DNA from: an uncultured Bacteroidota bacterium
GTDB taxonomy: Bacteria > Bacteroidota > Bacteroidia > Flavobacteriales > Flavobacteriaceae
NCBI GenBank assembly: GCA_902584445.1
Contig: CACHZY010000008.1
Coordinates: 1-64,000 of the forward strand
Reading direction: 5' to 3'
Length of the DNA stretch: 64,000 nt
Part shown: in pieces, positions 1 to 64,000 of the stretch
How the letters are laid out: each line of letters starts with the position of its first letter
Numbering within the stretch: position 1 is the first letter of the stretch
The notes under the pieces: generated by a model
Told to the model about the DNA's origin: nothing
Databases searched by the model: none
Seen by the model: the letters and a program-made list of their open reading frames with translations, nothing else
Program-made: the position numbers and the translations under genes

Positions 1-117
1 GGGAAAAGAGATCATGCAACTGTACTCCATGCATGTAAAACAGTCGACAACCTTAGTTTTACAGACAAACAATTCAGAAAATACGTAGAGGATCTCAACC
101 AAAAACTTACGCTCTAA
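1..117 (+). CDS. dnaA: Chromosomal replication initiator DnaA, C-terminal end (partial)
   Basis: Only the last 38 codons are in the window, read in frame from base 1 to a TAA at 115-117. The fragment begins G-K-R-D-H-A-T-V-L-H-A-C, which is the signature of DnaA domain IV, the helix-turn-helix that contacts DnaA boxes at the replication origin. It continues with the usual C-terminal helix ending Q-K-L-T-L. DnaA opens oriC and loads the helicase; the N-terminal and ATPase domains lie outside the window, so their condition cannot be judged. No oriC-like cluster of DnaA boxes was seen downstream, where the next gene begins within 10 bases. Confidence 0.93.
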   Translation, partial: GKRDHATVLHACKTVDNLSFTDKQFRKYVEDLNQKLTL

Positions 118-126
118 AACACCTTA

Positions 127-550
127 TTGAAAACTAATATTTTGATGGTCTGCCTCGGAAACATATGTCGTTCTCCACTGGCAGAGGGAGTATTAAAAAG
201 TAAATTATCATCAAACCACTTCCGCATTGATTCTGCAGCAACTGCAAGTTTTCATATTGGGAAATCCCCTGATTACAGGAGTATAAAAATTGCTGCCGAT
301 TACGGAATTGACATCAGTCTTTAAACTAGAAGATTTTAATTTGTTCGATAAGATTTATGTTATGGATAGAAATAATTTAAAAACTATAAAACAACTCGCT
401 GAAACTCCAGAACAAAGAGATAAAGTAAGTCTAATTCTTGAAAATGAAGACTTACAAGACCCGTATTATGGAGATGAAAGTGATTTTAAAATAGTTTTTG
501 AACTTCTTAACGAAGCTTGTGAAAAAATTAAGTTTGATTTAATAAATTAA
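127..550 (+). pseudogene. Low-molecular-weight protein tyrosine phosphatase, broken by an internal deletion
   Basis: The first part (127-324, apparent TTG start) carries the P-loop C-L-G-N-I-C-R-S, with the catalytic Cys and Arg of low-molecular-weight tyrosine phosphatases, and reads on to G-I-D-I-S before a stop. The second part, in the next frame (about 316-550), gives V-F-K-L-E-D-F followed by Y-V-M-D-R-N-N and the late D-P-Y-Y-G motif with the acid-base Asp. Family members have about four or five residues (pattern x-Q-x-A-R) between these blocks. A deletion of about 14 bases near 316-320 therefore explains both the missing residues and the frame change. There is no homopolymer at the junction, unlike the rplS and thrS breaks, so a genuine mutation is possible. 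The restored length would be about 145 residues, near normal. The RsmI-like gene begins 4 bases downstream. Confidence 0.8.
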
Positions 551-554
551 AAAA

Positions 555-1262
555 ATGTCTGCTAAGCTTTTCCTAATTCCATGTCCCATTGGAGAAAACG
601 CTCCAATTGAAATGCTCCCTATCTCAATCAAAACAACTATAACCAACACTGACTTTTTCATTGTAGAGCACGAAAAAGAGGCACGAAGATTTATAAAAAA
701 AATTTGCCCGGATAAGATTCAATCCAAACTCAAACTATTTCCATTAAACAAACATACGTCATTAATGGAGATGGTCAATTATCTCGATCCATGTAAGTTT
801 GGAGAAAATATGGGATTAATTTCTGATGCAGGGTGTCCTGCTATAGCTGATCCCGGAGCAATAATTGTAGAAAAGGCACATCAATTGGGAATTAAAGTCA
901 TACCTTTAGTAGGTCCATCAGCTATTCTAATGGCGATGATGAGTTCGGGAATGAATGGTCAAAATTTTGCCTTTAATGGCTACGTTCCTATCAACAAAAG
1001 CGATCGTAAAAAAAAAATTAAGGATCTTGAAAGCAGATCCCAAAAACAGAATCAATCTCAAATCTTTATTGAAGCACCTTACAGGAATGAAAAATTCTTT
1101 ATGGACTTAATTGACTCATTAAGCCCAGAGACAAGGCTTTGTATTGCCTATGATATTACTGAGCCCGATGAATATATCAAGACGTATACCATTTCAGATT
1201 GGAAAAAGAAAAGGATCAAGTTTCATAACAAACCGGCAATCTTTATCTTTCACAAAAAATAA
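555..1262 (+). CDS. SAM-dependent methyltransferase of the tetrapyrrole methylase/RsmI-like family
   Basis: The 235-residue protein opens with L-F-L-I-P-C-P-I-G, the first strand and loop of the tetrapyrrole-methylase fold. It has the internal G-L-I-S-D-A-G-C-P-A-I-A-D-P-G block and V-G-P-S-A-I-L, which form the SAM pocket in RsmI-type enzymes. RsmI methylates the ribose of 16S rRNA C1402. The Bacteroidota short form shown here is clearly a relative, but it is more divergent than E. coli RsmI and the exact rRNA target is inferred. The start ATG follows the phosphatase remnant closely. The 3' end abuts the convergent mltG stop, so the two genes share no intergenic space. Confidence 0.8.
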   Translation: MSAKLFLIPCPIGENAPIEMLPISIKTTITNTDFFIVEHEKEARRFIKKICPDKIQSKLKLFPLNKHTSLMEMVNYLDPCKFGENMGLISDAGCPAIADPGAIIVEKAHQLGIKVIPLVGPSAILMAMMSSGMNGQNFAFNGYVPINKSDRKKKIKDLESRSQKQNQSQIFIEAPYRNEKFFMDLIDSLSPETRLCIAYDITEPDEYIKTYTISDWKKKRIKFHNKPAIFIFHKK

Positions 1263-2306
1263 TTATCTATAAACTCGATTTCGGTTTAACCAATTAGTAT
1301 ATACTTTTTTATTTCTTTCATGAGAGCGGCCATTGGTTGCAAAAAGATGATATCCAGGTTGATTGGGGTTGGCAACAAAATAGAGAAAGTTATGTCTTTC
1401 ATAATTCAGAACTGCTTCTATGGCAGAAAGGTCAGGCATCGCGATTGGTCCTGGAGGTAATCCACTTTTCAGATAAGTATTGAACGGAGATTTTATTTTT
1501 AAATCTTTATACAAAACTCTTTTAATCACGGTATCGAAATTTTTATATTTTAATTTTAAAGCATAAATAATTGTTGGATCAGCTTGTAATTTCATCTTTC
1601 GGTTAAGTCTATTAATATAGACTCCAGCTACTCTGGGTCGCTCATCTGCTTTTTGACTTTCTTTTTGAACTACAGAAGCTAAGCAAATTACATCCTTAGG
1701 ATTTAATCCAATTTGATTCGCTTTATCAACCCTAGCATTTGTCCAAAAGTTTTTATATGATTTCCACATTTTTTCTCTAAATTTTAATGCTGAAGTATTC
1801 CAAAAAAACTCATAAGTATTTGGCAGGTACATGCTTAATGCATTATATTTTGAAAATCCATTTTGTTTTAAAAAATTGGTATCACGAAATGCTCTTATCA
1901 ATGTTATACTGTCTGGCGCAATTTGCTCTGCAACTCGACCAGCTAGATTTTCTAAACGCTCCTGATTATTAAAGGTTACCTTAATGGTTAGGTTTTTAGA
2001 TCTGAGAGAATTGATAATTTCATTATTGTTACTGCCTTTATGAATGGCATACTTCCCAGGTTTGATACGATTGAAATATCCTTTTTTTTTGGCTGCAACG
2101 GTAAAATCTGAGACAGAGTTTAAATAAGGTGATAACTGATCGCATAAGGATTCAAAAGTTTCTCCGTCCTTGATATATATATACTTAACCTCGTTTACAA
2201 ATTTAGTATTGTCCCAAAAAAAAGTTTTATTAAACAAATAAAAAAAGTAGAGCCCAAACACCAAACCTATCATAACAATGATAAATAATAATTTCCTGCG
2301 ATACAT
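1263..2306 (-). CDS. mltG: Endolytic murein transglycosylase MltG
   Basis: The 347-residue protein has one N-terminal membrane helix (about residues 6-25), then a LysM-like region, then the YceG/MltG catalytic domain. The motif L-A-S-V-V-Q-K-E-S places the catalytic Glu at residue 216. It is followed by R-V-A-G-V-Y-I-N-R-L and Q-A-D-P-T-I-I-Y-A-L, both typical of the family. MltG cleaves nascent glycan strands in the periplasm and so sets their length. It sits at the end of a minus-strand run dapF, GNAT, mltG with tiny gaps, so the three are probably co-transcribed. DapF makes the peptidoglycan precursor diaminopimelate, which gives the group a cell-wall theme. Confidence 0.93.
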   Translation of the reverse strand: MYRRKLLFIIVMIGLVFGLYFFYLFNKTFFWDNTKFVNEVKYIYIKDGETFESLCDQLSPYLNSVSDFTVAAKKKGYFNRIKPGKYAIHKGSNNNEIINSLRSKNLTIKVTFNNQERLENLAGRVAEQIAPDSITLIRAFRDTNFLKQNGFSKYNALSMYLPNTYEFFWNTSALKFREKMWKSYKNFWTNARVDKANQIGLNPKDVICLASVVQKESQKADERPRVAGVYINRLNRKMKLQADPTIIYALKLKYKNFDTVIKRVLYKDLKIKSPFNTYLKSGLPPGPIAMPDLSAIEAVLNYERHNFLYFVANPNQPGYHLFATNGRSHERNKKVYTNWLNRNRVYR

Positions 2307-2308
2307 CT

Positions 2309-2827
2309 TTAAACTATTTTCTGATATATTAATTCATCGTGAAACTGTCCATCATAAAAATTCCAATCTTTTTTTTTGCCAACCAAAAAAAATTTTTGGG
2401 ATTCAAAAAGTTGAATACTATATTGATTTTCTGCCGCAACGTGGGCATAAAGTTGATGTAGCTGTAGCATTTCCTTTGCATAGGTTTCAATCAATTCAAG
2501 TGAAGCATTGCCATACCCCCTTCCTCGATTAGAAGAACGAATAGTTAGACCAATAGCGGCCCTATGATGAAGTGGCTCAAAATCAAATAAGTCTATAAAA
2601 CCAATTGCATGTTTTTGCTTATTTGTAATCGTAAACTTTATTTGTCGAGTTTCAAAAATATCTTTATCAGAACTTGCAATATAGTTATTAAGTAAACTTT
2701 TTGAGTAAGGATGGAAGCGATTGGAATACTTCCATAATTTAGTATCATTTTCAGTATCAAATAAAAAATCTAAATCGTCAGGTTCCAATGCCCTGATGGT
2801 TACAAAATCATTTTGATAATTAATCAT
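2309..2827 (-). CDS. GNAT-family N-acetyltransferase
   Basis: This 172-residue protein has the GNAT pattern. It has a conserved N-terminal V-T-I-R-A-L-E-P-D-D-L, a central I-G-F-I-D-L-F-D strand, and the acetyl-CoA pyrophosphate-binding loop R-G-R-G-Y-G-N-A. Near the end is E-N-Q-Y-S-I-Q-L-F-E-S-Q-K-F, a helix-turn common in ribosomal-protein or polyamine-type acetyltransferases. The substrate cannot be read from the sequence. Its ATG overlaps the dapF stop by 4 bases (ATGA), and mltG starts 2 bases after its stop, so it is translationally coupled within the dapF-GNAT-mltG unit. Confidence 0.85.
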   Translation of the reverse strand: MINYQNDFVTIRALEPDDLDFLFDTENDTKLWKYSNRFHPYSKSLLNNYIASSDKDIFETRQIKFTITNKQKHAIGFIDLFDFEPLHHRAAIGLTIRSSNRGRGYGNASLELIETYAKEMLQLHQLYAHVAAENQYSIQLFESQKFFLVGKKKDWNFYDGQFHDELIYQKIV

Positions 2828-3609
2828 TTTATTTCAAAATTACCCGAAAAAATAAATTCAGCTGGACCAATTAATTTAATTTCACAGTATCGACTTAATG
2901 ATGGTGTAAATACTGTTTTAAGCATTCCTCCTAAAGCATGAATATTGATACTAGTGGATTTGGTCAAGCCCATGAAATGAACACCCACCCCAGCAGCTAC
3001 TGCTCCAGTTCCACATGACAAGGTTTCTTTCTCTACGCCTCGCTCATAAGTTCGAATTTTAAAATTATCTTTATTTAGCATTTGAATGTAATTTACATTT
3101 GTGCCTAAATCTATATAAGGTTCTCCATAACGGATCGCTGCCCCTTGGTCATTAACATTTATTTTAGAGATATCATTAACCAATTCCAAATGGTGAGGAG
3201 ATCCAGTATTTATGAAAAGGGAATCTCCATTTTTGGTAATATTTTGAACATCATTCATGTCAAGAGAAACGAGTTCATCTTTTTTCATAGATGCAAAATG
3301 CAGTCCATCAGCGGCCTCAAAAACTCCTTTATTTTTGACTATATTTAATGATCTAGCAAAAGCGAATACACAACGACCTCCGTTCCCACATAGACTTCCT
3401 TGGTTACCATCAGAATTGAAATAGATCATTTTAAAATCTCCTTCTGTTGAGTTCTGTACTAATATTAGTCCATCTGCACCTATTCCCATATGCCGATTAC
3501 ATAATTGGTTAATTATAGATGCATTGTCTTTCGGAAAACTTGATAACCTATCATCGATAATTATAAAGTCATTTCCAGCAGCTTGATATTTATTAAAATT
3601 AAATTTCAT
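2824..3609 (-). CDS. dapF: Diaminopimelate epimerase
   Basis: DapF converts LL- to meso-diaminopimelate, the last shared step of lysine and peptidoglycan precursor synthesis in the cytoplasm. The two catalytic cysteines are visible. Cys74 lies in N-S-D-G-N-Q-G-S-L-C-G-N-G-G-R-C, and Cys199 in E-T-L-S-C-G-T-G-A-V. The N-terminal A-G-N-D-F-I-I-I-D-D is also diagnostic. The length of 261 residues is normal. It is the first gene of a minus-strand run with a GNAT enzyme and mltG, and it is divergent from the DegP-type protease gene, with about 110 bases between the starts. Confidence 0.95.
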   Translation of the reverse strand: MKFNFNKYQAAGNDFIIIDDRLSSFPKDNASIINQLCNRHMGIGADGLILVQNSTEGDFKMIYFNSDGNQGSLCGNGGRCVFAFARSLNIVKNKGVFEAADGLHFASMKKDELVSLDMNDVQNITKNGDSLFINTGSPHHLELVNDISKINVNDQGAAIRYGEPYIDLGTNVNYIQMLNKDNFKIRTYERGVEKETLSCGTGAVAAGVGVHFMGLTKSTSINIHALGGMLKTVFTPSLSRYCEIKLIGPAEFIFSGNFEIK

Positions 3610-3691
3610 TAAAACAAATTTAGGGAAATTTTGACCTACTTCCCTTTTGTTAAATTGTAGTTAAAGGAATACTGAGAAATATAGATTTTTA

Positions 3692-3699
3692 TAAATTTG
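3692..3699 (+). promoter_or_regulatory. Putative Bacteroidota -7 element of the DegP-type protease gene
   Basis: TAAATTTG matches the Bacteroidota consensus TAnnTTTG and lies 20 bases before the ATG at 3719. No TTG is present 19-22 bases upstream, so only the -7 half is supported. Confidence 0.4.
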
Positions 3700-3718
3700 C
3701 ATAATTAAAAAATTGTAA

Positions 3719-5113
3719 ATGAAATCTATTTTGAAAACTGTTTTAATCTCTACGCTAAGTGCCTTTATTATTATTGTTTCTTATGATTATTTAACCTCCG
3801 ATAATAATGATGTTTTAGAAAATGTATCGAAATCAACAAATCTTCTTCCCGCTACCTATAGTTTTAACACTAATCAGGTTGCTGCTGAAATGACTGATTT
3901 CACAATTGCAGCTGAAAAAACAGTTAACGGCGTTGTACATGTCAAAAACACTAGTATTCAAAAAAACGATATCCCGTGGTGGTATCGAAACTTTTATGGA
4001 GATGATGAAGAGGAAATGAATAAGAGAATTGGTACAGGTTCAGGTGTAATAATTTCCCCAGATGGACTTATAATAACCAATTATCATGTTATAGAAGATG
4101 CAACCGAAATTGAAATTACCTCAAATAAAAATAAAACTTACAAGGCTGAAATTATTGGAAGTGACCCCAATACTGATCTTGCAGTATTGAAAATAAATCC
4201 GGACGAAAATCTTCCTTTTATTCCTTTTGGGGACTCTGATAATTCTAGAATTGGAGAATGGGTCTTAGCTGTTGGAAACCCATTTAACTTGAATTCTACA
4301 GTTACAGCGGGTATAATAAGTGCAAAATCAAGAGATCTGAATGATCGAGATAGTAAGAATCAATCATTTATTCAAACTGATGCAGCAGTGAATATGGGTA
4401 ATAGTGGTGGTGCCCTTGTTAACACAAGTGGAGAGTTAATCGGAATTAATACAGCGATTAGTTCAATTACAGGGGGCTTTGTTGGCTATTCTTTTGCCGT
4501 TCCAAGTAATATCGTGAGAAAAGTATTCGAGGACCTGATTGAATTCGGTAATGTGCAGAAAGGGCTTTTAGGTGTTTCTGGAAATGCTCTCAATACTGAT
4601 ATTGCAGAAAAATTTGAAATTGATGATACACAAGGTTTCTTAATTGGCGAAGTCATTGAGGGGATGGGTGCCGAGGAAGCTGGTCTAAAGACTGGTGATA
4701 TAATTAAAAAAGTTGATGATGTAGTAATAAATTCTTTTTCTGATCTCACTGGCTATTTATCTACTAAAAGACCAGGAGAGAAAGTTAAATTAAACTTTAC
4801 TAGAGGTGGAGTTAATCAAAATCTAATGGTTAACCTTAAGAAAAAAAATGTTACCCAGTTTATTGGAATGGAAATAAAAAATTTAAATGAAAAGGAAAAA
4901 GATATTTATAATATTGATAATGGAGTAATAATAAAGAACTTATTTAACAGTAGATTATACCGATATGGAATCCAAGAGGGTTACGTCCTTTTAGAAATTA
5001 ACAACAAGAAAGTAAACGACATTGCTGATGTCGATTCTGTAACGCTTAACTCACTTTCAAGTATGCTTTTCTTAAAACCCAATGGGGAAAAAGAGCGAAT
5101 TGTCTTTGAATAA
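3719..5113 (+). CDS. DegP/Do-type periplasmic serine protease with PDZ domains
   Basis: The 464-residue protein begins with a signal peptide or anchor (about residues 5-22). It continues with a trypsin-like domain whose catalytic triad is visible: His123 in N-Y-H-V-I, Asp153 in N-T-D-L-A-V, and Ser229 in G-N-S-G-G-A. Residues about 285-375 form a first PDZ domain, with the G-L-L-G-V and A-G-L-K-T-G-D-I-I motifs. The rest resembles a second, more divergent PDZ domain. Family members degrade or refold misfolded envelope proteins under stress. It is transcribed away from dapF, and no other protease or regulator gene adjoins it. DegP, DegQ and DegS subtypes cannot be separated here, although two PDZ domains favour DegP/DegQ. 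Confidence 0.92.
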   Translation: MKSILKTVLISTLSAFIIIVSYDYLTSDNNDVLENVSKSTNLLPATYSFNTNQVAAEMTDFTIAAEKTVNGVVHVKNTSIQKNDIPWWYRNFYGDDEEEMNKRIGTGSGVIISPDGLIITNYHVIEDATEIEITSNKNKTYKAEIIGSDPNTDLAVLKINPDENLPFIPFGDSDNSRIGEWVLAVGNPFNLNSTVTAGIISAKSRDLNDRDSKNQSFIQTDAAVNMGNSGGALVNTSGELIGINTAISSITGGFVGYSFAVPSNIVRKVFEDLIEFGNVQKGLLGVSGNALNTDIAEKFEIDDTQGFLIGEVIEGMGAEEAGLKTGDIIKKVDDVVINSFSDLTGYLSTKRPGEKVKLNFTRGGVNQNLMVNLKKKNVTQFIGMEIKNLNEKEKDIYNIDNGVIIKNLFNSRLYRYGIQEGYVLLEINNKKVNDIADVDSVTLNSLSSMLFLKPNGEKERIVFE

Positions 5114-5247
5114 AACAAAATGCTTAAGTAAATAAAGTATGTCTTTATTGCATGTGGATTTTTACAGAAAAAATTTTATGAGTAGACACAATAAAATTAA
5201 AGTCATTAAAATTCGATATCATATATTATTTCAAAATATTTAAAGTA

Positions 5248-5925
5248 ATGCAAATAGATATCATAACACTTTTTCCCGAACTTTTGACCAGCCCTTTTGA
5301 AGCATCAATTCTTAAAAGAGCAATATTAGCCAATAAAGTGAAAGTGTATTTTCATAACTTGAGAGATTATGCCAGAGATAAACAAAAAAATGTGGACGAT
5401 TATCCCTTTGGTGGAGGTGCTGGAATGGTATTGAAAATCGAGCCAATAGACAACTGCCTTAATCACCTAAAAAAAAGTAAGGTTTACGATGAAGTGATTT
5501 ATCTAACTCCTGATGGTGAACAATTAAATCAAAAAATTTCTAATAGTTTTTCTACCAAACAAAACCTTGTGATTATTTGCGGTCATTATAAGGGGGTTGA
5601 CCAGAGAGTAAGAGACCACTTGATTACAAAAGAAATTTCAATTGGTGATTTTGTTCTTTCTGGAGGTGAAATTGCTGCAGCTGTTTTATGTGATAGCATT
5701 ATAAGATTGATCCCTGGTGTACTGGGTAATGAATCCTCGGCTTTAACTGATAGTTATCAAGATGACTTATTAGCACCACCTGTTTACACGCGGCCGTCAG
5801 ATTACAATGGCTGGGAAGTCCCTAAAATATTAACTTCTGGCAACACACCTAAAATTGACGAATGGAGGGAAAGTATGGCAATTGAAAAAACAAAAAAACT
5901 TCGTCCTAACCTTCTAAAAAGTTAA
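5248..5925 (+). CDS. trmD: tRNA (guanine-N1)-methyltransferase TrmD
   Basis: TrmD methylates G37 of tRNAs, using SAM bound in a trefoil knot, and so prevents frameshifting. The 225-residue protein has I-D-I-I-T-L-F-P-E at the N-terminus, D-D-Y-P-F-G-G-G-A-G-M-V, the knot sequence G-H-Y-K-G-V-D-Q-R-V, and S-I-G-D-F-V-L-S-G-G-E. The C-terminal Y-T-R-P-S-D-Y-N-G-W-E-V-P is also typical. rplS follows 119 bases later. The trmD-rplS order is widely conserved, but here rplS has its own good promoter in the gap. Confidence 0.96.
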   Translation: MQIDIITLFPELLTSPFEASILKRAILANKVKVYFHNLRDYARDKQKNVDDYPFGGGAGMVLKIEPIDNCLNHLKKSKVYDEVIYLTPDGEQLNQKISNSFSTKQNLVIICGHYKGVDQRVRDHLITKEISIGDFVLSGGEIAAAVLCDSIIRLIPGVLGNESSALTDSYQDDLLAPPVYTRPSDYNGWEVPKILTSGNTPKIDEWRESMAIEKTKKLRPNLLKS

Positions 5926-5957
5926 TTACGAAACATTTCAATTTCTGTAGTTATCAG

Positions 5958-5987
5958 TTGTATAAGTGAAAATTTGTATTAAATTTG
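5958..5987 (+). promoter_or_regulatory. Promoter of rplS
   Basis: TTG at 5958-5960 is separated by 19 bases from TAAATTTG at 5980-5987. This matches the Bacteroidota -33/-7 pattern (TTTG-N19-21-TAnnTTTG). The rplS ATG lies 57 bases downstream of the -7 element. Confidence 0.65.
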
Positions 5988-6044
5988 CGCTTCTAAAAAC
6001 TACTTTACAAATATTATTGTTTGTAGTTGTTTTAAAATAAAGCC

Positions 6045-6390
6045 ATGGAAGCGCTAATTAACTTTGTTCAACAAGAGTATGTAGATAAAAAAGATTTCCC
6101 AGATTTCTCATCAGGAGATACTATCACTGTTTATTACGAAATTCGTGAAGGAGAAAAAGTAAGAACACAGTTTTTTTCGTGGTGTAGTGATTCAAATTAA
6201 AGGTGAAGGACTTTCAAAATCTTTCACTATAAGAAAAATGTCTGGTACAGTTGGGGTTGAAAGAATTTTCCCACTCAATTTACCTACAATCCAGAAAATT
6301 GAGGTAAATAAAAAAGGAAAAGTAAGACGTTCTAAAATATATTATTTTAAAGATTTACGAGGCAAGAAAGCTCGTATCAAAGAAAAATAA
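6045..6390 (+). CDS. rplS: 50S ribosomal protein L19, one-base frameshift in a T7 run
   Basis: The gene begins at the ATG at 6045 and reads [12 protein letters not shown] to K-V-R-T-Q-F-F. In that frame it then runs out of similarity after the T7 run at 6171-6177. Removing one T restores [20 protein letters not shown] and the C-terminal L-R-G-K-K-A-R-I to the TAA at 6388-6390. The repaired product is 114 residues, normal for L19, which sits at the 30S-50S interface. L19 is normally essential or nearly so, and the extra base lies in a homopolymer, so a sequencing or assembly error is the likeliest cause. Programmed frameshifting is not known for this gene. A promoter lies upstream and a terminator immediately downstream, so it is monocistronic. 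Confidence 0.9.
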
Positions 6391-6394
6391 AAAT

Positions 6395-6419
6395 AAAACC
6401 GCCTTAGAGCGGTTTTTTT
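6395..6419 (+). terminator. Rho-independent terminator of rplS
   Basis: AAAACCGC (6395-6402) pairs with GCGGTTTT (6409-6416) around a 6-base loop, CTTAGA, and the T run continues to 6419. It begins 4 bases after the rplS stop. Confidence 0.88.
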
Positions 6420-6440
6420 CTTTTTAGAAAAAAACAAACC

Positions 6441-6475
6441 TATTGTAAAAATAAAAAGGTGCTTTACTATATTTG
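6441..6475 (+). promoter_or_regulatory. Promoter of icd
   Basis: TATTG at 6441-6445 is followed after 22 bases by TATATTTG at 6468-6475, a perfect TAnnTTTG -7 element. The icd ATG is 22 bases further on. Confidence 0.6.
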
Positions 6476-6497
6476 CACAACCGTAATTCATATTTAA

Positions 6498-7724
6498 ATG
6501 TCTAAAATTTTAGTCACAAACCCTGTCGTAGAAATCGACGGAGACGAAATGACCCGAATTATATGGAAGTTTATTAAAGAACAACTAATTCTCCCATACA
6601 TTGATGTTGAGCTATTTTACTATGACCTTGGGATTGAATCTAGAGATAAAACCGAAGATCAAATTACAATTGATGCTGCTGATGCAATTAACAAATATAA
6701 AGTAGGTATCAAGTGTGCTACAATAACGCCAGATGAAGATCGAATGCTCGAGTTCAATTTGAAAAAAATGTATCGCTCTCCCAACGGGACCATCCGAAAT
6801 ATAGTGGGGGGTACTGTTTTTAGAGAGCCTATTATCATGAAAAACGTTCCGCGATATGTTCAAGGATGGACCAAACCTATTTGTATTGGAAGGCATGCTT
6901 TTGGCGACCAATACAAAGCAACTGATTCCATCATCTCTGGCAAAGGAAGGTTAACGATGACTTTTACCCCCGAAGATGGGAGTGAATCCAAATCGTGGGA
7001 GGTATATAATTTTCAAGAAAATGGTGTAGCAATGAGTATGTATAATATTGACTCTTCTATATATGGATTTGCAAGATCATGTATGAATAGAGCTTTGGAT
7101 AAAGGTTGGCCATTATACTTTTCTACCAAAAACACGATCATGAAAGCTTATGATGGACGTTTTAAAGATATTTTTCAAGAAGTTTTTGACAATGAATTCA
7201 AAGATAAGTTTGAAGATGCTGGACTCATCTATGAGCATCGTCTTATTGATGATATGGTGGCAGCAGCAATGAAATGGAGTGGTGGTTTTGTTTGGGCTTG
7301 TAAAAACTATGATGGTGACGTTCAGTCAGATACTGTAGCACAGGGATTTGGTTCCCTTGGATTGATGACCTCTACACTAGTCACTCCAGATGGGGAGATT
7401 ATGGAAGCGGAAGCTGCACACGGAACTGTAACTCGTCATTTTCGTCAACACCAAAAAGGGAAAGAGACATCTACTAACCCATTGGCATCTATATTTGCAT
7501 GGACAAGAGGATTAGCGCACAGAGGTAAATTAGATAATAATCAAGCATTAATTGATTTCTGCCAAACTCTTGAATCGGTATGCATTGAAACGGTGGAAAG
7601 TGGTAAAATGACAAAAGATTTAGCTTTACTTATTCACAAGGAAAACCTTAACGAAACTCACTATTTAACTACTCAGAATTTCCTAACTGTTTTAAAAGAA
7701 AATCTTGATGAAAAATTAAGATAA
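6498..7724 (+). CDS. icd: NADP-dependent isocitrate dehydrogenase, eukaryotic-type subfamily
   Basis: This TCA-cycle enzyme oxidises isocitrate to 2-oxoglutarate with NADP. The 408-residue protein matches the homodimeric type found in mitochondria and many Bacteroidota rather than the E. coli type. It starts with [14 protein letters not shown], contains the isocitrate-binding stretch S-P-N-G-T-I-R-N, and has [11 protein letters not shown]. Near the NADP site it reads A-A-H-G-T-V-T-R-H. The gene has its own promoter and stands alone; the following 230 bases hold no gene. fumC, another TCA enzyme, lies about 8 kb downstream but is not linked transcriptionally. Confidence 0.95.
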
Positions 7725-7954
7725 TAGAATTCAATTGATTTTTCAATTAAAGATATAATTACTCAAAGTAAAAATCATTTCTGCTTTCATTTCCACTTTT
7801 CAAGTAATTTAAGAATTGAAAATATTATTTAGTCATTATTTTATGATCATTAGTATTTGAAACTTTTGATATTAAGGTTCAAATTTTTTTAATTTAATAA
7901 TTAGTTTTTATTAACTATAAGCATTGCTTAATTTTATGAATATTGATTAACAAT

Positions 7955-8764
7955 ATGAAGTTTCAAAAAATAACTGAAAAAAACTCTCATTACAACGCAT
8001 TGGAGACTAAATCCATAAAGGAGCTTTTAATGGGAATTCATAAGGAAGATCAAAAAGCTGTTGAAGCTGTTGGAGAACAATTGCAAAAAATTGAAGAACT
8101 GATAACTGAAATAGTATGTAAGCTTAGAGAAGGAGGAAGATTATTATATATAGGAGCTGGAACCAGTGGCCGACTTGGTGTATTGGATGCCTCGGAATGC
8201 CCCCCTACCTTCGGAACAGACCCAGAGATGGTTATCGGTTTGATTGCCGGAGGATCCAAAGCATTGCAACGATCTATCGAAGATGCTGAAGATGATCCAA
8301 ATCAAGGCTGGATAGATTTACTCCAACACCAGGTAAATGAAAAAGACTTTGTTATTGGAATTGCCGCATCCGGGACTACTCCCTATGTGTTAGGGGCAAT
8401 AAATATTTGTCAAGAAAATAACATCAGTACAGGTAGCATCACATGCAACCCTAACAGCCCACTGGCACGGGCAAGTAAATTTCCCGTTGAAGTTATAGTT
8501 GGTCCTGAATTTGTTACGGGAAGTTCACGAATGAAGGCAGGAACCGTACAAAAATTAATACTAAACATGATCACCACCTCAACCATGATAAAATTAGGCA
8601 GGGTTAAAGGGAACAAAATGATTGATATTCATATGACAAACAAAAAACTGGCTGATCGAGCTGTAAGAATTCTAATGGAAGAGTTGTCAATTGATTATAA
8701 GACTGCTGCTAACTTATTGGAAAAACATAAAAGTGTAAGAAATGCGATTAAAAACTATTTGTGA
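7955..8764 (+). CDS. murQ: N-acetylmuramic acid 6-phosphate etherase
   Basis: MurQ cleaves the lactyl ether of MurNAc-6-phosphate to give GlcNAc-6-phosphate during cell-wall recycling in the cytoplasm. The protein has the SIS-domain sugar-phosphate site L-L-Y-I-G-A-G-T-S-G-R-L-G-V and the catalytic-Glu motif D-A-S-E-C-P-P-T-F-G. Further on come G-I-A-A-S-G-T-T-P-Y-V and G-S-S-R-M-K-A-G-T, both standard for MurQ. A TTG at 7943 would add four residues, but the ATG at 7955 (M-K-F-Q-K) gives 269 residues and is preferred. The stop overlaps the start of the next gene, which implies coupling. The 230 bases upstream are very AT-rich with no recognisable element. Confidence 0.94.
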   Translation: MKFQKITEKNSHYNALETKSIKELLMGIHKEDQKAVEAVGEQLQKIEELITEIVCKLREGGRLLYIGAGTSGRLGVLDASECPPTFGTDPEMVIGLIAGGSKALQRSIEDAEDDPNQGWIDLLQHQVNEKDFVIGIAASGTTPYVLGAINICQENNISTGSITCNPNSPLARASKFPVEVIVGPEFVTGSSRMKAGTVQKLILNMITTSTMIKLGRVKGNKMIDIHMTNKKLADRAVRILMEELSIDYKTAANLLEKHKSVRNAIKNYL

Positions 8765-8994
8765 ATACTGAAAAGCTTAAAAAAGGATTATTTAAAATGG
8801 GTATATTTATTTTACTCTGTTTTATTTCACCCGTTATTGTATATCAAGCCTTCAAAAACCAAGACCATCAGCTTTTTCATATAGTCTTGGTGATAGGAAT
8901 AGGCTTATGTATCACTGCAATCTTTTACGGGTTTTGGGCAATAAGAATGTTAATTAATGGTCTGCTTGGTGAGAAAAAAACAAAATCCTCATAA
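8761..8994 (+). CDS. Small two-helix membrane protein, DUF6095-like
   Basis: This 77-residue protein has two hydrophobic segments, about residues 12-30 and 40-62, with a short polar linker and a Lys-rich C-terminus. It is therefore probably an inner-membrane hairpin. It uses a GTG start at 8761 that overlaps the murQ stop by 4 bases (GTGA), so it is translationally coupled to murQ. I recall small proteins of this kind beside murQ in flavobacteria, annotated as DUF6095, but the family assignment is from memory. No function is known; a link to cell-wall recycling is suggested only by the coupling. A thrS promoter begins right after its stop. Confidence 0.8.
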   Translation: MNTEKLKKGLFKMGIFILLCFISPVIVYQAFKNQDHQLFHIVLVIGIGLCITAIFYGFWAIRMLINGLLGEKKTKSS

Positions 8995-8996
8995 AA

Positions 8997-9027
8997 TTGT
9001 AACACTGAAACTAGTAAACTATATTTG
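8997..9027 (+). promoter_or_regulatory. Promoter of thrS (and probably infC-rpmI-rplT)
   Basis: TTG at 8997-8999, a 20-base spacer, then TATATTTG at 9020-9027, a full match to the Bacteroidota consensus. The ATG of thrS is 17 bases downstream, so the 5' leader is short and leaves no room for a leader-based thrS control element. Confidence 0.68.
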
Positions 9028-9043
9028 CCGTGATTTATAGTTT

Positions 9044-10994
9044 ATGATTAAAATAAAATTCCCAGATAACTCTCTACGAAGCTTTAAGGCTGGAACAACG
9101 GTACTTGAGGTCGCTCAAAGTATAAGTGAAGGCTTGGCGAGAAATGTACTTTCCGCAAAGTTCAACGATCATACAGTCGAAACAGCCACACCTTTACTGA
9201 AAGACGGAGAGATTCAACTCTTCACTTGGAATAATGAGCAAGGAAAGAATGCGTTTTGGCATTCTTCAGCTCATGTATTGGCACAGTCAATTCTCGCACT
9301 ATACCCAGACGCGAAGCTAACCATTGGTCCTGCTATTGAGAATGGATTTTATTATGATGTGGATTTTGGAGACCATTCTATTACGGAAAAAGAATTAAAA
9401 GATCTTGAAAAAAAGTTTTTGGAATTCGCTCGACAAAAATTTGAATTTAAAATGCGTGGTGTCTCCAAAAAAGATGCGCTTGATTTTTATAAAAAAGACA
9501 AAAATCCCTATAAAGTTGAATTGATCGAAAACTTAGATGATGGATCAATTACCTTTTGTGATCATGCTGATTTTACCGATTTATGTCGTGGAGGTCATAT
9601 TCCTAATACTGGCTTCATCAAGGCGGTTAAATTGTTAAATGTCGCTGGTGCATATTGGCGAGGCGATGAAAAAAAACAAACAACTCACACGTATATATGG
9701 GATCTCTTTCCCCAAACAAAAGGAACTTACCGAATACATCGAGCTCATAGAAGAAGCAAAAAAAAGAGATCACAGAAAACTTGGTAAAGAATTAGAATTA
9801 TTCAGTTTCTCCCAAAGAGTTGGCCAAGGATTACCTTTATGGCTACCCAAAGGGGCTGCCCTTAGGGAGCGTTTGGAAGGGTTTTTAAAAGAAGCACAAA
9901 AAAAAGCTGGATATGAACAAGTAATTTCACCTCATATTGGGAATAAAGACCTTTATATAACTTCTGGCCACTACGAAAAATATGGAGACGACAGCTTTCA
10001 ACCTATTGAAACTCCTGCTCAAGGAGAGACTTTTTTATTAAAACCTATGAACTGTCCTCACCATTGCGAAATATATAAGACCAAACCTTGGAGCTATAAA
10101 GAACTTCCAAAAAGATATGCAGAATTTGGAACAGTATACAGGTACGAACAAAGTGGTGAATTACACGGACTTACTCGTGTTAGAGGGTTCACACAAGATG
10201 ATGCACACATTTTTTGCACGCCTGATCAATTGGATCAAGAGTTTAAGGATGTGATTGACCTAGTTTTATACGTTTTTAACTCATTGGGGTTTAATAATTT
10301 TGAGTCTCAAGTTTCTATTCGTGATATCAAAAATCCTGGAAAATATATTGGTGATGCTAAAAAACTGGGAAAAAGCGGAACAATCAATTATAAATGCTGC
10401 TGAAGAGAAAAATCTAGAATTTAAAATTGAAGAAGGAGAAGCAGCTTTTTACGGTCCAAAGCTTGACTTCATGGTCAAAGATGCAATAGGGAGGAAATGG
10501 CAGCTTGGTACAATTCAGGTAGATTACAACCTTCCTGAAAGGTTTGATTTAACTTACAAAGGCAGTGATAATTTATTTCACCGTCCTGTGATGATTCACC
10601 GAGCTCCCTTCGGAAGCTTGGAAAGATTCATAGCAATTCTTTTGGAACATACTGCAGGAAATTTACCAATTTGGTTGGCGCCTACTCAGGTAAACGTACT
10701 ATGTGTAAGCGAAAAGCATGAAAAAATACTCCAAAAAAAGTTTTAAATTACTTAGAAAATAACGAAATTCGCGCCTTCCTAGACGACAGAAATGAAACTA
10801 TTGGAAAAAAAATCCGAGAAGCTGAAATAAGCAAAGTTCCTTTCATGTTAATTATAGGAGAAAAAGAAGCCAAAACAGATAATGTTTCTGTAAGAAAACA
10901 CCGTGTTGGTGATATTGGATTAATGGGAGCTGAAAACTTCGTTAATCTGATAAAAGATGAGATATCAAAAAGTATTTCTAAATTTGGAAGCTAA
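9044..10994 (+). CDS. thrS: Threonyl-tRNA synthetase, three homopolymer frameshifts
   Basis: ThrRS charges tRNA-Thr. The N-terminus shows the TGS domain (residues 1-60), then the editing domain with [10 protein letters not shown]. The catalytic core has M-N-C-P-H-H-C, and the anticodon-binding end has [12 protein letters not shown]. The coding sequence changes frame three times. A8 at 9669-9676 needs one A fewer, giving [14 protein letters not shown]6 at 10359-10364 needs one A fewer, giving [10 protein letters not shown]7 at 10733-10739 needs one A more, giving [10 protein letters not shown]. The repaired product has about 649 residues and ends F-G-S at the TAA at 10992-10994. The gene is essential and every break lies in an A-run, so read or consensus error is much the likeliest explanation. 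Confidence 0.93.
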
Positions 10995-11011
10995 ATTAAA
11001 ATTATCAAGTC

Positions 11012-11566
11012 ATAGCAATACGCCGAAGAAGATCGAATAAACCTGCGAGGATTATCAAAGAAAATCCTCATAAAATCAATGAAAAAATCACTGCGCATGA
11101 AATCAGACTGGTAGGTGATAACATTGATGTAGGGGTTTACCAGCTTCCAAAAGCACTTGCTATTTCTGAGGAACTTGAGCTAGATTTAGTAGAGATTTCT
11201 CCGAAGGCATCACCACCGGTTTGCAAAATATTAGATTATAAAAAATTCTTATATGAGCAAAAAAAGCGAGAAAAGGCACTAAAATCAAAAGCCACTAAGG
11301 TTACAATAAAAGAAATACGTTTCGGGCCTCAAACAGATGAACACGACTATGAGTTTAAAAAGAAACACGCTGAGAAATTTTTAAACGATGGCGCAAAACT
11401 TAAAGCTTTTGTCTTTTTTAAAGGTCGTTCAATAGTTTTCAAAGAACAAGGACAGATATTGTTGTTGCGATTAGCCCAAGACCTTGAAGAAATTGGTAAA
11501 GTAGAACAAATGCCTCAGCTTGAAGGAAAGCGAATGATTATGTTTATTGCGCCTAAAAAGAAATAA
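11012..11566 (+). CDS. infC: Translation initiation factor IF-3, apparent AUA start
   Basis: IF-3 prevents premature 50S joining and rejects non-canonical starts. In frame from ATA at 11012, 184 codons read [15 protein letters not shown], then [16 protein letters not shown], and [17 protein letters not shown]. The C-terminal domain follows and ends A-P-K-K-K. The nearest upstream in-frame stop is TAA at 10997-10999, and the codons between (AAT TAT CAA GTC) include no ATG, GTG or TTG. No canonical start occurs in frame until far inside the protein. The start is therefore ATA at 11012, or possibly 11018. E. coli infC uses AUU for autoregulation by IF-3, so a rare start here fits the same logic. 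It lies 17 bases after thrS and 26 before rpmI. Confidence 0.93.
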
Positions 11567-11592
11567 AGATTTAAATAAATAAATGAACAATT

Positions 11593-11790
11593 ATGCCCAA
11601 AATGAAAACAAAATCCAGTGCCAAAAAACGTTTTAAACTTACTGGGTCAGGTAAAATAAAAAGAAAGCACGCTTTTAAGAGCCATATATTGACTAAAAAA
11701 TCAAAGAAGCGTAAATTAAAGTTAACTCACTCTGGATTGGTTCATGAGAGTGATATCAATAGTGTTAAAGAACAGCTTAGATTAAAATAA
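11593..11790 (+). CDS. rpmI: 50S ribosomal protein L35
   Basis: The 65-residue basic protein has the L35 signature [20 protein letters not shown] and an [10 protein letters not shown] segment. L35 binds 23S rRNA in the large subunit. The order infC-rpmI-rplT is the standard bacterial operon. The 80 bases to rplT might hold an L20-type autoregulatory structure, as in other bacteria, but I could not recognise one. Confidence 0.97.
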
Positions 11791-11870
11791 AAATACGGTA
11801 AATATTGTATAACCCTGATAAGAGGCTTTAAAGTGTTGTAAAAACCGCCCTTCTCAAAAAACTTAAAAAA

Positions 11871-12215
11871 ATGCCAAGATCAGTAAATTCAGTGGCTTCA
11901 AGAGCCAGAAGAAAGAAAATTTTAAAACTAGCCAAAGGTTACTTTGGTAGAAGAAAAAACGTTTGGACTGTTGCTAAGAATGCTGTAGAAAAAGCAATGC
12001 TTTATGCCTACAGAGATCGCAAGACTAAAAAACGGAATTTCAGATCACTTTGGATTGCGAGAATTAATGCCGGAGCAAGATTGCATGGTATGTCTTACAG
12101 CCAATTTATGGGGAAAATAAAAACCAATAAAATTGAGTTAAATAGAAAAGTTTTGGCTGACCTAGCCACCAATAACCCTCATGCATTTAAAGCTATTGTA
12201 GATCAATTAAAATAA
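11871..12215 (+). CDS. rplT: 50S ribosomal protein L20
   Basis: The 114-residue protein shows the L20 pattern: [25 protein letters not shown], and [12 protein letters not shown]20 is needed for early 50S assembly and represses its own operon in E. coli and Bacillus. It is the last gene of the infC-rpmI-rplT group, and a terminator-like hairpin follows. Confidence 0.97.
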
Positions 12216-12236
12216 TAACTTCAAAAACTTTTGAGC

Positions 12237-12262
12237 AAAACCTTCTATAATAATGGTTTTTT
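12237..12262 (+). terminator. Probable terminator after rplT
   Basis: AAAACC (12237-12242) pairs with GGTTTT (12255-12260) around a 12-base AT-rich loop, and the T run reaches 12262. The stem is short but correctly placed 22 bases after the rplT stop. Confidence 0.5.
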
Positions 12263-12327
12263 AAATAACTATATATAGATATATAATTATATATGAAATC
12301 GGCTTTCAGCTATTAAAAACTTATAAA

Positions 12328-12681
12328 ATGAGGTTTACTATATATCATAATCCTAGGTGCAGAAAATCTAGAGAGGCGTTACAATTACTTGAAGAAAAAA
12401 ATATAAAATTTAAAGTTGTCAAGTATTTAGATCAAAATTTTGATAAACAATCACTTGGAAAAGTACTTGATATAATTGGTAAAAAACCTTCGGATGCTCT
12501 TAGAAAAAATGAAGAAATATGGAAGAAACAACAAAACTGTAAAAATATAGGTGAAGATGAAATACTCGAGCTAATGATTCAACATCCTAGATTGATTGAA
12601 AGGCCAATCGTAGTCTATGGAAATAAGGGTGTTATGGCAAGACCTTTAGAAAACTTAATAGACTTTATAAATAATTATTAA
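12328..12681 (+). CDS. ArsC-family (arsenate reductase-like) protein
   Basis: The 117-residue protein has the thioredoxin-fold ArsC pattern. It begins Y-H-N-P-R-C-R-K-S-R-E-A, with the single catalytic Cys11, and near the end has H-P-R-L-I-E-R-P-I-V-V, containing the conserved Arg-Pro of glutaredoxin-linked ArsC. In E. coli ArsC this cysteine reduces arsenate with glutathione. Here no ars regulator or efflux gene is adjacent, so an arsenic role is only inferred from the family, and the Spx/YffB type of relative remains possible. It stands alone between rplT and the TonB-dependent receptor. Confidence 0.82.
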   Translation: MRFTIYHNPRCRKSREALQLLEEKNIKFKVVKYLDQNFDKQSLGKVLDIIGKKPSDALRKNEEIWKKQQNCKNIGEDEILELMIQHPRLIERPIVVYGNKGVMARPLENLIDFINNY

Positions 12682-12719
12682 GCCTTTGTTCATTAAAACA
12701 ATCAAACTAAAAATATTTA

Positions 12720-15149
12720 ATGAATAAGATCTACTTACTTATTCCCTGCCTTTTGTTTTTATTTACTGGCAAAGCTCAAAGGACTTCCAAAAACACACAA
12801 AATTTCATAGTTAAAGGTTATGTAATTGATCAAAAGACCTCTCAACCACTAGAATTCGCAACTATTAGTCTTACAAATAATGAAAATCCTGACCAAATTC
12901 GAGGGGTTATCACAGATAGTTCAGGATTTTTTAATATTCAATTGAGCCCTGGTACTTATAATTTTAAAGCTGAATTTATTGGATTTATACCTTTTACAAT
13001 AGAAAACTTAGTTATCACGGAAACGAAAGATTTTGGTAAAATTGGACTAAAAATCTCCCAAAATTTACTAAATGAAGTTGAGTTGATAGCCGATAAAACT
13101 GAGGTAGAAATAAAGTTAGATAAGAGGATTTATAATGTTGGTAAAGATCTTACAGTTAGAGGAGGAAATGTTGCAGATGTTTTAGGGAACGTTCCCTCGG
13201 TATCTGTTGATTTGGAGGGTAATGTATCTCTTAGAGGAAATGAAAATGTTAGAATTCTAATTAATGGTAAACCCTCTGGACTTGTCGGTATTTCAGGGCC
13301 ACAAGGGCTGCAAAATCTTCCAGCTGAATCAATTGATAAAGTTGAAGTAATTACTTCTCCCTCCGCAAGATATGGAGCTGAAGGGACTGCTGGAATAATC
13401 AATGTAATTTTAAGAAAAGACAACTTGAACGGACTTAATGGTAATTTTATAGTTAACGCTGGCATTCCTGAAAGAAATAGCGGATCAGTAAATATTAATT
13501 ATCGAACAAATAGGTTAAATATTTTTTCTACAAACTCTTTTCTAAACAACCTCAATATCGGCAGGATAACTAATGATACAGAGTTTTTCGATTTTATTAA
13601 TCCCAGCACTTTTGGATATGAAGAAAAAAAAATGGAATTTGGTGATAAAACAATATTCTCAAGTCTTGGTGTTGAGTTTTACTTAAAAGAAAAAACTTCT
13701 TTAACTTTTAATAGTTTCATTAGAACCGAAAAAGGTAATGATGAGTTTAATACTCAATTAAATCAATTTAACTCAAATAGAAGTTTAATTGAATCTACAA
13801 AATTAAAGGAGTATAGTAAGGATGATGATAATGCATATCAATATAGCACAAACTTTGATACAGAATTTAAAAATGGTAGTAAGATAAATGCTGTTTTTCA
13901 ATATGAAAAGAACTCAGAAAATGAATCATCTGATATTGAAAACACAAATCCAAACTTAAATGAAAAAGTAGCTGAATATCGAGACCAAAAAAGACTTTTA
14001 CTCCAGGGAGATTATATTATTAAACTTAATGAAACCAATCAACTTGAGCTAGGATATCGGGGAAGTTTTTTAGATCAAAAGACTGATTTTAAAGTCTATG
14101 ATTATAATGAAATTTTAAGGGATAGTCTATCTAATATTCTTGTTTACAATGAGAAAATTAATTCTGGATACATTCAGTATGGAAAATCAATTAAAGATTT
14201 CTCATTTTTAATTGGACTTAGAGTAGAAGATTCAAAGATAATTGTAAATCAGATAATTACTAACGAACGTAACGACCAAGATTATTTCAAATTCTTCCCA
14301 ACACTAAATATCTCCTACAAGTTTAATAAGTCCGAAAGTATTTTAATTGGGTTTAATCGTCGTATTTCAAGACCTCGAGCCAGATTTCTAAATCCATTTT
14401 TACAAAGATCTGGTATTGCAAACTTTTTTCAAGGAAACCCAAACTTAATACCTAGCTATTCAAATGCAATCGACCTTGGTTTTTTAAAAAAGTGGAAAAA
14501 AATAACGCTTAACTCCTCAGTTTATTTTCAAAAATCTGTTGATGTTTTTACTATTTTTCCCTTTGATACTGGTCAAAGAATCTCAATAAGAAATAATAAA
14601 AATGACGAAAAATATGTACCAATAATTAAAAAAAGTCCAATTAATTTGTCTGAAAATGAAAGAATTGGGGCAGAATTTACTTTGAGTTACTCCCCATCGA
14701 AAAAATCAAGATTCTTTTTAAATACAAATCTTTTTAACTCAGAAAACATAGGGGATTTTCAGGGTGTAAATTTGGACAGATCAAATTTAAGCTGGTCATC
14801 TAGACTAAATGCAAAAACTTCATTACCTGGAAAAATAGACTTTCAATTACAAGGTACTTATTTTGGTCCAAGAAATACCTCTCTGGTAAGCTTTAGACCA
14901 TTGCTTTTTGCATCCGGTGCTCTAAGTAAAGATATTTTAAATAATAGTGGCACGATATCTATTAGAGCTAGAGATATATTTAATACTCAGCAAAGGGAAC
15001 TTACTACCAGGGGTGGAACTTTTAGTCAGTATACAACTTTGAGAAGAGAAATTCCCTCTATTACAGCCTCATTCACATATCGTGTAAGGCAAAAGAAGGT
15101 TCAAAACAAGACAAGACAGAGAGAGGTTAGGGAAGATGTGGGATTTTAG
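12720..15149 (+). CDS. TonB-dependent outer-membrane receptor with N-terminal carboxypeptidase-like domain
   Basis: The 809-residue protein has a signal peptide (about residues 1-19, ending G-K-A-Q). A carboxypeptidase-regulatory-like beta sandwich follows (about 28-115) with V-K-G-Y-V-I-D-Q-K-T-S-Q-P-L-E-F-A-T. Next is a plug domain (about 125-235) with N-V-P-S-V-S-V-D-L-E-G-N-V-S-L-R-G and R-Y-G-A-E-G-T-A-G-I-I-N-V-I, and the rest is a long beta-barrel. This is the Bacteroidota receptor type often annotated as an outer membrane beta-barrel family protein. It imports a large or scarce ligand using TonB energy. No SusD-like partner, siderophore gene or polysaccharide-degrading cluster is adjacent, so the substrate is unknown. 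Confidence 0.9.
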   Translation: MNKIYLLIPCLLFLFTGKAQRTSKNTQNFIVKGYVIDQKTSQPLEFATISLTNNENPDQIRGVITDSSGFFNIQLSPGTYNFKAEFIGFIPFTIENLVITETKDFGKIGLKISQNLLNEVELIADKTEVEIKLDKRIYNVGKDLTVRGGNVADVLGNVPSVSVDLEGNVSLRGNENVRILINGKPSGLVGISGPQGLQNLPAESIDKVEVITSPSARYGAEGTAGIINVILRKDNLNGLNGNFIVNAGIPERNSGSVNINYRTNRLNIFSTNSFLNNLNIGRITNDTEFFDFINPSTFGYEEKKMEFGDKTIFSSLGVEFYLKEKTSLTFNSFIRTEKGNDEFNTQLNQFNSNRSLIESTKLKEYSKDDDNAYQYSTNFDTEFKNGSKINAVFQYEKNSENESSDIENTNPNLNEKVAEYRDQKRLLLQGDYIIKLNETNQLELGYRGSFLDQKTDFKVYDYNEILRDSLSNILVYNEKINSGYIQYGKSIKDFSFLIGLRVEDSKIIVNQIITNERNDQDYFKFFPTLNISYKFNKSESILIGFNRRISRPRARFLNPFLQRSGIANFFQGNPNLIPSYSNAIDLGFLKKWKKITLNSSVYFQKSVDVFTIFPFDTGQRISIRNNKNDEKYVPIIKKSPINLSENERIGAEFTLSYSPSKKSRFFLNTNLFNSENIGDFQGVNLDRSNLSWSSRLNAKTSLPGKIDFQLQGTYFGPRNTSLVSFRPLLFASGALSKDILNNSGTISIRARDIFNTQQRELTTRGGTFSQYTTLRREIPSITASFTYRVRQKKVQNKTRQREVREDVGF

Positions 15150-15152
15150 TCT

Positions 15153-15326
15153 TTAACTATTTCTTGTCGATTTTTGTTTTCTTTTTTCATTTAAAAACTC
15201 CATTAAGTTTCCGAATAACCAATAGGGAATAACAAAAGTTAAAAGGAAAATCATTAACCAAAAACCAATAGTTAAGATGGTTAAAAATGCTAAGAAACCT
15301 AAATACTGGTCAAATTCAAACATCAT
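15153..15326 (-). CDS. Small membrane protein, 57 residues, function unknown
   Basis: On the minus strand an ATG at 15324-15326 opens a 57-codon frame ending at TAA (15153-15155). The product starts M-M-F-E-F-D-Q-Y-L-G and then is almost entirely hydrophobic from residue 11 to 39, enough for one long or two short membrane helices with a Trp/Pro-containing turn. It ends in a highly basic tail, E-K-R-K-Q-K-S-T-R-N-S. Membrane topology with a positively charged cytoplasmic tail and a clean start argue for a real gene rather than a chance frame. A second ATG at 15323 would remove one residue. It fills most of the otherwise empty 290-base gap between the TonB receptor and fumC. Confidence 0.7.
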   Translation of the reverse strand: MMFEFDQYLGFLAFLTILTIGFWLMIFLLTFVIPYWLFGNLMEFLNEKRKQKSTRNS

Positions 15327-15412
15327 AATAAATTTTTATCAAATTTAGCTTTTTTATATTTTAATTTCAGTCATGAAATAAATTTATTTTAATGGAATAA
15401 ATCAAAAGGCCG

Positions 15413-15420
15413 TATTTTTG
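15413..15420 (+). promoter_or_regulatory. Putative -7 element of fumC
   Basis: TATTTTTG fits TAnnTTTG and lies 21 bases before the fumC ATG. No TTG is present at the expected -33 position. Confidence 0.4.
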
Positions 15421-15441
15421 TAAAGAAGTTAAAATTTCAAT

Positions 15442-16836
15442 ATGAGTTACAGAATAGAAAAAGACACCCTGGGAGAAGTAAAAGTGCCTGAAAACGCTTA
15501 TTGGGGGCCTCAGACAGAGCGATCTCGTGGTAATTTTAAAATAGGGGCATCAGCAACAATGCCGTTGGAAATAGTCTATGGCTTCGCATATTTAAAAAAG
15601 GCCGCAGCTTATACAAATTGTGACTCAGGAATTTTAGAGGAGAGTAAAAGAGATTTAATAGTAAAAGTGTGCGACGAGATTTTATCGGGAAAACTGGATG
15701 ACCAATTCCCATTAGTAATATGGCAAACTGGTTCAGGAACTCAAACTAATATGAATATTAATGAAGTAATTGCAAATCGGGCCCATGTATTAGAGGGAAA
15801 TAAATTAGGAGAAGGAGAAAAAACACTATCCCCCAACGACGATGTAAATAAATCCCAGTCGTCTAATGATACTTTTCCAACTGGAATGCATATTGCAGCT
15901 TACAAAAAGATTTTAGAAAACACAATACCTGGAGTAGAAAAGTTGAAGTCTGCACTTAGAAAAAAGTCCAATGCCTTTAAGTCTATTGTTAAAATTGGAA
16001 GAACCCACCTGATGGATGCTACTCCTCTTACCTTAGGCCAAGAGTTTTCAGGTTATGTCTCCCAATTAGATCATGGAATTAAAGCACTAAAAAATACTTT
16101 AAATCATCTATCGGAGTTGGCACTTGGAGGTAGTGCTGTTGGAACAGGAATAAATACACCAGAGGGCTATTCTAATAAAGTTGCAGAATATATTGCAGAA
16201 TTTACAGGACTACCATTCATTACTGCTCAAAATAAGTTTGAGGCACTAGCTTCGCATGATGCAATTGTAGAGACACATGGTGCTTTGAAACAGCTTGCTG
16301 TTGCTTTGAATAAGATTGCAAATGATATCCGGATGATGGCCTCTGGTCCTCGATCTGGTATTGGGGAAATTAGTATTCCAGCCAATGAGCCAGGAAGTTC
16401 AATCATGCCAGGAAAAGTTAATCCCACCCAATGTGAGGCAATGACTATGGTCTGTGCTCAAGTTATGGGAAATGATGTTGCTATTGGAGTGAGTGGATTG
16501 CAAGGACACTATGAATTAAATGTTTTTAAGCCAGTTATGGCAGCTAATATTCTTCAATCGGCTCAACTCATTGGAGATGCATGTGTGAGCTTCTCGGTTA
16601 ATTGTATTATGGGAATAGAACCAAATCACGAAACGATTAGTAAATTGGTAAATAATTCTCTAATGCTAGTTACAGCACTTAATACAAAAATAGGTTATTA
16701 CAAGTCTGCTGAAATTGCTAATAAAGCCTTCAAGGAGGGAACAACATTGAAGAGTGCTGCATTGTCATTAGGGTATTTAACTGAAGAAGAATTTGAGCAA
16801 TGGGTTAAGCCTGAAGATATGATAGGTAAAATATGA
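15442..16836 (+). CDS. fumC: Class II fumarate hydratase
   Basis: FumC interconverts fumarate and malate in the TCA cycle without an iron-sulfur cluster. The 464-residue length is typical. Visible motifs are the N-terminal [13 protein letters not shown], the substrate-site G-S-G-T-Q-T-N-M-N, the region [12 protein letters not shown], and the superfamily signature [11 protein letters not shown]. The G-K-V-N-P form separates FumC from argininosuccinate lyase (H-K-K-N-P). It converges on ettA with only 2 bases between the stops. Confidence 0.96.
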
Positions 16837-16838
16837 AT

Positions 16839-18533
16839 TCAATCTCTAGTAAGTCGCTTGTATTGTATTCGTTTTGGAATCAAATCGTCACCCAAACGAT
16901 TTTTTTTATTTTCTTCATAATCGCTAAATGAACCCTCAAAAAAATAAACCTGTGAATCCCCCTCAAATGCAAGTATATGAGTACATATCCGATCTAAAAA
17001 CCAACGGTCGTGAGAAATTACAACCGCGCATCCAGCAAAATTTTCCAAACCCTCCTCTAAAGCCCTCAAAGTATTGACATCTAAGTCATTAGTAGGTTCG
17101 TCTAATAATAGCACATTTCCCTCCTCTTTAAGTGTCATTGCTAAATGAAGACGATTTCGCTCACCACCAGATAGAGTGTTAACTTTCTTGTTTTGTTCAT
17201 TTCCGCTAAAATTGAATCTACTTAAGTAAGCACGAGAATTTACCTGTCTTCCTCCCATTATAATCAAATCAAGTTCATCACTAAAATTCGACCAAATGGA
17301 TTTTTCGGAATCAATATTACTATGAGATTGATCAACATAAGCTACCTTGGCGGTTTCTCCCAGATAAAAACTTCCACTATCTGGGATTTCTTCGCCTAAA
17401 ATCATCCTGAATAAAGTTGTTTTTCCCGCTCCGTTTGGACCAATAACACCTACAATTCCGGCTTGGGGTAAGGTGAAATTTAAGTCTTCATACAACAACT
17501 TGTCACCAAAAGCCTTTCTAATTCCCTTTGCCTCAATTACATTAGTCCCCAAACGTGGACCATTAGGGACATAAATCTCTAATTTTTCATCGACTACTTT
17601 TTGATCTTGACTAACTAAACGCTCGTAGTTACTTAATCGGGCTTTTTGTTTGGATTGTCTTCCTTTTGGAGCCATTCGAACCCATTCTAACTCTCTTTCT
17701 AGAGTTTTTTGGCGTTTTGAAGCTTGTTTATGTTCTTGAGACATTCGTTTAGCTTTTTGCTCTAACCAAGAGGAATAGTTTCCTTTCCAGGGGATACCCT
17801 CCCCTTTATCCAATTCTAATATCCACCCAGCAACATTATCCAAAAAGTAACGGTCATGCGTTACAGCAATTACAGTTCCTGAGTATTTAGCTAAATGGTG
17901 TTCTAACCAATGGACAGACTCAGCATCTAAATGATTAGTAGGTTCATCAAGTAATAAAACATCTGGTTTTTGAAGTAACAATCTGCAAAGTGCAACTCTT
18001 CTTCGCTCTCCTCCAGAGAGGTATTCTATCTTTTGATCTCCTGGAGGGGTTCTTAATGCATCCATTGCCAATTCTAATTGACTATCCAAATCCCATGCAT
18101 TAAGGGAATCTATTTGGTCCTGGAGCTTAGCTTGTTTATTCATTAAGTACTCCATCTTTTCAGAGTTTTCATAAACTTCTGGTAAAGTAAATTGATCGTT
18201 GATTTTATTGTATTCCTCTAAAACGGCTACTGCCTCCGCTACACCCTCTCTCACCACTTCACTAACAGTTTTATTAGAGTCAATTTGAGGTTCTTGCTCC
18301 AAGTAGCCAACAGAAAAATCAGAAGAAAAAACTACATCGCCCTGATAATTTTTATCAATCCCAGCAATAATTTTTAATAAGGTAGACTTACCAGATCCAT
18401 TGAGTCCCAAAATTCCAATTTTTGCACCATAGAAAAAACTGAGATAAATATTTTTTATTACTGGTTGGTTAGCCGAAGGGTAAGTCTTTGATACTCCGGA
18501 CATTGAGAAAATTACTTTTTTATCATCTGCCAT
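16839..18533 (-). CDS. ettA: Energy-dependent translational throttle protein EttA (ABC-F ATPase)
   Basis: The 564-residue soluble protein holds two ABC ATPase domains. They have Walker A G-L-N-G-S-G-K-S-T-L and G-P-N-G-A-G-K-T-T-L, signatures L-S-G-G-E-R-R-R-V and L-S-G-G-E-R-N-R-L, and Walker B L-L-L-D-E-P-T-N in each half. A basic linker rich in Lys/Arg/Gln (about residues 255-300) matches the P-site tRNA interaction motif of ABC-F proteins. There are no membrane segments. EttA gates the first elongation steps according to the ATP/ADP ratio. The closeness to EttA rather than Uup or YheS is judged from the N-terminal S-G-V-S-K-T-Y-P and the overall length. Confidence 0.92.
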   Translation of the reverse strand: MADDKKVIFSMSGVSKTYPSANQPVIKNIYLSFFYGAKIGILGLNGSGKSTLLKIIAGIDKNYQGDVVFSSDFSVGYLEQEPQIDSNKTVSEVVREGVAEAVAVLEEYNKINDQFTLPEVYENSEKMEYLMNKQAKLQDQIDSLNAWDLDSQLELAMDALRTPPGDQKIEYLSGGERRRVALCRLLLQKPDVLLLDEPTNHLDAESVHWLEHHLAKYSGTVIAVTHDRYFLDNVAGWILELDKGEGIPWKGNYSSWLEQKAKRMSQEHKQASKRQKTLERELEWVRMAPKGRQSKQKARLSNYERLVSQDQKVVDEKLEIYVPNGPRLGTNVIEAKGIRKAFGDKLLYEDLNFTLPQAGIVGVIGPNGAGKTTLFRMILGEEIPDSGSFYLGETAKVAYVDQSHSNIDSEKSIWSNFSDELDLIIMGGRQVNSRAYLSRFNFSGNEQNKKVNTLSGGERNRLHLAMTLKEEGNVLLLDEPTNDLDVNTLRALEEGLENFAGCAVVISHDRWFLDRICTHILAFEGDSQVYFFEGSFSDYEENKKNRLGDDLIPKRIQYKRLTRD

Positions 18534-18639
18534 AATAACAAATATCTATTTTTTTTAATACGATTTCAAAAAAAATGTATTTAGTTTCGTAGTGTAAAGG
18601 TGAAATAATTAGCACTTTTTACAAACTGTTAAATTTATT

Positions 18640-20268
18640 ATGAGTATAGCTTTAGAGAGAAATAAAGATCAAAATAAACTATTGATCGCTGACCTAAATA
18701 AAAAGATTGCCCAAGTGAAGCTTGGTGGGGGAAAATCGAAGTTAGAAAAAATTCGCTCGCAAGGTAAGATGCCAGCAAGAGAACGAATAAGTTTTCTTCT
18801 GGATAAAAATTCTGACTTTATCGAAATAGGAGCTCTTGCGGGATATGAAATGTATAAAGATGATGGCGGCTGTCCTTCAGGAGGCGTAGTGGTGGTTATG
18901 GGATACATCTCAAAAAAACTTTGCGTTGTCGTTGCAAATGATGTGTCTGTAAAAGCAGGAGCTTGGTTTCCTATCAGCGCTAAAAAAAACCTTAGAGCTC
19001 AAGAAATTGCGTTAGTTAATAAAATTCCTATAATCTATCTAGTAGACAGTTCAGGAGTATTTCTTCCCCGACAAGACGAAATCTTCCCTGACAAAGACCA
19101 CTTTGGACGTATTTTCAGAAATAATGCCCAAATGAGTAGTGAGGGAATTATTCAAATCGCAGCTGTTATGGGAAGCTGTGTTGCTGGAGGTGCGTATCTT
19201 CCAATAATGTCTGATGAGGCGATAATCGTCGATAAAACCGCAAGTATATTTTTAGCTGGCAGCTATTTGGTAAAAGCAGCAATAGGAGAAGATATCGATA
19301 ATGAAACCCTTGGAGGTGCGACCACGCATTCTGAAGTTAGTGGTATAGCAGATTATAAAGCTAAAGATGATCAAGATGCGCTTTATCGTATTAGGGCCCT
19401 AATAGATAAAATTGGTGAGAACTCAAAATCAGGATTTAATCGAGTCGATTCAATACCACCTGTCAAAACTGCAGAGGAGATCTTTGAAATACTTCCTAAT
19501 GATAAATCTCAACCCTATGACACTTATGAAATAATTGAAAGAATAGTGGATAAAGAAAGTATTGATGAATATAAAGCTGCATACGGGAAAACACTTATTA
19601 CAACATACGCCCGAATTGACGGATGGGCGGTTGGTATTGTTGCAAACCAACGAAAAGTGGTTAAAAATAAAAAGGGAGAATTACAATTTGGTGGGGTAAT
19701 TTATGGGGATTCAGCTGATAAGGCAACTCGATTCATTGCCAATTGCAACCAAAGAAAAATACCATTAGTTTTTCTTCAAGACGTTACTGGGTTTATGGTA
19801 GGAAGCAAGGCAGAGCATAGTGGTATTATTAAAGATGGAGCAAAAATGGTCAATGCAATGTCAAATAGCATTGTTCCAAAGTTTACTGTTATTATAGGGA
19901 ATTCAAATGGAGCTGGAAATTACGCTATGTGTGGTAAGGCTTTCGATCCAAGGTTGATTTTTTCTTGGCCTGGTTCAAAAATTGCGGTGATGGGTGGAGA
20001 ACAAGCAGCACAAGTTTTACTTCAAATTGAAAAGTCAAAGCGAAATAAAGAAGGAGAAAAAATAAGCACTAAAACAGAAAGAGCTTTGCTAAATGAAATC
20101 AAATCCAAATATGAGAAACAGACAAATCCCTATTACGCAGCTGCTAGATTATGGACGGATGCGATTATAGATCCATTGGAAACACGAAAGTGGATTAGTA
20201 TTGGAATTGAAGCAGCTAATAATGCTCCAATTGAAAAAAAGTTTAATATGGGGCTTATTCAGGTTTAG
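18640..20268 (+). CDS. Acyl-CoA carboxylase carboxyltransferase subunit, methylcrotonyl-CoA carboxylase beta-like
   Basis: The 542-residue protein is a biotin-dependent carboxyltransferase with two crotonase-like halves. Near the N-terminus is M-P-A-R-E-R-I-S-F-L-L-D, in the first half G-G-A-Y-L-P-I-M-S-D-E, and in the second half F-L-Q-D-V-T-G-F-M-V-G and G-A-G-N-Y-A-M-C-G-K-A-F. The last block resembles methylcrotonyl-CoA carboxylase beta (leucine catabolism) more than the propionyl-CoA form, although substrate cannot be decided from motifs alone. No biotin carboxylase or biotin carrier gene is adjacent, so the partner must be elsewhere. Its stop overlaps the convergent menE stop by 4 bases. 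Confidence 0.88.
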   Translation: MSIALERNKDQNKLLIADLNKKIAQVKLGGGKSKLEKIRSQGKMPARERISFLLDKNSDFIEIGALAGYEMYKDDGGCPSGGVVVVMGYISKKLCVVVANDVSVKAGAWFPISAKKNLRAQEIALVNKIPIIYLVDSSGVFLPRQDEIFPDKDHFGRIFRNNAQMSSEGIIQIAAVMGSCVAGGAYLPIMSDEAIIVDKTASIFLAGSYLVKAAIGEDIDNETLGGATTHSEVSGIADYKAKDDQDALYRIRALIDKIGENSKSGFNRVDSIPPVKTAEEIFEILPNDKSQPYDTYEIIERIVDKESIDEYKAAYGKTLITTYARIDGWAVGIVANQRKVVKNKKGELQFGGVIYGDSADKATRFIANCNQRKIPLVFLQDVTGFMVGSKAEHSGIIKDGAKMVNAMSNSIVPKFTVIIGNSNGAGNYAMCGKAFDPRLIFSWPGSKIAVMGGEQAAQVLLQIEKSKRNKEGEKISTKTERALLNEIKSKYEKQTNPYYAAARLWTDAIIDPLETRKWISIGIEAANNAPIEKKFNMGLIQV

Positions 20269-21338
20269 CAAATTATTAATGTATTAATTGTCTTTTCTCT
20301 CAAATACTTCCCATTGTTTCTTAATATTTCTGATACATAAATGATTTCCTTGGGTACTTCGAGTATATCTAAACCTTTTAATGAAGTTTGGTTCAATTTA
20401 AATTCTCGGAGTAGACGCTCTTCTCCCTCAACAACCAAAACCAGTTTTTCACCCAAAACTTTATCTGGGATTCCGTATACAAAAAACGGAAGATCAATAT
20501 GATTAGCTAATTTTCGCTCAACCACTTCAGGAAATATTTTTACGCCTCCTGAATTAATTACATTATCACGTCTTCCCAAATAAGTAAAGTTTTCCGCATC
20601 ATGCAAATGCACAATATCGTTGGTGTGGATAAGTTTATCTGTAATATAAGGGGCATCTACAACCAAGCATCCTTCCTTATCAACCTCAAGACGAATGCCA
20701 TCCAAAGCTTTGAAAGGCTTTTTAGGAACAGTAAGTTTTGATGCCGCAATATGGGTAATGGTTTCGGTCATACCGTATGTCTCAAAGCAGCGCTGATGTC
20801 TTTCCACTAATTTTTTATTCAAATCTGGAAAAATAGGAGCACCTCCAATAATAAGGGTCTTAATTTGATCTAACTGGTTTAGTGAATTATTCGCTTGAAT
20901 AGGGGTCATAGCAACAAAATCATAAGTTTTATAAAGATTTTCCATCGGATAGGAGCTAGGCTCAACCAATTCAAGTGAAAGTCCAAGAATCATTGCCCTA
21001 ACAAGCATCATTTTTCCAGCAATAAAATCAGCTGGTAAACAATGAAGAGCTGAATCTCCAATTTTAACATTAAAAAAATCTCCAGTTCTTATAGCTGAAC
21101 TTACCATTGCCTGTTTAGAAATTTTAATGATTTTTGAATCACCTTTAGAACCAGATGTTTTTACATTGATGTGGTCAAACTTATCCATCCAGTCCATAAT
21201 AAAATCTCCAATTGCCATTTCATAGGGTATACCCTCTTTTATAAAATCATATCCGATTTCTTTTAACTCCTCAGCCGAGAAATGAAAACCGTTTAACTTA
21301 AAGCGATTGTGGATTTTTGTGTAATGAGGTATTTTCAT
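20265..21338 (-). CDS. menE: AMP-binding enzyme, o-succinylbenzoate-CoA ligase (MenE)
   Basis: The 357-residue protein is a short acyl-adenylating enzyme. It has a P-loop-like K-T-S-G-S-K-G-D-S-K, then I-I-G-G-A-P-I-F, the A5-type motif Y-G-M-T-E-T-I-T-H, and Y-L-G-R-R-D-N-V-I-N-S-G-G-V-K-I-F near the C-terminus. This short form fits MenE of Bacteroidota, which activates o-succinylbenzoate with CoA in menaquinone synthesis. The neighbouring UbiA-family gene and hotdog thioesterase support the assignment, but menB, menC, menD and menF are not in the window. Its ATG overlaps the CPBP gene stop (ATGA), so the two are coupled. Confidence 0.85.
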   Translation of the reverse strand: MKIPHYTKIHNRFKLNGFHFSAEELKEIGYDFIKEGIPYEMAIGDFIMDWMDKFDHINVKTSGSKGDSKIIKISKQAMVSSAIRTGDFFNVKIGDSALHCLPADFIAGKMMLVRAMILGLSLELVEPSSYPMENLYKTYDFVAMTPIQANNSLNQLDQIKTLIIGGAPIFPDLNKKLVERHQRCFETYGMTETITHIAASKLTVPKKPFKALDGIRLEVDKEGCLVVDAPYITDKLIHTNDIVHLHDAENFTYLGRRDNVINSGGVKIFPEVVERKLANHIDLPFFVYGIPDKVLGEKLVLVVEGEERLLREFKLNQTSLKGLDILEVPKEIIYVSEILRNNGKYLREKTINTLIIC

Positions 21339-22243
21339 TCAAATTTATTGGTTAGTTGTTTTTTCCAATCCTTCCATTGATATTTTTTTGCAAATATTAT
21401 TGTTATAATGGGATAAATAAGCAAAAGCGTAATTAAAAGTTCCTTACCCAAAGATGGCTCAGAATTATCTATCAAGATAGACTCAGTTTGAAAAGCAGTC
21501 CATGAAGCTGTTACAAGAAGTGCTGTAACCAGGTTGTTCGCCGCATGAAAGCCTAAAGCTAATTCCATTCCATCATCCATCAGTGTTATAATCCCCAAGA
21601 ATAATCCCGTTCCAATATAATACCATATAAGTTCAAGACCTAGTTTATCAACCTCTGGATTCCACAAATGAAGCAAACCAAATATTATGGAAGTAGAAAG
21701 CAAAGGTCCCCATCGATTTTTGAAAAGAGTACCGAAACCCTGCATTAAATAACCTCGGAATAATAGCTCTTCAACAGATGTTTGGATAGGAATCATTAAA
21801 GCAGCAATAAAAAATAATGTAATGAATGGAATTGGATCAAAGTTTAATTTATAATCTTCAGAATAAATTATGTAATCTGAAACAATCATTATCACAGATA
21901 TAAATCCCCATAATAAAAAAGCAAAAATAATTTTTTGATAATCTATTTTACTTTTGGATGTGATAATTATTTTGAAGGGTTGTATATGAAGTTTAGTAAC
22001 TACAAACCATATGGCAGGTAATGTAATTAAAAATGGAATGAGAATTAAAAATAAACTGAGATTTGGTGGAATCAATGAAAGCACATAGATCTGATTTTCA
22101 CTATTTTCAAAATTTAAATTATTGAAAATTAAGTACAGTGATAATGGAATTTGACCAATAAAATGAAAAAAAATTATAATTAATGTTCCCTTAACATATT
22201 TGATAAATGGATTTTTTTTTGAATCAATTATCTCCAAAAACAT
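21335..22243 (-). CDS. CPBP-family intramembrane metalloprotease
   Basis: The 302-residue protein has about seven or eight hydrophobic segments. It carries the CPBP/Abi motifs: E-E-L-L-F-R-G-Y-L (the paired Glu and Arg), G-L-L-H-L-W-N-P with a metal-ligand His, and G-F-H-A-A-N-N near the end. The family includes CAAX prenyl endopeptidases and bacterial immunity proteins, but the substrate here is unknown. It sits between the PAS-UbiA gene and menE with a gap of 9 bases on one side and a 4-base overlap on the other, so it is part of this operon. I recall CPBP genes next to menE in other flavobacteria. Confidence 0.88.
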   Translation of the reverse strand: MFLEIIDSKKNPFIKYVKGTLIIIFFHFIGQIPLSLYLIFNNLNFENSENQIYVLSLIPPNLSLFLILIPFLITLPAIWFVVTKLHIQPFKIIITSKSKIDYQKIIFAFLLWGFISVIMIVSDYIIYSEDYKLNFDPIPFITLFFIAALMIPIQTSVEELLFRGYLMQGFGTLFKNRWGPLLSTSIIFGLLHLWNPEVDKLGLELIWYYIGTGLFLGIITLMDDGMELALGFHAANNLVTALLVTASWTAFQTESILIDNSEPSLGKELLITLLLIYPIITIIFAKKYQWKDWKKQLTNKFE

Positions 22244-22252
22244 ATTAAATTA

Positions 22253-23599
22253 TCATAAATAAAACGAGATTATTAATACAATACAAAAAATAATTTGAAA
22301 ATAAATTGTTTGAATGTTATAAAAAACAAGATCCCTCGAATTATATTTTTTAATTAATCCAACAGAAATGTATAGAGCATAAACTAATAAACAGAAAAGT
22401 CCTACATAAAAAGGAGGTTTGTTAAAAAAAGGGAATTCCGAGGGCATAACTTTAATAAATGAAAGTAGAGTTACAAAAATTAGCGAATTACTAATTAGAT
22501 AAATCCATCTAGATATTTTTTTTCCAAAAATTACAACCAGATTATTTTTCCCGGTTTTTTTATCTGACTCGTAATCTGGAAATTGATTTATAAATAAAAT
22601 ATTAGTGGTTAACAATCCAAGCGGAATTCCAATAAAAAAGATAGTTTGAATTATCGAGGAATTTAAATCAATACTGATATTTGACATTGAAAACATGCTC
22701 CCTAATGTTAGTAAAGGACCAAATGCTAGAAAAATAGTTAATTCACCTAAACCTTTCCTTGCTGATAGCCTTAGTGGTTTTGCAGTATAAAAAAACCCAA
22801 GAAAAACTCCTGTAGCACCAATTAGAGACATCATAAAAACGTTAGATGAAGATCCAGTAACCATATAACTATTAAAACTTAATATAAGTAAACAGATGAT
22901 AGACAAAAAAAGCATAATATTTCCTAGCGAACTAGTTTTTTTTAAAGTTGTCAAACCCAGTTCGATTGCCCTACTTCCACCTGAAATTTGGGCACCTCTT
23001 AAAATTAAGGATTTTGACCCTACATTAAAATAATCTTTATTTTCTTCATCAGAACCATAACTAACATCAAAAAAATCATTATAAAGATTTGAAAAAATAT
23101 GTAAACAAATGACACCCAAAATCGATATAAATGCATTCAACAGATTTAGAATATTATAAAATGATAGAATATATGCTACGATCATCATCGGAAGAATAGA
23201 AGCAAGTGTAAACCCACCCCTTGTAATTGCTATTCCCTTAATTATTTTTGTGGTAAATTTTATTGGTATGTTAACTCTATCCTCAAGCTCCTTTGTAATT
23301 CCACAATAACCAGTTTGTGGTTTATCTTTTCCATTTGCAAAATTTGGGGTAATAGTGATCTCAGCACCAAATGTAGAGCCATCCTTTCTAATAAAATTGG
23401 TTTTAATATTATTTTCACCATCTTTATCTGCTTTTTCTAACCAACCGAGTACATTTTGAAGTACTATTTCTCCTGGTGAGAAAAGAGATACTCTTTTAAT
23501 TCCAATTAATTCCTTAGGGTCATATCCAAACATTTCTGCAGCTCCTTTATTCATTTTTTGAATAACTCCCTCCATATCACAAATAATAACACTCTTCAT
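22253..23599 (-). CDS. PAS domain fused to a UbiA-family prenyltransferase (MenA-like)
   Basis: Residues 1-108 look like a PAS domain. They begin V-I-I-C-D-M-E-G-V-I-Q-K-M-N and include F-G-Y-D-P-K-E-L-I-G, R-K-D-G-S-T-F and G-Y-C-G-I-T-K-E-L-E-D-R, the classic S-box end. From about 115 on the protein is a multi-helix membrane protein with the two Asp-rich motifs of UbiA prenyltransferases: N-D-F-F-D-V at 174-179 with a following D-E-E-N-K-D, and D-Y-E-S-D at 342-346. Such enzymes attach a polyprenyl chain to an aromatic acid, as MenA does with dihydroxynaphthoate. Its neighbours menE and a hotdog thioesterase suggest menaquinone. The continuous frame with no stop or homopolymer at the junction indicates a real fusion of 448 residues rather than two merged genes. 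What the PAS part senses is unknown. Confidence 0.85.
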   Translation of the reverse strand: MKSVIICDMEGVIQKMNKGAAEMFGYDPKELIGIKRVSLFSPGEIVLQNVLGWLEKADKDGENNIKTNFIRKDGSTFGAEITITPNFANGKDKPQTGYCGITKELEDRVNIPIKFTTKIIKGIAITRGGFTLASILPMMIVAYILSFYNILNLLNAFISILGVICLHIFSNLYNDFFDVSYGSDEENKDYFNVGSKSLILRGAQISGGSRAIELGLTTLKKTSSLGNIMLFLSIICLLILSFNSYMVTGSSSNVFMMSLIGATGVFLGFFYTAKPLRLSARKGLGELTIFLAFGPLLTLGSMFSMSNISIDLNSSIIQTIFFIGIPLGLLTTNILFINQFPDYESDKKTGKNNLVVIFGKKISRWIYLISNSLIFVTLLSFIKVMPSEFPFFNKPPFYVGLFCLLVYALYISVGLIKKYNSRDLVFYNIQTIYFQIIFCIVLIISFYL

Positions 23600-23609
23600 T
23601 TTAAATATT

Positions 23610-24032
23610 TTAAATTTTCTTTTGTAAAGTTAATGTTGTTAACTTGCATATGGAAATTAAATTTTGATTATCATCAAAAACATTAATCTGCCATAGTTGA
23701 GTTGTTCTGCCAAGGTGAAGAGGTTTTGCAATTCCAGTAACATACCCCTTACTTACACTTTTAATATGATTTGCGGATATCTCAATACCTCTCGTAAGAA
23801 CTTCAGGATCACGATTAAAAACAGCCACGGCCGCACTTCCAACAGTCTCAGCTAAAGCAAGTGTGGCTCCTCCATGTAAAATCCCGTCAGGTTGATATAC
23901 TTTTTGTGTAACAGGCATTCTTGCCGATAAAAAATCTTCTCCGACATCAACAAATTCAATTTCGAGGGTTTCCATTAAGTTTCCTTTAGCTATTGCATTA
24001 CAAAAGGATAAGATTTTTTCTTTATCAATCAT
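23610..24032 (-). CDS. Hotdog-fold thioesterase, PaaI/MenI-like
   Basis: The 140-residue protein (start ATG 24032; an in-frame upstream ATG at 24065 is less likely) has the hotdog thioesterase motif H-G-G-A-T-L-A-L-A-E-T-V-G-S-A-A, which carries the catalytic acid of the PaaI/YdiI group. In menaquinone synthesis a hotdog enzyme of this type hydrolyses 1,4-dihydroxy-2-naphthoyl-CoA. The gene is 10 bases upstream of the PAS-UbiA gene on the same strand, with CPBP protease and menE following, so that role is the best guess. A generic phenylacetyl-type thioesterase is the alternative. A strong dnaK terminator lies just upstream, so the unit needs its own promoter; none was recognised. Confidence 0.85.
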   Translation of the reverse strand: MIDKEKILSFCNAIAKGNLMETLEIEFVDVGEDFLSARMPVTQKVYQPDGILHGGATLALAETVGSAAVAVFNRDPEVLTRGIEISANHIKSVSKGYVTGIAKPLHLGRTTQLWQINVFDDNQNLISICKLTTLTLQKKI

Positions 24033-24048
24033 CAGGTCAATAAACAAT

Positions 24049-24085
24049 AAAACCTTCCGCTGCAAATATTCATAGGGAAGGTTTT
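24049..24085 (-). terminator. Rho-independent terminator of dnaK
   Basis: A perfect 10-bp inverted repeat, AAAACCTTCC (24049-24058) and GGAAGGTTTT (24076-24085), with a 17-base loop lies 20 bases beyond the dnaK stop. Read on the minus strand the stem ends in TTTT and AT-rich sequence. Confidence 0.82.
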
Positions 24086-24105
24086 ACGTCAAATTTTAAC
24101 ATGTA

Positions 24106-26022
24106 TTAATCTTTAACTTCCTCGAAGTCTACATCTTGAACATCATCTCCACCCTTGTCTCCTGTTTTTTTATCATCTTCGGCAGTTTGTTGATTTGCAT
24201 TTGATTGACCAGATTCCGCTTGTGCTTTATACATTTCTTCAGAAGCATTTTTCCATGCTTCATTAATTTTTTCCAATGCAACATCAATCAGAGCCAAATC
24301 TTTTGCTTCATATGCTTTCTTAAGTTCCTCTAAAGATGTTTCAATAGGTGCTTTTTTGTCAGGAGATAGTTTTTCTCCAAATTCTTTAAGTTGGCTTTCG
24401 GTTTGGAAGATCATTTGATCTGCAGAGTTGAGCTTATCAACTTCTTCCTTAGCTTTCTTGTCGCTTTCAGCATTAGCTTCGGCGTCTTGTTTCATTTTTT
24501 CAATTTCCTCCTCCGTCAATCCTGAAGAAGCCTCAATTCTAATATCTTGAGATTTCCCAGTAGCTTTATCAGATGCACTTACTTTAATTATTCCATTAGC
24601 ATCAATATCGAAAGTGACTTCAATTTGAGGAGTTCCACGTGGTGCAGGTGGTATTCCATCAAGGTGAAACCTCCCAATAGTTTTATTGTCAGTAGCCATG
24701 GATCTTTCTCCTTGTAATACATGTATTTCTACAGAAGGCTGGTTATCTGCAGCAGTTGAAAACACTTGAGATTTTTTTGAGGGAATGGTAGTGTTTGCAT
24801 CAATTAGTTTTGTCATTACACTGCCCATAGTTTCAATTCCAAGGGATAGTGGAGTTACATCAAGTAACAAAACATCCTTTACGTCTCCAGTCAAAACACC
24901 TCCTTGAATTGCTGCTCCAATAGCTACGACCTCGTCTGGATTAACTCCCTTAGATGGTTTTTTCCCAAAGAAATTTTCTACCTCAGACTGAATAATTGGG
25001 ATACGAGTGGATCCACCCACTAATATTACCTCATCAATTTCTGAAGTGGAAAGTCCAGCATCTTCCAATGCCTTTTTGACAGGAGCTAATGAGCGTTTTA
25101 CCAATTTATCAGATAATTGTTCAAATTTTGATCTAGTCAAAGTTGTAACAAGGTGTTTAGGCCCTGAAGAAGTAGCAGTCACATATGGTAAGTTTATTTC
25201 AGTTTGTTTAGAGGATGATAATTCAATTTTAGCTTTTTCAGCTGCCTCTTTAAGTCGCTGTAAGGCCATTGGATCTTCTCTCAAATCAATCTGTTCAGAT
25301 TTTTTAAAATCATCAGCAAAATAATCAATTAGAACCTGATCAAAATCATCTCCACCTAGGTGTGTGTCACCATTTGTAGAAAGAACCTCAAAAACACCAT
25401 CTCCTAACTCTAAAATAGATATATCGAAAGTTCCACCTCCTAGGTCATAAACTGCAATTTTACTATCACTTCCTTGCTTTTTGTCAAGACCAAATGCTAA
25501 AGCAGCTGCAGTCGGCTCATTTATTATTCTTTGTACTTTTAAACCAGATATTTCACCTGCTTCCTTCGTGGCTTGACGCTGCGAATCGTTAAAATAAGCA
25601 GGAACTGTAATTACAGCTTCGCTAACATCCTGCCCAAGATAATCTTCAGCAGTTTTTTTCATCTTTTGCAAAATCATTGCAGAAAGTTCCTGAGGGGTGT
25701 AAAGTCTTCCATCAATGTCTACTCTTGGTGTATCATTATCTCCTTTTACAACCTTGTAGGCAACAGTTTTAGAATCTTTTGAAGACTCAGTATACTTATT
25801 TCCCATAAACCTTTTTATAGAGGCAATTGTTTTTGTCGGATTTGTAACAGCCTGTCTTTTTGCTGGATCCCCAACTTTGATTTCGCCTCCTTCAACAAAA
25901 GCAATGACAGATGGAGTTGTTCGCTTTCCCTCAGCATTCGGAATTACTACCGGCTCGTTTCCTTCCATTACAGAAACGCATGAGTTGGTAGTTCCTAAAT
26001 CTATTCCAATTATTTTACTCAT
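24106..26022 (-). CDS. dnaK: Chaperone DnaK (Hsp70)
   Basis: The 638-residue protein is a complete Hsp70. It begins [13 protein letters not shown], has the second phosphate loop [12 protein letters not shown] and V-G-G-S-T-R-I-P. It continues through the linker [13 protein letters not shown] into the substrate-binding domain and an acidic C-terminal tail ending D-V-D-F-E-E-V. It refolds proteins with DnaJ and GrpE, neither of which is in the window. It is transcribed alone: a perfect terminator follows, and a dyad symmetry lies 58 bases upstream of the ATG. It is divergent from panB. Confidence 0.98.
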
Positions 26023-26079
26023 AATATTTTATTTATATTTTTACTATGTATATTCAAGCATTATGCCATATTAATACTC

Positions 26080-26094
26080 CTGACAGCTTGTCAG
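26080..26094. promoter_or_regulatory. Perfect dyad CTGACA-GCT-TGTCAG between dnaK and panB
   Basis: The 15-base sequence is a perfect inverted repeat of six bases about a 3-base centre. It is 58 bases from the dnaK ATG and 74 from the panB ATG. On the dnaK strand it precedes an element resembling TAATGCTTG by 16 bases, so it could act as an operator or part of a stress promoter. It does not resemble the CIRCE element (TTAGCACTC-N9-GAGTGCTAA). Confidence 0.5.
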
Positions 26095-26167
26095 ATGTAA
26101 TTTTAAAAACTGATGTTATAAATTTTATTTCTACTATAAAAAAAAACTACATTTATAAAAAAAATAA

Positions 26168-26986
26168 ATGTCAAATTCGCCAAAAAAATATACTCGAATA
26201 ACAACTAAAACGTTAGCTGAAATGAAATCTAAAGGTGAAAAGATTTCTATGCTAACTGCTTACGATTTTACCCTCGCAGGAATAATTGATAAAGCGGGAA
26301 TAGATGTAATTTTAGTAGGAGATTCTGCCTCTAATGTTATCGCAGGTCACGAAACAACTTTACCAATCACTCTTGATCAAATGATTTATCATGCATCAAG
26401 TGTAATAAGGGGTGTAAAAAGGGCGTTAGTGGTTGTTGATTTGCCTTTTGGATCTTACCAAGCTGACTCAAAAGAGGCGCTTCGCTCATCAATAAGAATT
26501 ATGAAAGAATCTGGAGCACACGCTGTGAAACTCGAGGGAGGAAGTCAAATCCAAGGCTCTATTGAACGTATACTTCAAGCTGGAATTCCTGTTATGGGTC
26601 ATCTGGGTTTAACGCCCCAATCTATTTATAAATTTGGAACTTACTCGGTAAGAGCTATTGAAGCAGTAGAAGCAAAACAACTAATTGCTGATGCTCAAAT
26701 GCTTGAAAAAATTGGATGTTTCAGTATAGTTTTAGAGAAAGTTCCAGCTAAACTCGCTAAAGAAATTACTGAAAAAGTAAATATACCAATCATAGGAATT
26801 GGTGCTGGAGGAAAAGTAGATGGTCAAGTTTTGGTTCTGCACGATATGCTTGGCATGAGCAAAGAATTTAGTCCAAGATTTCTAAGACGTTATTTAGATC
26901 TTGACCAAATTATATCTGATGCTGTTATTAAATACTCTATAGATGTTAAAAGTCATGACTTTCCAAATACTGAAGAACAATATTAG
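26168..26986 (+). CDS. panB: 3-methyl-2-oxobutanoate hydroxymethyltransferase
   Basis: PanB adds a hydroxymethyl group from methylene-tetrahydrofolate to 2-oxoisovalerate, the first committed step of pantothenate and CoA synthesis. The substrate is also the valine precursor. Visible motifs are [38 protein letters not shown] and I-G-I-G-A-G. The 272-residue length is normal. The RluA-type gene follows after 14 bases, so both are probably on one transcript. The long C-terminal tail (about 20 residues) beyond the barrel is unremarkable. Confidence 0.96.
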
Positions 26987-27000
26987 AATAATAATTATCT

Positions 27001-27675
27001 ATGCTAGACATACTTTATGAAGACAATCATTTGATTGCGGTAAATAAAGTACCAGGAGATCTAGTTCAAGGGGATAAAACTGGAGATATACCACTTGTTG
27101 ATAAGGTTAAGACCTACATCAAAAAAAAATATAACAAGCCAGGATTAGTCTTTATTGGCGTAATCCATCGTCTGGATAGACCTACTAGTGGGGTTGTTCT
27201 CTTCGCCAGAACTTCTAAAGCACTGACTAGAATGAACCAACAATTTAAAAATCGGGAGATTCAAAAGATATACTGGGCAATTGTAGATAAGTCATTTAAC
27301 TCTAATTTGGGAACTCTAACTCATTGGTTAAAACGTAATTCAAAAATGAATAAATCATATGCTTATGATCAAAAAGTTAATGATTCAAAAAAAGGAATTC
27401 TCCACTATAAAAAAATAAAAAAAATCGATTGCTATTCTGTTCTAGAAATTACATTGGAAACTGGAAGGCATCATCAAATTCGAAGCCAGTTAGGTTTTAT
27501 TGGTTATCCAATTAAGGGAGATTTAAAATACAATGCTAAAAGAAGTAACCCTGATTCAAGTATAGACTTGCATGCCAGGTCTTTAACCATAAGTCATCCT
27601 ACTACCAAAAAAATCATAAATATTATAGCAGAACCACCGATCAAACCTCAATGGAATTTCGCTCTTTCCGATTAA
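27001..27675 (+). CDS. RluA-family RNA pseudouridine synthase
   Basis: The 224-residue protein has the RluA catalytic motif H-R-L-D-R-P-T-S-G-V-V-L-F-A-R, whose Asp attacks the uridine C1' position, followed by Y-W-A-I-V and the late G-R-H-H-Q-I-R. There is no N-terminal S4 domain, which makes it a short, catalytic-domain-only form; the specific rRNA or tRNA target is not readable. It is immediately downstream of panB, a linkage I recall from other flavobacteria. Its last 35 bases overlap the convergent gene for the helical protein. Confidence 0.9.
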   Translation: MLDILYEDNHLIAVNKVPGDLVQGDKTGDIPLVDKVKTYIKKKYNKPGLVFIGVIHRLDRPTSGVVLFARTSKALTRMNQQFKNREIQKIYWAIVDKSFNSNLGTLTHWLKRNSKMNKSYAYDQKVNDSKKGILHYKKIKKIDCYSVLEITLETGRHHQIRSQLGFIGYPIKGDLKYNAKRSNPDSSIDLHARSLTISHPTTKKIINIIAEPPIKPQWNFALSD

Positions 27676-29209
27676 TTATTTTTGATTTTTCCCTAATTAT
27701 TTCTCTTACAGGTCTATTTTCAATTTTACTTTCCAACCAAGAAAGAATATCTAAATATAAAAATGCTCGTCGCTCATAAGGATCATCTTCATATTGTTTT
27801 AATTCTTTGTGAAGATTCACAAATGCAGTCTTAAGTTGGTGAGGATAAATATCTCCAAGGGAACGAACAAATCGAATCATCGCTTTTTGTACCTCATGGA
27901 GATCGTTCATCTTAATCAAAAACTTATAGGTTTCTCTTAGGTGGGCATCGAGATGATAATCAAAACCTGCCTCATAATGGGCAACTACACTTAAAACTCT
28001 AGTAAAACACAATAAGTCCTCACGCATTTTTAAATGCTTATTTTTGATAATTTTATTTAAGTAAACAATACATTTTTCGTAATCCTCAAGTCCAAAATAT
28101 AAGCAAGCAATTTTATAATAAAACAACATTACATGATGTGGGTCAATTTGATTCTTAAAGGCATTAATCCCTTTTATTACATCAGGTAAAATAGCAAGTC
28201 CCTCCTCAAAATTTCCCTTGAGAAAGTAAAAGTTAAATCGATTATTGTAGGAATATAGAAAACTAAGTGATGCTAAATTATCATTATTAGGAAAAATATC
28301 AGATTTAATGGTGTTAAGCATTTTTTTAAGCGTTTGTTTAAATTTTCCAGGATACTTAATTAATGCTAATGATTCCATTAAAAAATTATTACCCTTGAGG
28401 TAGAAAACAGGGTGAATGCAAATCATATCTGGATTTTCATCGAACATACCTACCCACTTACTTGAATATTTGAAACATGATAAAAAATCTTGAACTAAAA
28501 AGCTATACCAAACATGAGCTTTATAATACCACAACTTCTCTCTGAATCCAAGTTTTTCAATATCTAATTTGGGCATTTTTTCATAAAAAAACTTGGTAAT
28601 TTCTCTAAACTCTAAGTCACTTTTGGCATATCCTGTTTTAATTAGTTGTTCGTACAATAACAACGATAAATTTGAAAGCTGGCTTGTTAAATCATTATGA
28701 GTCCTCAAACTATCTGCTTGATAAATTAATTCTTGAGCCCTATTGGACAAACTTCTTGTTATATATTGTGATTCAATTAATTTTTCAAACTCAACAATAT
28801 CATATGCAGCATATTTTTCCTCATTTTTTAAAGCTAAAGCTTTTGCCTTGTCTAATATTCTGAGACTTAATTTATAAAGTCCCTTTTGATATAATATAAC
28901 AGCAAAGTCCATTTGCTCTCTAATTTGCATCCTAATATTTTGATGAATTGGATTTAGGCGTAAACTGATTAAAATCTGTTTGTAAAGATGAGCCTTAAGA
29001 TTAGATAATTGTTGCTTAGTGACAATTCCTTTTTGCAATATGGCCTTCTCGCTATACTTTTCCAACTTATCCAGAAAGTTGAAAAGACTAAGAAATTTAG
29101 CGTTGTTGTTTGAGCCCATTCTTCCAACGTACAACTTAAACTGTCTCTTTTCTGATTTAGTCAAAGACTTAATCAATATGAATAAATTGTCTTTTTGGTC
29201 ATTAATCAT
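27641..29209 (-). CDS. Large alpha-helical protein of unknown function, TPR-like
   Basis: I do not recognise this 522-residue protein as a named family. It has no signal peptide and no membrane segments. It is almost entirely predicted helical, with repeated helix-turn-helix patterns such as L-Y-K-L-S-L-R-I-L-D-K-A-K-A-L-A and Y-E-K-C-I-V-Y-L-N-K-I that resemble tetratricopeptide repeats. The N-terminus, L-T-K-S-E-K-R-Q-F-K-L-Y, resembles that of widespread Bacteroidota hypothetical proteins I recall. Such a scaffold usually mediates protein-protein contact, but no partner is evident. Its start lies about 140 bases from leuA, and its 3' end overlaps the RluA-type gene by 35 bases. Confidence 0.85.
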   Translation of the reverse strand: MINDQKDNLFILIKSLTKSEKRQFKLYVGRMGSNNNAKFLSLFNFLDKLEKYSEKAILQKGIVTKQQLSNLKAHLYKQILISLRLNPIHQNIRMQIREQMDFAVILYQKGLYKLSLRILDKAKALALKNEEKYAAYDIVEFEKLIESQYITRSLSNRAQELIYQADSLRTHNDLTSQLSNLSLLLYEQLIKTGYAKSDLEFREITKFFYEKMPKLDIEKLGFREKLWYYKAHVWYSFLVQDFLSCFKYSSKWVGMFDENPDMICIHPVFYLKGNNFLMESLALIKYPGKFKQTLKKMLNTIKSDIFPNNDNLASLSFLYSYNNRFNFYFLKGNFEEGLAILPDVIKGINAFKNQIDPHHVMLFYYKIACLYFGLEDYEKCIVYLNKIIKNKHLKMREDLLCFTRVLSVVAHYEAGFDYHLDAHLRETYKFLIKMNDLHEVQKAMIRFVRSLGDIYPHQLKTAFVNLHKELKQYEDDPYERRAFLYLDILSWLESKIENRPVREIIREKSKIINRKERNSIEV

Positions 29210-29353
29210 TGTAACATATGTTTGGCTAAACTACTGTTTTTGAATGGTTTAAAATAAAAACAAAGGTATAGAATATTGTAATATAATCATGTAATTAAGA
29301 GGAGTATTTTCCTTTTCACGTTAAATTCGTACAATAATAAATTGGATATTTAA

Positions 29354-30508
29354 ATGGCCGATGAATACGTAAATATTTTTGATACTACTCTAAGGGACGG
29401 AGAGCAAGTTCCAGGATGTAAGTTAGACACCAAAAATAAGTTAATCATAGCAGAAAGATTGGATGAGTTAGGTGTTGATGTTTTGGAGGCAGGTTTTCCT
29501 ATTTCCAGTCCAGGAGACTTTGACTCAGTGGTAAAGATTTCTAGGCTAATGAAAAACACTAGAGTTTGTGGGTTATCTAGAGCAGTAAAAAAAGATATTG
29601 AAGTTGCAGCTGAGGCCCTAAAATATGCTAAGAAATCAAGAATTCACACTGGAATTGGCACTTCGGATACACACATTAAATATAAATTCAATTCGGACAG
29701 AGAAAAAATAATAGAGAGAGCAGTAGCAGCTGTTAGTTACGCTAAAAGTTTTGTTGAGGATGTAGAATTTTATGCTGAAGATGCTGGAAGAACAGATAAC
29801 GATTATTTAGCTCGTGTTTGTGAGTCGGTAATAAAAGCAGGTGCTACTGTATTAAATATACCAGATACTACTGGCTATTGTCTTCCGGAAGAATACGGAG
29901 CGAAAATAAAGTACCTTAAAGAAAATGTTAGTGGCATCCATAAAGCTATTTTATCATGTCACTGTCACAATGATCTTGGCCTAGCAACTGCAAATTCAAT
30001 TGCTGGTGTAATTAATGGTGCTCGTCAAATTGAATGCACAATTAACGGGATTGGAGAAAGAGCCGGAAATACTTCTCTTGAAGAAGTAGTTATGATTATG
30101 CGTCAACACCCTGGTTTGAATTTAGACACAAACATCAATTCCAAACTTCTCTATTATACGAGTCGTTTAGTATCTGATAGTATGGGAATGCCAGTTCAGC
30201 CAAATAAAGCGGTTGTAGGAGCCAATGCTTTTGCCCATAGTTCAGGTATTCACCAGGATGGGGTTATCAAAAAAAGAGAGACATACGAAATAATGGATCC
30301 AAGTGATGTAGGTGTTACTGAATCTGCTATTGTGCTAACCGCTCGCAGCGGCCGTGCTGCCCTAGCTTACCGTGCAAAAAACATTGGGTTTGAATTGGAC
30401 AAACTTCAATTAGATAAAGTTTATGAGGAGTTTCTAAAAGTCGCAGATCTTCAAAAGGAAATAAATGATGAAGACATTCCTAAGATTATCGAGGCTTGTA
30501 GATTATAA
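29354..30508 (+). CDS. leuA: 2-isopropylmalate synthase, short form without regulatory domain
   Basis: LeuA condenses acetyl-CoA with 2-oxoisovalerate, the first step of leucine synthesis. The 384-residue protein has the DRE-TIM barrel signature [13 protein letters not shown], the metal-binding [21 protein letters not shown] and S-S-G-I-H-Q-D-G. It stops soon after the subdomain and lacks the C-terminal leucine-sensing domain of E. coli LeuA (about 520 residues). It is therefore probably not leucine-inhibited in the usual way, and homocitrate synthase-like activity cannot be excluded. It is the first gene of the leu operon, 20 bases before leuC. Confidence 0.88.
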
Positions 30509-30528
30509 TCGCTTATTTTTGTATAATA

Positions 30529-31926
30529 ATGAAAAAAACACTTTTTGACAAAGTATGGGATAAACACGTGGTTCAGCAGATAGATCATGGCCCTGATGTA
30601 CTCTTTATTGATCGTCACATGGTCCATGAGGTTACTAGTCCAGTAGCTTTTTTAGGATTGAAAAATAGAAATATTAAGGTGATGAGCCCAGAGCGAACTT
30701 TTGCCACAGCAGATCACAATACACCAACAATCAACCAGCACTTACCTGTAAAAGACCCTTTATCAGCTAAACAATTAGCGGCATTGGAGGAAAACGCAAA
30801 AAAATATGGGATTTCTTATTGGGGGTTGGGTCACGAAAAAAATGGAATTGTCCATGTAGTGGGTCCTGAGTACGGTATAACTCTACCTGGAGCCACAATA
30901 GTTTGTGGTGATTCACATACTTCGACTCATGGTGCATTTGGTGCTATTGCTTTTGGAATTGGAACTTCTGAAGTGGAAATGGTTTTATCTACTCAATGTA
31001 TTCTTCAGCCCAAGCCAAAAAAAATGCGAATTAATATTAAAGGTGAATTACAAAAGGGAGTTACTCCAAAAGATGTAGCTTTATTTATCATTTCAAAGCT
31101 CACCACTTCTGGTGCAACAGGTCATTTTGTTGAATATGCTGGTGATGTATTTGCCAATATGAGTATGGAAGGTAGAATGACGGTTTGTAACCTAAGTATT
31201 GAAATGGGTGCACGAGGAGGCATGATCGCTCCCGATGAAAAAACATTTGATTACATAAGAGGTCGCGAGTTTACTCCTAAAGATGGTGAGTGGGATAAAG
31301 CGATGAATTATTGGCAAGATTTATACACTGAGGAAGGCGCAATATTTGATAAGGAGTTTTTCTTTGACGGAATTGAAATTGAGCCAATGATTACCTTTGG
31401 AACTAATCCTGGAATGGGTATTGGGATTTCTGATGAAATCCCCACGGCAGAAAATGTTGAGGGTGGAAATGCTACTTACCAAAAATCATTGAATTATATG
31501 GGGTATAATGAAGGAGAAACAATGATTGGTAAAGAAATTGATTTTGTTTTCTTAGGAAGTTGTACTAACGGAAGAATCGAGGATTTTAGAGCCTTTACTG
31601 AAATTGTAAAAGGTAAAAAAAAGGCAGATAATGTTACAGCTTGGCTGGTTCCTGGATCACATAAAGTTGAAAAGGCTATAAAAGAAGAAGGTCTTTTAGA
31701 CATCCTTAAAGAGTCTGGTTTTGAATTACGTGAACCGGGGTGCTCAGCTTGTCTAGCTATGAATGACGACAAGGTCCCAATAGGAAAATATGCAGTTAGT
31801 ACCTCTAACAGAAATTTCGAGGGGCGTCAAGGACCGGGTTCCAGAACACTTTTAGCAAGTCCTATAATGGCTGCTGCTGCCGCAGTGACTGGTAAAGTTA
31901 CAGACCCTAGAACTTTAATAATTTAA
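30529..31926 (+). CDS. leuC: 3-isopropylmalate dehydratase large subunit
   Basis: With LeuD, LeuC isomerises 2- to 3-isopropylmalate through a 4Fe-4S cluster. The 465-residue length is normal. Cluster ligands are visible in F-L-G-S-C-T-N-G-R and in G-C-S-A-C-L-A-M. Other aconitase-type motifs include [11 protein letters not shown] and D-H-N-T-P-T. It lies between leuA and leuD, with a 2-base gap to leuD, so subunit production is probably balanced by coupling. Confidence 0.97.
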
Positions 31927-31928
31927 AA

Positions 31929-32525
31929 ATGGCTTACGATAAATTTTATATACTAAAGAGTACTGCAGTTCCGCTACCTATTGAAAATGTAGATACTGAC
32001 CAAATTATTCCTGCCAGATTTTTAAAAGCAACTGAAAGAGTAGGGTTTGGAGATAATCTTTTTAGGGATTGGAGATTTAATAGTGACAATTCCCCTAAAG
32101 ATGAGTTTATACTCAACAACCCTAATTACAATGGAAAGATTTTGGTGAGTGGAAAAAACTTTGGTTCAGGCTCGTCTAGGGAGCACGCTGCTTGGGCAAT
32201 TTACGATTACGGTTTTCGATGCGTTGTTTCCAGTTTTTTTGCAGATATTTTTAAAAATAATTGTCTAAATATCGGAGTGCTGCCTGTAAAGGTAAGTGAT
32301 ATATTTCTAGAAAAAATCTTCAGTTCGATTAAAGAAAATCCAACTAGAACTTTAACTATTGACTTACCAAAACAAATTATCAGCATTGACTCCACTGATG
32401 ATTTGGAGCAATTTGAAATCAATCCCTACAAAAAAGGCAATATGTTAAATGGTTATGATGATATTGACTACCTTTTAAAAATTAAAGAGAATATAAAAAT
32501 CTTTTCGAAACACACACCTCTTTAA
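31929..32525 (+). CDS. leuD: 3-isopropylmalate dehydratase small subunit
   Basis: LeuD is the swivelling domain partner of LeuC. The 198-residue protein shows V-D-T-D-Q-I-I-P-A-R-F-L-K and the substrate-binding G-S-G-S-S-R-E-H-A-A-W-A, both diagnostic. It starts 2 bases after leuC and ends 21 bases before the second synthase gene. Confidence 0.97.
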   Translation: MAYDKFYILKSTAVPLPIENVDTDQIIPARFLKATERVGFGDNLFRDWRFNSDNSPKDEFILNNPNYNGKILVSGKNFGSGSSREHAAWAIYDYGFRCVVSSFFADIFKNNCLNIGVLPVKVSDIFLEKIFSSIKENPTRTLTIDLPKQIISIDSTDDLEQFEINPYKKGNMLNGYDDIDYLLKIKENIKIFSKHTPL

Positions 32526-32546
32526 TATAAAATCACATTAGAAGGT

Positions 32547-34064
32547 ATGATCAAGAGAAATATCGAAATTATGGATACCACCCTTAGGGATGGAGAACAA
32601 ACTTCTGGTGTTTCCTTTTCTATATCTGAAAAGTTAACTTTATCAAGATTACTTTTGGGTGAGTTAAATGTAGATAGAATTGAGATTGCATCAGCCCGTG
32701 TCTCAGCTGGAGAACTTAATGCAGTTAAGGAAATTAACCAATGGGCAAAGGGTGAGGGGCTTGAAAGGCGGATTGAAGTTTTAGGATTTGTAGACGGGGG
32801 AACCTCGATAGAATGGATGATTAAAACTGGAGCTAAAGTTCAAAATCTATTAACCAAAGGCTCACTAAACCACTTAAAATATCAATTAAAAAAAACACCC
32901 GATCAACACTTTAAGGATATTGAAAAAAGTGTTCTAACAGCAAAAAAAGAAGGTATCGATACTAATGTTTATCTTGAAGATTGGAGCAATGGAATGCGTA
33001 ATTCAAAGGATTACGTAAATGATTATCTATCTTTTGTCAGTACACTACCCATAAATAGAATTTTATTACCAGACACATTGGGGGTGATGACATATTATGA
33101 GACATACTCTTTTATATCAGAGGTTATAAAAAACTTTCCTGAAATTCACTTTGATTTTCATGGACATAATGACTATGACCTAAGTGTTGCCAATGCTATG
33201 GAGGCAGTTCGTGCTGGTTGTCATGGATTACACCTAACTATAAATGGAATGGGTGAAAGGGCTGGAAATACGCCAATGGCAAGCACGGTAGCTTCACTTA
33301 AAGATTTCTTACCGGATATCAAGATTAATATCAATGAGTCATCGCTCTACAAAGTAAGTAAGTTGGTTGCAACTTTTACTGGATTTAGAATTCCTGTAAA
33401 CAAACCAGTAGTAGGCCAGAATGTATTTACCCAAACTGCAGGAATTCACGCAGATGGTGATAAAAAAAACAATCTATATTTCAACGATTTACTACCTGAA
33501 CGATTTGGGAGAACTAGAGAATATGCTTTAGGAAAAACCTCCGGCAAAGCTAATATTCAAAAAAACCTGCAAAAGCTTGGGGTCAGCCTTAATGACGACG
33601 AAGTTAGAAAGGTAACACAAAGGATTATTGAATTGGGTGACAAAAAGGAAATTGTTACAACTGAGGATTTACCTTACATTATTTCTGATGTATTGAATAG
33701 TAATACAGAACAAAAAGTAGCAGTTAAATCATATGTCCTAACACATTCAAAAGGGCTTCGTCCAACTACCGCTGTATCCCTAGAAATACAGGGCGAGCTA
33801 TTGGAAGAAAATGCTTCAGGTGATGGACAATTTGACGCTTTTATGAATGCAATCAAGAAAATTTATTCAAGAAAAAACAAAGAACTACCTATTTTGATAG
33901 ATTATGCAGTCCGAATACCTCCAGGCAGTAATTCTGATGCATTGTGTGAGACCTTAATCACATGGAAAAACTCAAAAAATGAGTTCATAACAAGAGGACT
34001 AGACTCTGATCAGACAGTATCGGCAATAAAAGCTACCGAAAAAATGTTAAATATAATTTCCTAA
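32547..34064 (+). CDS. Second 2-isopropylmalate synthase/citramalate synthase-type enzyme with C-terminal regulatory domain
   Basis: The 505-residue protein has the same DRE-TIM signature ([12 protein letters not shown]), H-G-H-N-D-Y-D-L-S-V-A-N-A, G-M-G-E-R-A-G-N-T and A-G-I-H-A-D-G. It differs from leuA in the rest of the barrel and carries a long C-terminal region (about 375-505). The regulatory-type pattern R-P-T-T-A-V-S-L-E-I and A-F-M-N-A-I-K-K-I-Y resembles the leucine- or isoleucine-binding domain. It sits between leuD and leuB, so its product is presumably processed by LeuCD and LeuB. A citramalate synthase making the isoleucine precursor 2-oxobutanoate is a good alternative, because no ilvA is near the ilv genes in this window. 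Which substrate is used cannot be settled by eye. Confidence 0.82.
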   Translation: MIKRNIEIMDTTLRDGEQTSGVSFSISEKLTLSRLLLGELNVDRIEIASARVSAGELNAVKEINQWAKGEGLERRIEVLGFVDGGTSIEWMIKTGAKVQNLLTKGSLNHLKYQLKKTPDQHFKDIEKSVLTAKKEGIDTNVYLEDWSNGMRNSKDYVNDYLSFVSTLPINRILLPDTLGVMTYYETYSFISEVIKNFPEIHFDFHGHNDYDLSVANAMEAVRAGCHGLHLTINGMGERAGNTPMASTVASLKDFLPDIKININESSLYKVSKLVATFTGFRIPVNKPVVGQNVFTQTAGIHADGDKKNNLYFNDLLPERFGRTREYALGKTSGKANIQKNLQKLGVSLNDDEVRKVTQRIIELGDKKEIVTTEDLPYIISDVLNSNTEQKVAVKSYVLTHSKGLRPTTAVSLEIQGELLEENASGDGQFDAFMNAIKKIYSRKNKELPILIDYAVRIPPGSNSDALCETLITWKNSKNEFITRGLDSDQTVSAIKATEKMLNIIS

Positions 34065-34077
34065 TAAATTCCCTCTA

Positions 34078-35142
34078 ATGAAATTAAGAATCGCCTTATT
34101 AGCAGGTGACGGTATAGGTCCGGAAGTAACCGATCAAGCCGTTAAAGTATGTAATTCCATTGCGAAAAAGTTCAATCACGAAATTTTATGGATACCTGCA
34201 CTTACTGGAGCTGCTGCAATAGAACAAACAGGAGACCCCTACCCAGAAGAAACCCACCAAGTCTGCATTAATTCGGATGCAGTACTTTTTGGAGCAATAG
34301 GACACCCTAGGTTTGATAACGACCCATCTGCTTCTGTAAGACCTGAACAAGGGCTTCTTAAAATGAGAAAAAAACTAGGGCTATTTGCTAATATAAGGCC
34401 AACCTTTACTTTTTCTTCACTTATTGAAAATTCTCCTCTAAAAAAAAATCGTATTGAAGGTACCGATTTAGTTTTTCTAAGAGAATTAACTGGTGGAATT
34501 TATTTTGGCGAAAGAGGAAGAAAAGATAATGGTAATACTGCTTTTGATACTTGTACATATAATAGATCTGAAATTCAACGTCTCGCAAAAAAAGGTTTTG
34601 AATTAGCCATGAATAGAAGCAAAAAGTTATGTTGTGTAGATAAAGCAAACGTTTTGGAAAGCTCCCGCCTATGGAGAGAAACTGTTCAAGATATGGAAAA
34701 AGATTTTCCTGAAGTGGAGGTAACTTATGAGTTTGTAGATGCTGTTGCAATGCGACTAATTCAATGGCCTAATAGTTATGACGTACTTATTACTGAAAAT
34801 CTTTTTGGAGATATTCTTACTGATGAGGCATCTGTAATTTCAGGATCAATGGGACTGATGCCATCAGCCTCTGTTGGAACAGATATTGGTTTATATGAAC
34901 CCATTCATGGTTCATTCCCTCAGGCAACTGGAAAAGATATTGCCAATCCATTGGCAACTATTCTTTCCGCAGCAATGATGTTTGAAATGTCATTTAATCT
35001 TAAAAAAGAGGGCGCTCTTATTCGAAAAGTAGTTAATGAATCCCTTGAGGAGGGTATAGTTACCGAAGACCTAGTTAAGGAAGGTGGGAAAAAATATAAA
35101 ACAAGTGAAATAGGAGACTATCTAGCCAATAAAATATTTTAG
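34078..35142 (+). CDS. leuB: 3-isopropylmalate dehydrogenase
   Basis: LeuB oxidatively decarboxylates 3-isopropylmalate with NAD. The 354-residue protein begins L-A-G-D-G-I-G-P-E-V, contains F-L-R-E-L-T-G-G-I-Y-F-G, and has the substrate/metal Asp motif N-L-F-G-D-I-L-T-D-E and Y-E-P-I-H-G-S-F-P near the C-terminus. These match LeuB rather than isocitrate or tartrate dehydrogenase. It is the last gene of the leu operon and is followed by a terminator-like structure. Confidence 0.96.
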   Translation: MKLRIALLAGDGIGPEVTDQAVKVCNSIAKKFNHEILWIPALTGAAAIEQTGDPYPEETHQVCINSDAVLFGAIGHPRFDNDPSASVRPEQGLLKMRKKLGLFANIRPTFTFSSLIENSPLKKNRIEGTDLVFLRELTGGIYFGERGRKDNGNTAFDTCTYNRSEIQRLAKKGFELAMNRSKKLCCVDKANVLESSRLWRETVQDMEKDFPEVEVTYEFVDAVAMRLIQWPNSYDVLITENLFGDILTDEASVISGSMGLMPSASVGTDIGLYEPIHGSFPQATGKDIANPLATILSAAMMFEMSFNLKKEGALIRKVVNESLEEGIVTEDLVKEGGKKYKTSEIGDYLANKIF

Positions 35143-35154
35143 ATTATCTTTCTA

Positions 35155-35194
35155 TCAATTTCAAAAATATTATGTTTAAAATTGAATTTTTTTT
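35155..35194 (+). terminator. Probable terminator of the leu operon
   Basis: TCAATTT (35155-35161) pairs with AAATTGA (35179-35185), followed by A and eight Ts (35187-35194). It lies 13 bases after the leuB stop. The stem is AT-rich, so efficiency is uncertain. Confidence 0.5.
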
Positions 35195-35210
35195 CTGAAT
35201 TATAATCTAT

Positions 35211-36077
35211 TTGATTTCTAATTTTATTACAAAACTTATCAATATTAAAAAATACAATTTTATTCTGTTTATAATTTTTGAATTGAATATTCACATAATC
35301 TTTGGGCAGACCTCAGTTATGACTTTTAATATTCGCTATGATAACCCAAAGGATAATCATAATTGGTGGGAACATAGAAAGTCGTCCGTTCTTAAAATAT
35401 TTGAGTTTTATTCTCCGGAAGTTATAGGAATCCAGGAGGGTCTTAACAATCAAATAAAATATATTGAAAATAACTTAATTGAATATAATTATATTGGAGT
35501 AGGGAGAGATGATGGTAAAAAAAAAGGAGAATATGCTGCAATTTTTTATAAAAAAAATAAATTGAAGCTGATCTCTTCCGAAACCTATTGGTTATCAGAA
35601 ACTCCAGAAATGGTTTCTATTGGATGGGATGCCTCGATGGAGCGTATTGTAACATTTGGTGAATTCTTAAACTTAAAAACTCAAGAATCGCTTTTCATTT
35701 TTAACTGTCATTTTGATCACCGTGGAGAAATATCTCGAGAAAATTCATCCAAACTAATATTAAAACTTATTAAAAGTAAAAATATTGAAAATAAAAAAAT
35801 TATTCTTATGGGTGATTTAAATTGTTTGCCTAATAGCAAACCTATTGAGACTCTTAAATCAAAACTTGAAGACAGCTATGATATATCGATTAAAAAACCC
35901 TACGGTCCAGCTGGTACTTCAAATGGGTTTGATTTAGATAGACTAATAAAAAATAGGATAGATTACATTTTTACTAAAAATATTAAAGTAATAGAACATA
36001 GAATAATTGATGATAGACGAGACAACAATCTATTTATATCAGATCATCTACCTGTAATGGCGAAAATAATTTATTGA
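35211..36077 (+). CDS. Secreted endonuclease/exonuclease/phosphatase-family protein
   Basis: The 288-residue protein begins at a TTG (no in-frame ATG before the mature domain) and has a hydrophobic signal peptide, about residues 14-33, ending I-I-F-G-Q. The rest is a DNase I-like fold. It has V-M-T-F-N-I-R-Y-D-N at the first strand, I-G-I-Q-E-G with the metal-binding Glu, L-M-G-D-L-N-C-L-P-N, and the C-terminal S-D-H-L-P-V-M-A with the catalytic Asp-His pair. Substrates of such secreted proteins include nucleic acids, phosphodiesters and sugar phosphates. It follows the leu operon terminator and precedes the GH20-type gene by 28 bases, so the two may be one transcript for use of exogenous polymers. 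Confidence 0.82.
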   Translation: MISNFITKLINIKKYNFILFIIFELNIHIIFGQTSVMTFNIRYDNPKDNHNWWEHRKSSVLKIFEFYSPEVIGIQEGLNNQIKYIENNLIEYNYIGVGRDDGKKKGEYAAIFYKKNKLKLISSETYWLSETPEMVSIGWDASMERIVTFGEFLNLKTQESLFIFNCHFDHRGEISRENSSKLILKLIKSKNIENKKIILMGDLNCLPNSKPIETLKSKLEDSYDISIKKPYGPAGTSNGFDLDRLIKNRIDYIFTKNIKVIEHRIIDDRRDNNLFISDHLPVMAKIIY

Positions 36078-36105
36078 TTTAAGCTCAAAAATTAAAAGAG
36101 TAATT

Positions 36106-38199
36106 ATGAATATTTTTTTTAAAATCCTATTTTTTGCTGCTACGAATCTATTTTTTTCTTGCAATTTTTTTGCCCTAAAAATGGGTGATTTCAAGCTTTT
36201 ACCCACCCCTCAAAACTTTCAAATTAATGGGGTTAGTAATTTGCAAACTGAAGATATATTATTTTTTTATAACCCCAACAAAAAAAATCTACCTCAAGGG
36301 AGTGGTTTTTTAGGTAATATAAAACGTGTTGATGTAGAAGAAAACGCTCAATTGATCTTCACAATTAACCCAGGTATTAAAATCAAAGATGAAGGATATA
36401 TCTTAAAAATTCTAAATGAAAAAATTATAATAAAAGCAAAAGATAAAGCTGGATTGATTTATGGCTTAGCCTCATTGGAACAATTAATGGAGGATTCAGA
36501 AGATCAAGCCGTCAACCTACCGCTATGTGAGATTAAAGACTATCCCCTTCTCACTTATCGTCCAATTCATTTGGATTTGAAGCATCACCGAGAGACCTTA
36601 GAATACTATTACGATTTGATTGATGAACTAAAAAAATACAAAATTAACGGAATCATCGCCGAAGTAGAAGATAAGATAGAATACAAACGTGAATCATTAA
36701 TTGGGTCTTCTGATGCATTTAGCATTAACGATTGGCAAAAGCTTAGTGAATATGCTAAAGAAAGAAATATTTCAATCAGTCCCCTCGTTCAAGGTCTTGG
36801 ACATGCATCATTTGTTTTAAAACATGAGCAATATAAAGATTTACGGGATGACCTTGAGAGTGACTGGGCATTCAATCCACTTGACACAAAAACCTACAAA
36901 GTTCAATATAACTTATACGAGGACGCATTAGAAGCCTTACCTCATGGAAAATACCTTCATGTCGGAGGAGACGAAGTGAAAACTACTGGAAGAAATAGTG
37001 GAAAATCGGCATTAGAGCTACAATTGATGTGGTTAAATAAAGTTTGTAAATTCGCTGAAGAGAAAGGTCGTATACCAATTTTTTGGGATGACATGTTACT
37101 AAAACAAGTAGGTGTTTATCGTCCAATGTTTCAACCAGAAAGAAGTAAAAAAGAAGTTGATAGTATTTGGAATAAAAATGAATATAAACTAAAGGAGTTT
37201 TTACCTCTTCTGCCAAAAAACTGTATCTACATGCGCTGGAATTATCATACACCTGAAGCTTATGGAAACACGAAAGCAATTGAGTGGTACAGAGATAACA
37301 GACTCCAAGTGATGGGAGCGACAGCAGGACAAACAAGATGGGTCCTTATGCCACAAAGAGAGGGGAATCTTAAACAAATACGAGATTTCGCAATGTCCTC
37401 AATTAAAAGTGGTTTACAAGGCTTACTATTAACTCTTTGGGATGACGATTCCCCGCACTTTGAGTTGTATAAACGAAGTATTATTGGGTTTGCTAATGAT
37501 ACTTGGTCTGGGGGTAAAATCAGCATAACTGAATTTAAAAAGGCCTATCGACAAAGGGTTTATTCAATTAGAGTTGCATCACCTGAATTTGCATTTATTG
37601 ATCAGCTCGAAACCCCTGTTGCCGAGTGGAAAAACATCTTATTAAAAGGTAACAAAAGAAATTATCTGATGAAAATGGAAAACCCATACGAAGAAGGTCT
37701 TATTGAACTCCCTAAACTTAAAAACCTGGGTTATTGGACTGAAAAATTTAAAGGCAGGATTAAACTTGCTGAAAATATGATTTTAAGTTGTGATTCTATC
37801 AGTTCAAAAATTAAACAAATGCAACGGATGGCATCTAGAAATAAATATTCACTTGAAATATATGAACGTGTGAATGAGTTGGTTGGATTCACTCCAAAAC
37901 TGTTACTCTTATTGAGGTTATTTGATCAAGCTCAAAACGAAGAGCAAAGGATAACTGCCTCTGAAAAAATAAGTTTTCTAAAAAAAGAGTTTTTTAATTT
38001 GAAGGATAGGTTTGAAGAGTCGTACTCTAAAACGCGAATTATTCACAAACCAAAAGACTATATTCTTGACCAGGATCATCACCATCATTTAGCAAACCAG
38101 TTGCACAGCTTTGATTGGCAGTTTAATGCTGAATTATTAATGTTTGAAAAAATTAGTGATCAACTAAAGGTTTACAGACAAAATGAAACGGATAATTAA
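36106..38199 (+). CDS. Glycoside hydrolase family 20-type exported protein (beta-hexosaminidase-like)
   Basis: The 697-residue protein starts with a hydrophobic export signal; Cys19 in L-F-F-S-C could be a loose lipobox, which would make it a lipoprotein. Residues about 30-145 resemble the GH20 N-terminal domain (L-L-P-T-P-Q-N-F). The barrel follows with Y-R-P-I-H-L-D-L-K and the catalytic pair Asp289-Glu290 in H-V-G-G-D-E-V. In GH20 the Asp stabilises the oxazolinium intermediate made by the substrate N-acetyl group and the Glu is the acid. A helical C-terminal region of about 200 residues is unusual for a simple hexosaminidase, and its role is unknown. Chitin- or peptidoglycan-derived GlcNAc is a plausible target but unproven. 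Confidence 0.8.
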   Translation: MNIFFKILFFAATNLFFSCNFFALKMGDFKLLPTPQNFQINGVSNLQTEDILFFYNPNKKNLPQGSGFLGNIKRVDVEENAQLIFTINPGIKIKDEGYILKILNEKIIIKAKDKAGLIYGLASLEQLMEDSEDQAVNLPLCEIKDYPLLTYRPIHLDLKHHRETLEYYYDLIDELKKYKINGIIAEVEDKIEYKRESLIGSSDAFSINDWQKLSEYAKERNISISPLVQGLGHASFVLKHEQYKDLRDDLESDWAFNPLDTKTYKVQYNLYEDALEALPHGKYLHVGGDEVKTTGRNSGKSALELQLMWLNKVCKFAEEKGRIPIFWDDMLLKQVGVYRPMFQPERSKKEVDSIWNKNEYKLKEFLPLLPKNCIYMRWNYHTPEAYGNTKAIEWYRDNRLQVMGATAGQTRWVLMPQREGNLKQIRDFAMSSIKSGLQGLLLTLWDDDSPHFELYKRSIIGFANDTWSGGKISITEFKKAYRQRVYSIRVASPEFAFIDQLETPVAEWKNILLKGNKRNYLMKMENPYEEGLIELPKLKNLGYWTEKFKGRIKLAENMILSCDSISSKIKQMQRMASRNKYSLEIYERVNELVGFTPKLLLLLRLFDQAQNEEQRITASEKISFLKKEFFNLKDRFEESYSKTRIIHKPKDYILDQDHHHHLANQLHSFDWQFNAELLMFEKISDQLKVYRQNETDN

Positions 38200-38205
38200 A
38201 AAAAA

Positions 38206-39840
38206 TTATAGAATATAATCAGAGGAAACAAAGTTTGACTCGTTAGAGTTTAAAAGCGTTTCTAAAATTTCATTATTATAAGCATTATCCTTAGATGCTA
38301 CAAATGAACGAATAGAAAACGAACGTAAGGCATCGAAAACACTCAATGTACTTACAGCGGAATTTTTTCTACCAGTAAATGGGTATACGTCTGGACCTCG
38401 CTGACAAGCACTATTTAGGTTAACCCTACAAACCAAATTAGCCAAAATATCAATCAGCGGACCTATTTTTCTAACATCTCTTCCAAATAGGCTTACTTGT
38501 TGACCATAATCAGAATCAGCCATAGCATCTAAAGGCTCGTTAATATCTTTGTAAGAAATAATTGGAACCACTGGACCAAATTGTTCCTCATGATATAAAT
38601 TCATAGATTTATCAATGGGATAAATTACAGCTGGGTAAGTGTAGTTTTCAGTCATTTCACCCCCCTTTTTATTCAACACTCTAGCTCCTTTTGAAGTTGC
38701 ATCTTCAATTAAATCTTTGATGTATTTGGGTTTATTTGGCTCAGGAAGTGGAGTTAAAAAAACGTCTTCCTCCCAAGGCATACCATATTTTAAATTGTCC
38801 ACAGCTTTTGAGAATTTTTTGTTGAATTCATCAATTATAGACTCATGTACATATAGTACTTTAAGTGCAGTACATCTTTGTCCGTTATATGATAATGTAC
38901 CAGATATACATTCTTTAATCGTATGATCTAAATCTGCATCAGGAAGAATTATTCCTGGATTCTTAGCTTCAAGTCCAAGGACTAATCTCAATCTATTTTT
39001 ATTTGGGTGTTCATCTTGTAATGCTACTGCAGAGGAGCTGTGACCTATTAAAGCTAAAACATCAATATAACCTGATTTCATAATTGGTTGTGCTATTTTT
39101 CTACCTCTTCCAAAAAGAATATTAACAACTCCAGGAGGAAAACTCTGTTGAAAAGCTTCCATTAATGGTGTGATTAAAAGAACTCCATGTTTTGCAGGCT
39201 TAAAAATCGCAGTATTACCCATTAATATTGCAGGAATTAAAAGGCAGAAAGTTTCATTAAGAGGATAGTTGTAGGGTCCTAAACATAAAACTACGCCTAG
39301 AGGACTTCTTCTAATATGGGCATGAATACTACCTTCTTTTTCAAATTTAGCACTTTTTTGATCTAACTTTTTGTATGCATCAATAGTGTCGTAAATATAC
39401 TCAACTGTTCGATCAAACTCTTTTTGAGAATCATTAAGAGTTTTGCCTATCTCCCACATCAAAAAGTTAACTACTTCATTTCGATGGATTTTCATTTTTT
39501 CAACAAAACGTTCCATACAACTTAATCTTTCCCTTACGCGCATAGTTGGCCATTGACCTTTACCCCTATCAAAAGCATTTTTTGCTGACTCAAGGGCCTG
39601 AAGTGCAGGTTCTGATTCCATGTCAGGAACAGTTCCTAATAAGGTTGGAACCATTTTACCGACGTTATTTTTAGTACGTATGGTAGAGTAAACTTCCGTT
39701 ACAGGACCTGACCATTTTTTTAGTTCACCACCAATTAAAAATTGTTTGTAATGGGTTAATTTTGGAATATAATTTTGAGGAATATCACTTAACACAAAAC
39801 CTGTTTTAGATTTGGTTTCAGGCTTCAAAACTGAACTCAT
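38206..39840 (-). CDS. Aldehyde dehydrogenase, NADP-dependent glyceraldehyde-3-phosphate dehydrogenase (GapN)-like
   Basis: The 544-residue protein belongs to the aldehyde dehydrogenase superfamily. It has G-P-Y-N-Y-P-L-N-E, the general-base motif V-L-G-L-E-A-K-N-P, the catalytic Cys in [10 protein letters not shown], and E-E-Q-F-G-P-V-V-P. It also contains [17 protein letters not shown], a late region that I recall from GapN-type enzymes. GapN oxidises glyceraldehyde-3-phosphate directly to 3-phosphoglycerate, yielding NADPH instead of ATP. The assignment to GapN rather than another aldehyde dehydrogenase rests on this family resemblance. It stands alone, convergent with the GH20-type gene with 6 bases between stops. 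Confidence 0.8.
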
Positions 39841-39871
39841 ATATAATTTGTTTTGTTAAATATTTCAAGGG

Positions 39872-39879
39872 CAAATTTA
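39872..39879 (-). promoter_or_regulatory. Putative -7 element of the gapN-like gene
   Basis: On the minus strand these bases read TAAATTTG, a TAnnTTTG match about 31 bases before the ATG at 39840. No -33 TTG was found at the right distance. Confidence 0.35.
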
Positions 39880-39968
39880 AACAAATTTATTTTCATATAA
39901 ATTTTAAAAGATGAGGAAAATAAACTTTAAGCTTGAAAATTAATCACAAAGATTTAATAATTTTTGAT

Positions 39969-41444
39969 TCAAATTATTTTTTTCATTGCGGTCATTGACT
40001 CTCTTAATTCATATCCAATTATTTCTACAGGATGATAACGAATAATTTCATTAACATCAATCAATTTTCGATTATCAACTCCATTTCCCTCACCTTTATC
40101 AAACACCTTTCCAATAACATTAGTGTCAATTGTTTTCATAAAATCTACCAAAAGTGGCTTTGCTGCATGATCAAATAAGTAACAACCGTACTCAGCAGTG
40201 TCAGATATGACACGGTTCATTTCAAATAATTTCTTTCTTGCAATAGTATTTGCAATTAATGGTGTCTCATGCAATGATTCGTAGTATGCTGACTCTTCCT
40301 TAATTCCAGAGGCTACCATAGTATCAAAAGCAAGTTCTACACCTGCTCTTACAAACGCAACCATTAATAAACCATGGTCGAAATATTCCTGATCTGAAAT
40401 ATCTTCATCGGTTATTTTGGTTTTTTCGAATGCAGTTTCACCAGTTGCGGCTCGCCATTCCAAAAGATTTTTATCATCATTTGCCCAGTCATCCATCATA
40501 GTCTTAGAAAAGTGCCCAGACATAATGTCATCCATATGTTTTTGAAATAATGGGGTAAGGATCTCTTTTAGATTTTCAGATAGCTCAAAAGCTTTAATTT
40601 TTGAGGGGTTCGACAAACGATCCATCATATTTGTAATACCCCCATGTTTTAATGCTTCAGTAATAGTCTCCCAACCATATTGAACTAATTTGGCAGCATA
40701 TCCTGGATCGATACCTTGATCAACCATTTTATCAAAACAAAGAATCGAACCTGTTTGAAGTACCCCACAAAGTATAGTTTGCTCTCCCATTAAGTCAGAC
40801 TTTACCTCTGCAACAAATGAAGACTCAAGTACTCCAGCACGGTGACCTCCTGTAGCAACAGCATATGCTTTAGCATATTCTAGACCAATACCTTGGGGAT
40901 TGTTTTCGGGGTGAACGGCAATGAGGGTCGGTACTCCAAAGCCTCTTAAGTATTCTTCTCTAACCTCTGAGCCTGGGCACTTTGGTGCAACCATTATTAC
41001 AGTTAAGTCCTTTCTAATAGTCATTCCCTCCTCTACAATATTAAACCCGTGAGAGTATGAAAGTGTTGCCCCTTTTTTCATTAAAGGAACAACGGATTCA
41101 ATTACCGAAGAATGATTCTTGTCTGGTGTAAGGTTAATGACTAAATCGGCAGTTGGAACCATCGACTCATAATTACCAACTTTAAATTTGTTATCAACAG
41201 CATTTCGATAGGAAGCCCTTTTTTGATCAATAGCTCCTTGACGAAGGGTGTAACTAATTTCTAGACCTGAGTCACGCATATTTAAGCCCTGATTAAGTCC
41301 TTGTGCACCACACCCAATAATAACGATTTTTTTGTCTTTTAAAGCAGTAACACCGTTATCAAACTCAGATAAATTCATGAATCGGCATTGACCTAATTGA
41401 TATAATTTTTCAGCAAGCGAAATTTGATTAAAATAGTTGGCCAT
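39969..41444 (-). CDS. ilvC: Ketol-acid reductoisomerase, class II (long form)
   Basis: IlvC rearranges and reduces acetolactate or acetohydroxybutyrate with NADPH. The 491-residue length with a duplicated C-terminal knot domain marks the class II form seen in E. coli. The Rossmann loop reads [19 protein letters not shown], followed by [10 protein letters not shown] and metal-binding segments such as [11 protein letters not shown]. It is the last gene of ilvD-ilvB-ilvN-ilvC, 17 bases after ilvN. Confidence 0.97.
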
Positions 41445-41461
41445 TTTTTTATTATTATTAA

Positions 41462-42001
41462 TTAATTGTCTTTTTTAAATTTACTTAGGAGTTCTGTTAT
41501 CTCCATTTTAGATTTAGTCACGGATATCCTCCCAGAGCGTACAAATTGTAAAAGACCGAATGGAGCTAAATCCTGATGTAATCTGTCGGTTTCATTTCTA
41601 AATCCTGTTTTCTCAATAACAAAGAACTCAGGAGAGACGGTTACAATATTAGCATGACTTTCTTTTATAATATTTTGAATATGTCTTTCCTCAAAAAGGG
41701 AACTAGATTTTACTTTATAAAGTGCTGTTTCTTGGAAAATTGTTTCTTCATCTGTGTGATAATAGGCTTTGATTACGTCAACTTGTTTTTCGATCTGTTG
41801 GATCAATTTTTTGACTCTTTCTTCATCTATATTCACAACTATTACAAATCTAAAAACATCTTTAATTTCAGATTGAGAAGTGGTAAGACTTTCAATATTA
41901 AAATGTCTTTTTAAAAAAATCGAGGAAATGCGGTTTAGTAAACCAACATTATTCTCCGAGTAAATCGATATAGTATAAGTCTTTAATTCTTTATCTGCCA
42001 T
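41462..42001 (-). CDS. ilvN: Acetolactate synthase small (regulatory) subunit
   Basis: The 179-residue protein has the N-terminal ACT domain of the small subunit: [16 protein letters not shown] followed by F-N-I-E-S-L-T, where valine binds to give feedback control. A second ACT-like region follows. It activates and regulates IlvB. Its start is 2 bases after the ilvB stop, fitting stoichiometric coupling. Confidence 0.94.
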
Positions 42002-42003
42002 AA

Positions 42004-43737
42004 TTATTTTAATCGAATATCAGAAACGGATGCACCAGTGGGTATCATTGGGAATACATTATCCTCTTTTTCAACACAAACTTCTAGGAAATAAGGTTTA
42101 TCAGAAGCAATCATTTCGGCCACGGCCGCATCTAAATTTTTTCTTTTATCCACGCGTTTGGCATCTAAAAAGTAGCCCTTTGCAATTGTAACAAAATCGG
42201 GGTTAACCATTTCAGTTGAAGCGTAACGTTTATCAAAAAATAATTGTTGCCATTGCCTGACCATGCCAAGAAAATCGTTGTTTAATACTACAATTTTAAC
42301 TGCAGCTTGAGTTTGAAAAATTGTTCCTAATTCTTGGATAGTCATTTGATAACCTCCATCACCGATTACAGCAACAACTTCTCTTTCTGGTGCCCCCATT
42401 TTTGCTCCCAAAGCTGCGGGAAGTGCGAACCCCATTGTACCCAATCCACCAGATGTTACATTACTTTTTGAACGAATAAACTCAGCGTATCTGCAGGCAA
42501 CCATTTGGTGTTGACCAACATCAGTAACGATAACTGCATCTCCTTTAGTGTATTTATTTATTGAAACAATAACTTCTCCCATACTTAACCCTTCCTTCCT
42601 GGGTCGCAAATCTTTGTCAATAACCTCATTAATCTCTATTTTCATTAAGTCATTAAATCTTTGCATCCATTTAGGGTGAGACTTTTTCTCAACTAACGGA
42701 AGGAGTACTTTTAAGCTTTCTTTGCAATTACCTAAAACTGGTAAATCAGCTTTTACATTCTTATCAACTTCTGCAGGGTCAATTTCAAAATGAATCACTT
42801 TTGCCTGTTTCGCATAAGTATTTAAATCTCCAGTTACCCGATCGTCAAATCGCATTCCAATGGCAATAAGAAGATCACACTCGTTAGTTAAAATATTAGG
42901 ACCGTAATTTCCATGCATTCCAACCATTCCTACGTTTTGTGGATGAGAGGTCGCCAATGCGGAAAGACCTAAAATAGTCCAGGCAGCAGGAATTCCTGAT
43001 TTTTCTACAAAATCTTTAAACTCTTGTTCAGCTCTACCAAGAATTACCCCTTGACCCCATACAATAAAGGGTTTTTCGGCATTATTAATTAATTCAGCAG
43101 CTTGGGTGACTGCATCAAGGTCTAATTCAGGAACAGGTTTATAACTTCTGACACCCAAACATTTTTTGTAACTAAAGTTAAAGCTATTAAATTGGGCATC
43201 TTTAGTAATATCAATTAAAACAGGTCCTGGCCTTCCAGATTTAGCTACATAAAAAGCTTTTGCAAAAATTTCGGGAATTTCTGAAGCCTTTGTTATTTGA
43301 TAGTTCCATTTGGTAACGGGAGTAGATAAACCTATAATATCTGTTTCTTGAAATGCATCAGAACCGAGAAGGTGGGAGGCAACTTGGCCTGTAATACAAA
43401 CCATTGGTGTAGAATCAATTTGTGCATCGGCAATACCAGTTACAAGGTTTGTTGCCCCAGGGCCAGATGTTGCTATAGCAACTCCAACTTTACCCGAAGT
43501 TCTAGCAAAACCTTGAGCAGCATGAGTTGCGCCCTGTTCATGTCTAGTTAGCACGTGATTAAGCTGATCTTGAAATTTATAAAGTTCATCATAAACGGGC
43601 ATGATGGCACCACCAGGGTAGCCATAAATCAAATCAACTCCCTCGGCAAGCAAGCAGCGAATAACCGCTTCTGCTCCAGTAATTTTAATAGTTTCAGATT
43701 CAGCCTCCTGTAAGGCAATTTGATCTCTTGTCTTCAT
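42004..43737 (-). CDS. ilvB: Acetolactate synthase large (catalytic) subunit
   Basis: IlvB joins two pyruvates, or pyruvate and 2-oxobutanoate, using thiamine diphosphate, FAD and Mg. The 577-residue protein has Y-G-Y-P-G-G-A-I-M-P-V-Y-D-E, the catalytic Glu in L-T-R-H-E-Q-G-A-T-H, and the ThDP motif beginning V-I-G-D-G-G-Y-Q-M-T and ending V-V-L-N-N. It lies between ilvD and ilvN with gaps of 9 and 2 bases. It provides 2-oxoisovalerate for valine, leucine and pantothenate, the last via panB elsewhere in the window. Confidence 0.97.
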   Translation of the reverse strand: MKTRDQIALQEAESETIKITGAEAVIRCLLAEGVDLIYGYPGGAIMPVYDELYKFQDQLNHVLTRHEQGATHAAQGFARTSGKVGVAIATSGPGATNLVTGIADAQIDSTPMVCITGQVASHLLGSDAFQETDIIGLSTPVTKWNYQITKASEIPEIFAKAFYVAKSGRPGPVLIDITKDAQFNSFNFSYKKCLGVRSYKPVPELDLDAVTQAAELINNAEKPFIVWGQGVILGRAEQEFKDFVEKSGIPAAWTILGLSALATSHPQNVGMVGMHGNYGPNILTNECDLLIAIGMRFDDRVTGDLNTYAKQAKVIHFEIDPAEVDKNVKADLPVLGNCKESLKVLLPLVEKKSHPKWMQRFNDLMKIEINEVIDKDLRPRKEGLSMGEVIVSINKYTKGDAVIVTDVGQHQMVACRYAEFIRSKSNVTSGGLGTMGFALPAALGAKMGAPEREVVAVIGDGGYQMTIQELGTIFQTQAAVKIVVLNNDFLGMVRQWQQLFFDKRYASTEMVNPDFVTIAKGYFLDAKRVDKRKNLDAAVAEMIASDKPYFLEVCVEKEDNVFPMIPTGASVSDIRLK

Positions 43738-43746
43738 TTTCCTAAA

Positions 43747-45420
43747 CTAGTTATCGGTAACGCAACCCTCCGAGGCAGTCGCTACGCATTTAATATATTT
43801 ATGTAATACCCCTCGGGTAAATTTATAAGGAGGTTTAACCCATCTAGATTTTCTACTTTCTAATACTTCATCTGAGACATCAACACTCAAAGTATTTGTT
43901 TCAGCATCAATAGTTATTTTATCACCATCTTCAATTAATCCTATTACTCCACCCTCTTGAGCCTCAGGGACTATATGTCCGACAACAAAGCCATGAGTTC
44001 CTCCAGAGAATCGCCCATCAGTAATTAAGGCAACATTTTTTCCTAATCCTGCTCCCATAATTGCAGCAGTTGGTTTTAACATTTCAGGCATACCGGGCCC
44101 TCCTTTAGGGCCTTCATATCGAATTACAACTACATCTCCTTTTTGTACTTTCCCCTCTCCTATTCCAATATTTGCCTCATATTCACCGTCAAAAACGCGT
44201 GCTGGCCCAATAAACTTCAAACCTTCTTTTCCAGTTATTTTTGCAACTGAACCTTGGGCAGCTAAATTGCCTTTAAGTATTCTGATGTGACCCGTTGGTT
44301 TTATTGGGTTATTTAGTGGTCTAATTATGTCTTGACCTTTTTTTAATCCTTCCAAACTTTCTAAATTTTCCGATAAAGTTTTACCAGTGATTGTAATGCA
44401 ATCTCCGTGTAACATATTATTCTCCAACATAAACTTAAGGACTGCTGGAATACCTCCCACTGCATGAAGATCTTTCATTAAATACTTTCCACTCGGTTTT
44501 AGGTCAGCAAGAAATGGAGTCGTGTCACTAATTCTCTGAAAGTCATCGATTGATAGATCAATTTTTGCAGCATGAGCTATCGCAAGAAAATGGAGCACTG
44601 CATTGGTAGAGCCTCCAAGAACTGCAATTAGTCGCAGAGCATTCTCCAATGATTTTTTTGTAACAATATCTAAGGGTTTTAAGTCTTGCTCAATTAATCC
44701 ACGTAAAGCCTTACCTACAGACTTACAATCCTCTATTTTCTCAATACTTACTGCAGGATTAGATGAACTGTAAGGTAATCCCATCCCCAATGTCTCAATT
44801 GCAGAAGCCATAGTATTAGCAGTATACATTCCTCCACATGCCCCAGCACCAGGACATGCATTTCTTATTACTTTTTTATATTCTTTTTCATCAATTTTTC
44901 CAGCAACTTTTTCTCCCCAAGCTTCAAAAGCTGAAACAACATCCAATTCTTTATCACGAATACAACCAGAGGCTATAGTTCCTCCATAAACTAGGATACT
45001 TGGTCGATTTAAACGCAACATTGCCATCAAAGCACCTGGCATGTTTTTATCACATCCAACTACAGTTACTAAACCATCATATGACATTGCCTGCACAACG
45101 GTTTCAACAGAGTCCGCAATTACGTCTCTTGAAGGCAAAGAAAATCGCATTCCAGGAGTTCCCATCGAAATGCCGTCACTGACACCGATTGTATTAAAGA
45201 TTAGTCCTAGCATATCGTAAGTAGCAATGCCGTCCTTGACATGAACAGATAGATCATTTAAGTGCATATTACAAGGATTTCCCTCATAGCCGGTACTCGC
45301 AATACCTATCAGGGGCTTTTGAAAATCCTCATCGGTCATTCCAATTGCATGAAGCATGGCTTGAGCAGCAGGTTGAGTAGGATCTTGCGTTACTTGTCTA
45401 CTAAATTTATTAAGGGTCAT
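43747..45420 (-). CDS. ilvD: Dihydroxy-acid dehydratase
   Basis: IlvD dehydrates dihydroxyisovalerate and dihydroxymethylvalerate with an iron-sulfur cluster. The 557-residue protein shows the cluster-type cysteines in [10 protein letters not shown] and [13 protein letters not shown], the segment G-G-S-T-N-A-V-L-H, and a C-terminal R-F-S-G-G-T-H-G. It is the first gene of the minus-strand ilv operon. A hairpin-forming inverted repeat lies 21 bases upstream of its ATG. No leader peptide rich in Val, Leu or Ile was seen there. Confidence 0.97.
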
Positions 45421-45440
45421 TAGGACTAGTTTGCTGCTAA

Positions 45441-45478
45441 ATTAGATGCATGACATCGAATATGTGATCATATCTAAT
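45441..45478 (-). promoter_or_regulatory. Inverted repeat upstream of ilvD
   Basis: ATTAGAT (45441-45447) and ATCTAAT (45472-45478) form a perfect 7-bp repeat, extended inward by partly matching ATGA/TCAT and CAT/ATG blocks. It could be an operator or a hairpin in the 5' leader of the ilv transcript, ending 21 bases before the ATG. Confidence 0.4.
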
Positions 45479-45631
45479 GATTTTCACTATGTTCAAATTA
45501 ATTTAATTCTATCTAAATTGTTGTAAATCAATTAATTATATAGTATTTATTAATACACTCAAAAGTTAAAAAAACGAACAAATCAATTTGACTTATATTT
45601 AGAAAGGAATATTATCCAAAAATACCAAAGA

Positions 45632-47023
45632 ATGACAAATGATGTAAGTAAAGTAGTCTCTAATTTATATATAAAGCAAAAAGATTTTTTTGCTTCACAA
45701 ATCACAAAAACTAATGCGTATAGAATTCAAAAATTAAAAGCTTTAAGAAAAGAAATAATTACAAGGGAATTAGAGATTCATGAGGCTCTTAATCAAGATA
45801 TGCGAAAATCTGCCTTTGAGGCTATGACATCTGAAACTGTTTTGGTTAGTAAGGAACTTTCATTGATGATTAAAATGCTTCCGCTCTGGAGTAGGGTTCG
45901 TCGAGCAAAAAGTAGTTTGATTAATTTTCCTTCGAAAGATTACATTAAACCTGAGCCATTTGGAAATACTTTGATGATAAGTCCATGGAATTACCCTTTT
46001 CAGCTGGCTATCACTCCATTAATAGGTGCTGTTGCAGCTGGGAATACTGTGGTATTAAAACCTTCAGAATACGCACCTCACACATCAGTTGTTATTAAAA
46101 AAATTATTACAAATGTTTTTGATCCTGGACATGTATCGGTAATGGAGGGGGATGCTAAAGTCGCTACAGAATTACTAAAAAAGCGTTGGGATTTCATAAT
46201 GTTTACAGGAAGTACTAGAGTAGGAAAAATTATAGCTAAAGCTGCTGCAGTCCATTTAACACCAACTACACTCGAATTAGGGGGAAAAAGTCCATGTATT
46301 GTAGATGAATCGGCCCCAATAGGTATTACAGCAAAAAGAATTGTTTGGGGTAAATTTCTAAACTGTGGACAAACTTGTATTGCTCCAGATTATTTATTGG
46401 TTAATGAAAATGTTAAATCAAATTTAATTGCAGCTTTAATTAAAGAAATTGAACTAGCTTTTGGGAAAGATCAAAAAAAATCAGAAGATTATGGCCGCAT
46501 CGCTCATTTGGATCATTTCAAAAATCTTAAAGCTGCGATTAAAGGCGAAAAAGTCATTTATGGAGCAAAAACAGAGAAAAAAAGCCTTTTCTTCAGTCCT
46601 ACACTAGTTGAATCCCCCGCTATGGAAGGTATGTTGATGAAAGAGGAAATTTTTGGCCCAATATTACCAATAATTACTTATCAGGAGGAAGTAGAAATCC
46701 ATCATTTTTTAAAATCACAAGAAAAACCTTTAGCTTTTTATGTTTTTTCAAATAGAAACAAATTTATCAATCAATTATTCAATCGATATTCATTTGGTGG
46801 TGGAGTTGCAAATGACTCAATCATTCAATTTGCTAATGATAACCTTCCATTTGGTGGAATAGGCCAAAGTGGAATGGGAGCTTATCATGGTAAATATAGT
46901 TTTAAAAATTTTTCTCACGAAAAACCATTTATCAAACGTTCTTTTTGGTTTGATATACCCGGAAGGTACGCACCTTATCCAAAGTCATTATCTTTGCTAA
47001 AGTTTTTACTTAAAAATATTTAA
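45632..47023 (+). CDS. Aldehyde dehydrogenase, class 3 (fatty-aldehyde) type
   Basis: The 463-residue protein lacks the N-terminal extension of most aldehyde dehydrogenases, as class 3 enzymes do. Motifs include I-S-P-W-N-Y-P-F-Q-L, the general-base motif L-E-L-G-G-K-S-P-C-I-V, the catalytic Cys in F-L-N-C-G-Q-T-C-I-A-P-D-Y, and E-E-I-F-G-P-I-L-P. It oxidises medium or long aldehydes with NAD(P). The C-terminal hydrophobic stretch L-S-L-L-K-F-L-L might touch the membrane. The nitroreductase gene overlaps its stop by one base (TAATG), so the pair is translationally coupled. Confidence 0.92.
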   Translation: MTNDVSKVVSNLYIKQKDFFASQITKTNAYRIQKLKALRKEIITRELEIHEALNQDMRKSAFEAMTSETVLVSKELSLMIKMLPLWSRVRRAKSSLINFPSKDYIKPEPFGNTLMISPWNYPFQLAITPLIGAVAAGNTVVLKPSEYAPHTSVVIKKIITNVFDPGHVSVMEGDAKVATELLKKRWDFIMFTGSTRVGKIIAKAAAVHLTPTTLELGGKSPCIVDESAPIGITAKRIVWGKFLNCGQTCIAPDYLLVNENVKSNLIAALIKEIELAFGKDQKKSEDYGRIAHLDHFKNLKAAIKGEKVIYGAKTEKKSLFFSPTLVESPAMEGMLMKEEIFGPILPIITYQEEVEIHHFLKSQEKPLAFYVFSNRNKFINQLFNRYSFGGGVANDSIIQFANDNLPFGGIGQSGMGAYHGKYSFKNFSHEKPFIKRSFWFDIPGRYAPYPKSLSLLKFLLKNI

Positions 47024-47748
47024 TGCCAGAGAAAAAGGTTAGTGAAGCAATTGGATTCAGGAGATCAGTAAGAGTATTTGATACAGACAAAGAGATTGAT
47101 TCCCAAATTGTAAAAAAATGTATTGAACAAGGGGTTTTAGCTCCAAACAGCAGTAATTTACAATTATGGGAATTTTATCATATTACTAGCCATGAGATTA
47201 TAAAGCAAATTGCCGTAGCCTGCTTTAACCAACCTGCTGCCAAAACAGCTAAACAGTTTGTAATTCCTGTGGTTAGAAAGGATCTTTGGGAAAAAAGAAT
47301 TGCCTCAAATGTCGCATTTATTGAATCCGAATTTGAAAAATCTAAAAAAAAGGACATTAAGAAAACCAAAGGGGCTATATCATATTACCAAAAAATCCTT
47401 CCCAAAATATATGGTATGGGGAGTTTAAGGGGTTTGATAAACCATTTCAGCACCTATTTAAAAGGGATCAAAAAGGTTGTTTACAGACAAGTAAAAAAAT
47501 CTGATATACGAGTAGTAGTCCATAAAAGTACTGCTTTAGCTGCACAAAATTTTCTAGTAAGTATGGCTGGTTATGGTTATGATACATGTACAATGGAGGG
47601 TTTTGATTCATTAAAAGTTAAAAAAATAGTTGGCTTGCCAAGTAGTGCGGAAATAAGTATGGTTATCGGTTGTGGAATTAGAACTAAAAAAGGGATTTAC
47701 GGACCTCGTTTCAGGGTGCCACTTGATGAAGTTTATTTTGAAAAGTAA
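47023..47748 (+). CDS. Nitroreductase-family flavoprotein
   Basis: The 241-residue protein has the FMN-binding start F-R-R-S-V-R-V-F-D-T, then the block L-A-P-N-S-S-N-L-Q-L-W-E-F-Y, the late A-A-Q-N-F-L-V-S-M-A-G-Y-G-Y-D-T-C and I-G-C-G-I-R. These are standard nitroreductase landmarks. The electron acceptor in vivo is unknown; members reduce quinones, nitro compounds or enones with NAD(P)H. A roughly 60-residue insert (about residues 105-165) is larger than in minimal members. Coupling to the aldehyde dehydrogenase suggests both deal with reactive electrophiles, which is inference only. Confidence 0.88.
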   Translation: MPEKKVSEAIGFRRSVRVFDTDKEIDSQIVKKCIEQGVLAPNSSNLQLWEFYHITSHEIIKQIAVACFNQPAAKTAKQFVIPVVRKDLWEKRIASNVAFIESEFEKSKKKDIKKTKGAISYYQKILPKIYGMGSLRGLINHFSTYLKGIKKVVYRQVKKSDIRVVVHKSTALAAQNFLVSMAGYGYDTCTMEGFDSLKVKKIVGLPSSAEISMVIGCGIRTKKGIYGPRFRVPLDEVYFEK

Positions 47749-47866
47749 CCAATCACTATAGCAAAAACTTTAATAAAGCTAATTTATCATTTACACTCAC
47801 CTGTATAAAAAGCCTAAATCTTATTTTTCCTCAAACCATCTTTTTTCTATTGTACTTTTTTTAAAA

Positions 47867-49834
47867 CTAGGGTAAGGATTTAAACTTCCTTATGCCCTCT
47901 TCTAACCAATCCTTATAAATTTGTGCATTAGTATATTGAACTGAACTATTAAGAAGTGTTCCATTGTACGATAGCAATAGGTAAAAAGGTTGAGATGCTG
48001 AACCAAAATTAAGACTTTGAAAAGTCGCCCATTTTTCTCCTATAGTTTTTATGCTCTTGACACGACCATTGGGATATTTAAAATTAAATTGATCAACATC
48101 AGGTAATAATTTTCGATCATCAACATAAAGAGAGATTATGATATATTCTTTATTTAATAAACTAAATATTTCAGGTTGAGACCAAACATTTTCTTCCATC
48201 TTTCTGCAGTTTATACAAGCCCATCCAGTAAAATCTAATAAAATAGGCTTGTTATTTGCTTTCGCATATGCCCTACCCTCTTCAAAATCTTTAAAACAGT
48301 TCAACCCCAATGGACATTCAGAATCCGAATTATAAATGCTGTAAAATGTAGGGGGAGGAAATCCACTGAGCAAAGCCAATTGTCCTGTTTGGTTCTTCCC
48401 AAACCCTTGAATCAAGTAGATTGAAAACAAAAAAACCAAAAAAGCGAAAAAATACTGGAATTTATTTAATTTATAAGCTTTTACTTCATTTGGAAAACGT
48501 AACCATCCCATCAAGTATATAAATAATAAAAGAGAGATAATCAGCCAAATTGCCATAAATACTTCCCGCTTTAAAATCCCCCAATGAGCAACTAAATCAG
48601 CATTTGAGAGAAACTTCAATGCCAAAGCTAATTCAAGAAATCCTAAAGTCACTTTTACCTTAGTCATCCATCCACCAGATTTGGGAATAGACTTCAGAAA
48701 ACTAGGGAAAAGGGCAAGAAGTCCAAAAGGCAGTGCTAAAGCAAAACCGAATCCAGCCATTCCAGCGGTCAATTGGGTGGCTCCCCCTTCAGCAGTCAAA
48801 GATCCTACTAATAAAGATCCCAAAATAGGACCAGTACATGAAAAGGATACAATCGCTAATGTCAATGCCATAAAAAACAAACCTAAAACACCACCTGAAG
48901 AAGAAGCGCTATCTGATAGGTTTCCCCAAGAACTAGGTAAGGTAATTTCATAATATCCAAAAAAGGAAAAAGCAAAAAAGACAAATACAACAAAAAAGAT
49001 TAAATTCATCACGATGTTGGTAGAAATGGTATTTAGAATTTGTGGATCAATTGCATCCAAAAAGTGAAAAGGTAAACTAGATAATATATAAATTACAAGA
49101 ATAAAAAAGCTGTAAAGCAATGCCCTCCCGAGCCCCTTACCTTGAATTGTACTCTGTTTTAGGAAAAACGAGACGGTTAAAGGAATCATAGGAAAAACGC
49201 AGGGAGTCAATAAGGCAATTATGCCTCCTATAAAACCCAAAAAAAACAAATTTAACAATGAATTATCAATCTTTTTTTGTTCGTTTTGGTTTATAAAATG
49301 TTTATTCTTTAAATCAAGTTTTAGTACTGAAATTTTTTCTAAACTCGCAGAATCAATTACCTTTTTCTCCCGAATAACTTGTTTTGATTTGTCTAGAACA
49401 AAACGGAAAGCTTCGTTTCTGAATATGCAGAGTTTGTCATCACAAGCCTGATAATTGATTTCACCCTCAATTGATGCCAAATTTGGATTCAGTAGTTTTA
49501 TTTTTTGCTCAAATAAGGCTTCATCATCGAACCAAGACAACTCCATTTCAAATATTGTATCATAGGCTGTTTTGGATTTACCCTCATGAGTATTCCCGAC
49601 TAAATCAAACTGACCTTCTTCCCTTTTGAAAATAAACTCAGTAGGTAAAGGACCATTATCAGGCAGGTGTTGAGAATAAAGATGCCATTTGGGTTTGATT
49701 TTAGCTTCAAATTTCAATAAATAAATTTCATCGGAAACTTTTTCCAATGCTGTTGACCAGACTACCTGTTCTTGGGACTGAGACTGAATTGATAATATCC
49801 AAAAAAACAATAATAAAAATCCCTTCTTAATCAT
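47867..49834 (-). CDS. dsbD: DsbD-type thiol:disulfide interchange protein
   Basis: The 655-residue protein has a signal peptide (1-20) and an N-terminal immunoglobulin-like domain (about 20-150) containing Y-Q-A-C-D-D-K-L-C. About eight membrane helices follow, with the conserved T-P-C-V-F-P-M-I-P and S-C-T-G-P motifs. It ends with a C-terminal thioredoxin domain with W-A-C-I-N-C-R-K-M. DsbD carries electrons from cytoplasmic thioredoxin across the inner membrane to periplasmic partners. It overlaps the tilS stop by 8 bases on the same strand, a link I recall from other Bacteroidota. All three cysteine pairs are present, so the protein should be active. Confidence 0.92.
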   Translation of the reverse strand: MIKKGFLLLFFWILSIQSQSQEQVVWSTALEKVSDEIYLLKFEAKIKPKWHLYSQHLPDNGPLPTEFIFKREEGQFDLVGNTHEGKSKTAYDTIFEMELSWFDDEALFEQKIKLLNPNLASIEGEINYQACDDKLCIFRNEAFRFVLDKSKQVIREKKVIDSASLEKISVLKLDLKNKHFINQNEQKKIDNSLLNLFFLGFIGGIIALLTPCVFPMIPLTVSFFLKQSTIQGKGLGRALLYSFFILVIYILSSLPFHFLDAIDPQILNTISTNIVMNLIFFVVFVFFAFSFFGYYEITLPSSWGNLSDSASSSGGVLGLFFMALTLAIVSFSCTGPILGSLLVGSLTAEGGATQLTAGMAGFGFALALPFGLLALFPSFLKSIPKSGGWMTKVKVTLGFLELALALKFLSNADLVAHWGILKREVFMAIWLIISLLLFIYLMGWLRFPNEVKAYKLNKFQYFFAFLVFLFSIYLIQGFGKNQTGQLALLSGFPPPTFYSIYNSDSECPLGLNCFKDFEEGRAYAKANNKPILLDFTGWACINCRKMEENVWSQPEIFSLLNKEYIIISLYVDDRKLLPDVDQFNFKYPNGRVKSIKTIGEKWATFQSLNFGSASQPFYLLLSYNGTLLNSSVQYTNAQIYKDWLEEGIRKFKSLP

Positions 49835-51134
49835 AATTTTTTATAATCCATCTATCTTCTTTATTGTATTCAATAGAATATCTTTCATCGACTCTTTTAC
49901 CCACTACCCAAATAATATCTTCTCCTGAACACAGCAACCACTGCTTTTCTTTATCAAGTAGCGAGAATTTTTCATCCTTAAAATATTTACTTAACTTTTT
50001 TTTACCCTTAAGTCCTTTAGGATAAAAGTAGTCACTTTCCCTCCACTTTCTCAGCGTTAATGGGAACTTTAATAATTTTATATTAAAACAAGCGATATTT
50101 CTATCAGCAATTTTGAGATTTGTATTTAAGCCTAATTCCAGTTTTATTGGAACTTGAATTATCTTAAAATTTTGTTCAATAATGTAAGTTTTGTGAAAAT
50201 CTTCGCTTTGCTCAGTAAGCAGCCAGTGAGATCGGTTTTTAACAAGCCTATGAGTTTTAGAAAACAATTGTTTTCCAGATTGTGCATCCAATAGTTGATT
50301 TAAATCTTTAACATTATCAAAGCCATAATTAGCAAACAAAGCATGCAGGAAAAAGTTAATGGGATTTAGTAATTTTAACTTATCTACTGAAATTTTAATT
50401 TCTTGTTCCATTTCAACAAAATAGTTTGTTTTAAAATCCTTAATAACATTATCCAAAGCAATTTTAGCTTGTCCTAAATATTCTAGCGTAGTACTAAATT
50501 GATTATGAAAATTAGAATCTGTAGCCTTCCAATTTGGAATTACTTTATGTCTTAGTTCATTTCTCAAATAGTCTGTTTTGGCGTTTGAGGCATCTTCTCT
50601 CCATTTGATGTTATTTTCATTAGCATAATTAAGTATTTCCGTTCTTGTAAAGGGTAAAAGAGGTCGAATAATTTTCCCCCTGATTTGAGGGATTCCAACC
50701 AATCCTTTTAATCCAGAACCTCGCATTAGGTTAATCATAAAGGTCTCCAGGACATCATCAGCATGATGAGCTACAAGAATTACTTCATAATTATATTTTA
50801 TTGAAAGTTCATTAAACCAATCATATCTAAGTTTTCTGGCTGCCATTTGAATAGAAGTTTTTCTATTTTTAGCATAAGTCAGTATATCAAATTTTTTAAT
50901 GTGGCATTCTAGTTTTTTATATTCGGCTAATTTTTTAATCCAAAGTGCATCGTCCTCGCTATTTTTGCCCCTTAATTGAAAATTACAATGGGCTATGGAA
51001 ATATTTAACCCATTTTTTAAGCAAAGTGATAAAAGGACACTGCTATCTAAGCCCCCGCTTAAAGCTAAGAGAATTTTTTGATTCTTTAAGTCAGAAAAAT
51101 TTTTCAATAAGTACGCCTGAAACTTTTGAAACAT
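49827..51134 (-). CDS. tilS: tRNA(Ile)-lysidine synthase TilS
   Basis: TilS adds lysine to C34 of the minor tRNA-Ile so that it reads AUA codons as isoleucine. The PP-loop L-A-L-S-G-G-L-D-S-S-V-L is near the N-terminus, followed by V-A-H-H-A-D-D-V-L-E-T and the C-terminal domain with R-K-W-R-E-S-D-Y-F-Y-P. The ATG at 51134 gives a normal N-terminus; a TTG at 51170 would add 12 residues and is less likely. The gene's 3' end overlaps dsbD by 8 bases. Its presence means AUA is read in elongation, relevant to the apparent AUA start of infC, where initiation would still use initiator tRNA. Confidence 0.94.
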   Translation of the reverse strand: MFQKFQAYLLKNFSDLKNQKILLALSGGLDSSVLLSLCLKNGLNISIAHCNFQLRGKNSEDDALWIKKLAEYKKLECHIKKFDILTYAKNRKTSIQMAARKLRYDWFNELSIKYNYEVILVAHHADDVLETFMINLMRGSGLKGLVGIPQIRGKIIRPLLPFTRTEILNYANENNIKWREDASNAKTDYLRNELRHKVIPNWKATDSNFHNQFSTTLEYLGQAKIALDNVIKDFKTNYFVEMEQEIKISVDKLKLLNPINFFLHALFANYGFDNVKDLNQLLDAQSGKQLFSKTHRLVKNRSHWLLTEQSEDFHKTYIIEQNFKIIQVPIKLELGLNTNLKIADRNIACFNIKLLKFPLTLRKWRESDYFYPKGLKGKKKLSKYFKDEKFSLLDKEKQWLLCSGEDIIWVVGKRVDERYSIEYNKEDRWIIKNYD

Positions 51135-51199
51135 AGGCAAAATTAAGGATTTTGAAATTGGGGTCAACAACTAAATAACTACTTCGTCAAAGACTTTTT

Positions 51200-51229
51200 T
51201 TGTAAAAAAAAATAAAATTCGGATATTTG
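51200..51229 (+). promoter_or_regulatory. Promoter of the arginine operon leader
   Basis: TTG at 51200-51202, a 19-base spacer and GATATTTG at 51222-51229 (7 of 8 matches to TAnnTTTG). Transcription would start within a few bases of 51238, the first base of the leader ORF, so the leader mRNA would be leaderless or nearly so. Confidence 0.62.
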
Positions 51230-51237
51230 CAGTTCAA

Positions 51238-51315
51238 ATGACTGATGCAACGACATATTACATTGGAACCTTTTCGGCTAACAGCCAGGCTCCGTTACGT
51301 CCACGCCGCCCCTAG
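51238..51315 (+). CDS. Putative arginine leader peptide, 25 codons
   Basis: An ATG at 51238 opens a 25-codon frame ending at TAG (51313-51315). The peptide begins M-T-D-A-T-T-Y-Y-I-G and ends S-Q-A-P-L-R-P-R-R-P, so three of the last five residues are arginine, encoded CGT, CGC, CGC. These GC-rich codons contrast with the AT-rich surroundings. It is placed between a promoter and a terminator-like hairpin upstream of nine arginine-pathway genes. This is the layout of transcription attenuation by leader-peptide translation, as in the trp and his operons of enteric bacteria. The peptide itself need have no function beyond ribosome timing at arginine codons. Classical arginine control in other bacteria uses the ArgR repressor, and no argR is in the window. 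Confidence 0.75.
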   Translation: MTDATTYYIGTFSANSQAPLRPRRP

Positions 51316-51374
51316 CGGGTTATTTTCTCTACATGAGACTTTGGTGTGCCCAGTCTCCTTTTACAGTTTTTTTT
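51306..51374 (+). promoter_or_regulatory. Attenuator structures of the arginine operon
   Basis: Three pieces are visible. CCGC (51306-51309) pairs with GCGG (51315-51318) across the last leader codons and stop. GAGACT (51335-51340) pairs with AGTCTC (51352-51357), with internal GG/CC pairing, and after 9 bases a run of eight Ts (51367-51374) follows; this is a terminator-like hairpin. An alternative hairpin, TCTC (51326-51329) with GAGA (51335-51338), would occupy the 5' arm of the terminator and is mutually exclusive with it. The structures end 34 bases before the first operon gene. Spacing of the T run from the stem is longer than ideal for a classic terminator. Confidence 0.6.
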
Positions 51375-51408
51375 ACCTAATTTTTAACTCTAATATTATT
51401 TGTCAATA

Positions 51409-51954
51409 ATGGAAATAGTTATTGCCAATTCAAAACATATCGTTTACGCCAAATCCATCTGCAGCTGTATTGATGAATCAGCTAAAATGAGGGGCACTGG
51501 TATTGCCAGAAGAACACCAGGATATATAATTAAAAAGATTGAGTCTGGCAATGCAGTAATAGCTATAGAAAACAATGAGTTCGCAGGTTTTTGTTATATA
51601 GAAGTCTGGGGCCATGGTAAGTATGTTGCCCACTCAGGCTTAATAGTCTCACCAAAGCACAGAGGAAAGGGATTAGCTAAGATAATAAAGAAAAACGTAT
51701 TTGATCTTTCGAAGCGAAAATTCCCAAAAGCTAAAATTTTCGGAATAACTACCGGAAAAGCCGTTATGCGTATTAATTTTGAACTTGGTTATAAACCTGT
51801 CTCATTTTCGGAGTTAACAGACGATCCAGAATTCTGGAAGGGTTGTCAAACTTGTAAAAATTATGATGTGTTGACCAGAACTGAAAGAAGTATGTGCTTA
51901 TGTACAGGAATGATATTCGACCCCAATAATGGGCAAAACAATAAATTGAGTTAA
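51409..51954 (+). CDS. GNAT-family N-acyltransferase heading the arginine operon
   Basis: The 181-residue protein (ATG 51409; a TTG at 51400 is less likely) has the GNAT fold. The acetyl-CoA loop is P-K-H-R-G-K-G-L-A-K, and a central strand reads A-G-F-C-Y-I-E-V-W. It has a characteristic C-terminus with C-Q-T-C-K-N and C-L-C-T-G-M, four cysteines that might bind metal. No argA or argJ is in the operon, so this enzyme probably makes the N-acylated glutamate, either N-acetyl or N-succinyl, that starts the pathway. That role is inference from position and from the recurrent link in flavobacteria as I recall it. Its stop abuts the argG ATG (TAA-ATG), so translation is coupled. Confidence 0.85.
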   Translation: MEIVIANSKHIVYAKSICSCIDESAKMRGTGIARRTPGYIIKKIESGNAVIAIENNEFAGFCYIEVWGHGKYVAHSGLIVSPKHRGKGLAKIIKKNVFDLSKRKFPKAKIFGITTGKAVMRINFELGYKPVSFSELTDDPEFWKGCQTCKNYDVLTRTERSMCLCTGMIFDPNNGQNNKLS

Positions 51955-53145
51955 ATGGCAAATAAAAAATTAGTGTTAGCTTATAGTGGTGGTTTGGATA
52001 CTTCCTACTGTTTAATGAAACTTTCAAAAGAGGGTTATGAAGTCCACGCAGTAAATATTAACACTGGAGGTTTTAATAAGCTGCAAATTGAGGATATGCA
52101 AACCAAAGCGATGCAAATGGGTGCACAAACCTACACATCAATTGACGCTTTATTATCTTTTTACGAAAAGGTTGTTCAATATTTGATTTACGGTAATGTA
52201 CTCAAAAATAACACCTATCCTCTGTCAGTAAGTGCGGAAAGAATAGTGCAGGCTATTGAAATCATACAATACGCCAAAAGTATTGGCGCGAATGCTATTG
52301 CCCATGGAAGTACTGGTGCAGGGAATGATCAGGTAAGGTTTGATTTAATTTTTCAGGTAATGGAGCCTGAAATTGAAATTATTAGTCCGATAAGAGACCT
52401 ACAGCTAACAAGAGAAAATGAAATTAAATATCTGAAAGAAAATGGTGTTAAGTTATCATGGGAAAAAGCTCAATATTCTATTAACCAGGGGTTGTGGGGA
52501 ACTAGTGTAGGTGGTAAAGAAACTTTAACCTCTGATCAGAATCTACCTGAATCAGCTTACCCCAGTCAGGTCAATAAAAAAACGACTGAAGAAGTTGTTT
52601 TAGAATTTCATAAAGGGGAATTAGTTGGAATCAATGGTAAAATAGACTCCCCTGTAAATAATATTTTAAAGCTTCAAAAACAAGCCAAAAAGTTTGGAAT
52701 TGGTAGAGACACTCATGTAGGAGATACAATTATTGGAATAAAGGGTAGGGTTGGATTTGAAGCTGCCGCCCCATTAATTATAATTAAGGCTCACCACCTT
52801 TTAGAAAAACACACGTTAAGTAAATGGCAACAATTTCAAAAAGAGCAATTGGGCAACTTCTATGGCATGTTACTCCATGAGGGACAATACCTTGATCCAG
52901 TGATGAGAGATTTGGAAGCTTTTTTAGCCAGCAGCCAAAATACCGTCAACGGGAAGGTCTTTGTTGCACTTCAACCTTACAGGTTTGAATTAAAAGGAAT
53001 CGATTCTCCAAATGATTTAATGAATGCCTCCTTCGGAAGTTATGGTGAAAAAAATATAGGTTGGACAGCAGATGATGCCAAAGGTTTTATCAAAATAATG
53101 TCTAATCAAAATAAGATTTACCAACATATAAATAAAGAAAAATGA
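51955..53145 (+). CDS. argG: Argininosuccinate synthase
   Basis: ArgG joins citrulline and aspartate with ATP. The 396-residue protein has the ATP pyrophosphatase loop L-A-Y-S-G-G-L-D-T-S-Y, the segment A-H-G-S-T-G-A-G-N-D-Q-V-R-F-D and S-V-G-G-K-E-T-L. It belongs to the Bacteroidota-type ArgG branch, which differs in the middle from E. coli ArgG, but its fold motifs are complete. It directly follows the GNAT gene and overlaps argC by 4 bases. Confidence 0.96.
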   Translation: MANKKLVLAYSGGLDTSYCLMKLSKEGYEVHAVNINTGGFNKLQIEDMQTKAMQMGAQTYTSIDALLSFYEKVVQYLIYGNVLKNNTYPLSVSAERIVQAIEIIQYAKSIGANAIAHGSTGAGNDQVRFDLIFQVMEPEIEIISPIRDLQLTRENEIKYLKENGVKLSWEKAQYSINQGLWGTSVGGKETLTSDQNLPESAYPSQVNKKTTEEVVLEFHKGELVGINGKIDSPVNNILKLQKQAKKFGIGRDTHVGDTIIGIKGRVGFEAAAPLIIIKAHHLLEKHTLSKWQQFQKEQLGNFYGMLLHEGQYLDPVMRDLEAFLASSQNTVNGKVFVALQPYRFELKGIDSPNDLMNASFGSYGEKNIGWTADDAKGFIKIMSNQNKIYQHINKEK

Positions 53146-54101
53146 AAAAAGTAGGTATAATTGGCGGTTCTGGATATACTGGAGGAGAGTTGATCCGGTT
53201 AGTGGTTAATCATCCAACACTTATTCTGGATTTTGTTTACAGTACTAGTAGACCTGGTACTCCACTTTACGAAACACATGTAGATTTATTAGGTAGGTCT
53301 GAGTTGAGTTTTACAGATAATATCAATTCAGAGGTTGATATAGTTTTTCTTTGTGTTGGACATGGAAAATCCGCTGGATTTCTGGAGGAACACGAATTTT
53401 CCAGCCAAACCGTCATTATTGATTTGAGCAATGACTTTAGACTAAAAAAAGATGCTCAATTTCAAGACTATGATTTTGTTTATGGTTTACCAGAGTATCA
53501 AAAAAATAAAATTCAGGGTACTAATGCAATTGCCAATCCTGGATGTTTCGCAACTGCAATTCAGTTAGCGCTCCTACCTTTGGTAAAAGAAGGTTTAATC
53601 AAAGAGGCTATTCATGTAAATGCGACTACAGGTAGTACAGGTGCAGGGGTGGGTTTGAGTTCTACTGGGCATTTCAGTTGGAGAAATAATAATGTATCAT
53701 GGTACAAACCTTTTGAGCACCAACACTTAGGTGAGATTAGAGAAACCTTGCAGGATCCTAAAATCTACTTTTTACCACAGCGAGGTAACTTTACTAGAGG
53801 TATTTTTGCAAGTTGCTATACTCCATTTGAAGAAAGTATTGAGCAAGCCGAAAATTTGTATAGAGATTACTATAATTCACATACCTTCACTCATGTTTCT
53901 GCAAAAGAGATTGCTTTAAAACAAGTAGTCAACACCAATAATTGTGTATTACATTTGCACAAGTATGAAGATCAATTATTGGTTACTTCAGCTATTGATA
54001 ATTTATTGAAAGGTGCCTCTGGACAAGCGATTCAAAATTTGAACTTAATAATGGGATGGGAAGAAGATTTAGGGCTTAAACTTAAAGCCAGTATATATTA
54101 A
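53142..54101 (+). CDS. argC: N-acyl-gamma-glutamyl-phosphate reductase
   Basis: ArgC reduces the acylglutamyl phosphate made by ArgB, with NADPH. The 319-residue protein opens I-I-G-G-S-G-Y-T-G-G-E-L-I-R-L and has the catalytic Cys in A-N-P-G-C-F-A-T-A. It continues with the segment V-N-A-T-T-G-S-T-G-A-G and Q-R-G-N-F-T-R-G. Whether the acyl group is acetyl or succinyl cannot be told from ArgC. It overlaps argG by 4 bases and is followed by proC after 17 bases. Confidence 0.95.
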   Translation: MKKVGIIGGSGYTGGELIRLVVNHPTLILDFVYSTSRPGTPLYETHVDLLGRSELSFTDNINSEVDIVFLCVGHGKSAGFLEEHEFSSQTVIIDLSNDFRLKKDAQFQDYDFVYGLPEYQKNKIQGTNAIANPGCFATAIQLALLPLVKEGLIKEAIHVNATTGSTGAGVGLSSTGHFSWRNNNVSWYKPFEHQHLGEIRETLQDPKIYFLPQRGNFTRGIFASCYTPFEESIEQAENLYRDYYNSHTFTHVSAKEIALKQVVNTNNCVLHLHKYEDQLLVTSAIDNLLKGASGQAIQNLNLIMGWEEDLGLKLKASIY

Positions 54102-54118
54102 ATTAAAGCGAAGAAAAA

Positions 54119-54913
54119 ATGAAAATAGCTATTATAGGATCAGGAAATTTAGGACTAAGTATTGCAAAAGGATTAGTCTACAACAATACTTATACTTCTC
54201 TTTACCTGACCAAAAGAGACCTCAGTGCCATCGAAAAATGGGAAGAATATAATAATGTAAAAATAACTAGTGATAACCAAGAAGCTGTCAAAAACTCTGA
54301 TATTCTGATTTTTACAGTACAGCCAATACAGTTTGACGGAATTCTAGAGGAAATTAAAGGTGCTTTGAATGATAAACACGTATTGATTTCTGCTATCACA
54401 GGTTACAGTATCAGTAGAATGGATAAGAAATTAGGTAGTAATTATCCTATTATCAGATGTATGCCTAATACTGCTATTTCTGTTGGTAAATCCATCACTT
54501 GCTTGTGTTGTAATCTTGCTGGAGAAAAAAGAATTGCTATTGCAGAGGCTATTTTTAACGGTTTGGGTACGACTATAAAAATAGCTGAAAAACAAATGCA
54601 AGCTGCTACTGTAGTTTGTGCAAGTGGAATAGCCTTTTGGATGCGATTAATAAGAGCTACGACTCAGGGTGGGGTTCAAATGGGTTTTGATGCAGACGAA
54701 TCGATGAGAATGTCAATGCATACTGCTCTTGGAGCAGCCAGTTTGTTGATTGAAACAGATTCTCATCCTGAAACTGAAATCGATAAGGTGACAACTCCTC
54801 AAGGATGTACAATCACGGGTTTAAATGAAATGGAACATCAAGGGCTAAGCTCATCACTTATCAAAGGACTAATGGCTTCTTTTGAAAAAATCAATGAAAT
54901 TAAAATTCAATAA
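54119..54913 (+). CDS. proC: Pyrroline-5-carboxylate reductase
   Basis: ProC makes proline from pyrroline-5-carboxylate with NAD(P)H. The 264-residue protein has the Rossmann start I-I-G-S-G-N-L-G-L-S-I-A-K, R-C-M-P-N-T-A-I-S-V-G and the late motif V-T-T-P-Q-G-C-T-I-T-G-L. Its place between argC and argD puts proline synthesis under the same transcript as arginine. The semialdehyde intermediates of both routes are chemically alike, so the linkage may allow shared flux. It is intact, and the same order is recalled from other flavobacteria. Confidence 0.94.
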   Translation: MKIAIIGSGNLGLSIAKGLVYNNTYTSLYLTKRDLSAIEKWEEYNNVKITSDNQEAVKNSDILIFTVQPIQFDGILEEIKGALNDKHVLISAITGYSISRMDKKLGSNYPIIRCMPNTAISVGKSITCLCCNLAGEKRIAIAEAIFNGLGTTIKIAEKQMQAATVVCASGIAFWMRLIRATTQGGVQMGFDADESMRMSMHTALGAASLLIETDSHPETEIDKVTTPQGCTITGLNEMEHQGLSSSLIKGLMASFEKINEIKIQ

Positions 54914-54924
54914 AGAATTAAGAA

Positions 54925-56046
54925 ATGAAACTATTTGACGTATACCCGCTCTATGAAGTATGTCCAGTAAGTGCTAATGACGTCTATGTGTATGACGAAG
55001 CGGGAACGGAATATTTAGATCTGTATGGAGGACATGCCGTTGTCTCAATAGGGCACAGCCACCCTTACTATGTAAATCGATTGAAAGATCAACTAAATAA
55101 AATAGCATTCTACTCCAACGCAGTAGAAAATCCATTGCAACAAGAATTAGCAGATGAGATTGGTAATCAATCAGGTTTACACAATTATCAATTATTTTTA
55201 TGTAGTTCAGGTGCTGAAGCCAATGAAAATGCCTTAAAATTAGCCTCTTTTCATACGGGAAAAAAAAGAATTATCGCTTTTAAAAATGCTTTTCATGGCA
55301 GAACTTCTGCTGCAGTAGCAGTTACTGATAATCAAAATATCAATGCACCACTAAACCAACAACAAGAGGTAACTTTCATTCCCTTTAACGATTTGGAAAA
55401 ATTGGAAAATGAATTGAAAAAAGGTGATGTCTGTGGAGTGATTTTTGAACCCATTCAAGGGGTTGGTGGATTAGATATACCTGATGATGATTTTGTTACA
55501 GGAATGAACACTTTGTGTGAAAAATACAAAAGCTGCTTGATTGCTGACGAGGTTCAGTCTGGGTTTTCAAGATCTGGTAACTTTTTTGCTTTTCAGCAAA
55601 ACAACATTAAGCCTCATGTAATCACTATGGCTAAAGGAATGGGGAACGGATTTCCTATTGGAGGCATACTCGTTCACCCAAATTTAAAACCTAAATACGG
55701 AATGTTAGGTACTACTTTTGGTGGTAATCACTTAGCATGTACTGCCTCTTTGGCCGTATTGGAAATTATCAAAAAAGACAAATTACAACAACATGCTAAA
55801 AGCATGGAAACTTATTTTAGAACTAAAGCCGAAAAGATTAAGGGTATTGAAATAAAAGGTCGTGGACTTATGCTGGGATTAGCATTTAATTTTGAAGTTG
55901 CTCCATTAAGAAAAAAATTGATTTACGAAAAAAATATTTTCACAGGTGGGAGTAGCAACAAAAATATTTTGAGAATTCTTCCTCCATTGACCGTTCAAGA
56001 AAAACATTTCGATCGGTTTTTTGATGCATTAGAAAATTTATTATGA
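54925..56046 (+). CDS. argD: N-acylornithine aminotransferase
   Basis: ArgD is a class III PLP aminotransferase that converts N-acyl-glutamate semialdehyde to N-acylornithine. The 373-residue protein shows S-S-G-A-E-A-N-E-N-A-L-K-L-A, F-H-G-R-T-S-A-A-V, A-D-E-V-Q-S-G-F and the PLP-lysine context M-A-K-G-M-G-N-G-F-P-I-G. Succinylornithine and ornithine aminotransferases share these motifs, so context decides the call. The stop overlaps the start of the transcarbamylase gene by 4 bases. Confidence 0.93.
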   Translation: MKLFDVYPLYEVCPVSANDVYVYDEAGTEYLDLYGGHAVVSIGHSHPYYVNRLKDQLNKIAFYSNAVENPLQQELADEIGNQSGLHNYQLFLCSSGAEANENALKLASFHTGKKRIIAFKNAFHGRTSAAVAVTDNQNINAPLNQQQEVTFIPFNDLEKLENELKKGDVCGVIFEPIQGVGGLDIPDDDFVTGMNTLCEKYKSCLIADEVQSGFSRSGNFFAFQQNNIKPHVITMAKGMGNGFPIGGILVHPNLKPKYGMLGTTFGGNHLACTASLAVLEIIKKDKLQQHAKSMETYFRTKAEKIKGIEIKGRGLMLGLAFNFEVAPLRKKLIYEKNIFTGGSSNKNILRILPPLTVQEKHFDRFFDALENLL

Positions 56047-56990
56047 ACCATTTTATCACATTAGCGGACTTACCTAATTTTAACCAGACCCTTAACCTAG
56101 CAATGGATTTTAAAAAGGACCCCAGTAAACTTAATACTCTAGGAAAAGGAAAGACTTTGGGGCTACTTTTTTTTATCCCCAGCTTGAGAACAAGACTGAG
56201 TACTCAAAAAGCTGCGCAAAACTTGGGTCTTAACACCATGGTTATGAATTTTAGCCAGGAATCATGGGCTTTAGAATTTGAGGACGGGACAAAGATGAGT
56301 GGACTTAGATCTGAACACGTAAGAGAAGCAGCTGCAGTAGTTTCCCAGTATTGTGATATGATTGCCATAAGGGCATTTGCTTCACTCTCTAATAAAGAAA
56401 AAGATGAAGCTGAAATCGTTTTAAAAAGTTTTACTAAATACGCAAGTGTACCAATAATCAATATGGAAAGTGCGACAGCGCACCCATTGCAAGCGGTTGC
56501 TGATGCTATAACTTTAAATGAATTTAAAACTCCTCATAAACCCAAAGTAGTATTAACTTGGGCTCCCCATCCTAAAGCGCTCCCTCATGCGGTTGGGAAT
56601 TCTTTTACAAAGATGATGGAAAACCTAGATGCCGATTTTATAATTGCTCACCCAGATGGATATGGACTCAATCCATTAATAACCAAGGGAGTAAAATGTA
56701 TTAACAACCAAGAGGAGGCTATGGAAAATGCTGATTTTATATATACAAAGAACTGGTGTTCGTATGAACATTACGGACAAATATTGAGAACAGACGATAA
56801 ATGGATGATTACACCTGAAAAGATGGAACTCACAAACAACGGGAAATTCATGCACTGTTTACCTATCAGGAGAAATATTGTTGCGGCCGATGAAGTTTTG
56901 GATAGTTCAAATTCTCTAGTTATACAGCAATCACAAAATAGAATTTACAGTGCTCAAGCAGTGCTAAAACAACTTCTAGAAAATGGATAA
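56043..56990 (+). CDS. argF': N-succinyl- (or N-acetyl-) L-ornithine transcarbamylase
   Basis: The 315-residue protein has the carbamoyl-phosphate site P-S-L-R-T-R-L-S-T-Q, the segment M-E-S-A-T-A-H-P-L-Q-A and H-C-L-P-I-R-R. The overall sequence matches the acylornithine branch (Bacteroides fragilis SOTCase, Xanthomonas AOTCase) rather than classical ornithine transcarbamylase. In those proteins one residue before the E-H pair sets acyl choice: Glu92 favours acetyl, and Pro90 (or Ser/Val substitutions) favours succinyl. Here it is Ser90 in L-R-S-E-H. That residue points to N-succinylornithine as the substrate, which is inference until tested. It overlaps argD by 4 bases and argB by 8. Confidence 0.88.
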   Translation: MNHFITLADLPNFNQTLNLAMDFKKDPSKLNTLGKGKTLGLLFFIPSLRTRLSTQKAAQNLGLNTMVMNFSQESWALEFEDGTKMSGLRSEHVREAAAVVSQYCDMIAIRAFASLSNKEKDEAEIVLKSFTKYASVPIINMESATAHPLQAVADAITLNEFKTPHKPKVVLTWAPHPKALPHAVGNSFTKMMENLDADFIIAHPDGYGLNPLITKGVKCINNQEEAMENADFIYTKNWCSYEHYGQILRTDDKWMITPEKMELTNNGKFMHCLPIRRNIVAADEVLDSSNSLVIQQSQNRIYSAQAVLKQLLENG

Positions 56991-57765
56991 GCTTTCCGTA
57001 GTAAAAATTGGTGGAAATGTTATTGAAGATGTTAAGCAATTAGCCGACTTTTTAAGTGCATTTAGCCAAATGCAAGGTGCCAAGATATTGGTGCATGGTG
57101 GGGGTAAAAAAGCTACTGTTATGGCGAAAAAGTTGGGTGTTCCAGTAAAAATTATTGAAGGAAGGAGAATAACTGATGCTGAAAATCTAGATATTATCAC
57201 CATGCTTTATGGTGGAAAGATTAATAAAAATATTGTGGCTCAATTGCAAGCTATAGGTTGTAACGCGATTGGACTCTCAGGTGCAGATGGTAATGCAATT
57301 CAAGCAGTAAAAAGGCCAAAGAAGGAAATTGACTTCGGTTTTGTTGGAGATGTAACCGAGATTAACACGTCCTTATTTAAACTTTTATTACAATCCCAAC
57401 ACCTTCCAGTCTGTTGCGCAATAACCCACGATCAAAATGGACAGCTACTTAATACAAATGCAGACACCATCGCCGCTAGTCTAGCCAAAAGCTTGTCTAA
57501 ATTTTATGAAGTTTCGCTGTTATATTGTTTTGAAATGCCAGGGGTTTTAAAAAAAATTGAGGATAAAGAAAGTGTCATTGGTGAAATCACCCCAAATAGT
57601 TACACTGAATTAAAAAATAATAATGTGATTCACTCTGGGATGATTCCCAAAATTGAGAACTGTTTTGACGCATTAAAAAAAGGGGTTTCCGAAGTGAAAA
57701 TAGGATCACCACATATGATTTCTGGAAAGTCAAAGTACACAAAACTATTTTTAGATGATGAGTGA
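56983..57765 (+). CDS. argB: Acylglutamate kinase
   Basis: ArgB phosphorylates N-acylglutamate. The 260-residue protein has K-I-G-G-N-V-I at the N-terminus, the nucleotide loop V-H-G-G-G-K-K-A and the segment G-L-S-G-A-D-G-N. The C-terminal M-I-P-K-I-E-N-C matches the kinase ATP site. It lacks the long N-terminal helix that carries arginine feedback inhibition in some other ArgB proteins, so it may be insensitive to arginine. If so, control would rest on transcription, which fits the attenuator upstream. It overlaps argF' by 8 bases and argE by 11. Confidence 0.94.
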   Translation: MDKLSVVKIGGNVIEDVKQLADFLSAFSQMQGAKILVHGGGKKATVMAKKLGVPVKIIEGRRITDAENLDIITMLYGGKINKNIVAQLQAIGCNAIGLSGADGNAIQAVKRPKKEIDFGFVGDVTEINTSLFKLLLQSQHLPVCCAITHDQNGQLLNTNADTIAASLAKSLSKFYEVSLLYCFEMPGVLKKIEDKESVIGEITPNSYTELKNNNVIHSGMIPKIENCFDALKKGVSEVKIGSPHMISGKSKYTKLFLDDE

Positions 57766-58813
57766 TTTAACAACTGCTGCAATTAATTTATTAAAAGATC
57801 TGATAGGATTACCTTCTTTTTCCAAGCAAGAGGATAAAACAGCTGACAGGATTGGGGAATGGTTTAATCACTATGGAATTCCCTATGAGAGAGATGGAAA
57901 TAATCTATGGGCAAAAAATAAAGCTTTTGACCCTCAGAAACCAACCCTTTTACTAAACTCTCATCACGACACAGTAAAGCCTAATACTGCATATACTAAT
58001 GATCCTTTTGAAGCTAAAATAGTAGATGGAAAGCTTTATGGACTCGGAAGTAATGATGCTGGTGGAGCATTGGTTTCACTAATAGCTTTATTTACTCATT
58101 ATTTTAATAAAGAAAATCCAAAATATAATTTATTGGTTGTAGCCTCAGCAGAAGAGGAAATTGCAGGTGATGACAGTTTAAGTGGCTTACTTCCAAAGCT
58201 ACCTAAAATTGATGTTGCAATTGTGGGAGAACCTACAGAAATGCATTTGGCTGTTGCGGAAAAAGGTTTAATAGTTTTTGACGCTGTCATAAAAGGAACG
58301 CCAGGCCATGCGGCTCATCCAAATGCTGATAATCCAATCATGAAACTCCCTGAAGTATTAAACTGGTTCGAAAATTTTAAACTGCAAAAATACTCTGACT
58401 TTTTAGGAGATGTAAAAGTTACTGTAACCCAGGTCAGTGCTGGAAAAGAACATAATGTTATACCAGCTAGTGTTAACTTGGTCGTTGATGTTAGAGTCAA
58501 TGATAAATATAGTAATCAAGAATTGTCAAATATATTGATCGAAGCTGCACCTTGTGAAATGACGCCCAGATCTTTAAAATTAAATTCTTCATCAATTGCA
58601 ATTGATCATGAGCTAGTTAAGGCAGGAATTAAACTAGGTAGAAAAACTTATGGTTCCCCAACCTTATCCGACCAGGCCGCACTGGAATGCCCATCTGTAA
58701 AACTAGGCCCAGGACTGTCATCAAGATCACATTCAGCTAATGAATTCATCTTTGTAAATGAAATAGAGGAAGCTATTAAGATCTACATTGACCTTATAGG
58801 TAAAATATTATAA
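57755..58813 (+). CDS. argE: N-acylornithine/N-acylcitrulline deacylase, M20 metallopeptidase
   Basis: The 352-residue protein is an M20 metal-dependent hydrolase. It has L-L-N-S-H-H-D-T-V-K-P (His and Asp metal ligands), G-S-N-D-A-G-G-A-L and S-A-E-E-E-I-A-G with the catalytic Glu pair. It continues with V-G-E-P-T-E-M-H-L-A and a dimerisation domain with P-G-H-A-A-H-P-N. In acylcitrulline pathways this enzyme removes the acyl group after the transcarbamylase step. Position within the operon supports that role; DapE-type deacylase is the main alternative. It overlaps argB and is followed by argH after 30 bases. Confidence 0.9.
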   Translation: MMSDLTTAAINLLKDLIGLPSFSKQEDKTADRIGEWFNHYGIPYERDGNNLWAKNKAFDPQKPTLLLNSHHDTVKPNTAYTNDPFEAKIVDGKLYGLGSNDAGGALVSLIALFTHYFNKENPKYNLLVVASAEEEIAGDDSLSGLLPKLPKIDVAIVGEPTEMHLAVAEKGLIVFDAVIKGTPGHAAHPNADNPIMKLPEVLNWFENFKLQKYSDFLGDVKVTVTQVSAGKEHNVIPASVNLVVDVRVNDKYSNQELSNILIEAAPCEMTPRSLKLNSSSIAIDHELVKAGIKLGRKTYGSPTLSDQAALECPSVKLGPGLSSRSHSANEFIFVNEIEEAIKIYIDLIGKIL

Positions 58814-58843
58814 TTAAATAATAAAAAATTAAAAAACTGAATA

Positions 58844-60142
58844 ATGAAACTTTGGCAAAAAAATACACCGGCTAACGATAAAATTACCGATTTTACTGTG
58901 GGTAAAGACCGATATTTTGATCTGCATCTCGCTGCATACGATTGCCAGGCCTCTATTGCACATACTGAAATGTTGGGTAAAATAGGAGTATTGACAAAAC
59001 AGGAGGCTCAAGCAATTGTGGACGTCTTAAACGAACTTAAATCTCAAGCAGAAAATAGCAAGTTTGTGATTGAGGATTCCTTTGAAGACATGCATTCAAA
59101 AATAGAATTCATACTAACTGAAAAATTGGGCGATTTAGGTAAAAAGATTCACACAGCAAGATCTAGAAACGATCAAGTTTTAGCGGCAATGCACCTATAT
59201 CTAAAGGAGGAGATAGCAGTAATTAAAACTATGACCTACGACTTCTTTAAGCTTTTAATAAAACTTTCTGAACAACATAAAGATAAATTATTACCTGGAT
59301 ATACTCACTTCCAAGTGGCTATGCCTTCTTCTTTTGGACTGTGGTTTTCAGCTTATGCTGAAAGTTTAATTGATGATATAACCCTTTTGAATGCTGCAAG
59401 AAAAATAGTTGATCAAAATCCGTTGGGTAGTGCTGCAGGCTTTGGTAGTTCATTCCCTATTGACAGAAAAGCAACTACAGAAAGTCTGAATTTTAGGGAT
59501 TTGAAATACAACGTCATTGCTGCTCAAATGAGTAGAGGTAAGGCAGAAAAGACAACTGCTTTCGCGATAGCATCTTTGTCGGCTAACCTTTCAAAAATGG
59601 CAAATGACATTTGCTTATACATGAGCCAAGAACACAATTTTATTAGTTTTCCAGAAGATTTGACCACCGGATCTAGCATAATGCCACATAAAAAAAATCC
59701 GGATGTTTTTGAATTGATTAGAGGTAAAAGTAATATGCTTCAAGGATTACCAAATCAGTTGATTTTGCTAACATCCAATTTGCCTTCAGGCTATCACAGA
59801 GAAATGCAACTTACCAAAGGACTAATCATTGAAGGTATAGAGGATATAAAAGCTTGTTTGGATATTTTTAATTTTAGTTTGAAAGAGATACAAATCAGAG
59901 AAAAAATTCTGGAGGACCCTAAATACAAATATGTATTTAGCGTTGACACACTAAACGAATGGGTCAAAGAGGGTATGCCATTTAGAGACGCTTATAAAAA
60001 AATGTGGGAAGCAATCAATAAAGGTGATTACCAACCAAAAAAAGAATTAGACCACACCCATTTGGGTAGTTTGGGAAATTTAGCTCTAGATGAAATTCAA
60101 ACTAAAATGGAACAGGCTTTAAAGTCCGGATCAAATGTGTAA
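58844..60142 (+). CDS. argH: Argininosuccinate lyase
   Basis: ArgH splits argininosuccinate to arginine and fumarate, completing the pathway. The 432-residue protein has the family signature G-S-S-I-M-P-H-K-K-N-P and the segment T-A-R-S-R-N-D-Q-V. The final third has D-T-L-N-E-W-V-K-E-G. It is the last of nine arginine genes after the leader, and its 3' end overlaps the convergent lpdA gene by 12 bases. The fumarate released can enter the TCA cycle via FumC. Confidence 0.96.
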   Translation: MKLWQKNTPANDKITDFTVGKDRYFDLHLAAYDCQASIAHTEMLGKIGVLTKQEAQAIVDVLNELKSQAENSKFVIEDSFEDMHSKIEFILTEKLGDLGKKIHTARSRNDQVLAAMHLYLKEEIAVIKTMTYDFFKLLIKLSEQHKDKLLPGYTHFQVAMPSSFGLWFSAYAESLIDDITLLNAARKIVDQNPLGSAAGFGSSFPIDRKATTESLNFRDLKYNVIAAQMSRGKAEKTTAFAIASLSANLSKMANDICLYMSQEHNFISFPEDLTTGSSIMPHKKNPDVFELIRGKSNMLQGLPNQLILLTSNLPSGYHREMQLTKGLIIEGIEDIKACLDIFNFSLKEIQIREKILEDPKYKYVFSVDTLNEWVKEGMPFRDAYKKMWEAINKGDYQPKKELDHTHLGSLGNLALDEIQTKMEQALKSGSNV

Positions 60143-61531
60143 AGGTCGATTATCAGAGGCAGCTAACGCAGCTTCTTTGACTGCTTCAGCATAAGTTGGA
60201 TGGGAGTGGCTCATACGCGCAATATCCTCAGCGGAAGCCCTAAACTCCATTGCGACAACTGCCTCAGCAATTAAATCGGCTACTCTAGCGCCAATCATGT
60301 GAACACCAAGCACCTCATCGGTTTTAGAATCAGCCAATATTTTGATAAATCCGTCTGTATCACCACTTGCACGTGATCGACCCAATGCTCGCATTGGAAA
60401 TTGACCACTTTTGTAATCAACCCCACTAATTTTAAGTTCTTCCTCAGTTTTACCAACTGAAGCTACCTCTGGCCAAGTATAAATTACATTAGGAATCAGA
60501 TTGTAATCAATATGAGGCTTTTGTCCAGCGATCATCTCAGCAACCATAACACCTTCCTCCTCAGCTTTGTGGGCTAACATAGCTCCTCTAACAACATCAC
60601 CAATCGCATAAACATTAGAATTAGATGTTTGTAAATAATTATTGACCTCAATCTGTCCACTTTGAGTTAATTTCACTCCTGCTGCTTCTAAATTTAGTTT
60701 TTCGGTATAAGGCTTTCTTCCGACAGATACCAGGCAGTAGTCACCCTCAAAAGAAACTTCTAAACCTTTTTTATCAACGGCATTTACCGTAACAATATTA
60801 CCCTTTCGCACTACTCTATTTACTTGGTGAGAAAGATGAAATTTTATTTTTTGTTTTTTCATCACTTTGGTCAGCTCTCTTGAGAGTGCACTATCCATGA
60901 CAGGTGTTATCCTATCAGAATACTCGATAACAGATACTTCAGCACCTAATCGTTTATATACTTGTCCCAATTCAAGCCCAATCACCCCGCCTCCAATAAT
61001 GATGAGATGCTTTGGGATTTCTTTGAGTTCCAATGCTTCAGTTGAGGTAATAATTCTTTCTTTATCAATATTAATGAATGGTAAACTTGCAGGTTTAGAA
61101 CCTGTAGCTATAATTATATACTTCGCAGTTATTTCTTCCTTTTTTTCTCCAGATATAATAATTGTATTTCCGTCTTTAAATGAACCTATACCCTTAAAAA
61201 CAGTAATCTTATTTTTACTCATTAAAAAATCAATACCTTTTGTAGTTTGCTCAACAACCGCAGCTTTTCTACCAATCATTTTTTCTAAATTCACCTTTAC
61301 CTCTCCAGGAATTTCAATCCCATGTTCTTCAAAATGATTAATGGCGTCTTCATAGTGATGTGAAGAGTCTAAAAGAGACTTTGAGGGAATACACCCTACA
61401 TTTAAGCAGGTTCCTCCAAGGGTATTGTATTTTTCAATTAAAGCGGTTCTCATGCCCAATTGTGAACAGCGAATAGCGGAAACATAACCTCCAGGTCCTG
61501 ATCCAATTACGGCAACATCAAAAGATTGCAT
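60131..61531 (-). CDS. lpdA: Dihydrolipoyl dehydrogenase
   Basis: LpdA reoxidises dihydrolipoamide in pyruvate and 2-oxoglutarate dehydrogenase complexes. The 466-residue protein has the FAD start V-I-G-S-G-P-G-G-Y-V-S-A, the redox-active disulfide in G-G-T-C-L-N-V-G-C-I-P-S-K, the NAD loop I-I-G-G-G-V-I-G-L-E-L-G, and the C-terminal His-Glu pair in H-S-H-P-T-Y-A-E-A. It is not linked to genes for the other complex subunits here. A good promoter lies just upstream on the minus strand. Confidence 0.97.
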   Translation of the reverse strand: MQSFDVAVIGSGPGGYVSAIRCSQLGMRTALIEKYNTLGGTCLNVGCIPSKSLLDSSHHYEDAINHFEEHGIEIPGEVKVNLEKMIGRKAAVVEQTTKGIDFLMSKNKITVFKGIGSFKDGNTIIISGEKKEEITAKYIIIATGSKPASLPFINIDKERIITSTEALELKEIPKHLIIIGGGVIGLELGQVYKRLGAEVSVIEYSDRITPVMDSALSRELTKVMKKQKIKFHLSHQVNRVVRKGNIVTVNAVDKKGLEVSFEGDYCLVSVGRKPYTEKLNLEAAGVKLTQSGQIEVNNYLQTSNSNVYAIGDVVRGAMLAHKAEEEGVMVAEMIAGQKPHIDYNLIPNVIYTWPEVASVGKTEEELKISGVDYKSGQFPMRALGRSRASGDTDGFIKILADSKTDEVLGVHMIGARVADLIAEAVVAMEFRASAEDIARMSHSHPTYAEAVKEAALAASDNRPLHI

Positions 61532-61554
61532 ATGTTATTGTTTCAAATATTAAT

Positions 61555-61584
61555 CAAAAATACAAAAGTATGATTTTTGCTCAA
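61555..61584 (-). promoter_or_regulatory. Promoter of lpdA
   Basis: On the minus strand TTG (61584-61582) and TATTTTTG (61562-61555) are separated by 19 bases. The ATG of lpdA is 24 bases further on. A second TAnnTTTG match, TACTTTTG, overlaps at 61570-61563 but without a paired TTG. Confidence 0.55.
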
Positions 61585-61635
61585 ATCAGTAATTTATAAA
61601 AATAGCCTAACTTGTGAGATTTAAACGTATATAGA

Positions 61636-63069
61636 TTGGAAACTCACAAGCTTTCGATTCGTACTGCATTAATTCCAGTGATTTTTTTAATCATCTTACT
61701 AACATGTAATATAACTATTTATGGTGACGATTTATTAATGGGTTCAAATCAAATTATTTTACTGATCGCAGCAGCATTCGCTGCATTGTTAGGATTTCGC
61801 AATAAAATTAGTTATAAATTAATGTTGCAAAAAATTATAGAAAATTTAGTTTCGGTTAAAACTCCAATACTGATTCTTTTATTTGTCGGAGCACTTGCAG
61901 GTACTTGGTTGATAAGTGGTATTATACCTGCCATGATTTTTTATGGTATTCAGATTGCTAACCCAAGTTTTTTCCTTCCTACTTGTGTATTAATTTGTAC
62001 TCTAATTTCGTTAGCCACAGGAAGCAGTTGGTCCACATCAGCAACTGTTGGAATAGCTTTAATTGGTATTGGGAGAGCATTGGGGCTACCTGCTGGAATG
62101 ATTGCTGGAGCAGTAATCTCAGGTGCTTATTTTGGTGATAAACTTTCTCCTCTTAGTGATACAACAAATTTAGCCGCGGCTATGGCTGGTAGTGAACTAT
62201 TTACACACATTAGGTACATGCTTTATACAACCTTACCTACTATTACAATAACCTTATTTATTTTTGTAATGTTTGGGTTAACTTTTTCTTACTCAGGAGA
62301 AATAGATACCTCGAGTTTAAAAAATGCGATTGCAGAAAAATTCAATATCAATGCTTGGCTTTTTCTTGTTCCAGTGATGCTACTAATAATGATTATAAAA
62401 AAAACTCCGCCACTTATAGCTTTATCATTGGGTTCCTTATTAGGAGCATTTTTTGCTTTAATTTTTCAGCCAAACCTACTTGTTCAGTTGGCGGGAGGTC
62501 AAACACTCAATTTTAAGGTCGCTTTCCAAGCTATATTAGATGCCATTACCATCGAAACCAATGTAGCTACCTCCGAACAATTATTGAGTGAATTATTTAC
62601 CTCTGGAGGAATGCAAGGCATGTTAGGAACTATATGGCTAATAATCTGTGCCATGGTTTTTGGTGGAATTATGGATGCAATAGGAGCGTTAGAAACAATA
62701 AGTAATGCTCTACTGAACTGGGCAAAATCTAAATTTCAACTATTCGCTGGCACTGTTGCCTCTTGCTTAACAGTCAATTTATCAGCTTCAGATCAATACC
62801 TCGCTATTGTTGTTCCAGGAAAAATGTTTAACATGGCGTATAAAGATAAAAAACTTGCCCCGGAGAACTTAAGTCGAACTCTTGAAGACTCTGGCACCGT
62901 AACCTCAGTGCTGATTCCATGGAATACCTGTGGAGCCTATCAATCAAGCGTACTAGGTGTTAATGTAGCCGATTATTTTTTATATGCAATCTTTAACTGG
63001 CTTAGTCCTTTAATGACACTGATAATTGCTTATTTTAAAATAAAAATTAAGTCATTAATTAAAGTCTAA
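61636..63069 (+). CDS. Na+/H+ antiporter, NhaC family
   Basis: The 477-residue protein has about 11-12 membrane helices. It begins at a TTG codon (M-E-T-H-K-L-S-I-R), as no ATG precedes the first helix. The conserved NhaC-type core includes A-T-G-S-S-W-S-T-S-A-T-V-G-I-A-L and G-A-Y-F-G-D-K-L-S-P-L-S-D-T-T-N-L. The late region has L-S-A-S-D-Q-Y-L-A-I and T-V-T-S-V-L-I-P-W-N-T-C-G-A-Y. These proteins exchange sodium for protons across the inner membrane, which suits a marine habitat. Related proteins of this superfamily carry malate/lactate, so substrate is probable rather than certain. It is divergent from lpdA. Confidence 0.88.
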   Translation: METHKLSIRTALIPVIFLIILLTCNITIYGDDLLMGSNQIILLIAAAFAALLGFRNKISYKLMLQKIIENLVSVKTPILILLFVGALAGTWLISGIIPAMIFYGIQIANPSFFLPTCVLICTLISLATGSSWSTSATVGIALIGIGRALGLPAGMIAGAVISGAYFGDKLSPLSDTTNLAAAMAGSELFTHIRYMLYTTLPTITITLFIFVMFGLTFSYSGEIDTSSLKNAIAEKFNINAWLFLVPVMLLIMIIKKTPPLIALSLGSLLGAFFALIFQPNLLVQLAGGQTLNFKVAFQAILDAITIETNVATSEQLLSELFTSGGMQGMLGTIWLIICAMVFGGIMDAIGALETISNALLNWAKSKFQLFAGTVASCLTVNLSASDQYLAIVVPGKMFNMAYKDKKLAPENLSRTLEDSGTVTSVLIPWNTCGAYQSSVLGVNVADYFLYAIFNWLSPLMTLIIAYFKIKIKSLIKV

Positions 63070-63096
63070 TCCAATTTAATTATACGATTAGATTTC
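63065..63096 (+). terminator. Weak hairpin after the NhaC-type antiporter gene
   Basis: TCTAATC (63065-63071) and GATTAGA (63086-63092) form a perfect 7-bp stem starting inside the stop codon, followed by only TTT. It is terminator-like in position but lacks a long T run. Confidence 0.3.
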
Positions 63097-63153
63097 CTTA
63101 TGACTAAAGTGGAAATTATTATAAAGAACTTTAAGTTTTACAAGAATTAAAAT

Positions 63154-63161
63154 TAAATTTG
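63154..63161 (+). promoter_or_regulatory. Putative -7 element of katG
   Basis: TAAATTTG fits TAnnTTTG and lies 42 bases before the katG ATG. There is no TTG at the proper upstream distance, so the promoter might need an activator; this is inference. Confidence 0.35.
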
Positions 63162-63188
63162 ATAAGCATAAATTTTGATTATTAATAA

Positions 63189-64000
<812 letters not shown>

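Follow-up and report, generated by a model that had tools for sequence, protein, structure and literature searches.

The arg operon in the window, the 64,000-nucleotide stretch of flavobacterial DNA analyzed here, is preceded by a leader that is conserved across the family and that is probably arginine responsive, with sensing by the translation of Arg codons in a short open reading frame (ORF) and an output other than an intrinsic terminator. Arginine sensing by leader translation is the well-supported half of this reading, because a putative Arg-rich frame is kept open in relatives, its Arg codons are CGC and CGT, further Arg-rich ORFs occur upstream, and ArgR was detected in none of the sampled genomes of the order. 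The output may involve the second of two covarying hairpins, the apex of which is conserved; that the output works through a device reading this apex is, taken as a claim of its own, possible, if doubtful.

The leader and operon of the window

An earlier note on this DNA had described a promoter, a 25-codon ORF, hairpins at 51306-51318 (hp1) and 51335-51357 (hp2), and a T8 run, and direct reading places all of them where it did (Table 1). Pfam matches likewise bear out its nine arginine-pathway genes downstream of the leader, GNAT through argH. We take TTG-N19-GATATTTG to be a Bacteroidota-type promoter; CAGTTCAA lies between GATATTTG and the ATG at 51238. Three of the final five residues of the ORF are Arg, encoded by CGT, CGC, and CGC. 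In the spacer between the hairpins, TCTC (51326-51329) is able to pair with GAGA (51335-51338) of hp2, and the T8 run (51367-51374) starts 10 bases past the hp2 stem. Although the single-sequence fold of the leader is ordinary (z = -0.93), its strong conservation goes far beyond chance and confirms the observation.

Table 1. Positions of the leader features and operon genes in the window
Feature	Positions	Strand	Remarks
Promoter	51200..51229	+	TTG 51200-51202, N19, GATATTTG 51222-51229; read directly
Leader ORF MTDATTYYIGTFSANSQAPLRPRRP	51238..51315	+	25 codons, end R-P-R-R-P-stop; near-leaderless
Overlapping 54-codon ORF	51245..51409	+	+1 frame; TAA overlaps GNAT start (TAATG)
Control codons	51298..51312	+	CGT-CCA-CGC-CGC-CCC
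hp1	51306..51319	+	stem CCGC/GCGG, stop codon in loop; aligned with CGCCC-GTAA-GGGTG of other genera
U-rich spacer, hp1 to hp2	51320..51334	+	includes TCTC
hp2	51335..51357	+	stem GAGACT/AGTCTC, covarying
Apical element of hp2, GGTGTGCCC	51343..51351	+	family consensus GGTGnGYCC
GNAT acetyltransferase, operon gene 1	51409..51954	+	PF00583
argG, argC, proC-like, argD-like, argF-like, argB-like, M20 deacylase (argE-like), argH	51955..60142	+	assigned at Pfam level only

At the C terminus of GNAT (51844-51903 in the window), four cysteines (CxxC ... CxC) are invariant across eight aligned GNAT proteins; they are a possible metal or RNA site.

Distribution of the leader and its linkage to the arg operon

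A protein search found GNAT in 36 of 60 genomes, the window's own included, and 30 of the loci were fetched: 28 have the hp2 apex upstream of GNAT, and two that belong to other families, L029 and L030, have GNAT without it. R1, a covariance model of both hairpins built on 28 loci from the GNAT search, matches 199 of 299 genomes of the window's family (E ≤ 0.1; 17 of these matches are weaker than 1e-6, and some of the 299 genomes also served in building R1), which corresponds to 159 of 230 sampled genera of the family. The 30 best R1 matches all lie upstream of GNAT and argG, and among 80 further matches fetched, 78 have the GNAT N terminus downstream. With the start reversed, R1 is found in 79 of 80 loci of named genomes chosen by GNAT (E ≤ 0.01; 5 weaker than 1e-6), among them records of Zobellia, Maribacter, Gillisia, Cellulophaga, Leeuwenhoekiella, Dokdonia, Tenacibaculum, Polaribacter, Formosa, and Winogradskyella. 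Both searches were run on 15 other genera of the family (G022-G036): ten have GNAT and R1, and five have neither. As the leaders are related to one another, these counts are not independent.

Beyond the family, 20 of 196 genomes of the order match R1 (E ≤ 0.01); the 15 strong matches are all in the window's family, and five weak ones fall outside it. Extra matches in 22 genomes picked for multiple R1 hits are weak (best, 4.7e-4), and three genomes (G290, G070, and G061) have weak R1 matches only. Rfam 15 gave no credible match for the window and seven relatives, with chance-level matches only at gathering and loose E-values. An RNA element that is conserved, specific to arg, and without a counterpart in Rfam is, in our view, the more interesting finding. 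The comparison with relatives that the earlier note had called for, looking for terminal Arg codons in the ORF and for covarying stems, found both across the family.

Arginine synthesis is the usual textbook case of control by the repressor ArgR or AhrC. A search for the ArgR C-terminal domain (PF02863) gave 0 hits in the 60 genomes sampled from the order, of which 36 are at least 90% complete (the window's own genome is 69% complete); as the positive control, 8 of 14 control genomes, a Bacteroides included, have the domain.

R1 is not the only leader design. In the large genus g145, GNAT is present in 6 of 6 genomes tested, and R1 was not found. Five loci of this genus (L148-L152) have another leader, in which an ORF of the MNKISLHITSLSRTNSPITSPEVRTLSL type uses CGG Arg codons and is accompanied by the inverted repeats TTTGTC/GACAAA and ACTTC/GAAGT; since this leader is unlike R1, the arginine leaders of the order have more than one design. 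In two loci from other families, L159 (about 200 to 120 bases before GNAT) and L158, FFRRP or RRRP occurs with an hp1-like sequence, and no hp2 was seen by eye; these leaders are perhaps an older form.

Arginine codons of the leader ORF

The window's spacing of TTTG-8nt-ATG, followed by the same 25 codons, recurs in 14 of the 16 loci L001-L016, the window included (L003 and L004 contain N and are unreadable by this pattern), and the stop codon is TAG in 13 of those 14, L013 having TTG instead. For a wider comparison, 186 distinct leaders remained from 212 after removal of 13 duplicates and of 13 leaders in which the search pattern is missing (11 named loci plus L009 and L013; R1 matches 10 of the 11, L178 being the exception). 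Upstream of hp1, the Arg-codon frame runs open over 24 codons or more in 179 of the 186, as against 33 and 59 for the other frames, and an ATG stands 2 to 9 bases after TTTG, as in the window, in 63 of them.

Arg makes up 14.8% of the leader ORF codons (178 leaders with a start; none was found in 8), and CGC and CGT together supply 682 of the 767 Arg codons. For comparison, GNAT genes in the 80 named loci give 4.1% and 167 of 662, and 75 argG-side reading frames from named relatives give 2.5% and 146 of 710; in eleven genes of the window, CGC and CGT account for 7 of 96 Arg codons. The earlier note's remark that CGT and CGC stand out therefore holds: they are minor codons in the neighboring genes. 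Clustered codons for the amino acid made by the pathway, the mark of his- and trp-type leaders, are accordingly what the predicted ORF displays. An additional Arg-rich ORF lies further upstream in 54 of 186 leaders as against 1.25 in shuffles, which spanned 220 bases where the real search spanned 310; 19 of the 54 end in RRR-stop (e.g., MNSKKNKIRTFSPSLRLRNRRR), and a few of them look like chance.

Apart from Arg, the leader peptides have little in common. Codons 9 through 18 of the ORF, compared over 14 N-free rows of the window's genus, exceed column shuffles by similarity score (5/500) and by lack of stops (4/500), though not by identity (72/500). The near-leaderless, Arg-rich control ORF that had been proposed before the arg operon is conserved in relatives and, judging from these patterns, probably translated. 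As a separate observation, the first codons of the leader (ATGAAAGATGCAACGACAT; ATGACTGATGCAACGACAT in the window, 51238-51256) are nearly unchanged at the base level in L001-L016, unlike the middle of the ORF, which is very variable; their constancy may reflect the overlapping frame described below or leaderless initiation.

Hairpin 1 overlaps the last Arg codons

The final Arg codons form most of the 5' arm of hp1. Its stem varies by G-U/G-C change, and in 5 of the 99 rows one pair is A-U in place of C-G; 29 of 96 rows leave the outermost modeled pair unpaired. The C-G to A-U change turns the Pro codon into Thr, so that the pairing is kept and the residue is not, and Pro is replaced by Thr with a compensating change in hp1 in six leaders (L022, L051, L059, L061, L109, and L120).

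These substitutions bear on the possibility of an arrest peptide, in which the nascent RRP-stop chain would sense free arginine and block termination, as the arrest peptides TnaC and SpeFL do. In 155 of 186 leaders, Arg-Arg-x directly precedes a stop codon at a constant position, as such a peptide would have it. The six leaders with Thr, however, retain the pairing rather than the residue, the ORF continues past hp1 in 31 of the 186, and a conserved peptide beyond Arg together with its stop codon, by which an arrest peptide would be recognized, was not found among the 186; we consider this explanation very improbable.

The GCCC of hp1, the start of which falls in the last Arg codon, lies 32 to 35 nt from the apex of hp2 in 124 of 131 leaders, and the intervening spacer is conserved only in its U-richness. 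Together with this spacer, hp1 is picked up by a loose terminator scan in at least 25 of 132 leaders, so hp1 may act as a weak terminator.

Hairpin 2 has a covarying stem and a conserved apex

Fitted to R1, an alignment of 99 distinct rows has 93.2% of cells paired and eight pairs changed on both sides; for hp2, such changes affect 7 of 8 pairs. Over both hairpins there are 89 doubly changed cells as against 26.8 in shuffles (0/500 reaching the observed value) in this alignment, which leans toward the model; the first alignment, made without structure, agrees (21 against 7.4).

The apex reads GGUGnGYCC in 70 of the 79 R1 matches among the 80 loci chosen by GNAT alone. In L233 and L241, GAUGAGUUC at the apex amounts to a compensated inner pair, GA/TC, and the same compensated pair is found in L081 and L094 (GATG.GTTC). 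The apex deviates in 7 of the 79, in L217 and L235 beyond recognition. A set of 116 leaders gives a higher invariance that is partly built in, as its rows were picked by a near-identical pattern; this pattern-selected set is without L128, and its profile is also without L111 and most rows of the genus.

R2, a model of hp2 only, gave 23 matches with E < 0.01 in 36 genomes, 23 of 23 at GNAT-argG, and no match in 3 of the 36. Among the R2 loci fetched, 28 of 30 lie at GNAT-argG, and the other two (G099 and G064) are weak and elsewhere. Since its strong matches are confined to the arg operon, hp2 is not a general device; this linkage and the conserved apex may point to a partner particular to the arg system.

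Two related explanations would have hp2 take part in recognizing arginine. In one, hp2, perhaps with hp1, would be recognized by an undescribed regulator specific to arginine, be it arginine itself, bound by a minimal natural aptamer, or an RNA-binding protein that replaces ArgR in the family, with the Arg ORFs controlling access; were this so, the leader would combine codon reading with direct recognition, and we hold it to be rather unlikely. The other, which we rate slightly lower still and as unlikely, has hp2 (with hp1) either sense arginine directly or bind an RNA-binding protein specific to arginine, the Arg ORFs being a second input. The strong conservation of the apex, the compensated inner pair in the four loci named above, and the restriction of the strong R2 matches to GNAT-argG all speak for a sensor of this kind. 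Hp2 is nevertheless small for an aptamer, its apex is altered or lost in the seven deviating loci, certain copies at arg do not outscore matches scattered elsewhere (G099), and g145 has GNAT without an hp2 element.

Two other pairing partners for the apex were rejected by inspection. Pairing with the Arg codons, which the fold of the window offers (CACGCC with GGTGTG), is broken by GGTGCG in most of the genus and by CGCAC variants elsewhere. Pairing with the 16S anti-Shine-Dalgarno sequence, judged by eye, was dropped because the compensated inner pair of L081, L094, L233, and L241 fits a hairpin.

In five leaders (L217, L235, L172, L170, and L171), hp1 and the Arg codons are kept and the hp2 apex is changed or lost. 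These are natural variants that could show the role of the apex.

Hairpin 2 and intrinsic termination

The earlier note had seen in the window a classic attenuation layout. The Arg-codon ORF as sensor is well supported, and the intrinsic terminator as output is not. From the letters of the window, neither the second Arg-rich ORF of relatives nor the conservation of the hp2 apex nor the lack of ArgR could be seen. The mean U-tract score after hp2 is 1.80 (181 leaders), near the 1.56 of random leader positions; it is 2.06 after hp1, and the tail of the window's own hp2 is above average at 3.49. A run of at least six T occurs within 16 bases of the hp2 stem in only 7 of 186 leaders, and the loose scan found a terminator-like site at or behind hp2 in 2 of 132 (L009 and L070) among the sites listed. 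Of 18 loci in the genus, 17 have a run of 6 to 8 T at some point from hp2 to GNAT.

The family's his leaders, which serve here as the positive control, differ. Upstream of hisG, leaders L141-L147 (L141 is from the window's genome) have strong intrinsic terminators in 7 of 7, with U-tract scores of 4.55 to 5.57 and stems of -10.9 to -14.6 kcal/mol, and 5 of 7 have an ORF with at least three His (e.g., MKFIQSHHHHHHICT). By these sequence features, the his leaders show themselves to be plain attenuators, and the group can be taken to use leader-peptide attenuation.

The alternative TCTC/GAGA stem proposed as antiterminator is present in the window and retained in most of its genus; outside the genus it lacks support. 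Complementarity between the spacer and the 5' arm of hp2 exceeds that of shuffled spacers (z = 3.9) but barely that of spacers swapped between species (z = 1.9 over all); outside the genus it is no better than the species swaps (z = 1.0; 31 of 200 swaps reach or exceed the observed value), and no covariation was seen there. This test used 130 rows, of which five with a badly located stem (0 to 2 pairs) were kept in the averages.

Textbook transcription attenuation, with hp2 as intrinsic terminator and TCTC/GAGA as antiterminator, is therefore improbable. It would account for the Arg codons, hairpins, and T8 of the window, for the score of its tail, for the TCTC/GAGA of most of the genus, and for the scan passes of hp1 with its spacer; it sits poorly with a U-tract near background where the his terminators score far higher, with the scarcity of T runs near the stem, with an alternative stem that does not covary outside the genus, and with a conserved apex, which is unexpected in a terminator.

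A 54-codon frame overlapping the leader in the window's genus

Sixteen of the 18 loci of the genus, the window included, keep the 54-codon frame open at an unchanged length; it is absent from L017 and L018. Tested against column shuffles on 14 N-free rows (two genus rows with N are omitted), codons 15 through 54 are protein-like (0/500 shuffles as good), as is the part behind hp2 (2/500), although codons 8 through 16 give no signal (108/500) and no codon periodicity is found behind hp2. Ribosomes could reach this frame by a +1 slip at the CCC-UAG with which the 25-codon ORF closes.

In most of the window's genus, the 54-codon frame could couple GNAT translation to the leader. As an explanation of the control, this would mean that ribosomes enter the frame at the second ATG or by the slip at CCC-UAG, cross both hairpins, and reinitiate at TAATG. 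The constancy of the frame and its excess over the shuffles (500 of 500 for codons 15 through 54 and 498 of 500 behind hp2) argue for such coupling; the two loci without it, its loss outside the genus, the lack of periodicity, and the silence of codons 8 through 16 argue against, and we give it little credence. As a general mechanism, the frame was rejected: in the test reaching outside the genus, only 36 of 184 leaders are open to the GNAT start, 15 of the 184 having the stop of that frame at TAATG or a similar site, and 29 are open in another frame.

Discussion

Ribosomes reading clustered, locally rare Arg codons would explain the frame, the codons, their position, and the operon together, and this is our reading of the leader. 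Comparison shows the ORFs with their Arg content and frame, both hairpins and their spacing, and the link to the operon, along with no ArgR found and no U-tract next to hp2. For its working we infer translation, stalling, the sign of control, and all of the output. Ribosomes would translate the short ORF packed with CGC and CGT; in the genus they would begin at the very 5' end of the transcript or beside it, and some relatives have another Arg-rich ORF that comes first. When charged tRNA-Arg is short, they would stall on the Arg codons; when it is plentiful, they would reach the stop codon inside hp1. Since hp1 has its 5' arm in the last Arg codons, the position of the ribosome would decide the folding of hp1 and, with it, the presentation of hp2 about 25 nt further on. 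Hp2 would then act on the operon through a device recognizing its apex, at an elongation, termination, or RNA-stability step, and low arginine would switch the operon on. Given the size of a ribosome, one that is terminating would end a few bases short of hp2; since such a ribosome would cover hp1 when arginine is abundant as well, the anatomy does not dictate the sign of control.

Attenuators of the his, trp, and leu type consist of a short ORF with codons for the end product and hairpins behind it, before an operon of the same pathway. The arg leader is alike in its Arg-codon ORF, its hairpins, and the operon that follows, and unlike in having no intrinsic terminator at hp2, a conserved hairpin apex, in some cases two control ORFs, and as its subject arginine, which is usually left to ArgR or AhrC.

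Parallels for reading arginine through a leader ORF exist elsewhere. In the leader of Salmonella speF, ribosome pausing in orf34/speFL under low arginine selects an RNA structure, and the output involves RNase G and Rho with no intrinsic terminator (PMC6386406). Like the arg leader, orf34/speFL has two consecutive Arg codons, but it acts on ornithine decarboxylase and not on arginine synthesis (PMC6386406). The Staphylococcus aureus rbfL is a short ORF whose rare Arg codons sense arginine limitation, as the arg leader would; it differs in having 8 codons, in blocking the next ribosome-binding site, in lowering expression when arginine is low, and in the gene controlled (PMC13009471). For Flavobacterium psychrophilum, leader-peptide attenuation has been suggested for amino-acid operons from structured 5' regions, and the conserved elements named in the relevant section are those of pheA and hisG, not arg (PMC9723704).

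Searches of the openly licensed subset of PMC, which is incomplete, brought up no flavobacterial arginine biosynthesis operon described as being under the control of a leader peptide. Since the his leaders of the family are plain attenuators, the arg leader is their natural contrast: the sensing principle would be shared and the output apparently different. The conserved apex of hp2 offers a handle for finding the partner, and in an order in whose sampled genomes ArgR was not detected the leader is a testable replacement for the missing regulator.
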